IMG/VR virus record: IMGVR_UViG_3300017751_000073
Location: 1-36,360 of that record
From: a virus
DNA length: 36,360 bases
Direction: 5' to 3' (one strand)
Part shown: one piece after another, positions 1 to 36,360 of the stretch
Numbering within the stretch: position 1 is the first letter of the stretch
Layout: each line of letters begins with the position of its first letter
Position numbers and translations under genes: made by a program
The notes under the pieces: model-generated
What the model saw: only the letters and a program-made list of their open reading frames with translations
Databases searched by the model: none
Told to the model about the DNA's origin: nothing

Positions 1-123
1 AGTTTTAGAACGATAGGTGAAACAAGCACGAAAGCAGATAAAGCACAAAGCAAAGATATTGCTAAAAGTGTAAAGATTTCAAGCTATGAAAAACAGAAAG
101 CCCACGAGAGAGCAACAAAGTAA
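1..123. repeat. Terminal direct repeat, left copy
   Basis: These 123 bases are identical to positions 36238-36360. The repeat lies wholly inside a coding sequence, which suits the overlap of a circular or circularly permuted contig better than a functional terminal repeat. The non-redundant genome would then be about 36,237 bp. Confidence 0.95.
1..123 (+). CDS. 3' end of the unknown early gene at 35899-36360 (duplicate copy)
   Basis: Frame 1 reads 40 codons and a TAA, matching the last 40 residues of the 153-aa protein encoded at 35899-36360. It is the same gene seen twice because the contig ends overlap; it is not a second gene. On the circular map the gene ends at 123 and is followed directly by an intrinsic terminator. 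Confidence 0.9.
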   Translation, partial: SFRTIGETSTKADKAQSKDIAKSVKISSYEKQKAHERATK

Positions 124-130
124 AAGAAAG

Positions 131-157
131 GGGAGCCAGTCGGCTCTCTTTTTTTTT
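131..157 (+). terminator. Intrinsic terminator after the second early gene
   Basis: GAGCC (133-137) pairs with GGCTC (142-146) around an AGTC loop, with a possible extra G-U pair, and a T9 tract follows at 149-157. It lies 10 bases after the stop codon of the 153-aa early gene. It should separate the two first early genes from the rest of the rightward arm unless read-through or antitermination occurs. Confidence 0.85.
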
Positions 158-164
158 CAAAAAA

Positions 165-187
165 CACTCTCACTCTCACTCTCACGG
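165..187 (+). repeat. Short tandem CACTCT repeat
   Basis: Three tandem CACTCT units are followed by CACGGGG in the untranslated leader of the 63-aa gene. The unit resembles the CACACTCA motif scattered over the next 3 kb on the same strand. Function unknown. Confidence 0.75.
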
Positions 188-217
188 GGCTATTAAAGAA
201 AATTGCTTTCGGGGGCA

Positions 218-236
218 GGGGAAATTTTAACTTAAA
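218..236 (+). repeat. Leader repeat, copy 1
   Basis: GGGGAAATTTTAACTTAAA occurs here and again, identically, at 451-469. Each copy lies 15-17 bases before a start codon (252 and 487), so it is probably part of a shared translation or regulatory leader. A shorter relative, TTAGGGGAAAAT, occurs near 3550. Confidence 0.75.
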
Positions 237-251
237 TAAAAACAAAACAAC

Positions 252-443
252 ATGAAAAATTATTTATTACTTACATTATTAATAGCCATGAATTTATTAT
301 TGGTATTTGTTTGTTTATCCTTACAACCTTTTACCCCAACTGAAACAACTTTTGCGTTCTTTATTTTATGGCTCTGCTCATCGTTCTCAATCGGATTGAT
401 TGTCGGGGAAATCAAAACGGAAAAACACACTCATAAAAACTAA
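252..443 (+). CDS. Small two-helix membrane protein, function unknown
   Basis: This is a 63-residue protein with two strongly hydrophobic stretches, about residues 4-24 and 34-52, and a short charged, His- and Lys-rich C-terminus, so it should sit in the inner membrane as a helical hairpin. The ATG follows an A-rich leader (AAAAACAAAACAAC) with no Shine-Dalgarno sequence. It lies behind an early terminator and before a large conserved phage gene, sharing a 19-base leader repeat with it. Its size and topology would also fit a holin, but it is in the early arm far from the lysis-like genes, so a host-takeover or exclusion role is as likely. I do not recognise a family. Confidence 0.7.
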   Translation: MKNYLLLTLLIAMNLLLVFVCLSLQPFTPTETTFAFFILWLCSSFSIGLIVGEIKTEKHTHKN

Positions 444-450
444 TCCTTTA

Positions 451-469
451 GGGGAAATTTTAACTTAAA
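451..469 (+). repeat. Leader repeat, copy 2
   Basis: Identical to 218-236. It lies in the 43-base gap before the ATG at 487 and starts 7 bases after the stop codon of the 63-aa gene. Confidence 0.75.
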
Positions 470-486
470 ACAAAAAAACAATTACT

Positions 487-2157
487 ATGGAGAATTTATT
501 TATTGGCAACGAACTTTGCCACTTGTTAACACAAGCAAAAGATATTAAAGAAACAAACACAGGTAATTTATTGCGAAGGTTTGCTTTTGAGAGCGTTGAT
601 TTATCTTCTTGGTTAAACAAAGGGGAAGAAACGCCAAACTATTTAAACATATCTAAAGATGAGATAGGTAAAATTTCTTACGCCACCCAAAGAAGAATAC
701 AACATTTTTCTTGGGAAAGCGAAGAAGACATTTACGGAAACCACACTCACAGATTCAAAGCAAAAGTAGGGAAAACTTTAAAGAAGATATTTCTTCCTGC
801 CGTTCTTGAAGAACAAAAAGTTACGCCACAAGATATAGAAATATTTGTTGACCAATTAAAAGCGTTAACGGGTAAAACGGAAGATGACTCTTTTGATTCT
901 ATGAAAATTACACAAGACTTTCAATGGTACGATGAATGTAATACATCGGAAAGCGCACAAGACGGAAGCGGAAGTTTAGGAGAAAGTTGTATGCGATACG
1001 ATACTTGTTATCACGATGGATATTTTCAAATCTATGATGATAATTGTTCTATGCTAATAAACAAAGATGAAGATGGATTAGTAGACATGAGAGCTTTACT
1101 TTGGGAAACCGTTTGCGGTAAAAAAATAATGGATAGAATTTACACAGATGAAAGTTTCAAGGAACAAAGGTTCAAGGCTTGGGCGAATAAAAAAGGGTAT
1201 ATATATAAGGAAAAACAAAGTTACAACAACAAGATAGATTTTGTTTGCAAAGGGGAAGAATTAAAAGACAAAACTTTCTTGGTGGAGTTATCTGAAAGTC
1301 TTGATGAGTATTCAAGGTTTCCATACATGGATACTTTTACTTATGCTTTTGAAGATGATGATACTTGGTACTTAACAAACAATCCAAAAGGAGTTTACCA
1401 CACTCACGGGATTACAAGGTTTCGTAAATTTGAATGTACAGACGGAGATTATGGTCATTTTAATTTAAATGAGTTGTTTGTTTTTCAGTTTGTTGATGGT
1501 AAGTTAGACTTAATTAAAGATGTTTCTGCTAACGATAATTACAGGACTGAATTTATTTCACACTCAGCGTACCACAAGGGAAGCTCTTTGTGTTCTTTAT
1601 TTGAAAGACACTACACACAAGATGAGTTAGACTTAGGGTTTGAGATTACTTTTACTTTAGATAATTTCAAAACCACAGAAGATAATTACGACAGGGTAAC
1701 TTGGGCGAGAGATGAGTTCGGTAAGCGAAAACTTTGCCTTAATTCAGAAGTAGTTAATTGTAGTAGCTCGGGAGATGGTTACATTAATACGGTTAAAATG
1801 GTAGAAACATACGACGGGTATAAATGTGCAGAGATAAATACTTACAAAGACCACAAGCAAAGAATTATTCGTAGTTCTGATGCTCGTTTAGTATCTGTTC
1901 GGGGTAAAATAAAAATAATGAGCAGAAACGAAGAAGAACTTTGCGAAACTTTTGACGGAGTTGCACGACCTCTTTCAGAATGTGAGTACATACATTTCGG
2001 TAATCGTTCACACTATTACTCATCTGTTATTCACAAAGATTTAATTAAAGTGTTGAAAGCTGAAGATATTAAAAGAGATAAAGCGAGAGGGCTTTGGCAT
2101 ACTATCACACTCAAAGGATTAAAAGAGGGTATTGTTGATAGAAGAAAAAAATACTAA
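487..2157 (+). CDS. Large conserved phage protein with SCMR / RALLW / MDRIY motifs, function unknown
   Basis: This 556-residue soluble protein has no signal or membrane segment. Residues about 160-235 carry a run of motifs, GSLGESCMR (163-170), RALLW (202-206), MDRIYT (215-220) and an FKAWA stretch near 230, which I recall from large uncharacterised proteins of many phages and plasmids; no activity is assigned to them as far as I know. It is rich in Asp, Glu, Tyr and Cys. It is one of the largest genes of the early arm and follows an A-rich leader containing the repeated 19-base element. The gene after it encodes a metallopeptidase and starts 20 bases downstream, so the two are probably cotranscribed. 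A host-takeover role is inferred from position only. Confidence 0.75.
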   Translation: MENLFIGNELCHLLTQAKDIKETNTGNLLRRFAFESVDLSSWLNKGEETPNYLNISKDEIGKISYATQRRIQHFSWESEEDIYGNHTHRFKAKVGKTLKKIFLPAVLEEQKVTPQDIEIFVDQLKALTGKTEDDSFDSMKITQDFQWYDECNTSESAQDGSGSLGESCMRYDTCYHDGYFQIYDDNCSMLINKDEDGLVDMRALLWETVCGKKIMDRIYTDESFKEQRFKAWANKKGYIYKEKQSYNNKIDFVCKGEELKDKTFLVELSESLDEYSRFPYMDTFTYAFEDDDTWYLTNNPKGVYHTHGITRFRKFECTDGDYGHFNLNELFVFQFVDGKLDLIKDVSANDNYRTEFISHSAYHKGSSLCSLFERHYTQDELDLGFEITFTLDNFKTTEDNYDRVTWARDEFGKRKLCLNSEVVNCSSSGDGYINTVKMVETYDGYKCAEINTYKDHKQRIIRSSDARLVSVRGKIKIMSRNEEELCETFDGVARPLSECEYIHFGNRSHYYSSVIHKDLIKVLKAEDIKRDKARGLWHTITLKGLKEGIVDRRKKY

Positions 2158-2177
2158 TAAACAAAAACAAAACAAAA

Positions 2178-3242
2178 ATGAATTACAAAGATTTAAAAAG
2201 TAGTCTTGAGGAAGTTCTTAGTACTCAAGCTACAAGCTACGATTATGGGGATACTATAAATTTCCTTATAGATAAGTGTTATGAATATGGTGCGGATAAT
2301 GTAGAGATTGATGCACACGATAATTTGTATGTAACAAAGGGTAAAGCAGAGGTTTTTCCTTGTGTTGTTTCTCATACAGATACAGTTCACGATATATACA
2401 AAGGTTACGAAGTCTTAGAACAAAAGGGTAACTTTTTCGGGTTTGATAATTCAACAATGAAACAAGTTGGCGTTGGTGGAGATGATAAAGTCGGGATGTT
2501 TATTTGTTTGCAGATGCTCAAAAAGTTTAAGAACATAAAGGTTGCTTTCTTTGCACAAGAAGAAATTGGTTGCGTGGGAAGTAGTCAAGCAGATAAAAAG
2601 TTCTTTGAAGATGTTGGGTTTGCTTTAGAGTGCGACAGAAAAGGTAATAAAGATTTTGTTCAAACATCATCGGGAGTAAAAATGTTCGATAATAAATTCA
2701 AGGACAAAATTATGCCTGTTCTAAATAAATTTGGCTATTCAGTTACAACGGGAGGTTTAACTGATGTTCACGAAATTTCTCAAGACATGGGCATCTCTTG
2801 TGCAAATATGTCTTGTGGGTATTATAATCCACACTCAGAGTACGAATATGTTAGTGTAAAAGATGCGATAAATACTTGTCGTATGGTTTCTAAACTTATA
2901 GAATTGTTAGGAGAAAATAGCTACCCTCACAAAGCAGTTGATGATTATTCAAGTGGCTGGGGCTATGGTTACAGCTCTTATTATGGATACGGGGTAAGTA
3001 CTTACAAATCAAAACCTGTAAAGAAAGTAAAAAACGACACTAAGAAGTTTAGCAGTTGTGATATGTGCGGGGCAATATCTACTGATGGATGTGATTTCTG
3101 CACAATGGATGATACGAAAGAAAAAACAAGGGCTTGTACTTGTGGTGGAGAAATGACTAAACATAAAAGTGTTCACGGAGATTATCATCATTGTAAAGAA
3201 TGTGGTTTTTACGAAGAAGTTTCTGACCACACTCAATTTTAA
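2178..3242 (+). CDS. M20-family-like metallopeptidase with cysteine-rich zinc-ribbon-like tail
   Basis: This 354-residue protein has the metal-site order of M20/M28-clan amidohydrolases: HTD (66-68), GGDD (100-103), QEE (127-129) with the general-base Glu, ECD (151-153), and a C-terminal NPHSEYE (217-223). Family members cut peptides or N-acyl amino acids using two zinc ions. The catalytic part ends near residue 245, and no separate dimerisation insert of full size is apparent. A Gly/Tyr-rich linker (about 258-276) leads to a tail with Cys pairs at 294/297, 305/308, 320/322 and 339/342, likely one or two zinc ribbons. The A-rich leader AAAAACAAAACAAA precedes the ATG. Family call is good; substrate unknown. 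A peptidase with a possible nucleic-acid or protein-binding tail in the early arm suggests host modification rather than virion work. Confidence 0.82.
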   Translation: MNYKDLKSSLEEVLSTQATSYDYGDTINFLIDKCYEYGADNVEIDAHDNLYVTKGKAEVFPCVVSHTDTVHDIYKGYEVLEQKGNFFGFDNSTMKQVGVGGDDKVGMFICLQMLKKFKNIKVAFFAQEEIGCVGSSQADKKFFEDVGFALECDRKGNKDFVQTSSGVKMFDNKFKDKIMPVLNKFGYSVTTGGLTDVHEISQDMGISCANMSCGYYNPHSEYEYVSVKDAINTCRMVSKLIELLGENSYPHKAVDDYSSGWGYGYSSYYGYGVSTYKSKPVKKVKNDTKKFSSCDMCGAISTDGCDFCTMDDTKEKTRACTCGGEMTKHKSVHGDYHHCKECGFYEEVSDHTQF

Positions 3243-3264
3243 AAGTTTGTTTTGTTTTGTTTTT

Positions 3265-3313
3265 AAGTAGGGGTATAGTTAAATGTGATTATACCTCTAC
3301 CTAAAAATAGGTA
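3265..3313 (+). promoter_or_regulatory. Two mutually exclusive RNA hairpins before the 61-aa gene
   Basis: Arm 3265-3277 (AAGTAGGGGTATA) pairs with 3290-3302 (TATACCTCTACCT), one G-U and one mismatch. A second perfect 6-bp hairpin, TACCTA (3298-3303) with TAGGTA (3308-3313), uses the end of the first hairpin's right arm. The two cannot form fully together, as in attenuators and switches. No T-tract follows, so classical termination is not indicated. Confidence 0.5.
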
Positions 3314-3351
3314 ATATATAACAAAGTTTATAACTATTAATATGTAAAGTT

Positions 3352-3537
3352 ATGTTTAGAAGTTGTTTAGTAAATCAAATTATTATACATTGCAAACGCA
3401 AAGGTAAATCTTTGCTTGTATGCAAAAGGTATCTACAAAAATACTACGGGATAAAAACCACACTCACAACCCTTAAAAGAAGACTTATTCGGCTAAGAAT
3501 GTCGGGTAAAATAAAAAGTGGAGAGCCACACTCATAA
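3352..3537 (+). CDS. Small basic protein, function unknown
   Basis: This 61-residue protein is strongly basic (many Lys and Arg) and is predicted to be mostly helical, with the centre reading like a small helix-turn-helix (a YGI turn followed by TLTTLKRRLIRL). DNA binding is plausible but not shown. The ATG lies 39 bases after a pair of competing hairpins, so its expression may be controlled at RNA level. Two copies of CACACTCA lie inside the gene, one just before the stop codon. No family recognised. Confidence 0.55.
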   Translation: MFRSCLVNQIIIHCKRKGKSLLVCKRYLQKYYGIKTTLTTLKRRLIRLRMSGKIKSGEPHS

Positions 3538-3760
3538 AGGGGGATTTCTTTAGGGGAAAATATTTATTAGACCTCTATATAACGGACTCGGATTTCTTCG
3601 GGCAAAAAGGTTTATCTGCTTATAGTTAATAAAGCGTGAGGTCGGGGGGTTTGATTTAGCCTTTTCATTGGCGCTTAAAGATATTCAAAGAATGACTGAT
3701 AGGAAAGACTATTTATTTTTTAAGAATACAAATGGATACAAGAATAAAAACAGGTAAACT
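3538..3760 (+). other. 223-bp gap with little coding; possible 21-aa leader peptide
   Basis: No gene longer than 25 codons fits. A 21-codon frame (ATG 3692, stop 3755-3757) ends 3 bases before the next ATG and could be a leader peptide. A weak stem pairs TAGGGG near 3552 with CCTCTA near 3571, echoing the larger hairpin at 3265. A G-rich stretch (GGTCGGGGGG) lies near 3641. No promoter consensus was found. Confidence 0.4.
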
Positions 3761-4078
3761 ATGAATGAATTTAACAAAAGTCAGAAGAATAAAAAGATGG
3801 CGAGATTTCTTCACGAAAGAAAAGCCGTAACTAAAAAACCAAACCTTCTTTGGAAAGGTAGAGAACAAGAATGGGCAAAGGAAAAATATCAACAAAAATT
3901 AAAAGAAAAGGAGGAAAATGAAAAAAATGGATTAGTAACAAAGTCTATGTTTGAATTACAGTTCGGATGGAAAGACCAAAATGATTGGTATATTTACGAC
4001 AACAAGACGAGTAATAAAAAGTATTTTAATAAGTATGAGCACTATAAAGGCACTTATGCACAAAAAGAAAGAAGATAG
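3761..4078 (+). CDS. Lys-rich protein with probable coiled coil, function unknown
   Basis: This is a 105-residue, highly charged protein. About residues 33-56 are Lys/Glu/Gln-rich and likely form a helix or coiled coil; the C-terminal part is aromatic (Trp, Tyr) and basic. No motif recognised. It is separated by only 2 bases from the next gene, so the two are in one operon. Confidence 0.6.
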   Translation: MNEFNKSQKNKKMARFLHERKAVTKKPNLLWKGREQEWAKEKYQQKLKEKEENEKNGLVTKSMFELQFGWKDQNDWYIYDNKTSNKKYFNKYEHYKGTYAQKERR

Positions 4079-4080
4079 TT

Positions 4081-4446
4081 ATGGGATATAGAAGTGAGGT
4101 ACATATAGCAGTACCAAAAAAAGACGAGGCAAAGTTAGATGCTATAATGGATGAACACAAACTACTTTGTGATATTGATAAAGAAAAGGCTAACAGAGGT
4201 TGGTCTGCATTTAATAAAGTAGACTATGATGGCTACGCAGTTTATCACGGGAATTGGTTAAAGTGGTATCCCGAATATAATGATGTAAAAGCAGTAACAT
4301 CATTTTTAGAAGATGATGAAACAGGTGCGGAAAGGCTTATGGTTTGTATTGGTGAAGATAACACGATACACTCAGAAGTAGGAGATTATTGGGATGTATT
4401 TTGCGTTAGTATGACAGTTCATGTTGATTTAAACGAAAGTAAATAA
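4081..4446 (+). CDS. Conserved phage protein beginning MGYRS, function unknown
   Basis: This is a 121-residue acidic protein. The start MGYRSEVHIAV resembles small phage and prophage proteins that begin MGYRS; I recall these as uncharacterised. The centre is rich in Trp and Tyr (YHGNWLKWYPEY) and there is a well-defined alternating beta pattern near the C-terminus (VFCVSMTVHVDL). No membrane segment. It lies between a Lys-rich gene (2 bases) and a winged-helix gene (6 bases), in a compact block of middle genes. Confidence 0.65.
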   Translation: MGYRSEVHIAVPKKDEAKLDAIMDEHKLLCDIDKEKANRGWSAFNKVDYDGYAVYHGNWLKWYPEYNDVKAVTSFLEDDETGAERLMVCIGEDNTIHSEVGDYWDVFCVSMTVHVDLNESK

Positions 4447-4452
4447 AAAGTT

Positions 4453-4677
4453 ATGAGAGAAACACATAAAACAAGGTTAATTAAATACCTTAAAAACTAC
4501 GGAAGTATTACATCAATACAAGCAATACAAGACTTGGGTAATACAAGACTTTCAGCAACAATATTTGCGCTTAGAGAGTTGGGTTGGAGTTTTGAAACTG
4601 AAGATATAAAAGTACCTACAAGGTGGGGAAGCACCACAACTGTAACAAAGTATTCTTTAAAAAGTGTTGAGAATTAA
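4453..4677 (+). CDS. Small winged helix-turn-helix DNA-binding protein
   Basis: This 74-residue protein is almost entirely one winged-helix domain: helix KTRLIKYLKNYG, the turn ITSIQAIQDLG, the recognition helix with RLSATIFALRELGW, then a two-strand wing ending TKYSLK. The pattern matches the small phage helix-turn-helix family (HTH_39-like), whose members are assumed to bind DNA. It lies just upstream of the promoter at 4666-4696 that serves the annealing-protein gene, so it may regulate the switch to replication genes. That regulatory target is inference. Confidence 0.75.
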   Translation: MRETHKTRLIKYLKNYGSITSIQAIQDLGNTRLSATIFALRELGWSFETEDIKVPTRWGSTTTVTKYSLKSVEN

Positions 4678-4696
4678 AATAAAAACACTATATTTG
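4666..4696 (+). promoter_or_regulatory. Bacteroidota-type promoter for the recombination block
   Basis: GTTG (-33-like, 4666-4669), 19 bases, then TATATTTG (4689-4696), which matches TAnnTTTG exactly. It overlaps the last codons of the winged-helix gene and gives a leader of about 20 bases before the ATG at 4721. Confidence 0.75.
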
Positions 4697-4720
4697 TAAT
4701 GCTAATTTAAACAGGAAATT

Positions 4721-5317
4721 ATGGCAAAGAAAACAAGTAATTTATCGTTTTGGGAAAGTGTACAGACTACAGACCCAAACTTTACTAAAGAAGTAGGTTT
4801 CGGTAGGAAGTTTACAAGTATCAACGCACAATACCAAGTGCGAGAATTAACGCGAGCCTTTGGGAGATTTGGTGAAGGTTGGGGGATAAACAACGAGCAA
4901 TTCTACACGCTAAACGGAATAGAAGGCTTGGTATGTTATCAAGCAGTCCTTTGGTATATCGTTGATGGAAACGCGCACCAATTCGATATAAACTCATCCA
5001 TATCCAGCCACAATGGTAAGGGTAAACTCGATGACGAGTGTTTCAAAAAAGTATCTACAGACGCACTTACCAAAGGAATATCTAAATTAGGTTTTAACGC
5101 AGATATTTTCTTGGGAATGTGGGATGATAATAGGTACGTTAATCAAGTTCGGGAAACGTTTAAAACGAGAACTAAACTTAGCGAATCTCAATTATCTTCT
5201 ATGATAACTGCGATTAGTTCAGGGAAAGGTGATGTTGTAAAATCTCGAATGGGTGATTACGAAATTACAAAAGAACAATCACAATCACTCAAGGAAGCTT
5301 TCGATGCAGTTAAGTAG
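4721..5317 (+). CDS. Single-strand annealing protein, Rad52/Sak3-like
   Basis: This 198-residue protein has the signature of a phage annealing family: WESVQTTDPNFTKEV, then TSINAQYQVRELTRAFGRFGEGWG (key residues SIN, FG and GWG) at about 33-56, a beta-rich middle, and a KKVSTDALTKGISKLGF-type segment ending FLGMWDDNRYV near residue 135. Rad52-like proteins of this kind anneal complementary single strands in phage recombination. The C-terminal third is less conserved. It overlaps the exonuclease gene downstream by 14 bases, an exonuclease-plus-annealing pair as in other phage recombination modules. Expression comes from the promoter at 4666-4696. Confidence 0.8.
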   Translation: MAKKTSNLSFWESVQTTDPNFTKEVGFGRKFTSINAQYQVRELTRAFGRFGEGWGINNEQFYTLNGIEGLVCYQAVLWYIVDGNAHQFDINSSISSHNGKGKLDDECFKKVSTDALTKGISKLGFNADIFLGMWDDNRYVNQVRETFKTRTKLSESQLSSMITAISSGKGDVVKSRMGDYEITKEQSQSLKEAFDAVK

Positions 5318-6047
5318 CGGGGATGTTAAGACGGCTCTGATAGATGCAGATATTATGCTTTATCGAGCCGCTTGGAAACACGAAGGCGATGACTTAGAAA
5401 ACGCTTACGAAACTATTGATGCGATGTTTGAGCATATTTTTTATGTTACAAAGTGCGCAAGCTACATAGGGTTTCTAACGGGTAAATTTAATTTCAGAAA
5501 AGACTTAGCGAAAACAAAGGTTTATAAGGGAAATAGAAAAGATATTCCCATGCCTGAACATTTCGATGCTATAAAAGAGTATTTGCTAAATACTTGGCAC
5601 TGTGAAATTGTTAATGGTTTAGAGGCTGATGATGCTTTAGGAATATGTCAAACTGAAATGGATGAAACAATTATTTGTAGCATAGATAAAGATTTACTAC
5701 AAGTAGAAGGACTTCACTATAATTGGAATAAAGGGGAAGTAATAAAAGTTTCTGAAGATGATGCTTGGTATAAATTGTATCAACAAACTTTAGCGGGAGA
5801 TTCTACAGATAATATAGTAGGAATACCTCGCGTTGGCGAAAAGAAAGCTACAAAAATACTTTCAGAGTGTTTTTCTTCTCACGAAGCCTCAATGGCTACA
5901 ATGAACGCTTACGGAGAATATTACAAAGATGATAGCCACTTAACTATGTTTAAAGAAAACTTTGATTTAGTTAGAATATGTACATCATCAGGGGATAGTA
6001 GACTTAAAGAGAAGTTTGTTCTTCCCGAACCTCATTATGTTTTTTAA
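5304..6047 (+). CDS. 5'-3' exonuclease / flap endonuclease (PIN plus H3TH)
   Basis: Starting at ATG 5304 the protein has 247 residues; an upstream ATG at 5253 would add 17 residues with no family match and a deeper overlap, so I prefer 5304. Acidic metal-site residues are in the expected places: LIDADIML (D14, D16), LEADDALG (E107, D109, D110), SIDKDL (D128, D130) and AGDSTDN (D166, D169). The helical arch motif YKGNRKD (74-80) and the H3TH loop GIPRVGEKKA (173-182) are present. Relatives in T5 and T7 remove RNA primers and resect ends. With no polymerase gene in the genome, it must work with host polymerase. Confidence 0.9.
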   Translation: MQLSSGDVKTALIDADIMLYRAAWKHEGDDLENAYETIDAMFEHIFYVTKCASYIGFLTGKFNFRKDLAKTKVYKGNRKDIPMPEHFDAIKEYLLNTWHCEIVNGLEADDALGICQTEMDETIICSIDKDLLQVEGLHYNWNKGEVIKVSEDDAWYKLYQQTLAGDSTDNIVGIPRVGEKKATKILSECFSSHEASMATMNAYGEYYKDDSHLTMFKENFDLVRICTSSGDSRLKEKFVLPEPHYVF

Positions 6048-6066
6048 CAATAAAAGATTATATTTG
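6036..6066 (+). promoter_or_regulatory. Bacteroidota-type promoter giving a near-leaderless mRNA
   Basis: TATG (6036-6039), 19 bases, TATATTTG (6059-6066, exact TAnnTTTG). Only TAAA separates the box from the ATG at 6071, so transcription should start at or within a few bases of the start codon. Confidence 0.68.
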
Positions 6067-6070
6067 TAAA

Positions 6071-6343
6071 ATGAATGGAGATGAAAAAAGAATACGAGAG
6101 AAAATATTAAAGGGTTTAGTTGAAACTAATGATGCAGTAGTTATTATAATAGGGAACTATGTAGATAACGAAAGTTTAGAGTTAGACTTTGCTGTAAATA
6201 CGAGAGAAAACGAACTCTTTGAAATATTTTTAGAACTATTTAAAAATTCAACGCTAAAGGATGAGGCAAGAAAAGCCCTGCTTTATTCTGACTACGGAAA
6301 CGAAGACGCGGATTCAAGTGGCTTAAATCAATTACTTAATTAA
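6071..6343 (+). CDS. Small acidic protein, function unknown
   Basis: This is a 90-residue, clearly acidic protein with a hydrophobic beta strand (AVVIIIGNYV) early on and helices after. No family recognised. It has its own promoter, whose -7 box ends only 4 bases before the ATG, and sits 5 bases upstream of the SSB gene. It is probably coexpressed with SSB and so may belong to replication, but that is only context. Confidence 0.65.
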   Translation: MNGDEKRIREKILKGLVETNDAVVIIIGNYVDNESLELDFAVNTRENELFEIFLELFKNSTLKDEARKALLYSDYGNEDADSSGLNQLLN

Positions 6344-6348
6344 TTACT

Positions 6349-6684
6349 ATGCAAAATGCAATTAAGGGGACTCTTTTGAAAGTCCTAGAAACAGAGACAG
6401 GAACAACTCAAGCAGGAAAAGATTGGAATAAAAAATCTTTCGTTGTTAAAACAGAAGATAAATACCCAAAAGAAGTTTGCTTCACATTGTTCGGAGAAAA
6501 AGTACCTATGTTAAGTGGTCATCATATTGGGGATATGATTACTGTTCACTTCAACTTATCTTCGAGAGAATATAACGGGAAGTATTACCACAACATTGAT
6601 GCTTGGAAGATTGATTCTGAAACAGAGACAACAGGAAAATCTGAATGGAAGTCTGCTAAAGATTCCTCTGATTTACCTTTCTAA
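6349..6684 (+). CDS. ssb: DUF3127-type single-stranded DNA-binding protein
   Basis: This 111-residue protein has an OB-fold-like beta pattern: IKGTLLKVLETETG, then GKDWNKKSFVVKTE, VCFTLFG, GDMITVHFNLSSREYNGKYYHNI (key SRE..G..Y) and AWKI. The pattern GKxWxKxxFVV plus SREYNGKYY is that of DUF3127, a family of Bacteroidota and their phages. The last residues, SSDLPF, copy the acidic-hydrophobic tip (DDDLPF-like) by which bacterial SSBs recruit partner proteins. It lies in the replication block between the exonuclease and initiator genes. SSB function is strongly suggested, not proved. Confidence 0.83.
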   Translation: MQNAIKGTLLKVLETETGTTQAGKDWNKKSFVVKTEDKYPKEVCFTLFGEKVPMLSGHHIGDMITVHFNLSSREYNGKYYHNIDAWKIDSETETTGKSEWKSAKDSSDLPF

Positions 6685-6711
6685 TTCCCCCCGTGATTTT
6701 TTATTTTTCAT

Positions 6712-6736
6712 GTAGAGGGGGTAATCCCCTCTCTAC
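6712..6736 (+). terminator. Hairpin after the SSB gene, weak terminator or processing site
   Basis: GTAGAGGGG (6712-6720) pairs with CCCCTCTCTAC (6726-6736), one bulged base, around a GTAAT loop. Only three T follow, so termination would be weak; RNA stabilisation of the SSB message is an alternative. Confidence 0.45.
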
Positions 6737-6759
6737 TTTAACTACTTTAATTTAAAACT

Positions 6760-6975
6760 ATGTCAAAAGGAGTAAAAATATCTCAAAGCGAGATAAACAA
6801 AAGAATTAAACAAGTAACTCAAGAAGCTGAGTTTAGGTTTAAATGTATAGAGTTAGCCTCTTCTTTTTCTAAAAAAACTGAGGATTTGCTATCAAATGCA
6901 ACTACTATATATAACTATGCGTTTCATATAAACTCTGATTTATTAAAAAAACAAAAAGAGGATGAGTCAAAATAA
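6760..6975 (+). CDS. Small helical protein, function unknown
   Basis: This is a 71-residue, lysine-rich protein, predicted almost wholly helical with no membrane segment. It starts behind an A/T-rich leader (TTAATTTAAAACT) after the hairpin that follows the SSB gene. Its last 14 bases overlap the next gene, so translation is probably coupled. No family recognised. Confidence 0.6.
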   Translation: MSKGVKISQSEINKRIKQVTQEAEFRFKCIELASSFSKKTEDLLSNATTIYNYAFHINSDLLKKQKEDESK

Positions 6976-7174
6976 AACTATTATGTGGGGCTTTGAGGAA
7001 CCTGACTATATCAGAGCTGAAAAGCATAGAAAGTTTCTTATAAAGCAATATAATAGAAATAGACCTTTCGATGAGCACGTTCATACTATGGAAGATTTGA
7101 ATAGGGCTCTATTAACAAACGAGATAAATAATTTGAAAAATGGAAATAGTTCTAACAAAAAGACAGGAACTTGA
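6962..7174 (+). CDS. Small protein, function unknown
   Basis: This 70-residue protein overlaps its neighbours on both sides (14 bases upstream, 35 bases downstream). It is basic and polar, with a Trp-Gly-Phe motif near the N-terminus and an Asn/Lys-rich C-terminus that looks unstructured. No motif recognised. The tight overlaps argue that it is a real member of the operon leading to the DnaA-like and initiator genes. Confidence 0.6.
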   Translation: MSQNKTIMWGFEEPDYIRAEKHRKFLIKQYNRNRPFDEHVHTMEDLNRALLTNEINNLKNGNSSNKKTGT

Positions 7175-7577
7175 TTATGGGTTAGAGTTTATATCTGAAT
7201 TAGTTGGGGTATCATCCCTAGATATAATGGGGAAAACAAGGCTTCGGGATGTTGTGGTTGCGCGACACTTCTTAAGGTATTATCTAAAGAGAAAATGCTA
7301 CTTTTCATATTCAGAAATAGGCAGGATGACAAACTGTAATCATGCGACTGTAATACACTCAGTAAAATATGTTGAAGATTCTGCAGAATACGATAAACTT
7401 TATAGGTTATATAAGGATAGTGTAGATAGGGGTGTTTTGAAAACAAACTCAAATATTAGAGTCGGTATTTCAAGAATATTAAACGCTAGAAGGTCTAATG
7501 AGTTTAAGTGTAACGCATTAATATCATTATTAAATGAAACAGTTTCAGAAAGAACAAAAGAACAGGGGTCACTCTAG
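7140..7577 (+). CDS. Stand-alone DnaA domain IV (DnaA-box-binding domain) protein
   Basis: This 145-residue protein carries in residues about 18-80 the full DNA-binding domain of bacterial DnaA: IMGKTRLRDVVVARHFLRYYL, YSEIG, and NCNHATVIHSVKYV, which corresponds to the DnaA signature DHATVLHA with its recognition helix. The AAA+ ATPase domain is absent. The remaining 65 residues are basic and helical, family unknown. Known precedents are stand-alone DnaA-C proteins that compete with or recruit to DnaA boxes. It lies four genes after SSB and two genes before the initiator. It may steer replication to the phage origin or block host DnaA; both are inference. Confidence 0.82.
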   Translation: MEIVLTKRQELDYGLEFISELVGVSSLDIMGKTRLRDVVVARHFLRYYLKRKCYFSYSEIGRMTNCNHATVIHSVKYVEDSAEYDKLYRLYKDSVDRGVLKTNSNIRVGISRILNARRSNEFKCNALISLLNETVSERTKEQGSL

Positions 7578-7755
7578 GCCTGTTGTAGCTGTTTGTGTTG
7601 ATGAAACATCAGACAGTTATAAGGAAATTATATGGTTTGGTAGTGTTCGCAGTTGTGCAAAATACTTAGAGAGAAACCCTGCGGCAGTTACAAAGGTTTG
7701 TCAAGGCGCTTGGCACACTTGCAACAACCACAAAGTTTACTACGAAGAAGATTAA
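7534..7755 (+). CDS. Small NUMOD-like helix-turn-helix protein
   Basis: This is a 73-residue protein. Residues about 32-70 read WFGSVRSCAKYLERNPAAV, then KVCQGAWHTCNNHKVYY, the pattern of the NUMOD1-type DNA-binding module found at the C-terminus of HNH and GIY-YIG homing endonucleases (short strand, helix pair, Gly-rich loop, aromatic end). No nuclease domain is attached, so this is a free-standing DNA-binding module or a remnant of a mobile endonuclease. It overlaps the DnaA-like gene by 44 bases. Family call is moderate. Confidence 0.62.
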   Translation: MKQFQKEQKNRGHSRPVVAVCVDETSDSYKEIIWFGSVRSCAKYLERNPAAVTKVCQGAWHTCNNHKVYYEED

Positions 7756-7804
7756 GAGAAAAAACACGGGAAGCTTGTGAAAGCGGATTGGTAAAAAGAA
7801 AACT

Positions 7805-8455
7805 ATGAACAGAGATTTTAAGGGAATATGGATACCGAGAGAGATTTGGGTGTCCAAAGAGATTTCTATGCAAGAAAAAGTTTTCTTAGCTGAAATACAC
7901 AGCTTAGATAACGAAATGGGTTGTATAGCAAGTAACGCGTACTTTGCTGAGTTTTTTCAGTTGAGTAAATCTAGCGTAAGTCGTGTAATATCATCACTAT
8001 CTAAAAAGGGGTTGATAAAAGTGCACTTGGTTTACAAAGACAATAAAGAAGTTGATAAAAGAATAATCAGGTGCTGTAAGTATGGTGACAAGGAAATTAA
8101 AGAGGTGAAGAAAGAAATAAAAACTTCATCTGAAACTTTACTGCCTGAAGGTTTTGCACCTAAAGTTATTGATTACTTAAACGAAAAGGCTAACAGGAGA
8201 ATTAGAGTTGGTTATCCTATAAGAAAATTAATAAATGCTAGATATAAAGAGGGTTATAATTTAGAGGATTTTAAGCACGTTATTGATGTTAAGTGTTCTC
8301 AATGGATTGGTACGGACTTTGAAAAGTATTTAAGACCATCTACTTTATTTAATGCAACAAGGTTTACTGAGTATCATTCAGAAAAACTAAAGCCTACAAA
8401 CAAGGATGTAAGCGAAAATATTACTAACTCTCAAATAGGCTTTTACGATGTATAA
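7805..8455 (+). CDS. Replication initiator / helicase-loader-like protein (winged helix plus Phg_2220_C-like domain)
   Basis: This 216-residue protein has two domains. Residues about 15-75 form a winged helix (ASNAYFAEFFQLSKSSVSRVISSLSKKGLI). Residues about 120-195 match the conserved C-terminal phage replication domain: YLNEKANRRI, RYKEGYNLEDFKHVID, then W and KYLRPSTLF. In other phages this architecture is the O/DnaD-like initiator that binds the origin and loads helicase. The gene overlaps the helicase gene by 8 bases, the usual initiator-helicase pair. Origin repeats inside the gene, common in such initiators, were not evident. Confidence 0.82.
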   Translation: MNRDFKGIWIPREIWVSKEISMQEKVFLAEIHSLDNEMGCIASNAYFAEFFQLSKSSVSRVISSLSKKGLIKVHLVYKDNKEVDKRIIRCCKYGDKEIKEVKKEIKTSSETLLPEGFAPKVIDYLNEKANRRIRVGYPIRKLINARYKEGYNLEDFKHVIDVKCSQWIGTDFEKYLRPSTLFNATRFTEYHSEKLKPTNKDVSENITNSQIGFYDV

Positions 8456-9386
8456 GATTAGTAACAAAGATGAGATAAAAAGGTATGCAGGTAATATATT
8501 TAGAAATGGTCTTCCCAAAGGAGTTTCCACAGGAATACCAAACCTAGACCCTCACTATAAGTATAGAAAAGGGGAGTTGGATGTTATAATGGGATTAGCA
8601 AACATAGGAAAAACAACAACAATGTTTTATCTTATGCTTAACGCTTCAGTTCGTTATGGTTGGAAGTGGCTTTGTTATTGTCCTGAAAATGAACCCGTAG
8701 GGGATATGATTTCTGATATTGCTGAAATGTATGTAGGAAAAAGCGCTGACAAAGATAGGAATGATAGAATGTCTGCTAATGAGTTTAGCGATGCTATTGA
8801 TTGGGTATTAGACCACTTCACTATCATCAGTTTTAAAGAACAACCTTCAGCAAATCAAGTTCTATCTGCTTTTGAAGAACAAATGGAACACGTAAAATAT
8901 GATGGCTGTTTAATAGACCCGTTGAACGACTTAAGAGTGGAAAACGGGTTTAGTAAGTATGACTATTATTATAATATGCTTTCAAACATAAGAAGATTTA
9001 AGCAGAAGCATAATGTAAAGTTTATACTAACAACGCATGCAGGTACGGCTGCGGCAAGAAAAAAAGACGATGCAGGCAGAATTCCCGCACCCTCAATGTA
9101 TGATGTTGAATTTGGAGGGATGTTCGCAAACAGAACCGACAACTTTATAGTTATACATAGACACTTAAATAGTCAACAATGGGATACAACAGAAATTCAT
9201 GTAAGGAAAATAAAGTTTCAAAAGTTAGTAGGGTTACCAACTCAAGAAGATAGTCCTGTTCACTTGAAATTCTCACCAAAAAGTTGTAGATTTACATACC
9301 TTAATACAAGTCAAGGAGGATTATTTATAGACCCTTTGGTTGGTTTAAGTAAAAACAAGGAATCAAAAGTAGAGATTAATTTTTAA
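8448..9386 (+). CDS. DnaB-type replicative helicase, RecA-fold domain only
   Basis: This 312-residue protein has Walker A GLANIGKTT (49-57), a catalytic Glu in CPEN (E80), Walker B GCLIDPLND (153-161, D157) and a sensor His in LTTHAGT (H197). The order matches the C-terminal ATPase domain of DnaB-family helicases. The N-terminal primase-interacting domain is missing, as in some phage helicases. It starts 8 bases inside the initiator gene. No phage primase or polymerase was found, so host enzymes must complete the replisome. Confidence 0.85.
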   Translation: MYKISNKDEIKRYAGNIFRNGLPKGVSTGIPNLDPHYKYRKGELDVIMGLANIGKTTTMFYLMLNASVRYGWKWLCYCPENEPVGDMISDIAEMYVGKSADKDRNDRMSANEFSDAIDWVLDHFTIISFKEQPSANQVLSAFEEQMEHVKYDGCLIDPLNDLRVENGFSKYDYYYNMLSNIRRFKQKHNVKFILTTHAGTAAARKKDDAGRIPAPSMYDVEFGGMFANRTDNFIVIHRHLNSQQWDTTEIHVRKIKFQKLVGLPTQEDSPVHLKFSPKSCRFTYLNTSQGGLFIDPLVGLSKNKESKVEINF

Positions 9387-9395
9387 CAGATGTGA

Positions 9396-9432
9396 TGGAG
9401 AGTTTTAAAGATTTGGTCGTCTGGACTCTCCA
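9396..9432 (+). promoter_or_regulatory. Hairpin between helicase gene and 62-aa gene
   Basis: TGGAGAGT (9396-9403) pairs perfectly with ACTCTCCA (9425-9432) across a 21-base loop. There is no T-tract, so it is more likely an RNA-stabilising or processing element than a terminator. Confidence 0.4.
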
Positions 9433-9452
9433 CGCTTCTTAAACAAAATAAC

Positions 9453-9641
9453 ATGGGAAGACTTAAAGAATTTTTAATCAACGAGCAAATGCGTATTACG
9501 GGTAATTGGCGAGAGCAAGACCACGCGGAGTATTTGACTTGGAGAAATCAATTAGAACAAGAAGATAAAGTTTGTTATGAAGGAAAATCTAAAATCTCAA
9601 GAAGAGATAAACAAGGAGATAGCAAGAAAAACTTGGGATAG
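9453..9641 (+). CDS. Small protein, function unknown
   Basis: This is a 62-residue, charged protein with a Trp-rich middle (NWREQDHAEYLTWRNQL) and a basic end. The ATG has the phage's A-rich leader (TTAAACAAAATAAC). Its 3' end overlaps a 49-codon gene in another frame. No family recognised. Confidence 0.6.
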   Translation: MGRLKEFLINEQMRITGNWREQDHAEYLTWRNQLEQEDKVCYEGKSKISRRDKQGDSKKNLG

Positions 9642-9726
9642 TTGGATTATAGACTCAGTAGAAACCGAAGAACAACCTGAATTAAATAACTATGGAGATA
9701 GCGGAAATGGCAATGCAGACTCTTAG
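9577..9726 (+). CDS. Small overlapping gene, 49 aa, function unknown
   Basis: An ATG at 9577 opens a 49-codon frame ending with TAG at 9724-9726. The protein begins MKENLKSQEEINKEIARKTW and is acidic at the C-terminus. It overlaps the upstream gene by 65 bases and the downstream gene by 35 bases, and it fills what would otherwise be a 50-base gap. Nested starts like this are the rule in this operon. Composition looks like a real helical protein, but there is no family match. Confidence 0.5.
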   Translation: MKENLKSQEEINKEIARKTWDSWIIDSVETEEQPELNNYGDSGNGNADS

Positions 9727-10018
9727 GGAGTCGCAAGCAAATAACGAAGAAAATAACTTTATGCACGCATACTCAGATATGCTTGTAGAGGTTGATAAGA
9801 TGAGGTCAGAACTCATAAATAGCGCAGGAAAAATAAGTTCTGAAATTTATGATAAAAAGGAAAAAAGAGTAGATGACTTAAATGATTGCTTGATTTTATT
9901 TAATCAATGCTTCTTTAAAATGATTTACTATAAACAAGAAATGGTTACTTGGAAAAAGAAAGCTTTGGAAAAAGAGCTAGAATTCGTTAACTTTGTAACT
10001 AAACAAATAGATAAATGA
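9692..10018 (+). CDS. Coiled-coil protein, function unknown
   Basis: This 108-residue protein is almost entirely helical, with heptad-like hydrophobic spacing across residues 25-100. There is no membrane segment and no recognised motif. Its stop codon overlaps the next start (ATGA), so translation of the two is coupled. Confidence 0.62.
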   Translation: MEIAEMAMQTLRESQANNEENNFMHAYSDMLVEVDKMRSELINSAGKISSEIYDKKEKRVDDLNDCLILFNQCFFKMIYYKQEMVTWKKKALEKELEFVNFVTKQIDK

Positions 10019-10341
10019 GTAAAATAGAATATAAAGTTGTTTCTAAAATTTTAGAACGTTCTAATAAAGGGTTAGATAAGTACGGAACTTCTATGGAAAG
10101 AAATGACTTAAGCACTTTACAGTGGCTTATACACGCTCAAGAAGAAGCTATGGATATGGCTATCTATTTAGAAAAACTTATAGATGAAGAAAAAAAGAAA
10201 GAGTGTAACAAGGAGTGCTGCAGTGAAAGCAGGGTTCCGAAGTGGACTAGAACATCGAGTTTGGAAGAACTTGAAGCAAAGACATGTGACGGGATGTGCT
10301 TACGAAGCCCTGAAGGTCGGTTATGTGATTCCTGCGAGTAA
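10015..10341 (+). CDS. MazG-like helical protein with cysteine-rich out-of-frame tail
   Basis: Of 108 residues, the first 60 resemble small phage proteins related to nucleotide pyrophosphohydrolases: KGLDKYGTSMER, then STLQWLIHAQEEAMDMAIYLEKL. The expected full set of metal-binding Glu/Asp is incomplete, so activity is doubtful. Residues about 57-108 are encoded by DNA that also encodes the start of the resolvase in another frame; this tail has seven Cys (ECNKECC, CDGMC, CDSC) and could bind metal or could be a by-product of reading through. Its start overlaps the preceding stop by 4 bases. Confidence 0.62.
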   Translation: MSKIEYKVVSKILERSNKGLDKYGTSMERNDLSTLQWLIHAQEEAMDMAIYLEKLIDEEKKKECNKECCSESRVPKWTRTSSLEELEAKTCDGMCLRSPEGRLCDSCE

Positions 10342-10600
10342 CCATTCATATACACCCGACATAATACTCCCTAACGGGATAATACTAGAAGTCAAAGGAC
10401 GTTTAGTAAAATCCGATAGAGATAAACATTTACTCATAAAGGAACAACACCCAAACTTAGATATTAGATTCTTATTTCAAAACGCTAACAACAAGATTAG
10501 GAAGGGAAGTAAAACAACTTACGCTCAATGGTGTGATAAAAATGACATACTATGGTGTGAGAAAATAGTACCTGACTCTTGGATAAGAGAAAAGAAATAG
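10184..10600 (+). CDS. Holliday junction resolvase, T7 endonuclease I-like
   Basis: This 138-residue protein matches phage endonuclease I throughout: GFRSGLEHRVWKNL with E23, YTPDIILPNG with D59, and EVKGRL with E69 and K71, the E...PD...ExK nuclease set used by T7 gp3. The YEALKVGYVIP strand before it is also typical. The usual role is cutting branched DNA before packaging and degrading host DNA. The ATG at 10184 lies 158 bases inside the preceding gene, and a new promoter follows directly after its stop codon. Confidence 0.88.
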   Translation: MKKKRKSVTRSAAVKAGFRSGLEHRVWKNLKQRHVTGCAYEALKVGYVIPASNHSYTPDIILPNGIILEVKGRLVKSDRDKHLLIKEQHPNLDIRFLFQNANNKIRKGSKTTYAQWCDKNDILWCEKIVPDSWIREKK

Positions 10601-10608
10601 TATCTTTG
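10579..10608 (+). promoter_or_regulatory. Bacteroidota-type promoter upstream of a short structured RNA
   Basis: TTG (10579-10581), 19 bases, TATCTTTG (10601-10608, exact TAnnTTTG). It directly follows the stop of the resolvase gene. Transcripts from here meet a strong terminator about 70 bases later. Confidence 0.78.
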
Positions 10609-10613
10609 AATAT

Positions 10614-10688
10614 TCCCTGTTTATCTCTGCATAGTTGCACTTTAAATAGTGCGTGTAGCCCTTGCATTTGCAGGGGTTACTTTTTTTT
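10614..10688 (+). ncRNA. Candidate small RNA or attenuated leader, about 75 nt
   Basis: A consensus promoter (10579-10608) is followed by two hairpins, GCACT/AGTGC at 10637-10652 and the terminator at 10655-10680 with its T8 tract. Nothing long enough to be a gene lies between. The transcript would either be released as a short structured RNA or act as an attenuator for the phosphoesterase gene. The exact ends are inferred. Confidence 0.55.
10655..10688 (+). terminator. Strong intrinsic terminator before the phosphoesterase gene
   Basis: GTAGCCCTTGCA (10655-10666) pairs with TGCAGGGGTTAC (10669-10680), twelve pairs including two G-U, followed by eight T (10681-10688). It ends transcripts from the promoter at 10579-10608 and probably from the resolvase operon. 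Confidence 0.85.
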
Positions 10689-10698
10689 ATTACCTTTG
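10667..10698 (+). promoter_or_regulatory. Promoter of the phosphoesterase gene, nested in the terminator
   Basis: TTTG (10667-10670), 20 bases, TACCTTTG (10691-10698, exact TAnnTTTG). The -33 element is in the terminator loop and right arm. Only 7 bases separate the box from the ATG at 10706, so the mRNA is leaderless or nearly so. Confidence 0.8.
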
Positions 10699-10705
10699 CT
10701 TTGTT

Positions 10706-11449
10706 ATGGAAAAACAATACCGACCTAGATTATCTCAATTTGAGTGGAGTTTAATTCAAAAATCAAGAGAATCACAATCACCATCCACAGGCAACGTCTT
10801 AGTTGTTGGAGATATTCATGAACCTTTTTGCTTAAAAGGATACCTTGAGCATTGCAAAGAGCAAATGCGAAAGTATCAATGTTCAGAAGTTGTATTTATA
10901 GGAGATGTTATTGATTCTCATTATAGTTCTTTTCACAAACAAGACCCTGACGGTTATGGTGCGGGTGAGGAATTAGATAGAGCAATAGATAAAATACAAA
11001 TGTGGCATAACGCGTTTCCGATAGCAAAAGTTTGCATAGGAAATCACGATGCTATAGTTCGTAGAAAAGCTTTCGATAGCGGAATATCAAAAGTTTGGAT
11101 AAGGGATTTTGACGAGGTTTTAGGTGTAGAAGGGTGGGACTTTAAAGAACATCATCATATAGGAGATGTTTTATATGTTCACGGAACAGGGACTTCAGGC
11201 AGAAACGCTGCAGCTAATAAAGCATTGCAGTTTGGGTGTTCAGTAGTGCAAGGGCACATTCACACTGAGGCCTCAGTAATATATAATGGAAAACATTGGG
11301 GTATGCAAGTAGGTTGTGGTGTAGATAGAAAAAGCTACGCAATGGCATACGCAAAGCACTTCGCAAAATCCTATAAACTTTCTTGTGGAGTAGTTCTTGA
11401 AAATGGAACGCTACCAATGGTTATCCCTTATTTAGAATCAGGAGCGTAA
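10706..11449 (+). CDS. Calcineurin-like metallophosphoesterase
   Basis: From ATG 10706 the protein has 247 residues. A GTG start 57 bases upstream would place codons inside the terminator hairpin and is rejected. All five metal-site blocks are present: GDIHE (35-39), GDVID (66-70), GNHD (112-115), VHG (158-160) and GHIHT (183-187). The family cuts phosphomonoesters or diesters with two metals; in phages some act on nucleic-acid ends or cyclic nucleotides, and the substrate here is unknown. It has its own promoter, is the last gene of the rightward arm, and its 3' end overlaps the convergent late gene by 22 bases. Confidence 0.88.
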   Translation: MEKQYRPRLSQFEWSLIQKSRESQSPSTGNVLVVGDIHEPFCLKGYLEHCKEQMRKYQCSEVVFIGDVIDSHYSSFHKQDPDGYGAGEELDRAIDKIQMWHNAFPIAKVCIGNHDAIVRRKAFDSGISKVWIRDFDEVLGVEGWDFKEHHHIGDVLYVHGTGTSGRNAAANKALQFGCSVVQGHIHTEASVIYNGKHWGMQVGCGVDRKSYAMAYAKHFAKSYKLSCGVVLENGTLPMVIPYLESGA

Positions 11450-11718
11450 ACTGTAGCTACAGCAAGAGCAACCATAACCAAGTGTTGCCAAGTAACCTCA
11501 CCCGCAACTTCTATTTGATGAACTGCGGCTATAGCTATAACACCTCCAATAGTTCTTTTACTAGACCATTTACCGTTCTTATCTCTAAACATCTTAGGGA
11601 TAATAAACGACATAATTTTAGCTCCTGTAGTAACCATTGGATTTATCACGGGTTTCTTTCCTTTTTTAATCTCTTTCGAGGCTATGTAGTCTTTTCTATT
11701 TTTCTTCCTTAGACCCAT
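11428..11718 (-). CDS. Small membrane protein in the lysis-like group
   Basis: This 96-residue protein has a basic, soluble first half and two hydrophobic stretches near the C-terminus (about 57-67 and 77-92, VMVALAVATVYA). It is the last gene of the leftward operon and lies directly after another small membrane protein, overlapping it by 23 bases. Position and topology suit a holin or spanin-like partner, but no family was recognised. Its last 22 bases overlap the end of the phosphoesterase gene on the other strand. Confidence 0.62.
   Translation of the reverse strand: MGLRKKNRKDYIASKEIKKGKKPVINPMVTTGAKIMSFIIPKMFRDKNGKWSSKRTIGGVIAIAAVHQIEVAGEVTWQHLVMVALAVATVYAPDSK
11451..11462. repeat. Perfect 12-bp palindrome at the convergence point
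   Basis: CTGTAGCTACAG is fully self-complementary and lies just after the stop of the rightward phosphoesterase gene, inside the last leftward gene. There is no T-tract on either side, so it is not an obvious terminator. Confidence 0.5.
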
Positions 11719-11875
11719 AGTTAGGAATCAAAAATTCTAAAACTTTATCTAGCTTACCAAAAACCTCATCATCTTTTACAGAAGGTGTTAATCTAACGAT
11801 TACTTTTACTGCAGCCATGACAGCAACAATAATAGCAATAATATCTGTTCCGTTTTGTGAAATGTACTCAATCAT
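11696..11875 (-). CDS. Small membrane protein, candidate holin (59 aa)
   Basis: The ATG at 11875 opens a 59-residue frame ending with TAG at 11696-11698. It has one clear membrane helix (about residues 11-28, IIAIIVAVMAAVKVIV) followed by LTPSVKDDEVFGKLDKVLE and a short charged end. I recall small phage membrane proteins in which one helix is followed by a TP-x-x-DD motif; these are often listed as putative holins. It fills the gap between the DUF5675 gene (4 bases) and the 96-aa membrane protein (23-base overlap), the position expected for lysis genes. Confidence 0.72.
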   Translation of the reverse strand: MIEYISQNGTDIIAIIVAVMAAVKVIVRLTPSVKDDEVFGKLDKVLEFLIPNYGSKEEK

Positions 11876-11879
11876 AATT

Positions 11880-12281
11880 TTAAATTATAGTTATGTAAAA
11901 TTCTTCAGGAAGAATACTTAACAATTTATCCATAGTATCTCTACTAGATGTAATGTCTATCTCCCCGTCTTTGTCTATATCAGCATAGTTTTTACCAACA
12001 GCTATACAACCTCTAAGTTGATAATGATAGTTTGCACTGTGTATTAAAACGTACTCCCTACCATCTACATCGTTAATTAAAAAATGCTCACCATGTCTTG
12101 CGGAAAATCTTGTCGTTACAACATACTCTCCACGAGGTATGCAAGATACACTTCTTTTGTTATCTTTCCAAGAAAGCTCTAATGTTTTACAAGAAAAGCA
12201 CTCTTTAAGCTCGTCGTGAATAGTGAGCTTCCCTAATGTTGATTTACCTGTATCTACAAGCCTGTTTAATACAACTTTCAT
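11880..12281 (-). CDS. DUF5675-family protein, possible cell-wall enzyme
   Basis: This 133-residue protein matches DUF5675: TLGKLTI, CKTLELSWKDNKRSVSCIPRGEY (29-53; key SCIPRGEY), GREYVLIHSANYH and LRGCIAVG. The invariant His81, followed by Gly-Cys92-Ile, looks like the catalytic HxG...GC pair of YkuD L,D-transpeptidases, and CIPRGEYVV resembles their TPxGxY strand; this similarity is my inference. No lysozyme, amidase or other endolysin is visible in the genome, and this gene sits directly upstream of two small membrane proteins, so a role in lysis is plausible. It overlaps the upstream gene by one base. Confidence 0.75.
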   Translation of the reverse strand: MKVVLNRLVDTGKSTLGKLTIHDELKECFSCKTLELSWKDNKRSVSCIPRGEYVVTTRFSARHGEHFLINDVDGREYVLIHSANYHYQLRGCIAVGKNYADIDKDGEIDITSSRDTMDKLLSILPEEFYITII

Positions 12282-12529
12282 TACTTTGCTCTTCTAACTT
12301 TTTTAGCTAACTTTTTTCCGTAAGGAGCATTTTGTTTTCCCTTTGAAGTAGCCTTCTTCTTCTTCCTGTTCTCAGCAGCTTTTTGAGCAGGTGTAAGAGA
12401 CTCTCTAACACTTTTAGGTAGGTATCTACCTCTTTTAGATTTAGGTTTCTTTTTATCTTTTTTAGAGACATAATCCCAATCTTGTTTAGTCCATTTTTTT
12501 AGACTTTTTTGTGATTTTTTTAGAGCCAT
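12281..12529 (-). CDS. Small very basic protein
   Basis: This is an 82-residue protein, about one third Lys plus Arg, with a conserved-looking core (WTKQDWDYVSKKD, RGRYLPKSVRESLTPAQ). Composition suggests nucleic-acid binding or a virion DNA-associated role. Start and stop are linked to both neighbours by one-base TAATG overlaps. Similar small basic genes are common next to structural genes of marine phages; the function is unknown. Confidence 0.68.
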   Translation of the reverse strand: MALKKSQKSLKKWTKQDWDYVSKKDKKKPKSKRGRYLPKSVRESLTPAQKAAENRKKKKATSKGKQNAPYGKKLAKKVRRAK

Positions 12530-12705
12530 TATTTGTAACCTCCTCCTGCTTTTTTATATTCTCTTGCAAGCATTTGAGCCTTTCTAGCAGACCACTGACC
12601 TGCGCGACCTCCTTTAGAGCCAGACTTTATTTTATTAAATAAACGCTTTCTCATAGTAGGCTTAGTATAGTTTCCTGCTTTATTTACTGTGCTTTTTTTC
12701 TTCAT
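12529..12705 (-). CDS. Small basic protein ending GQWSARKAQ...GGGYK
   Basis: This is a 58-residue protein. I chose ATG 12705 because it forms a TAATG overlap with the upstream stop, whereas the alternative GTG at 12711 lies inside the upstream gene. The end GGRAGQWSARKAQMLAREYK followed by GGGYK matches a family I recall from many marine phages, with no established function. It is strongly basic and probably DNA- or capsid-associated. Confidence 0.72.
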   Translation of the reverse strand: MKKKSTVNKAGNYTKPTMRKRLFNKIKSGSKGGRAGQWSARKAQMLAREYKKAGGGYK

Positions 12706-12995
12706 TACCACTTAACTTTATCAGCCCAATACGCTGCAGACATTTTACCTTTTGCTATATTTTTTGCGTGACGAGCTTTAAATGAAGCTCTTTTCTTTTT
12801 CATTCTATCAGACTCACCTTTTTTTGGCTTTCCTGCCGTACTAGCTCCTTGCTCACCAAACCTAATAGTTTTTACTTTGCCACCTTCTTTTGCTACAACA
12901 ACGTGAGACTTTTTAGGATGACTAGGGGTTCGTTTAGGTTTATTGTAGCCTGAAACACCTGCTCTTTCTAGTCTTGAATCTTTCTTTTTAGCCAT
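12705..12995 (-). CDS. Conserved phage protein with RFGEQGAS and SFKARHAKNI motifs
   Basis: The start at ATG 12995 gives 96 residues; a longer frame to 13079 would run through the end of the upstream gene and is rejected. The motifs SGYNKPKRTPSHPKKSHVVV, RFGEQGAS, SFKARHAKNI and SAAYWADKVKW are typical of a small basic family found beside structural genes in many tailed phages. Its role is unknown; minor virion or DNA-associated functions are guesses. It lies 4 bases after the upstream gene's stop. Confidence 0.75.
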   Translation of the reverse strand: MAKKKDSRLERAGVSGYNKPKRTPSHPKKSHVVVAKEGGKVKTIRFGEQGASTAGKPKKGESDRMKKKRASFKARHAKNIAKGKMSAAYWADKVKW

Positions 12996-12999
12996 AATA

Positions 13000-13725
13000 T
13001 TAAGATGATGTCCAATTATTAGAGTGTCTTGTTGCATAAATAGAAGCTTGAAACAATAAAGTTTCACCACCCGAACCACTATGACCCGTATTTTCTATTA
13101 ACAACCATATAAGTTTACCTTCAGGAACTTTAACTGTTGTTGCAATATCAAAATCATAGCCAGTATCTATAATAGCGCAATCTACTACATCACTGCCAAT
13201 TAAAGTTAAATTTTGAACATAAGTGCTTGTTCCGTCATCTTGGTCTGAATAATACATTTTTATAGTAACATCTCCTGTTGCTGAGGTGTTATGTATAGTT
13301 CCTCTGCAAGATACACCATAAAGCTCAAAAGGAGCTCTAAAAGCGTTAAAGGAGTTCATTGAGGGTAAGTTAGCTAGGTTAGTGGTATAACTTGACATTA
13401 CTGTGTAACCACTTGTACTACTACCGTAATAATATCTACCTGCGGCACCTGTAGCTATCCTAGAGCCTCTATTTCCAACAATAACAAAAGACTTGTCATC
13501 TTTTTGAGTCCTTACAGACTTAACTAAAATATGCAAAAAAGCTCTTAAGTTTTCAGCAGTAATACCACCTTTTACATTTGTTTGAAAATTGTTTTCAATA
13601 AAGTAAAGTAAGTTATCTCTATCTTGTTGCTCATTACCTGTAAGAGCAGCAGAATCATTAGTTCTTCCTTGAGCTAAAAACTTTTGTTTATAACTTGCGG
13701 ATGAGTCATTATAATCTTGAGGCAT
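13000..13725 (-). CDS. Probable virion appendage or tail-fibre-like protein
   Basis: This is a 241-residue protein. The N-terminus (residues about 27-72) has a pattern common to virion-attached phage proteins, EQQDRDNLLYFIENNFQTN followed by GGITAENLRAFLHILVKS, which probably anchors it. The rest is beta-rich, Gly/Ser/Tyr-rich and ends with alternating strands, as in receptor-binding or decoration domains. It begins 2 bases after a 59-aa membrane protein gene. Exact position in the virion is unknown. Confidence 0.65.
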   Translation of the reverse strand: MPQDYNDSSASYKQKFLAQGRTNDSAALTGNEQQDRDNLLYFIENNFQTNVKGGITAENLRAFLHILVKSVRTQKDDKSFVIVGNRGSRIATGAAGRYYYGSSTSGYTVMSSYTTNLANLPSMNSFNAFRAPFELYGVSCRGTIHNTSATGDVTIKMYYSDQDDGTSTYVQNLTLIGSDVVDCAIIDTGYDFDIATTVKVPEGKLIWLLIENTGHSGSGGETLLFQASIYATRHSNNWTSS

Positions 13726-13727
13726 AG

Positions 13728-13907
13728 TTATTTTTTATTTTTACTTATTATTTGGTATATTTTAACAGATGTGTAAGCTATTGCTAGCACAAGTGAACAT
13801 ATCCTTAACCCTTGTTCTAAGTTGCTTAATGTTGAAACTAAAACAGCTCCACCATTAATAGCACTAACCTCTATAGTGTCTTTTATTTTAGCTATAGTAT
13901 CGTTCAT
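13728..13907 (-). CDS. Small membrane protein, 59 aa, second holin candidate
   Basis: The ATG at 13907 opens a 59-residue frame ending with TAA at 13728-13730. One hydrophobic helix lies at about residues 36-54 (ICSLVLAIAYTSVKIYQII), followed by a Lys-rich tail (SKNKK), so the protein is membrane-anchored with the C-terminus probably inside. It overlaps the connector gene by 20 bases and stops 2 bases before the appendage gene. It may be a holin or an accessory to adsorption; position among virion genes leaves this open. Confidence 0.65.
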   Translation of the reverse strand: MNDTIAKIKDTIEVSAINGGAVLVSTLSNLEQGLRICSLVLAIAYTSVKIYQIISKNKK

Positions 13908-14490
13908 CTTTTTTATTTATTGAGCGGTATCTATTAACCTTATTTCCATAGGCTAATATTCCACCTAATCTAACAACATTATCCCCATTTAAATGCTTAT
14001 CGTTTTGGTTAGACTCATATTCAGGGTAAACGCCGTTATTATCTTCATCATCTAACCATTCCATCATATCTTTTCTTAATATCTCTGCTTTTCTGTATGT
14101 GTCGTCTTTTAGTAAAGACATTTCAGAAGATTCAACAGGGTCGCTCCATTCGTCATCATTTGTTACGACTCCTGAAGATGTTGTATTGTATTGCATGTCA
14201 TTTAAAATCTCGTACTTTACATATAAAGCAAGACATGGCTTAATATATTTATCAACTAAAGTAATTTCTTCTGCACTTGGAATAGGAGATGAGCTTCTAT
14301 CTTGAAACTTTTCACGAAGAGTTCCCCAAAAATAATCTCCTAAGTGTTGTTTTAAGTGAGTTATTTCTGAAATAAGAATAATGTTTGAATCTATAATTGA
14401 CTCATCCATATTTGAATTAGTCATAGCTATATCAACAACTTCTTGAGCTGTAATTAAATTAGGGTATTGTCTGTAATCAGTTTTCGCCAT
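13888..14490 (-). CDS. Head-tail connector-like protein
   Basis: This is a 200-residue, acidic, largely helical protein. The N-terminal half (ITAQEVVDIA, ILISEITHLKQHLGDYFWGTL, KYIKPCLALYVKYEI) resembles connector/adaptor proteins of Bacteroidota phages (DUF6712-like), which bind beneath the portal. It overlaps the portal gene by 14 bases, which supports the assignment. The C-terminal part is charged and probably flexible. Confidence 0.65.
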   Translation of the reverse strand: MAKTDYRQYPNLITAQEVVDIAMTNSNMDESIIDSNIILISEITHLKQHLGDYFWGTLREKFQDRSSSPIPSAEEITLVDKYIKPCLALYVKYEILNDMQYNTTSSGVVTNDDEWSDPVESSEMSLLKDDTYRKAEILRKDMMEWLDDEDNNGVYPEYESNQNDKHLNGDNVVRLGGILAYGNKVNRYRSINKKDERYYS

Positions 14491-15766
14491 TTTGATTAGG
14501 GTTTACATTTGATAAATAAACATCTTCTAAATCAGGTCTTTCTTCTAGTCCTATTAAAGCCCTAAGCTCATTAATGTCAGCTATTTGTTTTATATCTATA
14601 TCTGCAGCAAATCCTATAGGTGACTCAAACTGAACCTCTAATGAAGAAGCGTCTGTCTTTAAAACTTTTCCTATAGCATCTCTCATAGGCTTAAAAACCT
14701 GCTCAATAGTATCTTGAATAACAGTTCTCATAACTAAATCATAAGATATTCTAATCTCACTACCTGTGTTATTCATTTTACCGCTAGAAACTATACCTGA
14801 TAACGCAGGTTGCCATCTATGGGCTGTAACAATGTTGTTTCTAGTAAGTTCTTGATACTCCATAAAGCTTCCGTCTTTATCATCTTTAAGTATCTGAACA
14901 TTTGCTCCACCACCTGCTCCTGCTCCATCTTTTACAAGGAATAATATTTTACCATTATTACCTTCCCCTGTAAGCTTATCTTGAGCTAAAGATATTAATT
15001 CTTCAGCCTCATCATCACTCATTGAGCCATCTATTTCTATAATAGCAGATGGCATAAATCCATTTTCAAATTTAGAGCGATTATATTTTTGTATAAGATA
15101 GTCTATTTCTATAGAGCCACTTTCTGCTGCAGCTATATAATCAGGAATACCATATCGTTGAAATCCGCTTTCGTAATCCTTAAACATAATAATTGAGCGG
15201 CCATTTTTAAAATTAGGAAACATAGGCACTTTACGAACCTCTTTGTCTCCCAAATCATAGTAAGTCCAATCAGGATTAACATAAACAGACTCCATGTTTT
15301 TTCCAACACGAACCATAGTTGAGTCAACGTGATACATATTACAACCACCTTCGTATTCAACAAACTCAATATAGGCATTACCAAAAGTATAAAAATCATC
15401 TACAACTAAGCGAAATAAATTTCTTAAAGATTGACCTTTAGGATTAACTTCATTTATGTAGGATTGTATTTTTGAATTTATTGTAGTTATTTTACTACCC
15501 GCAGTATAAGTAGCTTTTTGAGATAAAATAGCCCTATGGGTACTAGACTTTCTTTTTAGTTCAGATAAGTATTGAGGAAACAAATTGTCATCACCAAACT
15601 TATAATATTCTTTAGTGGTTATGTTGTGTTGCCTTTCTAAAATATCAGGCATAGGAGCTAAATTGACAATGTCAAACTTTACTCTACCGCTTGCTTTTCT
15701 ATTTATAGTAGATGTTGTAGAATTAGCAACAAACCTACCTTTGGAATCTCTTTCTCTTTTAGCCAC
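14477..15766 (-). CDS. Portal protein
   Basis: The likely start is GTG at 15766, giving 429 residues that begin with a basic stretch, AKRERDSKGRF; a TTG at 15790 would lie inside a promoter-like box and is rejected. The HK97-type portal pattern is clear: KFGDDNLFP, YTFGNAYIEF, RYGIPDYIAAAESGSIEIDY, NRSKFENGFMPSAII, and a C-terminal RALIGLEE. Portals form the dodecameric DNA gate at one capsid vertex. It lies after the capsid and tube genes rather than before them, and a hairpin and -7-like box precede it. Confidence 0.88.
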   Translation of the reverse strand: MAKRERDSKGRFVANSTTSTINRKASGRVKFDIVNLAPMPDILERQHNITTKEYYKFGDDNLFPQYLSELKRKSSTHRAILSQKATYTAGSKITTINSKIQSYINEVNPKGQSLRNLFRLVVDDFYTFGNAYIEFVEYEGGCNMYHVDSTMVRVGKNMESVYVNPDWTYYDLGDKEVRKVPMFPNFKNGRSIIMFKDYESGFQRYGIPDYIAAAESGSIEIDYLIQKYNRSKFENGFMPSAIIEIDGSMSDDEAEELISLAQDKLTGEGNNGKILFLVKDGAGAGGGANVQILKDDKDGSFMEYQELTRNNIVTAHRWQPALSGIVSSGKMNNTGSEIRISYDLVMRTVIQDTIEQVFKPMRDAIGKVLKTDASSLEVQFESPIGFAADIDIKQIADINELRALIGLEERPDLEDVYLSNVNPNQNGEN

Positions 15767-15787
15767 AATAAATGTATAATGATTCAA

Positions 15788-15795
15788 CAAATATA
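15788..15795 (-). promoter_or_regulatory. TATATTTG -7-like box before the portal gene
   Basis: On the minus strand TATATTTG (exact TAnnTTTG) lies 21 bases before the GTG start at 15766. No good -33 element was seen at 19-20 bases, so it may be weak or need an activator. Confidence 0.42.
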
Positions 15796-15801
15796 AGAAA
15801 T

Positions 15802-15832
15802 TAATAGGCTACTTCCGTAGTTTCACCTATTA
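15802..15832 (-). terminator. Hairpin between tube-like gene and portal gene
   Basis: TAATAGG (15802-15808) pairs with CCTATTA (15826-15832), with an inner CTAC/GTAG stem. The following minus-strand sequence is only moderately T-rich, so this may be a weak terminator or an RNA-processing site. Confidence 0.4.
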
Positions 15833-15853
15833 ATATTACTTATATAAATTATT

Positions 15854-16531
15854 TTAAGCGTAAACTACTCTTTTTGGAGCTGTACCTTGAACGGCAGTTA
15901 GCTTTAAAGTAGCTCCATTTTTATCAGTTAACGCAGCTCCTGAGTCATACTCAATAGAGTCTATAAACAAAGCAAAGTCAGAGTATTGAAAGTTCATACC
16001 TGCACCTGTTGCAGCACTACCTTCGTCACCTAAAATTTGGTCTACACCAACTATATATCTAGCTTGTTTTAAATTATTTGAACTTGGCGCTGTTTCATCG
16101 TTAGTGTTATCATCAGTTTCATAAGGGCTAGCTGTTTCAAACTTATCATTCATACAAACCAATCCAACATAAGCAGTCCTTAAACCTGAACTTAACTTAT
16201 TGTAAATGTCTGCAGTTAAATGAGGAACATAAAGCTCTAAAGTTATAACGTGAGTAGGAAAGCCTCTATCTTGATTAACAGAATAAGTCATCTTACTTTT
16301 TTCTCTTTCACACTTTAAAACATATTCCTCTTGCGCCATTCCATAATCTCCAACAGCAGGGTTTAATACAATCGTATTACCAACCGCATAGTTTCCTTGA
16401 AAGTCAGTACCACTATCTTCGTTGTGTCTATCTCCGTTTAGACATAAAACAACCCGCTCAACGCCAGGAACAACATCGTTGTGCATATACACCCCGTGAG
16501 TCCCTTGTAGTATATTAATTTCTCCAATCAT
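15854..16531 (-). CDS. Tail tube-like protein, paralog 2
   Basis: This is a 225-residue, beta-rich acidic protein. It is a paralog of the upstream 182-aa protein: both have a central strand pair (KSKMTYSV; VITLELYVPHLT) and a near-identical C-terminal module (SIEYDSGAALTDKNGATLKL against SLELDSGTSLADANGVTVKI). It is longer by a Thr/Asp/Asn-rich insert near residue 140. The position after the capsid gene and the duplication suggest tube or tube-decoration proteins; a head-decoration role cannot be excluded. Confidence 0.6.
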   Translation of the reverse strand: MIGEINILQGTHGVYMHNDVVPGVERVVLCLNGDRHNEDSGTDFQGNYAVGNTIVLNPAVGDYGMAQEEYVLKCEREKSKMTYSVNQDRGFPTHVITLELYVPHLTADIYNKLSSGLRTAYVGLVCMNDKFETASPYETDDNTNDETAPSSNNLKQARYIVGVDQILGDEGSAATGAGMNFQYSDFALFIDSIEYDSGAALTDKNGATLKLTAVQGTAPKRVVYA

Positions 16532-16556
16532 TTTATTTTTATTTTAAATTTTATTA

Positions 16557-17105
16557 TTAGAACTGAGCAGGGAAATGAGCCATAGTACAGCTAATTTTAA
16601 CAGTTACACCGTTAGCATCAGCTAACGAAGTTCCTGAATCAAGCTCTAAGCTCTCTAAAACACAAGGAAAATCAGTTTCTGAGTTACTCACAGCTAAAGT
16701 ATTATCAAACCCTAATAAATAAGGGTCAAGATTAGCGCCTGTATTTTCACTATAATCATCCCAAAGATATGCTTTTGCGAAAAACCCATTAGGAGCTTTC
16801 ATTACAGACTCTAATGATTTTAGTCTATCTTTAGATAATTTAGGTACAAAACCCTCAACTACAACATTATATAAATTTAATGAGTCTGTTCTTTGTACGG
16901 AAACAGTCATTTTTGCTGACTCTTTTTCAAACTCAAAAGAATGAATTTGACCCGCAGCAGAGCTTAACACCCCCGTTGCAGTTTGAGCATTGTTATCTAC
17001 AGCTAAGGAACAGCCTGTAGCTCCTACCTCAGCTATTTCTAGTAATTTTAAACCACCTTTAGCGAAGTGGTCTATATTTACTACTTCTACACTTTGTATT
17101 GGCAT
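16557..17105 (-). CDS. Tail tube-like protein, paralog 1
   Basis: This is a 182-residue beta-rich protein, first gene after the terminator that follows the capsid gene. The pattern SAKMTVSVQR, YNVVVEGFVPKLSKDRL and SLELDSGTSLADANGV is shared with the next gene. Size, acidity and position are compatible with a major tail tube protein. No direct family recognition from sequence alone; the pair was identified by mutual similarity. Leader before ATG: AAAAATAAGAAAAA. Confidence 0.6.
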   Translation of the reverse strand: MPIQSVEVVNIDHFAKGGLKLLEIAEVGATGCSLAVDNNAQTATGVLSSAAGQIHSFEFEKESAKMTVSVQRTDSLNLYNVVVEGFVPKLSKDRLKSLESVMKAPNGFFAKAYLWDDYSENTGANLDPYLLGFDNTLAVSNSETDFPCVLESLELDSGTSLADANGVTVKISCTMAHFPAQF

Positions 17106-17125
17106 TTTTTCTTATTTTTAAAGTT

Positions 17126-17158
17126 AAAAAAAGGGAGCGGAGTAATACCCCAACCCCC
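17126..17158 (-). terminator. Intrinsic terminator after the capsid gene
   Basis: On the minus strand a G-rich arm starting GGGGGTTGGGG pairs with CTCCGCTCCC through eleven pairs with one bulged T and a 3-base loop (17133-17158), followed directly by T7 (17126-17132). It lies in the gap between the capsid gene stop (17184) and the tube-like gene and should reduce read-through. Confidence 0.85.
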
Positions 17159-17183
17159 TTCTATATTAATCATTATACTATTC

Positions 17184-18293
17184 TTACGTAGTTCTAAGAG
17201 CCTCAGGCGTGTAAACAACCGCTAAGCTTTTATCAGCTAATGCAGCACCTACCATGTAAGAAACTCTGAATCGATAAGCTTTAGCATCTAAAGAATACCA
17301 TTGTTCAACTTGAGTTTCTGAGAAATCAGTTCCAACAATAAACGCATTTTGCGCAGTTAAAACAGCTCTGTGAGTGTTCTTAGTTGCTGTAGAAGCGTGA
17401 GCAGAACCGTTAATTCTAGCACCGTCAGATGATAATGAACCATCTTCATTGTCAGCAGCGATGTACTTGTCCCAATCTCTACGAACTACAATAGGAATAC
17501 CTTTGTAACTCATAGGAGAACCTTGTACTAAAGCTCCAAAACCTGCAGCAGCGTATCCTGTACCTGCTAAGTAAGCAGCGTAGCTATCAGCAACATCTCC
17601 TGAAACGAAGAATACCATTTGTGACTCACGAAGTTCAGGAGTAGCAGCAGAGTAAAGGTTATCTAATATAGAAAGACCCGAGTTAGTGCTTCCTGTAGCA
17701 TTATTCAATGCAGAACCCGAAGTTACGTTAGCAATATCAGTAGCAATTAATTGTTGGCCTGAATCTAAAGCTTTACCGCAAAGAGTAAAAATACCATCAT
17801 ACGAATCGTAGTGAGCGCCAGGAGCTAAGTTGTTACTTGTTGTGTTAGCAGTATGAGTAGAGTTTAACCAAAGTTGACGGTTGAAGTCAGCTTTAGCAGC
17901 TTTACCAATAATTTCCAATAAAGCCTGTTTTACAACAGAACCATCTATATTATCGAAGTCTGTGTTTGCACGCATCAACTGACCTTTAATTCTTCCGAAT
18001 AAAGAGTTGGCGCGAAATTCATGCTCCATTTCCATTCTTTTAGGACTAATAGTTATAGCGCTAAAAGGAGTTGTAGATGAAGAAGCAAATTCTCCGTCGT
18101 TAAAGTCTAAAGTTGATTTGTCTAATTTACCGAAGTGGTCAATTTTAGTTTGACCTTTGATGTTCGGCATAATATCCATGTAATTCATGTAGTCCCCACC
18201 CATAAATAAAGGTGATATAATGTATTTATTTACATCATATTGGTCTACAGCAGGTAATTGTGAAGCGGTTGAACCGCCTTGAGCTATTGCCAT
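17184..18293 (-). CDS. Major capsid protein, HK97 fold
   Basis: This is a 369-residue protein placed directly after the protease/scaffold gene. Features: an N-terminal stretch of Gln/Val/Asp, a conserved core with KMEMEHEFRANSLFGRIKGQLM-type residues (here RMEMEHEF, then FGRIKG), AALLEIIGKAAKADFNRQLWLN-like helix, YKGIPIVVRRDWDKYI, and a closing beta pattern RFRVSYMVGAALADKSLAV. This set and its order fit HK97-type capsid subunits. It has an A-rich leader (AAATTAAAAAAAA) and ends before a strong terminator, which suits a highly expressed gene. Confidence 0.87.
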   Translation of the reverse strand: MAIAQGGSTASQLPAVDQYDVNKYIISPLFMGGDYMNYMDIMPNIKGQTKIDHFGKLDKSTLDFNDGEFASSSTTPFSAITISPKRMEMEHEFRANSLFGRIKGQLMRANTDFDNIDGSVVKQALLEIIGKAAKADFNRQLWLNSTHTANTTSNNLAPGAHYDSYDGIFTLCGKALDSGQQLIATDIANVTSGSALNNATGSTNSGLSILDNLYSAATPELRESQMVFFVSGDVADSYAAYLAGTGYAAAGFGALVQGSPMSYKGIPIVVRRDWDKYIAADNEDGSLSSDGARINGSAHASTATKNTHRAVLTAQNAFIVGTDFSETQVEQWYSLDAKAYRFRVSYMVGAALADKSLAVVYTPEALRTT

Positions 18294-18322
18294 TTTTTTT
18301 AATTTAAGTTACTTATTTATTA

Positions 18323-19369
18323 TTACTTTAAAATGCTTTTCGCAAAGTCGCCCCATTCATCTTTAGGAGCACTCTTTGATGCTTGAACCTTTGGCTCGTT
18401 TTCAGCTAAAGTAACTGAAGGAGTCGCCTCTAGTTTTGATATTCGTTGAGCCATTTGCTCAAACTGAGTTTTAAACTCTTCTTTAGATTCGTTTGACTTT
18501 TCTTTTTGAACGCTTAGTTTCTGAGATAAAGAATCTCTTTCTTGAGTCAACGCATCTAATTGAGCCTTTAAGTCATTTACATTAACTTCCTCTTTAGGAG
18601 CTTCTGTTTCTGTCTGTGCGGTAGGCTCTACCTTTTCCTCTATTGAAGCAGTTTCTTCTGCTTTACCTACAATCAGGTTTTTAATTTCTGTAAACCAATT
18701 TGCCATAGTTTGTTCATCCATTTTACTCGCTGTTTTTAATTCTTCGTTTCCGAAGGTTGTTAATATATCTTCAGGAGTTTTGTTTGTAAACCCTGTCATA
18801 TCATATTTTGCTACAACTACTACTTTCCCTATAACCTCATCAATAAAACCTAAATCAAGAGCTTCATCAGCACTAAGCCAAGTTTCTGTTTCCATCATAA
18901 GAGAAACCTTATCTTCTGATAATTTAGTTCTTTTAGTGTAAACGTTTAACATGGTTGACTCAACCTTTTCTAATGCGTTTATTTGTCTTCTCATTTGAGA
19001 TTTATTTCCAAACACATTACTCATAGGTGAGTGAATCATAAACAAGCTGTTAGATGTCATCTCTATTTTATCTGCAGCTAGAGCAATTACAGTTGCCATT
19101 GATGCAGCTAAACCTTCAATCTTAACAGTTACTTTTCCTGTATAGTTTTTAAGGGCAGTATAAATTGCTTGGCCTTGAAAAACATCTCCGCCTGAACTAT
19201 TTATATGAACAGTAATATCTTGACCCTTTAAATCTTTAAGGTCTTCTAAAAAACTTTTAGCAGAAACCCCATGAACACCTATCTCATCATATATATGAAT
19301 ATCTGTAGACTTTCCTTTAGCCTCTATAGTAGGTATTGCATACCAAGATTTTTCTTGAATAAATTCCAT
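18323..19369 (-). CDS. Prohead protease (ClpP/S14 type) fused to scaffold-like domain
   Basis: This is a 348-residue protein. Residues about 20-180 form a ClpP-type serine protease: INSSGGDVFQG (56-66), GLAASMATVIALA with catalytic Ser90, and MIHSP with catalytic His113; the third residue is probably an Asp near 170. The remainder (about 215-348) is charged, rich in Glu/Lys/Gln and coiled-coil-like (about 260-325), as expected for an internal scaffold removed during maturation. Such protease-scaffold fusions are known next to capsid genes. A TATATTTG box ends only 4 bases before the ATG. Confidence 0.9.
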   Translation of the reverse strand: MEFIQEKSWYAIPTIEAKGKSTDIHIYDEIGVHGVSAKSFLEDLKDLKGQDITVHINSSGGDVFQGQAIYTALKNYTGKVTVKIEGLAASMATVIALAADKIEMTSNSLFMIHSPMSNVFGNKSQMRRQINALEKVESTMLNVYTKRTKLSEDKVSLMMETETWLSADEALDLGFIDEVIGKVVVVAKYDMTGFTNKTPEDILTTFGNEELKTASKMDEQTMANWFTEIKNLIVGKAEETASIEEKVEPTAQTETEAPKEEVNVNDLKAQLDALTQERDSLSQKLSVQKEKSNESKEEFKTQFEQMAQRISKLEATPSVTLAENEPKVQASKSAPKDEWGDFAKSILK

Positions 19370-19373
19370 AATG

Positions 19374-19381
19374 CAAATATA
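19374..19381 (-). promoter_or_regulatory. TATATTTG -7-like box directly before the protease gene
   Basis: Minus-strand TATATTTG (exact TAnnTTTG) is followed by CATT and the ATG at 19369, the same spacing as at 6059-6071. No TTG/TTTG was found 19-20 bases upstream, so promoter activity is less certain. Confidence 0.5.
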
Positions 19382-19391
19382 AGTATTTAAT

Positions 19392-19667
19392 TTAAATTAG
19401 TGTTGACATTTGTTGACACTTTGTCTTCATGTAATCATATACTATTCTTTGAACTTGACGAATAGATATATTATACTTATCTGATATGTCTATAAATATA
19501 TGTTTTATTAAATCTGTGTCTTCTTTTTTTAAAGCGTCATTAAAATCTTTTCTGATTAAAAAATTTCTTACTAAAGTTCTATCAAGTAAACCTTTTTTTT
19601 GCAAATCTACTATCACAACTCTTGAATTTTGTCCACAAACATTAATAACTTCTTCTAATAAATCCAT
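19392..19667 (-). CDS. Small protein with helix-turn-helix-like end, function unknown
   Basis: This is a 91-residue, helical, basic protein lying between the tape measure and the protease genes; its ATG comes 3 bases after the tape measure stop codon. The C-terminal half (ISDKYNISIRQVQRIVYDY) resembles a helix-turn-helix recognition unit. It could be a regulator of the downstream head genes or a small structural factor. No family recognised. Confidence 0.6.
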   Translation of the reverse strand: MDLLEEVINVCGQNSRVVIVDLQKKGLLDRTLVRNFLIRKDFNDALKKEDTDLIKHIFIDISDKYNISIRQVQRIVYDYMKTKCQQMSTLI

Positions 19668-19669
19668 AA

Positions 19670-22624
19670 TTAAAATCTAACTGATTCTTGTTTTACTTTT
19701 ACTTTATTTTGAGTTTTATTTAAAGACTCAACGGGTAAAACGACATTAGTGTTTCCACCTATAACTTTTCCTAATAAACTGTAATCTATTAGTCCGTTAT
19801 TATTTATATTAGGAGATGAAAAGGAAACTCCACCACCTGCTTGATTCATAGCGCTTAAAGCTCCACCAAACATAGCTGTAGACCTTTTATTTATTACAGC
19901 TTCACCGCCTTCTAGCTCTGCTACACGGCCACCAACCGCAAACATTTCTCCTCCTTGCGCGTGTGACTTACCATAGACTAAACCACCTTTAGCAAACTCT
20001 TGCTTTTCTATAGCAGCTAAATTTGATGCGTATCTAGCCATAGCTAACCCTGACATGATTGCATATTGAGATATGGACGCTCCACCAAAAGTTATACCCG
20101 CTAATGGATTTAATGCAGCGCCTATCGCGTGATTTGCAAGCTCCTGAGCTAAAGATATTCTAAGCATTTTCTTTTCGTGCTCTTTTCTTAAATTAAACTT
20201 TTCTTCCTCTATAGCTTTTTCTTTAGTTTTTAACTCTCTTTGATTTATTAAACCTAAGTCTGCTTGCTCTTGAGCTGCGGTTTGCTCCTTTTCTAAAGCA
20301 TTTTCTTTGTTTGCTAATTGAGTTTCTGCATTAGCTTTTACAGCGTCAGCAATAACATCTAAACTCATTTTAGCATACTTTTCTTTTAATTTATTTTGCT
20401 CTAACTCTCCTGCAGTAACTTCTTTTGCTAACTTTATTCTAACAGCAGCTAAAGCTCTTTCATTTTTTTCTCTTTCATCAGCACTTTGTCCATCCACTTT
20501 TAATAAATCAATATAGTATTGCTCTTGCTCCTCTAATTTATAAATATTTAACTGACGATTTGTTAGCTCATTTTTTTGAGCCTCCTCTAAAGCTATGTCC
20601 TGAAGGTTTTTAGCTAAATCAGTAGACATTTCTGTTTGTGTGTCGTTATATTTTTTAGTATTAGACTCTAATATGGATATTTCTTTTTTTCTAATATCTA
20701 CTCTAAGTTTAGACATCTGCTCTGCAATTCTTGTAAGCTCTCTAGCTGAAGCTCCTCCGTGTTCTTTATGATGATTTTCAAGGGCTTCAAGTTCAGCATA
20801 TTTTGCTTTAGCAATAGCAAGGTTTGTAACATTTTGATATTGGTCGTTTTCAACACCCTCCATCGTTATTTCTTCTATTCTTTCAGCTAAATCTTTTCTT
20901 CCTTGAAACTCTCTTTCATTGTACTTTCTTTTTGATATAGTTTTTGCATTATCTAACTCCTTTTGTTTAGCTGCAGCCGCATCATCTTCCTCTTTTATTT
21001 TATCTAAAGATGCTTTGTAAGATTTAATCATATTAGCTAGCGTAGCGTTAAAGGGAGCTAAATCTTCTTTTGAAGCAACCATTTTCATGAATTTAATATC
21101 TTCAGGAGTAAACCCATCACCTTTAATCATTCTTTCCCTTATTCTTTCCATAGTTTTGACGCCATCTTCAGAAGACTTTAAACCTTCTACAAAGTTTTTT
21201 GCACTTTTTTTAGACGCTTCTGATTGAGCTTCTGCTAGTAAAAGCATATCGTGACCTATTCCTGCATATTTTCCCGCAAACTTTAAGAAAAAACTCTCAA
21301 TTTTATCCATAGTGGATACCTCATCGCTTGATAAAACGTTAAAAAAGTTTGCCACAGCAGTTGCAGCGTTGTCAATAAAATCAGAGTCACCCATAGCAAC
21401 CTTTAATCCTGTATATGCTGTGCTTAGTTTATCAAGACCCATTTGAGATGAATCCATGTTTTCATCTAATGCTTTTTGAAGATTAGCTGCAGTAATAGTT
21501 TCATCGTTCAACTCTTTTAATATCTGTTGGTATTGGTCTGCGTTATCACCTGCTAAAGAAAATATAGCTGTAAGACCACGAACATTTCCAAACATTTGTT
21601 CAATAATTTCTGGACTCTCTTTGTAAACCTTGTTTAATCTACTAAGAGTTTCTGTAAAACCTATTGTCTTCATTTCAGCAGCTCCAATAGGTATCCCATA
21701 CTCTAAGAATAAGTCTCTTGACTCTGCGGCAGGTTTTTGCATTTGAGATATTGCAGCACGAAGAGCTGTAACAGTTTTAGCGGCATCAAGACCTGAACGA
21801 GTAGTAACAGCAATAGATGCGCCGAGCTCTTCTAAAGATATTCCTGATGCAGCAGCAAAAGGAACTACAACCCCTAAAGATTTAGATAATTCCTCTACCG
21901 TTGTAACACCAAACTTTTGAGTTGTAAATAAAATTTGAGAAACTCTAGCTGTTTCTGAAGCTTCCATCCCATAAGCATTTAAAACTGTTGTCAAACCTAA
22001 TGTAGCAGACTTTAAATTAGTAACACCCGCTACAGCTAATGTAGATGCTTCATTTAAAAACTTAATAGCATTACCACCATTAACACCTGCAGATACAGCG
22101 TTAAACATAGCTTTGTTTACATCATCTAAGGCAAATCCAAAATCTCTACTAAGCTGTAAAGAACCTTTAAATAAATCACCTCTAAACAAACCTGTATCAT
22201 CTGCAGACATAAGAGTAGTAACATTCTTTACTCCTTGTTCAAACTTAGCAAATTCCTTAACATTTGATATTAAAAAAGTACCAAGTCTTCTTAAAGCCAT
22301 AACAGCGCCCGCTACGGAAAGACCCATAGCAGCCATAGCTTTTCCTGCAGCCCCTGCGGCTGCGCTATTTTTTTTCTTTGCAGCAGTATTTTGAGTTAAA
22401 GCAGTTATACCCTTTTTAACATGAGAAGTATATACTTTTTGTTGAGCAGTCAACCTTGTGAGTTTATCAGCTTGAGCTGCAGTAGCAGTTGTTTGACCTT
22501 TTATTTTTTTCTTAAGCTTATCAAGTTGGTTGTTTGTTCTTTGTAAACCTTGTTGATATTTTTGCAGCTTAGATACACCTTTTATATCAAACTGAATTGC
22601 GTACTTATCTGTTTTACTAGCCAT
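19670..22624 (-). CDS. Tail tape measure protein
   Basis: This 984-residue protein fits the TP901-type tape measure: an N-terminal coiled coil (residues 1-60), a Gly/Ala-rich helix near 90-115, then the conserved block with SRDFGFALDDVNKAMFNA, GVTTVEELSKSLGVVVPFAA, SLEELGASIAVTTRSGLDA and TALRAAISQM, and a long Glu/Lys/Gln-rich coiled-coil half (about 540-860). By the usual 0.15 nm per residue, the tail would be near 150 nm, so a siphovirus. Hydrophobic stretches late in the protein (near 865-905) are typical. It lies after, not before, the other tail genes on the map. Confidence 0.9.
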   Translation of the reverse strand: MASKTDKYAIQFDIKGVSKLQKYQQGLQRTNNQLDKLKKKIKGQTTATAAQADKLTRLTAQQKVYTSHVKKGITALTQNTAAKKKNSAAAGAAGKAMAAMGLSVAGAVMALRRLGTFLISNVKEFAKFEQGVKNVTTLMSADDTGLFRGDLFKGSLQLSRDFGFALDDVNKAMFNAVSAGVNGGNAIKFLNEASTLAVAGVTNLKSATLGLTTVLNAYGMEASETARVSQILFTTQKFGVTTVEELSKSLGVVVPFAAASGISLEELGASIAVTTRSGLDAAKTVTALRAAISQMQKPAAESRDLFLEYGIPIGAAEMKTIGFTETLSRLNKVYKESPEIIEQMFGNVRGLTAIFSLAGDNADQYQQILKELNDETITAANLQKALDENMDSSQMGLDKLSTAYTGLKVAMGDSDFIDNAATAVANFFNVLSSDEVSTMDKIESFFLKFAGKYAGIGHDMLLLAEAQSEASKKSAKNFVEGLKSSEDGVKTMERIRERMIKGDGFTPEDIKFMKMVASKEDLAPFNATLANMIKSYKASLDKIKEEDDAAAAKQKELDNAKTISKRKYNEREFQGRKDLAERIEEITMEGVENDQYQNVTNLAIAKAKYAELEALENHHKEHGGASARELTRIAEQMSKLRVDIRKKEISILESNTKKYNDTQTEMSTDLAKNLQDIALEEAQKNELTNRQLNIYKLEEQEQYYIDLLKVDGQSADEREKNERALAAVRIKLAKEVTAGELEQNKLKEKYAKMSLDVIADAVKANAETQLANKENALEKEQTAAQEQADLGLINQRELKTKEKAIEEEKFNLRKEHEKKMLRISLAQELANHAIGAALNPLAGITFGGASISQYAIMSGLAMARYASNLAAIEKQEFAKGGLVYGKSHAQGGEMFAVGGRVAELEGGEAVINKRSTAMFGGALSAMNQAGGGVSFSSPNINNNGLIDYSLLGKVIGGNTNVVLPVESLNKTQNKVKVKQESVRF

Positions 22625-22634
22625 TTTAATTTAA

Positions 22635-25600
22635 TTATGAATTAGTTCCTGTTGTTGTCGCTAATATTAGCTCAACTTGTGTAGCCTCCCCTGAAAAGTT
22701 GTAGTCTACAATTCTACTTAATATATAATAATTTCCGTCTATGTGAATTAATTGTCTAAAGTTTATATTAGCAATATCAGTTGGAGTTAAGTGAACCTCT
22801 GCTGTTATTTTTTTATCTCTCAAAAGCATGCTGTCTATAAAAGACTTATGATAAACGTGAAACAGTCCACCCTCAAAAAAGCCTTCATCAGTTAAGCTAC
22901 CATCTAAAGCATCTGAAAAAGTAACGTTAGGAGCTTCAGAGCTGAAAGGAGAATAAGAGGCTACCTCCATGTAATTATCCCTAGATATAGTATAGTGACC
23001 TTTAACTCCAAAAATTCCGTTATCAAACGAGGCGAAAGGATAAAAACGCCTTTCTATTGCCCAATAAATATCTTTTTCTGAAGAAACTGTTTGCCTAGAC
23101 TTGTTTAATATAAACGCTAACTTATGCTGATGAGAATTATTTGGTCTAGGCTTCTCTTCAGGTATTGTAGGCGTTAAAGGGGAGTCGGGCTCGTGCCAAA
23201 TTTTAGGCATAAATGTAGGCACGGGGTTAGGTCTCATGTTCTCGTATGCAGGACTAGATGGCGGTAATGGAGCAAACTCTCTTTGAAGAAAATAATCAAA
23301 ATCCATTTTCATAGCCGAAAATATAGATAGTGATAAATCTTGCCATTTATCCTCTCCGTTTATATTTCTATTTGAGTATATTTTTTTATCACCAAAACCT
23401 CCACCATCAGAGCTAGACATTAAATTGTTAATACACCAATCACTAGAGTCTTCATTCATAGCGTAGAGTAAGTTACCTTTTATAAACCCATTCTCTTCAA
23501 CGTTTACAATTAAAGCTTTTTCATCCCAATCTAAATAACCATAAGTACTTCCATTGAAGTCGTAAAAAGAGTTCAAAGGTTCAACTGTTATTTGTTGAGT
23601 TAACTCATTTGTAGCCCAAACTAAATTAAATATTTTAGATATTTCACTAACAAAATCTAATTGACTTACATCAGGTAAAACCTCTCTATATGATACGGTT
23701 GGACTAACATTATCATATATCATTGCGTAATACCCCTCCATAGGATTTCTATCTTGAGATAAAGACATTATTAAAACTGCTTCATTTATTTTAAACGAAG
23801 TTCCCCAAGACTGTATAGTGCTTACAATGTCTCCACCAACATTGTTCATAAAGTAAGTTCCTTCTCCTGAAGGTATACCTTCCATAGCTAATATAGCGTA
23901 TTCTTTATCTGCGGAAAGGTATTGATTTATCTGCAAAGATATTCTAGTGTTATCATAACTATCTTCACCTAAATTAATTGCAGATTCATCCTTTAAGTCA
24001 AACATTAAAGCAGACAATCTATACTCGTCAATAAACTCATTACTATTACCCATTCCACTACTACCTAGCGTGCTATCAACTAACGCTACTGAAAAAAGTC
24101 TAGGGACAGCATCTGTTCCTTCAGCAGCCATAGTGCTCCAAGTACTGTAGGCAGGAGAAAACATACTACCATTAATATAGGTGTTAAAATCTGCGTTTAC
24201 GTCAATCTGTATTGTGTAAAAACCACTTTGATTAACACTTATTACAGACCTAGATTGACCGTATGGGTCAGTAGAGTTTATTAAAGGGAACGTTTGTTCC
24301 CATACGCCGCCTACAAAACTAGAGCCTGATGTTGTTTGAGTCCCAAGAGTTGAGCCACCACCATTAACGTGGGTTTCATCAAAGTTTAAGAAACACCAAT
24401 CAACATAGTATCTTTGCTCATCACCATTATTAGCCTTTTTCACTATACTTCTCATGCTAGGCCTTAACCCGTTTAAGTTACTTGTATTAGCTTCTTTTAG
24501 TAGTTGAAACATCGACTTCCTAGAATTGTTCATTCTAATGTTTAACTCAGAAACTTTAATATCGTCTTCGTGGGTTTGCATTGTAGGGGCTATACCTATT
24601 AATTTAGAAATAAATCCATTAAATTCAAACCCAAACTCATTACTCCACTCTTGATTAGTTCCAAAAAAATTACTATCTAAAGAGTAATTTATGTTGCTAA
24701 AAATTTCCTCTAACACAAGAAGTATTCTATAAGAGCACTTTATATTTGGCCAACCTGCAGCAACCCTATCAGGATTAACCTCTTCGGAAACTATAATTGG
24801 AGTCCAAGCCCCGTTATCAACTAAGGGAAATTGAAGTTGGTTTTGAGCGTTATCAAAAAGATTTGTATCCCACATACCCATAACTTGATAGTATTCACCT
24901 ATCAAGTCTCTTAAATTTTTATTAGACAGGAAGTCAGCCCAAGAACTGTTTCCACCAACCATAGATAAGTTTAAGTAGTCTTCTCCGTGTTCAGAATACT
25001 CGCTTCCATCATAAAATAATTTACCATTAAACACATCTAAACCATGCGCTCTAACAGTACACTCTAAACCATTTACAAAAGAATTATCTTTTTTTGTGTT
25101 TATTTCATTTTGAAATAATATTGCCCTTTTATTATGAGATGTTGCAGGAACTTGAAGTGTTTTTGTGAAATTACCACTACCTTGACTTAGCTCTTCAAAG
25201 TTTTTATTAATAATATTTAAAGGAAACTCAAAGTCTTCGTCTAAATCTAAATTAATTGTTGTTGACTGAAGACCTGTTGGAAAGGTCGCCTGCATAGCTA
25301 ACTCAGTTATAATTATATCTAAAGGCGTAGTTGAGTCAGGGGAGTGAAAGGTAAACTTAACAGTTGGATTAATAAGAAAGTTTACGTCTAATTCAGTGTT
25401 ACCTGTATTCCTAGTTATTTGAGTAGTTCCTGCAGATGTAATTGTAGTGGTTAAAGGGCTTCCTGAAAAGTTATCTTTAACCTCAAGCTCACAACCCGTT
25501 CCCATACCCCAAACATTTACAAATAACTTAATGCTTCCTGCCCCCACTAATGAAGCCGCACTAAATGATTTTGTCATTATTGGGGCTCCTAAGGTTGTTG

Positions 25601-28370
25601 TGCTAGCATTTACTATAGCCTCAGTGTTGTCAATAGAAATAACTCTAACTGCAGCGTCATACTGACTTATATAAGGAGTTACACCTCCATTTACAGAAGT
25701 TTCATCTCCGTGCTTTACAACCTTAAAAAATGGCCCAGAAGAGGCAACAGCTGTTATGCTTGATACAGCGTCAAACACAACATCAACGCCAACCAAAGGA
25801 GCGCCTTTTTCTTCTTCTGACCGCAACCTAATTCTTAAATCTGTTCCTGTAGGGGTTACTGTTACACTGCTTTGCAAGTTGTTTGGTGTTATTGTTGCTA
25901 ACGCCTCAGTTCCCTCTCCGCAGTCGAGAACTAAATAATCGTTTACGGCTTGACCACCTACAACAGTCGACATAGAATCAATATTCCAAGCTATAGTTAC
26001 CTCAAAATCGCTATCCGCGCCATCAGGAAAAACATTAAGCTTAGTTATGGTTGGAGGTGGAACTTTGTTAACAGTATTATCATAATAAAGACGAATTTTA
26101 TCGTTAACCGTTGTTCCGTCAGGAGAACCATCTCTACTTATATGTGCTTCGTAATTTGTGTTTATTTGAAATTGACCTATTTTTGCAGTAGAGTCGACAA
26201 AAGAATTACTACTTGCACTGTCAACAAAAACGTTTAAGTGTGGAGAGTCAATTTTAAGGTTGGTTGTTATGTCAAAATACTCATCGGAGTAAAACCCCAT
26301 CACATCTTTTGGTTGAGATAGACTAGGATAAAACCTTGCAGTAGATTCATTCTGAAGTAAAGGTTCTTCTGAATATGAGTTTATTGCATAAGGATTTATA
26401 TATATAATTTCATCTATTTCACTATACACAGAGTTATCTAACGATACCCCACCATAGTTTTCTACTAAGATGTTTTCATAACCATAATCCATCATTGGAC
26501 TAGCGACACCCCCTCCGCTATAAAACGGCTTTTTAAAGTCACTATCTTGAGGTGTGTAGACAAAAACCTCCGTACCACTACTCCCTAAACAAGCAAACTT
26601 CATTTGACCCTCACCTTTTACTCCTGGACTAGTGACTGCGTAAAAGTCTGATGTCGTTATAACGTAACCTATTGAATCATCAATTAAGGCTCCGTGATTA
26701 GCAACATGATAAGCGTCTGTTGGGTGTGTTTTTGTATGAGTAAAAACGCTTGATAAAGACTCAAACCTAATGACATTAAAAGCTACTCCATTACCTGTGC
26801 TTCCTGAGCCTGAAATAGTTACAGAAAGGGTGTAGGTTGTTGAACTTGTAGTTTCAAAAGTAAAAGCTCTATCATTATTTGTGTTACCGCTATAACTTTC
26901 ATTAAAAATTATATTTCCTGAATTTCCAATACCCTCCCTTAAAGAAATAGACCAAGAACTAGTAGTTTCAAAAATAACATCAAAATACACTCTATATGTT
27001 TCATATTTTGATAAGTTAAAAGTATTGTTAACTACCAAGCTAGAAGGCATAGATAGCCTATTTAAGTGAAGCCTACCCACATTGGCGCCGCCTAACACCT
27101 CAATATGATTTAACATATTGTTGTAAGACTCCCCTTGAAAGTAAGAGTAAGCAGGATACCACTTCCCAAAAGTTGTTCCTGTAATTTGCCCTGAAGCTGA
27201 ACTAACTTGCCAAGCTATAGCTGAACCTGAAAATTGACTTGTTGATTGACCACCTGTATAATTACCTATTAAAACTTGCGTTGGAGTAGTGCCATTGTGA
27301 AAGTTGAAACTTAAAGTAGTTTGAACCATCTTTTCTATATTACTTGTGGCAGCCTCATCATTAAAAATGTTTTTAATTCTATAAACAACAGGTGGCATTG
27401 TGAATTGTCTATTTCCTGATGAAGAACCCATTGAAGGATATTTTGATGTAATAAATCCTTCGTTAGCGTATAAACCATTTTTTGTTTCTAAAAAAACAAG
27501 GTCATGAGCTCTTGACCCATCAGTGTCTGTTCCTGTATTTATAAAATTTATTCCTTGAGATTCATTTGATTTATAAATAATATGTCTGTCGGTATTTGGA
27601 ACAGCAGAGCCCCCAACGTCTACTTGTCTGTTTGTATTACCTTCATAACAATTTGCCCCCATGTGAGAAGCTATATTTATCTTACCTGCCACCATACTGT
27701 AATCACTCCTTTCAGATGTGTAATTGTTCATTGTGGGGGGTGAATTATGAATTAAAACAGGGTTAGCTGATGGAAAGTACTGAAAGTCTTCCCTCGCCCC
27801 ATTACTACTTCCCAATAAAGCCATAGGCAGCGCATTATATGTAGCAGACGTACCTTCACCTGAAACAGTTATTAAACAAGCTTCAGTAAGTATATGACCC
27901 CCATATTCTCCGTTATACATTAGAGGAATACCATTCCCATTAGGTTGAACGGTAGACGACATTAAAGCGTTTATAGTACTCACAAAGCTATTAATCTGAT
28001 TACCTCCCGAAATTCCTGCAGGAATACCAACATTACCTACAGAAAAGTGTTTAACTTTCCAACCATAAGGTGTATGGTATTGATGTTTAAATGAATTCTC
28101 GGTAATTAAACCAAAGAAAGTGCTGTTAGAAAATCCTTCAGTAAAATCTAAATTATAATCAACATCAACCCCTATTTCAGGCGTATCAAGATTGTTTATG
28201 TATGATAACCCTGTAAAAAGATAATCAATAGGTGTTTTTTGACCCTGACTGTTAGCTGTTGCATAAAAATCATTAAAATCACGATTTATTATTACTGAGT
28301 TTAAATCATGAGTTTCTGAAGCCTCAGTAAATCCTTGATTTAAAATTATTTCAAATATATTTGCAGCCAT
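22635..28370 (-). CDS. Giant tail tip / receptor-binding protein (1911 aa)
   Basis: This is the largest gene in the window. The first about 950 residues are beta-rich with many Ser/Thr/Asn/Gly and look like repeated adhesion or carbohydrate-binding modules. Around residues 1080-1170 there is a conserved baseplate-like section (FEFPLNIINKNFEELSQGSG, FTKTLQVPATSHNKRAILF, GLDVFNGKLFYDG). The end (about 1855-1905; NFRQLIHIDGNYYILSRI, YNFSGEATQVELILA) resembles the closing strands of hub or tail-tip proteins. No peptidoglycan hydrolase motif was recognised. It probably unites hub and receptor-binding functions in one chain at the tail tip. Starts 1 base after the upstream stop. Confidence 0.75.
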   Translation of the reverse strand: MAANIFEIILNQGFTEASETHDLNSVIINRDFNDFYATANSQGQKTPIDYLFTGLSYINNLDTPEIGVDVDYNLDFTEGFSNSTFFGLITENSFKHQYHTPYGWKVKHFSVGNVGIPAGISGGNQINSFVSTINALMSSTVQPNGNGIPLMYNGEYGGHILTEACLITVSGEGTSATYNALPMALLGSSNGAREDFQYFPSANPVLIHNSPPTMNNYTSERSDYSMVAGKINIASHMGANCYEGNTNRQVDVGGSAVPNTDRHIIYKSNESQGINFINTGTDTDGSRAHDLVFLETKNGLYANEGFITSKYPSMGSSSGNRQFTMPPVVYRIKNIFNDEAATSNIEKMVQTTLSFNFHNGTTPTQVLIGNYTGGQSTSQFSGSAIAWQVSSASGQITGTTFGKWYPAYSYFQGESYNNMLNHIEVLGGANVGRLHLNRLSMPSSLVVNNTFNLSKYETYRVYFDVIFETTSSWSISLREGIGNSGNIIFNESYSGNTNNDRAFTFETTSSTTYTLSVTISGSGSTGNGVAFNVIRFESLSSVFTHTKTHPTDAYHVANHGALIDDSIGYVITTSDFYAVTSPGVKGEGQMKFACLGSSGTEVFVYTPQDSDFKKPFYSGGGVASPMMDYGYENILVENYGGVSLDNSVYSEIDEIIYINPYAINSYSEEPLLQNESTARFYPSLSQPKDVMGFYSDEYFDITTNLKIDSPHLNVFVDSASSNSFVDSTAKIGQFQINTNYEAHISRDGSPDGTTVNDKIRLYYDNTVNKVPPPTITKLNVFPDGADSDFEVTIAWNIDSMSTVVGGQAVNDYLVLDCGEGTEALATITPNNLQSSVTVTPTGTDLRIRLRSEEEKGAPLVGVDVVFDAVSSITAVASSGPFFKVVKHGDETSVNGGVTPYISQYDAAVRVISIDNTEAIVNASTTTLGAPIMTKSFSAASLVGAGSIKLFVNVWGMGTGCELEVKDNFSGSPLTTTITSAGTTQITRNTGNTELDVNFLINPTVKFTFHSPDSTTPLDIIITELAMQATFPTGLQSTTINLDLDEDFEFPLNIINKNFEELSQGSGNFTKTLQVPATSHNKRAILFQNEINTKKDNSFVNGLECTVRAHGLDVFNGKLFYDGSEYSEHGEDYLNLSMVGGNSSWADFLSNKNLRDLIGEYYQVMGMWDTNLFDNAQNQLQFPLVDNGAWTPIIVSEEVNPDRVAAGWPNIKCSYRILLVLEEIFSNINYSLDSNFFGTNQEWSNEFGFEFNGFISKLIGIAPTMQTHEDDIKVSELNIRMNNSRKSMFQLLKEANTSNLNGLRPSMRSIVKKANNGDEQRYYVDWCFLNFDETHVNGGGSTLGTQTTSGSSFVGGVWEQTFPLINSTDPYGQSRSVISVNQSGFYTIQIDVNADFNTYINGSMFSPAYSTWSTMAAEGTDAVPRLFSVALVDSTLGSSGMGNSNEFIDEYRLSALMFDLKDESAINLGEDSYDNTRISLQINQYLSADKEYAILAMEGIPSGEGTYFMNNVGGDIVSTIQSWGTSFKINEAVLIMSLSQDRNPMEGYYAMIYDNVSPTVSYREVLPDVSQLDFVSEISKIFNLVWATNELTQQITVEPLNSFYDFNGSTYGYLDWDEKALIVNVEENGFIKGNLLYAMNEDSSDWCINNLMSSSDGGGFGDKKIYSNRNINGEDKWQDLSLSIFSAMKMDFDYFLQREFAPLPPSSPAYENMRPNPVPTFMPKIWHEPDSPLTPTIPEEKPRPNNSHQHKLAFILNKSRQTVSSEKDIYWAIERRFYPFASFDNGIFGVKGHYTISRDNYMEVASYSPFSSEAPNVTFSDALDGSLTDEGFFEGGLFHVYHKSFIDSMLLRDKKITAEVHLTPTDIANINFRQLIHIDGNYYILSRIVDYNFSGEATQVELILATTTGTNS

Positions 28371-28371
28371 C

Positions 28372-29808
28372 TTAACTATTTATAACATTAATGTCTTTTA
28401 CAAAGCTAACATAAAAAGGTTGAGCCGATAATCGATTCCCACTTTTAATTTGAATATTTTCAGGAATAACTATTACAGGAATAAATTCTGTTGTTTTAAA
28501 ATCATACATGTAAACTTCTTTACTTCTATATATCTCAGAAAGCCAATCAGCAGCAACCTTGTTTACTAATGTTGAAACAGTAAAAATCTCTGTGGTTACA
28601 CCTCTTGAAACCCCTCTTTTAGATGAGTGTCTTTTAGTGTAGCTTTTATATCCTGTTTTAAACGTTGTTAATTCTTGTTCGTGAGTAATAGATAGCCCCC
28701 CCTCAAAAGTGTAAAAATCCAAAACATTGTAATCGTTTATAAAAAATAAACATACAGCATCATCACTTAGCTTGTCTGAAATGTATACGTTAGAGTTACC
28801 CGCATCAAGCCACGCTCTAGGCTTTTTTAATTTAAACTTTAATCTTTTACTTTGATAATTCGTTCCTGTTGTTAGTGTTTGAAAGAAAACTTCAATATCA
28901 CCTCTTATATATTCTTCGCTAACCCCATTACCACCGTTAAGGTTGTTAAAAAGCCCGTCCTCATTAAATGAAGTATTTAAAATATACATATTTTTATCTG
29001 TAGCAGATACATCGTAATTTGAGCCGGAGTAGTCGGTAACAGAACCTTCAAGATTACTGTTTAAAGTATTAGTAGCTGTGTTAAAAAAACTATATTTTGC
29101 CAGAATTCTTGAATTTGTCTGCGATGACGGATTGTTAACAAACCAATTTAAAACAGCCTTTTGACCTAAACCTACTGTCCTAACGAGATTAGTCGGGCAG
29201 TTAGTTAAAAATTTCCAATCTACCGCGTTGTAAGCAGAACCTTTTATTATCCAATTATCTTTTTTAATATTGCTATATTGTTTAAGATTCAAATTAGAAT
29301 ATTCGTTTACTTGAACCATTTCATCTTTCAAAAAAATGTCAACAGCATACTTATTACCCGAAGATGGGTTTTCAACGGGGTCGTCAGCTATATTTTGAGT
29401 TAAAATATTATCCACCAAATTCCAACTTCTAGCTTCTGTTTTATATTTAATAACAGTTCGGTAAGAGTTGTTTCCTGAAGAATTTATTAACGACTGCTTA
29501 TCCATTCCCTGCTCTCCAAATATTGTTGTATTAAAACCTGTAAGTAAAAATCCTTTTAACAAAGAAGATATATCTAGTCTAAATACGGGTTGAGAAGTTG
29601 TGCTAGTTGGTGTTCTGTTTACTATTTGAGGTGTTCCAACATCTATAAAAGAACCATTAACCTCAACTTTAACTTGTATAGTTATTAATTGAGGAACAGG
29701 AGAGCCACTAGTGTATGAGTACTCAACAAATAAAGGTCTGCTGCAGGTTTGAAAATCAGCGGTAGAGTGTTGAGTTAAATCGTTTGAAGTTCCAATGTTT
29801 TGTGCCAT
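28372..29808 (-). CDS. Beta-rich tail protein, function unknown
   Basis: This is a 478-residue, Ser/Thr/Asn-rich protein with regular beta-strand spacing and no membrane segment. The N-terminus has a repeated strand pattern (LITIQVKVEVNGSFIDVG) and a segment LKGFLLTGFNTTIFGEQG typical of an assembly interface. It lies between an HK97-gp10-like gene (2 bases away) and the giant tail-tip gene (1 base away), so it is probably a distal tail or tail-tip component. I do not recognise the family. Confidence 0.65.
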   Translation of the reverse strand: MAQNIGTSNDLTQHSTADFQTCSRPLFVEYSYTSGSPVPQLITIQVKVEVNGSFIDVGTPQIVNRTPTSTTSQPVFRLDISSLLKGFLLTGFNTTIFGEQGMDKQSLINSSGNNSYRTVIKYKTEARSWNLVDNILTQNIADDPVENPSSGNKYAVDIFLKDEMVQVNEYSNLNLKQYSNIKKDNWIIKGSAYNAVDWKFLTNCPTNLVRTVGLGQKAVLNWFVNNPSSQTNSRILAKYSFFNTATNTLNSNLEGSVTDYSGSNYDVSATDKNMYILNTSFNEDGLFNNLNGGNGVSEEYIRGDIEVFFQTLTTGTNYQSKRLKFKLKKPRAWLDAGNSNVYISDKLSDDAVCLFFINDYNVLDFYTFEGGLSITHEQELTTFKTGYKSYTKRHSSKRGVSRGVTTEIFTVSTLVNKVAADWLSEIYRSKEVYMYDFKTTEFIPVIVIPENIQIKSGNRLSAQPFYVSFVKDINVINS

Positions 29809-29810
29809 TA

Positions 29811-30329
29811 TTAATATCTTTTAAATATTTTACCATCTCCTGTTTTTGAGAAGGTATTTATTGTCATGCTTTGAACTTCATTAAATAAATCCATAGCAAC
29901 ATTATTTCTTAATCTTTTTAATTCTTGTTGTATAACTAAATCAAACCAACCTATCCCGTGTTTATTGTAAGTAGCAAATCCCTCTTGTTGTATTTTTCTA
30001 GCTATTAAATATGCTACTTGCTTTCTTGTTCTTAATTTATACTTAGACTTGCTTCGATTCATTTTTATCCCCTTCTTATCCATCCAAGCTAGTATTAAAT
30101 CTACAGGTGGTAGTTTTGATGGTTTGTAGTTTTTATTTATAAACCAACCATAATTCATCATGCTAATATTTAAACTAGACACGTCTCCTTTATGAGTAAC
30201 TTTTGATTTTATTGATTTTATTAAATTTCCAAAAGCAACATTTTTTCTATTTAACAGCGATTGTTTAAGTTTCGTTGTTAATGCTCCACCATAAGAAGCT
30301 AACCTTTTTTTAAAATTATTATTAGCCAT
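29811..30329 (-). CDS. HK97-gp10-like tail completion / neck protein
   Basis: This is a 172-residue, strongly basic protein. The section LPPVDLILAWMDKKGIK (about 73-89), then RKQVAYLIARKIQQEGFATYNKHGIGW, matches the conserved middle of HK97-gp10-type neck proteins, with the characteristic basic ends. Such proteins join the tail to the head connector. It overlaps the upstream gene by 8 bases. Confidence 0.75.
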   Translation of the reverse strand: MANNNFKKRLASYGGALTTKLKQSLLNRKNVAFGNLIKSIKSKVTHKGDVSSLNISMMNYGWFINKNYKPSKLPPVDLILAWMDKKGIKMNRSKSKYKLRTRKQVAYLIARKIQQEGFATYNKHGIGWFDLVIQQELKRLRNNVAMDLFNEVQSMTINTFSKTGDGKIFKRY

Positions 30330-31596
30330 TAGCTCTTCTATATAAGTACTTATTTATATTTAAACACTCATCTCTTGTTTTTGCCTCACTGTAAAGTATC
30401 ACGTCCTTTAATTCTGCATTTTCCATATAAGTACTACTATACTTTAAAGAGTCACTTACATGAGCAGCACCCATAAGCCACATGTGTCTCATTGACCAAG
30501 TAGAATTATCACAAATATTAATAACTGCTACAGGCTCGTTTCCTAAATGAACAAAAACTTTACCTTCAGATTGATTGTTTACAAAAGTTATAGGAGTAAA
30601 TTCATTATTAATTATTTCCCCTGCGTTTAAAATATTCCCGTTTTCATGTTTTGCAACGTTTTCTTCTGTAACGGCTAAGATACTAGGTTGGCCTTGACCT
30701 GAAGTTGTCATAAAAATTTGATTAGGATATGAAGAGTGGTCTTGACCACAAAGCTGTAGCCTTACAAAAGGGAAGCCTGTGTTAGTATTATAAGTTCCAC
30801 CTTCAATTATTTTAGCTGTACTAAAGAAAGTAGAAAGCCCATTAGTTAAATCTCTTTTAATCAACATGGAAATAGTCCAATCAGTTCCACCAAAACTTAC
30901 ATCTTTAATTTCTAAAGTTGCAGCGTGATTAAACTGACCATACGCAGGCTCAAAAATAAAAGAATCTGAAACAGTTGAATAAGCTGTAAATACTTCATCG
31001 TCTTCTAAAGTAGAACTCTTTATAGATGTAAAGCCTGTCTTGCTGCCTGAGTGCATGTCCCATGTGACTCCATGAGTAACGCTTAAAGTTACACCATTAC
31101 TAGAATCGTAAAAAGCATATAGGTTTGAAGAATCCAATGTTATTGAGCCACTAGAACCAATAACAACAGAGGGTACGAGCATTTCAAATTCTATTTTACA
31201 ACCATAACTTGAGTCATTACCAAACTTTTGTATTCTTCCAATATCTATCGAGTCTTTTATAAGTATATAACTTCCATCCCTTTGCGCCATAAGTTCAGAA
31301 AGCCAAGAATCAAACAGGCTTAAACAATGGTCGTAAAGTTCAGCTTGATTATCTAATTTTGTTAATTCTTGCTTGAGTATAAACGCAACAATCTCAAACT
31401 TTTCCATACCCCTGTTTACATTCTCTATTGATGAGTTTGGTATTTCAGTAATAATAGTAGGGTAGTTTATATTTTTAAGACTATTTATTTCTGATTCATA
31501 CAAAACGTGATGAGAATTTAAATCATCAACATTATTTTGCGCAGCCCCAAAAGAGTCTGTTAGGTTTTTTAAAGTTTTATAATTAGAGTAACTCAT
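30322..31596 (-). CDS. Tail terminator-like protein fused to a LamG/ConA-like domain
   Basis: This is a 424-residue protein. Residues about 40-150 read like a tail terminator of Bacteroidota siphophages (FEIVAFILKQELTKL, YDHCLSLFDSWLSEL, YGCKIEFEMLVPS). From about 155 on, the sequence is a beta sandwich of LamG/concanavalin A type (SSNLYAFYDSSNGVT, ATLEIKDVSFGGTDWTISML, MENAELKDVILYSEAKTRDE). It probably displays a carbohydrate-binding domain at the head-tail junction. Start is 4 bases after the -1-frame end of the chaperone gene. Confidence 0.68.
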   Translation of the reverse strand: MSYSNYKTLKNLTDSFGAAQNNVDDLNSHHVLYESEINSLKNINYPTIITEIPNSSIENVNRGMEKFEIVAFILKQELTKLDNQAELYDHCLSLFDSWLSELMAQRDGSYILIKDSIDIGRIQKFGNDSSYGCKIEFEMLVPSVVIGSSGSITLDSSNLYAFYDSSNGVTLSVTHGVTWDMHSGSKTGFTSIKSSTLEDDEVFTAYSTVSDSFIFEPAYGQFNHAATLEIKDVSFGGTDWTISMLIKRDLTNGLSTFFSTAKIIEGGTYNTNTGFPFVRLQLCGQDHSSYPNQIFMTTSGQGQPSILAVTEENVAKHENGNILNAGEIINNEFTPITFVNNQSEGKVFVHLGNEPVAVINICDNSTWSMRHMWLMGAAHVSDSLKYSSTYMENAELKDVILYSEAKTRDECLNINKYLYRRANG

Positions 31597-31600
31597 TGTG

Positions 31601-32433
31601 TTATTTTTTTTCGTGTCTTAATTCTTGAATCTGACATTCGTAATTACTTCTAGCCGACAAAAACGCAAGATATGTAATAACTTCTCCCGTATTTGTGAGT
31701 AAAACACTATTAATCGGAGTTTCGTTAGGGTTATTAAATAACTTAGATTCTGCCATTTCATATACCGTCTTAAGCCAACCAAATTGTAAAAAATTCTTTT
31801 CATAAACGGCATTTTCTGAACTCTTTCCTCGTTTACATGGTTTAGGTACGCTACGCTGTAAATCTGAAACTTTTTGAGCAAAAAAAAACTAAAGTTCGCG
31901 CCAATAGTCATTGGTATGCCTTCAAACTTAACAGCTAACTTGTCTCTTTCTTTTTGATTCCACTCTTTCCCATTGTCAACTTGATGAGCTAGTTGATGCG
32001 CTAAATATATGACAGAGTTTTTATCTGTATATTTTGAGTTCATTTCAGCTTGAAGGGCTTCAACGTATTGACCAAATTTAGTTTGCAGTCTTAAATTTTC
32101 AGGAATTTTATATGTAACACCTTCAAATTCAAAAGACTTCATTTCTTCAGGTTTATAATTTTTTTCTAAAAACTTTAATTTGCTTACATAATCTTTAACA
32201 AACCCAATATCTAAAGCGTAAACCTCTTCCTCTGTTAATCCTGAAAAAGATTTACATATTTCAAAGTTTAGTGTAACTTCAGCGATAGAAGCTTTAGAAA
32301 GAGCTTCTTCTGATTCATCTAAATTTTCAAGAGCTTCATTAAAATCACATACAGCTTTGTTGTAATTAGAAAATGTAGCAAGAGTTACATCTTCCCAAGA
32401 CTCAGGTATTTGTATTCCTTTTAATTTTTTCAT
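31601..32433 (-). CDS. Tail assembly chaperone-like protein, made by -1 frameshift (or disrupted by an indel)
   Basis: From ATG 32433 the zero frame gives 184 residues to a T9 run, e.g. ESWEDVTLATFSNYNKAV near the start and FEFEGVTYKIPENLRL in the middle, then continues 87 more codons to a stop at 31618. Those 87 residues (LLKKFQIYSV onward) look like a shadow frame, rich in Leu/Ile/Arg. Slipping back one base in the run gives AQKVSDLQRSVPKPCKRG, FLQFGWLKTVYEMAESKLFN, INSVLLTNTGEVITYLAF and a stop at 31601, 4 bases before the next ATG: a 277-residue product with natural composition. Chaperones of the G/GT type use such shifts. An assembly error in the homopolymer is the alternative. Confidence 0.68.
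31880..31888 (-). other. T9 slippery site in the chaperone gene
   Basis: On the minus strand nine T follow AG and precede GCTC. In the zero frame they read as (AG)T TTT TTT TT(G), so the canonical slippery heptamer T TTT TTT is in the correct phase for a -1 slip. RNA polymerase slippage on the same run would have a similar effect. Confidence 0.7.
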
Positions 32434-32442
32434 ATTCTTTGT

Positions 32443-33909
32443 TTATCTAAATGCAGTTATTCGTTTTCCTTTTCCGTATAAGTCTAAAGCAATTTGCAAA
32501 CAATCAACCATGTCATCATGTCGAGCATTAGGAAATTGAGCGCATTGTGCTAAAAAGTTATCATTCCACTTTCCCTCAATTAAAGTTACTCTTTTTGCTT
32601 CGATAACACTTACAATGTCAGAAACTCTTGCAACTTTATCTTTCGAGGGTGGTTTTGATTCGATTATATTTAATCTTGTGTTTCTTCTTAAAGTTTGAAC
32701 TATAGACTTACCGCTAGCTTTTGGTTCTACATATATTTTAGAACGCCTGTTATATCCATTTCTTTCACAAAACGTATATATATATTTAATTAATTCAGGA
32801 AACTCTAAGTATTTTTCTTCTACAGCTCTTATGTAATATTCTCCTTCGTACTCTGAATAACATAAAAGAGCTGAAGGGTCATTGTTTTCTTTCGATGTAT
32901 AAGCGGGGTCTATTACAAAATTCCACGTCATATACTGATAATTTTCAGGAAGCCTTTTTTCTACATTAAACCACTCCTTTTTAATTACACCTCCATCCGC
33001 AGGCGCAGGAACTTGTTGTAACTGACCTGCATATTCATAACTACCTAATTGATACTTGTAGTCTTGTAGTATTTTTCTTGAAAACCTTGTATCCCAAAAC
33101 AAGTCGTTTTTATAGAATTTAAGGAGTCCTTTAGGACTCAAAGCTTTTGAGTTCTCAGCAGGTATGCAAACGTGCTTGTAAGAGTCAGGATTATTTCTTA
33201 AAAGGTATCCACTTAAGTCATCCTCGTGAAGTCTTTGCATAATAATTATACGAACACCTGTTCTTGGGTTGTCTAAACGAGAGTAAAGCGTAGTGTTATA
33301 CCAATCATTTGCGTGAGTCCTTTCTGCTTGAGATGCAGCTTGTTTTGGAGATATAGGGTCATCAACTATTATTATAGATGCACCCGCCCCCGTAACAGTA
33401 CCTCCGACAGATGTTGCTCTTCGATTTCCTGTGTGGTCATTAACGTAGTGGTGTTTAGTGTTTTGGTCAGCTTTAATTTTAAATAAATCTCCCCAATTAC
33501 TTTGAAACCACTCACTTTGTATAACATCTCTTGACTTAGCACTATGCTCAACACTTAATGAAGCCGAGTATGATGCTGTTATGAATCTCATTTTAGGGTC
33601 TTTAATCCAACACCAAACAGGAAACAAAATTGTGCACATAAGAGATTTAGATGCACGAAAGGGTACATTAATAATTAAATCCTTTGTTTTAGGTTTATCT
33701 TCTATTATTCTTTCAGCTTCTTTCTGCAATAATTGACATATATATTTATGATGCCAATTAATATCTAATTCCACTGCAGGTTCAACAACCTTAAACGCTT
33801 CTTTAAAAAACTCAAAGTAAGACATCTCACAAAGCTTGCGTTTTAAAGCATCCTTCATGGAGTTGCTTAGTTGCTCATGCTCAACAGTATCATTAGACTT
33901 TTTGCCCAT
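32443..33909 (-). CDS. terL: Terminase large subunit
   Basis: This 488-residue protein has both terminase halves. ATPase: Walker A-like VPFRASKS (82-89), Walker B IIIVDDP (179-185), and the motif IIIMQRLHEDDLSG (221-234). Nuclease (RNase H fold): D334 in FVIDPAYT, E395 in YVEPKASGKS, and the D465/D466 pair in ARHDDMVD. It packages DNA into the prohead and cuts concatemers. It follows a 94-aa gene with one base between them, and precedes the chaperone gene by 9 bases. Confidence 0.93.
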   Translation of the reverse strand: MGKKSNDTVEHEQLSNSMKDALKRKLCEMSYFEFFKEAFKVVEPAVELDINWHHKYICQLLQKEAERIIEDKPKTKDLIINVPFRASKSLMCTILFPVWCWIKDPKMRFITASYSASLSVEHSAKSRDVIQSEWFQSNWGDLFKIKADQNTKHHYVNDHTGNRRATSVGGTVTGAGASIIIVDDPISPKQAASQAERTHANDWYNTTLYSRLDNPRTGVRIIIMQRLHEDDLSGYLLRNNPDSYKHVCIPAENSKALSPKGLLKFYKNDLFWDTRFSRKILQDYKYQLGSYEYAGQLQQVPAPADGGVIKKEWFNVEKRLPENYQYMTWNFVIDPAYTSKENNDPSALLCYSEYEGEYYIRAVEEKYLEFPELIKYIYTFCERNGYNRRSKIYVEPKASGKSIVQTLRRNTRLNIIESKPPSKDKVARVSDIVSVIEAKRVTLIEGKWNDNFLAQCAQFPNARHDDMVDCLQIALDLYGKGKRITAFR

Positions 33910-33910
33910 T

Positions 33911-34195
33911 TTAGTTAGAAGCTTGTATTGAGAATATTTTACCTGATGATGTGTGCGTTATATTTAATAATGCCTTAACTTTCCCTTTCGGAGCAACATA
34001 AGTAAATGTAAATCCGTCAACTAGATTAGCTAAATCACATAAACTATTTACATCATCTCTTAAATCCCCAATAACATCTTCAATATCAGGCTCTCTACCT
34101 ACAATTCCATCAGATGAAACCAAAGCAGGTTTAGTTCCTATAGCTTTTGAGTAAGTACTGTCTGTTGCTTTATCTCTTTTTGTAACTACTGCCAT
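33911..34195 (-). CDS. Small protein between the terminase subunit genes
   Basis: This 94-residue protein has a polar N-terminus, an acidic helix with DIEDVIGDLRDDVNSLCDL, and a beta-rich end. Two bases from the small terminase gene and one base from the large one, it is certainly cotranscribed with them. Packaging accessory or head-fibre-like roles are possible. No family recognised. Confidence 0.62.
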   Translation of the reverse strand: MAVVTKRDKATDSTYSKAIGTKPALVSSDGIVGREPDIEDVIGDLRDDVNSLCDLANLVDGFTFTYVAPKGKVKALLNITHTSSGKIFSIQASN

Positions 34196-34197
34196 AA

Positions 34198-34560
34198 TTA
34201 TAAGTCTTCAAATTCTACATCCTCAACACTTTCATCAGATTCCCCTAACATTTTTTTAAGGTCACTAGCCGTAGTGTCTTGGCTTAAGTTAATTTCTATT
34301 TTATGTGTTTGTTCTTCATTTATTTGTGCCGCAAGTAATTTTGGCGTCACATAAGGTAACAATTTTACTATGCAATCTATATAATCTTTAGCGCTTTTCT
34401 CTCTAACCTCAGCTAAAGCGCTTTTTATTTCTAAAGTACTTCCTTTTAAAGCAAAAGCTAATGTTTCTCTAGTTACTTTAGTTATTTTATTAGGCTCTCC
34501 TTTCTTTCTTCCGTTAGGATTACCACTTTCTCCTTGTTTAAATTTTCTGCTTTTAGCCAT
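34198..34560 (-). CDS. Terminase small subunit-like protein (DUF5681-type start)
   Basis: This 120-residue protein begins FKQGESGNPNGRKKGEPNK (7-25), the GNPNGRKKG-type signature (DUF5681) seen at the start of many small terminase-like phage proteins. The centre is helical, the last 30 residues are acidic. It lies two genes upstream of the large terminase and would recognise the packaging site. Its ATG overlaps the upstream stop by one base (TAATG). Confidence 0.78.
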   Translation of the reverse strand: MAKSRKFKQGESGNPNGRKKGEPNKITKVTRETLAFALKGSTLEIKSALAEVREKSAKDYIDCIVKLLPYVTPKLLAAQINEEQTHKIEINLSQDTTASDLKKMLGESDESVEDVEFEDL

Positions 34561-34718
34561 TAATAACTTTTTTTCTTCTTTTTAGCTTTAGCTTTTATAG
34601 TTGGTTTAGGTTTTGTGTGATCCCAGCCTTTCTTTTTTAATTCTAAATGTTCTTTATTGGTCTTAGCTACCTTTACTTGACCTGACTTGCTGTACATTTT
34701 GTGTGGTTTAAACGCCAT
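34560..34718 (-). CDS. Small basic protein, 52 aa
   Basis: The ATG at 34718 opens a 52-residue frame ending with TAA at 34560-34562, linked by TAATG to the small terminase gene. The core MYSKSGQVKVAKTNKEHLEL and KKGW resembles tiny proteins next to terminase genes in other phages; the C-terminus is a poly-Lys tract. Function unknown; DNA contact is likely from its charge. Confidence 0.65.
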   Translation of the reverse strand: MAFKPHKMYSKSGQVKVAKTNKEHLELKKKGWDHTKPKPTIKAKAKKKKKSY

Positions 34719-34720
34719 AA

Positions 34721-34999
34721 CTATTTTTTTCCTCTATTTCTAGCTCTATTCTTAGAAGCTTTTTCTTTTACCAATTTACCTTTTTTCGTATGTGACATGT
34801 CCATACCATCTTTATTACCATAAGTCCCTGCTTTTCTGTTGGCTTTATTTAATTCTGAACGATATTTCTTAGCTTTAGCTGTTTTATTGTATTTTTTCTG
34901 ATAATCAGCCTTTTTCTTTTTTGCTTTAGGGTTTGATGCGTAATATTTCGCACTCTTACTTTTTCCTGTACTTTTGCCTGCTAATGTATTTCGCGCCAT
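34721..34999 (-). CDS. Very basic conserved phage protein, first gene of the late operon
   Basis: This 92-residue protein is about 40 percent Lys/Arg. Its pattern STGKSKSAKYYASNPKAKKK, KYNKTAKAKKYRSELNKANR and GNKDGMDMSH matches a family of small phage proteins beside terminase genes that I recall as uncharacterised (a role in packaging or DNA condensation is often assumed). It is first in the leftward operon, 12 bases after the expected transcription start. Confidence 0.72.
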   Translation of the reverse strand: MARNTLAGKSTGKSKSAKYYASNPKAKKKKADYQKKYNKTAKAKKYRSELNKANRKAGTYGNKDGMDMSHTKKGKLVKEKASKNRARNRGKK

Positions 35000-35016
35000 A
35001 ATATTTCATTTAATTG

Positions 35017-35024
35017 CAAATGTA
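35017..35024 (-). promoter_or_regulatory. Late promoter -7 box
   Basis: Minus-strand TACATTTG (exact TAnnTTTG) lies 17 bases before the first late ATG at 34999. The -33 element at 19-20 bases is poor (CAAG at 35045-35048), and those bases overlap the -33 of the opposing early promoter, so a phage activator may be needed. Confidence 0.55.
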
Positions 35025-35045
35025 ATAAAAAAAATCGTAAAATCC

Positions 35046-35076
35046 TTGACTTTATACATTTTATTTTATACCTTCG
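35046..35076 (+). promoter_or_regulatory. Early promoter 1
   Basis: TTG (35046-35048), 20 bases, TACCTTCG (35069-35076), one mismatch to TAnnTTTG. It would transcribe through the three dyad repeats toward the gene at 35572. Confidence 0.55.
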
Positions 35077-35257
35077 CTTGCAGTTAATTGCGTAGTGAAT
35101 ACGAAGCTATCTAAAAACAAAGGCGCACTGTATTCTTTTCCCAAATCACCTCTGACAATACCCCCTTATTATTTCTGCGTACACCTACCCACCTCAACAC
35201 TTTGGAAGCTTTTACAATTTATGTGTGGTTTACAATAACTATTCCCCACATATCGAC

Positions 35258-35278
35258 GGTTCTATATATATAAGAACC
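35258..35278. repeat. AT-rich inverted repeat
   Basis: GGTTCT (35258-35263) and AGAACC (35273-35278) flank ATATATATA. The right part (ATATATAAGAA, CTA) recurs near 35381. Could be an unwinding or binding element. Confidence 0.6.
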
Positions 35279-35298
35279 TATATAACTACATGGAGAAT

Positions 35299-35319
35299 GG
35301 TATGCAGTGCATAACAAAC
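35299..35319. repeat. Dyad repeat 1: TATGCAGTGCATAACAAA
   Basis: TATGC-AGT-GCATA (35301-35313) has dyad symmetry and is followed by ACAAAC. With its GG prefix it matches copies at 35360 and 35428. Typical of operators or iterons. Confidence 0.8.
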
Positions 35320-35359
35320 ATATAGACTTATCAACATATGTGATAGTGAGCATATAGAT

Positions 35360-35380
35360 AGTATGCAAAGCATAACAAAC
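35360..35380. repeat. Dyad repeat 2: TATGCAAAGCATAACAAA
   Basis: TATGC-AAA-GCATA (35362-35374) followed by ACAAAC. Its centre is 61 bases from copy 1 and 68 from copy 3. Confidence 0.8.
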
Positions 35381-35427
35381 ATATATAAGAATCTACATAG
35401 GTAGTTTATCAGATAGTACAGTATAAT

Positions 35428-35449
35428 GGTATGCGGTGCATAACAAAAA
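35428..35449. repeat. Dyad repeat 3: TATGCGGTGCATAACAAA
   Basis: TATGC-GGT-GCATA (35430-35442) followed by ACAAAAA. Copies 1 and 3 also share AATGG before the dyad. It ends about 37 bases before the -33 of early promoter 2. Confidence 0.8.
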
Positions 35450-35485
35450 AAAACCTGTAAAATATAGCAAAGTTATTGCAATTTA

Positions 35486-35517
35486 TTTGCTTGGTTTGTT
35501 GAAAAGTAGTATATTAG
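35486..35517 (+). promoter_or_regulatory. Early promoter 2
   Basis: TTTG (35486-35489), 20 bases, TATATTAG (35510-35517), one mismatch to TAnnTTTG. The leader to the ATG at 35572 is about 50 bases and ends AAAAACAAAACA. Confidence 0.6.
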
Positions 35518-35571
35518 CATAAGCGAATGAGGAAAAGGATTTCCAACAAAGCACATTAAAAAAACAAAACA

Positions 35572-35838
35572 ATGTTATTAACAACAACAGCAACAACAAA
35601 GCAAGAATTAATAGAGGAGGTAAGAAACTGCAAAACATATTTCCAAGCCTTCAAGATATTAATTCAAATTGAAAACGATTATAATTTAAAATCATCTTTA
35701 GGAGTTGACTTTGATAATATTAAAACTGCTTTAGTTAATACCTTCAATTTAGATGAAGGCTTCGACTTTCCGTCGTCTTATGTTGGTAAAGGTTGTCTAA
35801 TAAATTACGCAACAATATGTAGAAAACTAAAAATATAA
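35572..35838 (+). CDS. First early gene, function unknown
   Basis: This 88-residue protein starts with a Thr-rich stretch (LLTTTATTKQ) and continues with helices (ELIEEVRNCKTYFQAFKILIQIEN). No motif or membrane segment recognised. It is the first gene downstream of both early promoters and has the phage's A-rich leader, so it is probably made at once after infection and may act on the host. Confidence 0.65.
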   Translation: MLLTTTATTKQELIEEVRNCKTYFQAFKILIQIENDYNLKSSLGVDFDNIKTALVNTFNLDEGFDFPSSYVGKGCLINYATICRKLKI

Positions 35839-35844
35839 AACTAA

Positions 35845-35868
35845 ATAAGGGGAAGCTGAAAACCTTAT
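35845..35868 (+). promoter_or_regulatory. Small hairpin between the two first early genes
   Basis: ATAAGG (35845-35850) pairs with CCTTAT (35863-35868). A T6 tract comes only 12 bases later, so it is a poor terminator; it may tune expression of the second gene. Confidence 0.35.
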
Positions 35869-35898
35869 AGAGTAGGCATATTTTTTAAACAAAACAAA

Positions 35899-36360
35899 AT
35901 GAAGAATCTAACTTTAAATTTAACGCAAGAACAAATTTTAGAAGCAATCGCAAATTTAGACGCGAAACAAAAAAGCAAGTTATTTGCACAAACAAAAAAT
36001 GATGCTGACAAGTTCAAGGAGAAAGAGAAAGCAACAGAGCAAAAAATAAAATCTTTCTTAACTGAGACTATTGAAAGCGCAATAGATAACGCGCGCGAAG
36101 TTCTAAAAGATAAATTCGAGTGTAACGAATGGGTCGAAACTTGTATTGACAGCACAAAACAATACATTGCAATAGGTATAAATTTGAATCCAAAAGTAGA
36201 AACGAACAAAGCAGACAAGAAATTTAAAACCTTTGTTAGTTTTAGAACGATAGGTGAAACAAGCACGAAAGCAGATAAAGCACAAAGCAAAGATATTGCT
36301 AAAAGTGTAAAGATTTCAAGCTATGAAAAACAGAAAGCCCACGAGAGAGCAACAAAGTAA
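35899..36360 (+). CDS. Second early gene, coiled-coil protein, function unknown
   Basis: This 153-residue protein is complete here, ending with TAA at the last base. The first 60 residues are charged and helical (LTQEQILEAIANLDAKQ, then Lys/Glu-rich), probably a coiled coil; the middle (about 70-105) has beta strands (YIAIGINLNPKVE); the last 40 residues are Lys/Ser-rich and duplicated at the start of the window. The leader is AAACAAAACAAA. Directly after it, on the circular map, comes an intrinsic terminator. No family recognised. Confidence 0.68.
   Translation: MKNLTLNLTQEQILEAIANLDAKQKSKLFAQTKNDADKFKEKEKATEQKIKSFLTETIESAIDNAREVLKDKFECNEWVETCIDSTKQYIAIGINLNPKVETNKADKKFKTFVSFRTIGETSTKADKAQSKDIAKSVKISSYEKQKAHERATK
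36238..36360. repeat. Terminal direct repeat, right copy
   Basis: Identical to positions 1-123; see there. Joining the two copies gives an uninterrupted gene and places the terminator at 131-157 directly behind it. Confidence 0.95.

Follow-up and report, generated by a model that had tools for sequence, protein, structure and literature searches.

We suggest that the gene immediately downstream of the terminase gene in a virus record of 36,360 bases (the window, by which we mean this whole stretch of DNA; G+C 34%) is very probably decoded by programmed -1 slippage on nine consecutive T's, giving two products with alternative C-termini that would have roles like those of lambda gpG and gpGT, with probable dual coding behind the run and with RNA polymerase as the favoured slipping enzyme. 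The anatomy of the DNA and its conservation are directly observed: the run is invariant, two frames are open behind it, and both are conserved. From these we infer the occurrence of the slip itself. Unslipped expression would yield a common domain of 184 residues followed by a basic tail of 87 residues, and the slipped fraction would carry the same domain joined to a different, conserved helical tail of 93 residues. The virion genes of the window lie on its minus strand, with terminase, portal, maturation protease and tape measure identified by profiles, and the features that matter here are as follows.

31880 to 31888, minus strand: slippery run of nine T's (T9) in the register AGT TTT TTT TTG, containing T_TTT_TTT.
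31618 to 32433, minus strand: zero-frame open reading frame of 271 aa (common domain plus zero-frame tail; stop at 31618-31620), with homologs along its entire length.
31882 to 32433, minus strand: N-terminal domain of 184 aa common to both products, from alignments and a profile match to the P12024-like group described below.
31889 to 31891, minus strand: TAG stop of the -1 frame, which lies directly against the run with zero bases between.
31604 to 31882, minus strand: -1-frame tail of 93 aa, all-helical in the model; stop at 31601-31603.
31621 to 31881, minus strand: zero-frame tail of 87 codons, with a basic pI of 10.5 and an overlap that covers almost all of the -1 tail; the evidence is openness, conservation, synonymous rates (weak in the window's clade) and charge.
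32443 to 33909, minus strand: terminase large subunit, the gene immediately upstream, from a profile match.
30322 to 31596, minus strand: next downstream gene, 424 aa, with its ATG at 31596, 4 bases past the -1 stop; no family match.
19670 to 22624, minus strand: tape measure protein gene, from a profile match; the expected partner if the slip gene is a G/GT-like chaperone.

On the minus strand the sequence around 31880-31888 reads AAC TTT AGT TTT TTT TTG CTC. Because the TAG of the -1 frame abuts the run, the -1 tail of the window has no way of joining the common domain before the run, giving a fusion product of 277 aa beside the zero-frame product of 271 aa. Internal initiation was considered and rejected, for the whole -1 tail of the window since no start lies upstream of the run (where the TAG abuts it), and at starts deeper inside the tail since the conserved beginning would be lost. 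The coordinates given in a preliminary description of this site all check (T9 at 31880-31888, 87 zero-frame codons, products of 271 and 277 aa, a 4-base gap to the next gene); its proposal of a T9 slip into the -1 frame is supported by conservation of the run and of the open -1 tail among relatives, as is its reading of two products of nearly equal length, in a layout unusual beside lambda G/GT. Elsewhere in the 36,360 bases, A/T runs of nine or more occur only at 149-157 and 35445-35453, both between likely genes.

Homologs were found through protein patterns drawn mostly from elsewhere in the protein, not through the DNA run. A terminase search gave 12 viral contigs (terminase identity 60-90%), all of which encode the same domain near downstream of terminase, with exactly T9 in the same register and a -1 tail open for 91-101 codons. 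Alignment searches enlarged the window's family to 94 records (76 distinct by tail sequence); each has T9, or in four cases T10, always in frame as xxT TTT TTT TTR. The -1 frame spans 91-108 codons in all but four of them, three of which (L095, L106 and L116) run off their stretches. The fourth, L112, has a -1 frame of 385 codons (around position 4567 and downstream) where about 96 is usual, which could reflect a fusion of the tail with the next gene or a stop that was lost or misread. Searches of viral contigs and phage isolates with a single protein, either that of the window or that of a short-tailed relative, returned nothing useful, and the relatives were reached through the terminase, the alignments and a fold search. 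Bacterial genomes yielded zero relatives with either domain, and searches of the family against Pfam, PHROGs and PDB sequences gave chance-level matches only. One terminase relative, Croceibacter phage P2559Y (L014), has an A10 run at 11040-11049 within a gene (10647-11390) just upstream of its tape measure gene; no long alternative frame was seen there, and the -1 frame is short, so that slippage would truncate the product.

The fold search, run with the AlphaFold model of the zero-frame form (mean pLDDT 81.7), led to a protein of 175 aa from the cultured Nonlabens phage P12024S, equal in length to gp38 of that phage. The gp38 gene comes after terminase and holds a T9 in the register CTT TTT TTT TAT (23578-23586, within 23136-23830 of the record), which joins gp38 to a -1 frame containing gp39, annotated as a separate gene. 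Judging by this layout, gp38 and gp39, deposited as two genes, look like one slip-decoded gene; in PHROGs, too, the product of this cultured member is split between two families of unknown function, phrog_32199 and phrog_38404. Scanning with gp38 retrieved 63 records, of which L152 is 99% identical, and all 62 records of this second group that contain the site carry T9 (61) or T10 (1); both cultured phages, P12024S and P12024L, carry T9. Profile comparison with hhalign matches the window's family to the P12024-like group in the common domain (97.3%, E 2.8e-11) and also in the -1 tail (96.6%, E 5.4e-10), from which we take the two groups to be homologous in both parts. When three isolate records were searched with a profile of the -1 tail, the result was empty even for P12024S, where profile-profile comparison shows the tail to be present, so we take this search as uninformative.

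Taken together, the window, the 94 records of its family and the 62 of the second group make 157 viral records, with T9 in 152, T10 in five and never fewer T's, so that a conserved A/T run of about nine or more stands at the frame transition in 157/157 and the -1 tail is present throughout both groups. The run reaches nine in two codon registers, 1+6+2 and 2+6+1 (2+6+2 in L117-L120); the register is locked within each of the two homologous groups, and T_TTT_TTT is present in both. Judged over these alignments, conservation of the run at a homologous place exceeds chance. These counts also dispose of the earlier suggestion that the assembly had lost one T: T9 or T10 is found in all 157 records, cultured phage genomes included. 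That the true run is T10, with the -1 frame as sole product of a misassembled or decayed gene, is hardly credible. Homopolymers are error-prone and the -1 tail is indeed conserved throughout, yet 94 related records carry T9 or T10 in an identical register, T9 is found in cultured P12024S and P12024L, and a decayed gene would not keep long zero frames open.

What becomes of the zero frame behind the run differs between relatives. In most of the window's family it ends 22-46 codons past the run, which would correspond to the classic layout, whereas in the clade that includes the window (the LONG clade, support 100/99) it runs for 71-94 codons. Both the site and the -1 tail are conserved, but in the window's clade the first frame has a far later end, and since it extends across the -1 tail there, the stretch is probably dual-coding, with isoform ends of similar length. 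The preliminary description took the zero frame to look like a shadow frame, a view that is not supported. Homologs matching the zero-frame tail, which it had named as a refuting result, did turn up (at up to 56% identity and over nearly all 271 aa), and they match the -1 tail too, so both frames look real. The feature first described is real and unusual, with its zero frame undervalued: that frame is held open non-randomly, and in the clade the conservation of its residues exceeds the null, which is not so in early-stopping relatives.

Openness was longer than synonymous resampling of the -1 tail predicts (with genome codon usage) in all 11 clade genomes tested, with a per-genome chance of 0-0.0085; shuffling within sequences gave a per-genome chance of 0.0005-0.041. 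Per 80 tail codons the LONG clade has 0-1 stops in the zero frame vs 9-14 in the third frame, and short-tailed relatives have 4-10 in the zero frame. At the level of residues, a stop-blind test with a null calibrated on the N-domain gave a mean BLOSUM score of 1.53 vs 1.04 for the null over zero-frame codons 25-81 of the LONG clade (33/36 pairs above null), and no excess over the same codons in short-tailed relatives (1.31 vs 1.33), which do show one in the first 24 codons, where their zero frame codes. Third-frame similarity is likewise raised in the LONG clade, an effect that any overlapping constraint would have. A stop-blind test matched for nucleotide change gave z* of 3.6 for the zero frame and -1.1 for the third frame, pooled values that draw on related pairs and are not probabilities; over four phylogenetically disjoint pairs the zero frame was not separated from the third frame. 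In the window's clade the basic character of the zero-frame tail (31621-31881) holds throughout (charge +7 to +17, to which base composition may contribute), compared with a near-neutral overlapping -1 tail.

Synonymous change in the -1 frame was measured relative to the N-domain in disjoint close pairs. P12024-like records (L179-L213) have zero tails of 79-84 codons over a 92-codon -1 tail, and there synonymous change is strongly depressed, with a ratio of 0.12 in codons 1-20 and 0.33 (95% 0.23-0.44) in codons 21-77. Relatives with zero tails of 35-46 codons give 0.37-0.41 inside the overlap and 0.97 beyond it, and those with tails of up to 25 codons give 0.46 inside and 0.70 beyond. The window's clade, represented by three pairs only, gives 0.23 in codons 1-24 and 0.59 (0.24-0.99) in codons 25-81. 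A frame-specific replacement test in the second lineage gave no support for dual coding. On synonymous rates, the evidence for dual coding is firm for the second lineage and, close to the run, for every group; for the far overlap in the window's own clade it gives weaker support. Selection appears to maintain both tails in the window's branch, each being read from one DNA stretch in its own frame. The long zero tails of the two lineages also differ in character, being strongly basic in the window's clade and, by eye, not obviously so in P12024-like records, which suggests separate origins and does not prove them.

We consider it unlikely that the zero-frame tail has no protein function of its own and that the frame is held open so that unslipped ribosomes reach the next gene (through coupling or mRNA protection). 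Such a reading would fit with stop avoidance being the strongest signal, with a zero-frame stop that usually lies 10-71 bases before the -1 stop and so near the next gene, and with change-matched tests that are modest in the window's clade and negative in the second lineage. It sits poorly, however, with the stop-blind test, in which zero-frame residues of the clade are conserved well beyond the null, and with the low synonymous change throughout the second lineage's long overlap, and most relatives manage without a long zero frame.

With regard to how the frame would be changed, RNA polymerase would add one U at T9, and we slightly favour this over ribosomal -1 slippage on T_TTT_TTT, because the run is never shorter than nine, nine is reached in two registers, and RNA structure beside the run went undetected. 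No stimulatory structure was seen in 25 records (folding z averaged about +0.4 on the downstream side and -0.3 on the upstream side, with pseudoknots outside the model). Slippage by bacterial polymerases is known on nine consecutive A's or T's (PMC5009743, PMC1088944). At the same time, dual amino-acid constraints could hold the outer T's, so that run length alone is no proof of polymerase slippage. It is quite possible, though we lean against it, that the same programmed -1 event is purely ribosomal, with two tRNA-Phe slipping in tandem on T_TTT_TTT and the T's beyond the heptamer persisting solely through the amino acids that each frame requires. The heptamer is found in both registers, P2-like phage tail genes are described as having ribosomal slip sites of the form T6G, T7G and T7C (PMC3931495), and tail frameshifts of the lambda type are ribosomal (PMC5009743); but every record has at least nine T's, reached in two registers, downstream structure is lacking, and in E. 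coli U_UUU_UUU is a weaker site than A_AAA_AAG (PMC5009743).

A G/GT-like role of the product is likely, in view of its two-product architecture, a gene matching tail completion/Neck1 that neighbours it in one relative (L174), the tape measure gene of the window, and two weak fold matches (E 0.034 and 0.56) to proteins that bear the name tail assembly chaperone. On the model of lambda gpG/gpGT, coating of the tape measure protein would fall to the zero-frame form, and recruitment of the tail tube subunit to the -1 form. This chaperone function is proposed as an analogy: given the position after terminase and the lack of family matches, we say only that the gene would work like G/GT, and claim no membership among the G/GT chaperones. 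Known chaperone families were unmatched in Pfam, PHROG and PDB sequence searches, and PDB fold searches with both models gave low-scoring helical matches only, which we take as uninformative. It is less probable, although by no means negligible, that the product is some other assembly factor made in two forms. The gene does follow terminase instead of lying between tail tube and tape measure genes, with the tape measure about 9 kb further downstream, and no match of weight came from Pfam, PHROG or PDB; against this stand the same two-product architecture as in G/GT, the tail completion/Neck1 match beside the gene in L174, and the weak fold matches to two named tail assembly chaperones. Elsewhere in the window, 15854-16531 and 16557-17105 encode adjacent proteins with similar motifs (FEKESAKMTVSV and EREKSKMTYSV), judged by eye and without family match to be possibly duplicated tail tube proteins, and 12281-13079 and 34721-34999 encode several short, very lysine-rich predicted proteins (60-124 aa).

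The gpG/gpGT pair of lambda exemplifies the frameshift that dsDNA phages conserve in their tail genes (Xu, Hendrix and Duda 2004, as cited in PMC5009743), and the present gene resembles it in its -1 slip, in an N-terminal domain shared by both products and in a further domain that the slipped product alone carries, all from a single gene. It differs in the 87 zero-frame codons past the slip in the window, in the T9 site, in its place after terminase and in the lack of a sequence match; slip and stop lie on average 26 nt apart in SEA-PHAGES data, against 36 nt for the Xu set (PMC10885494). The E/E+E' genes of P2 (PMC3931495) share the T-run slippery site, the setting in a phage tail gene and the -1 direction, but their runs are T6-T7, and E' reaches back only 37 nt into E. 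In P12024S the homologous common domain and -1 tail (by profile comparison), the nearness to terminase and the T9 are shared, whereas the zero tail has 25 codons, the register is CTT TTT TTT TAT, and two genes were deposited. Programmed transcriptional realignment at A9/T9, as in Thermus dnaX, IS elements and Shigella type III secretion genes (PMC5009743, PMC1088944), also involves a run of nine, needs no structure and gives alternative products. Here, in contrast, the setting is phage assembly, each of the alternative ends is long as well as conserved, and slippage is deduced from DNA. This arrangement was undescribed in the literature searched, which mostly did not extend to subscription journals; what appears new is programmed slippage in phage assembly genes with alternative C-termini from one probably dual-coded stretch.

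These observations would extend the G/GT theme to a family whose one cultured member PHROG holds as two unlinked unknowns, and describe a slip-decoded gene whose two ends would be alternatives and not a short and a long form. They also offer a signature for annotation, namely T9 or T10 in a gene soon after terminase and, behind the run, a -1 frame that encodes a GW...Y..A motif. More tentatively, and with somewhat less than even confidence, we propose that a widespread aquatic phage family sets the ratio of its tail-assembly isoforms by RNA-polymerase rather than ribosomal slippage on an invariant T9, that the zero frame was overprinted at least twice over the greater part of the -1 domain, and that one added mRNA nucleotide may swap functional C-terminal domains of similar length. 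With P12024S and P12024L in culture, the use of polymerase slippage by phages in virion assembly would be directly testable.
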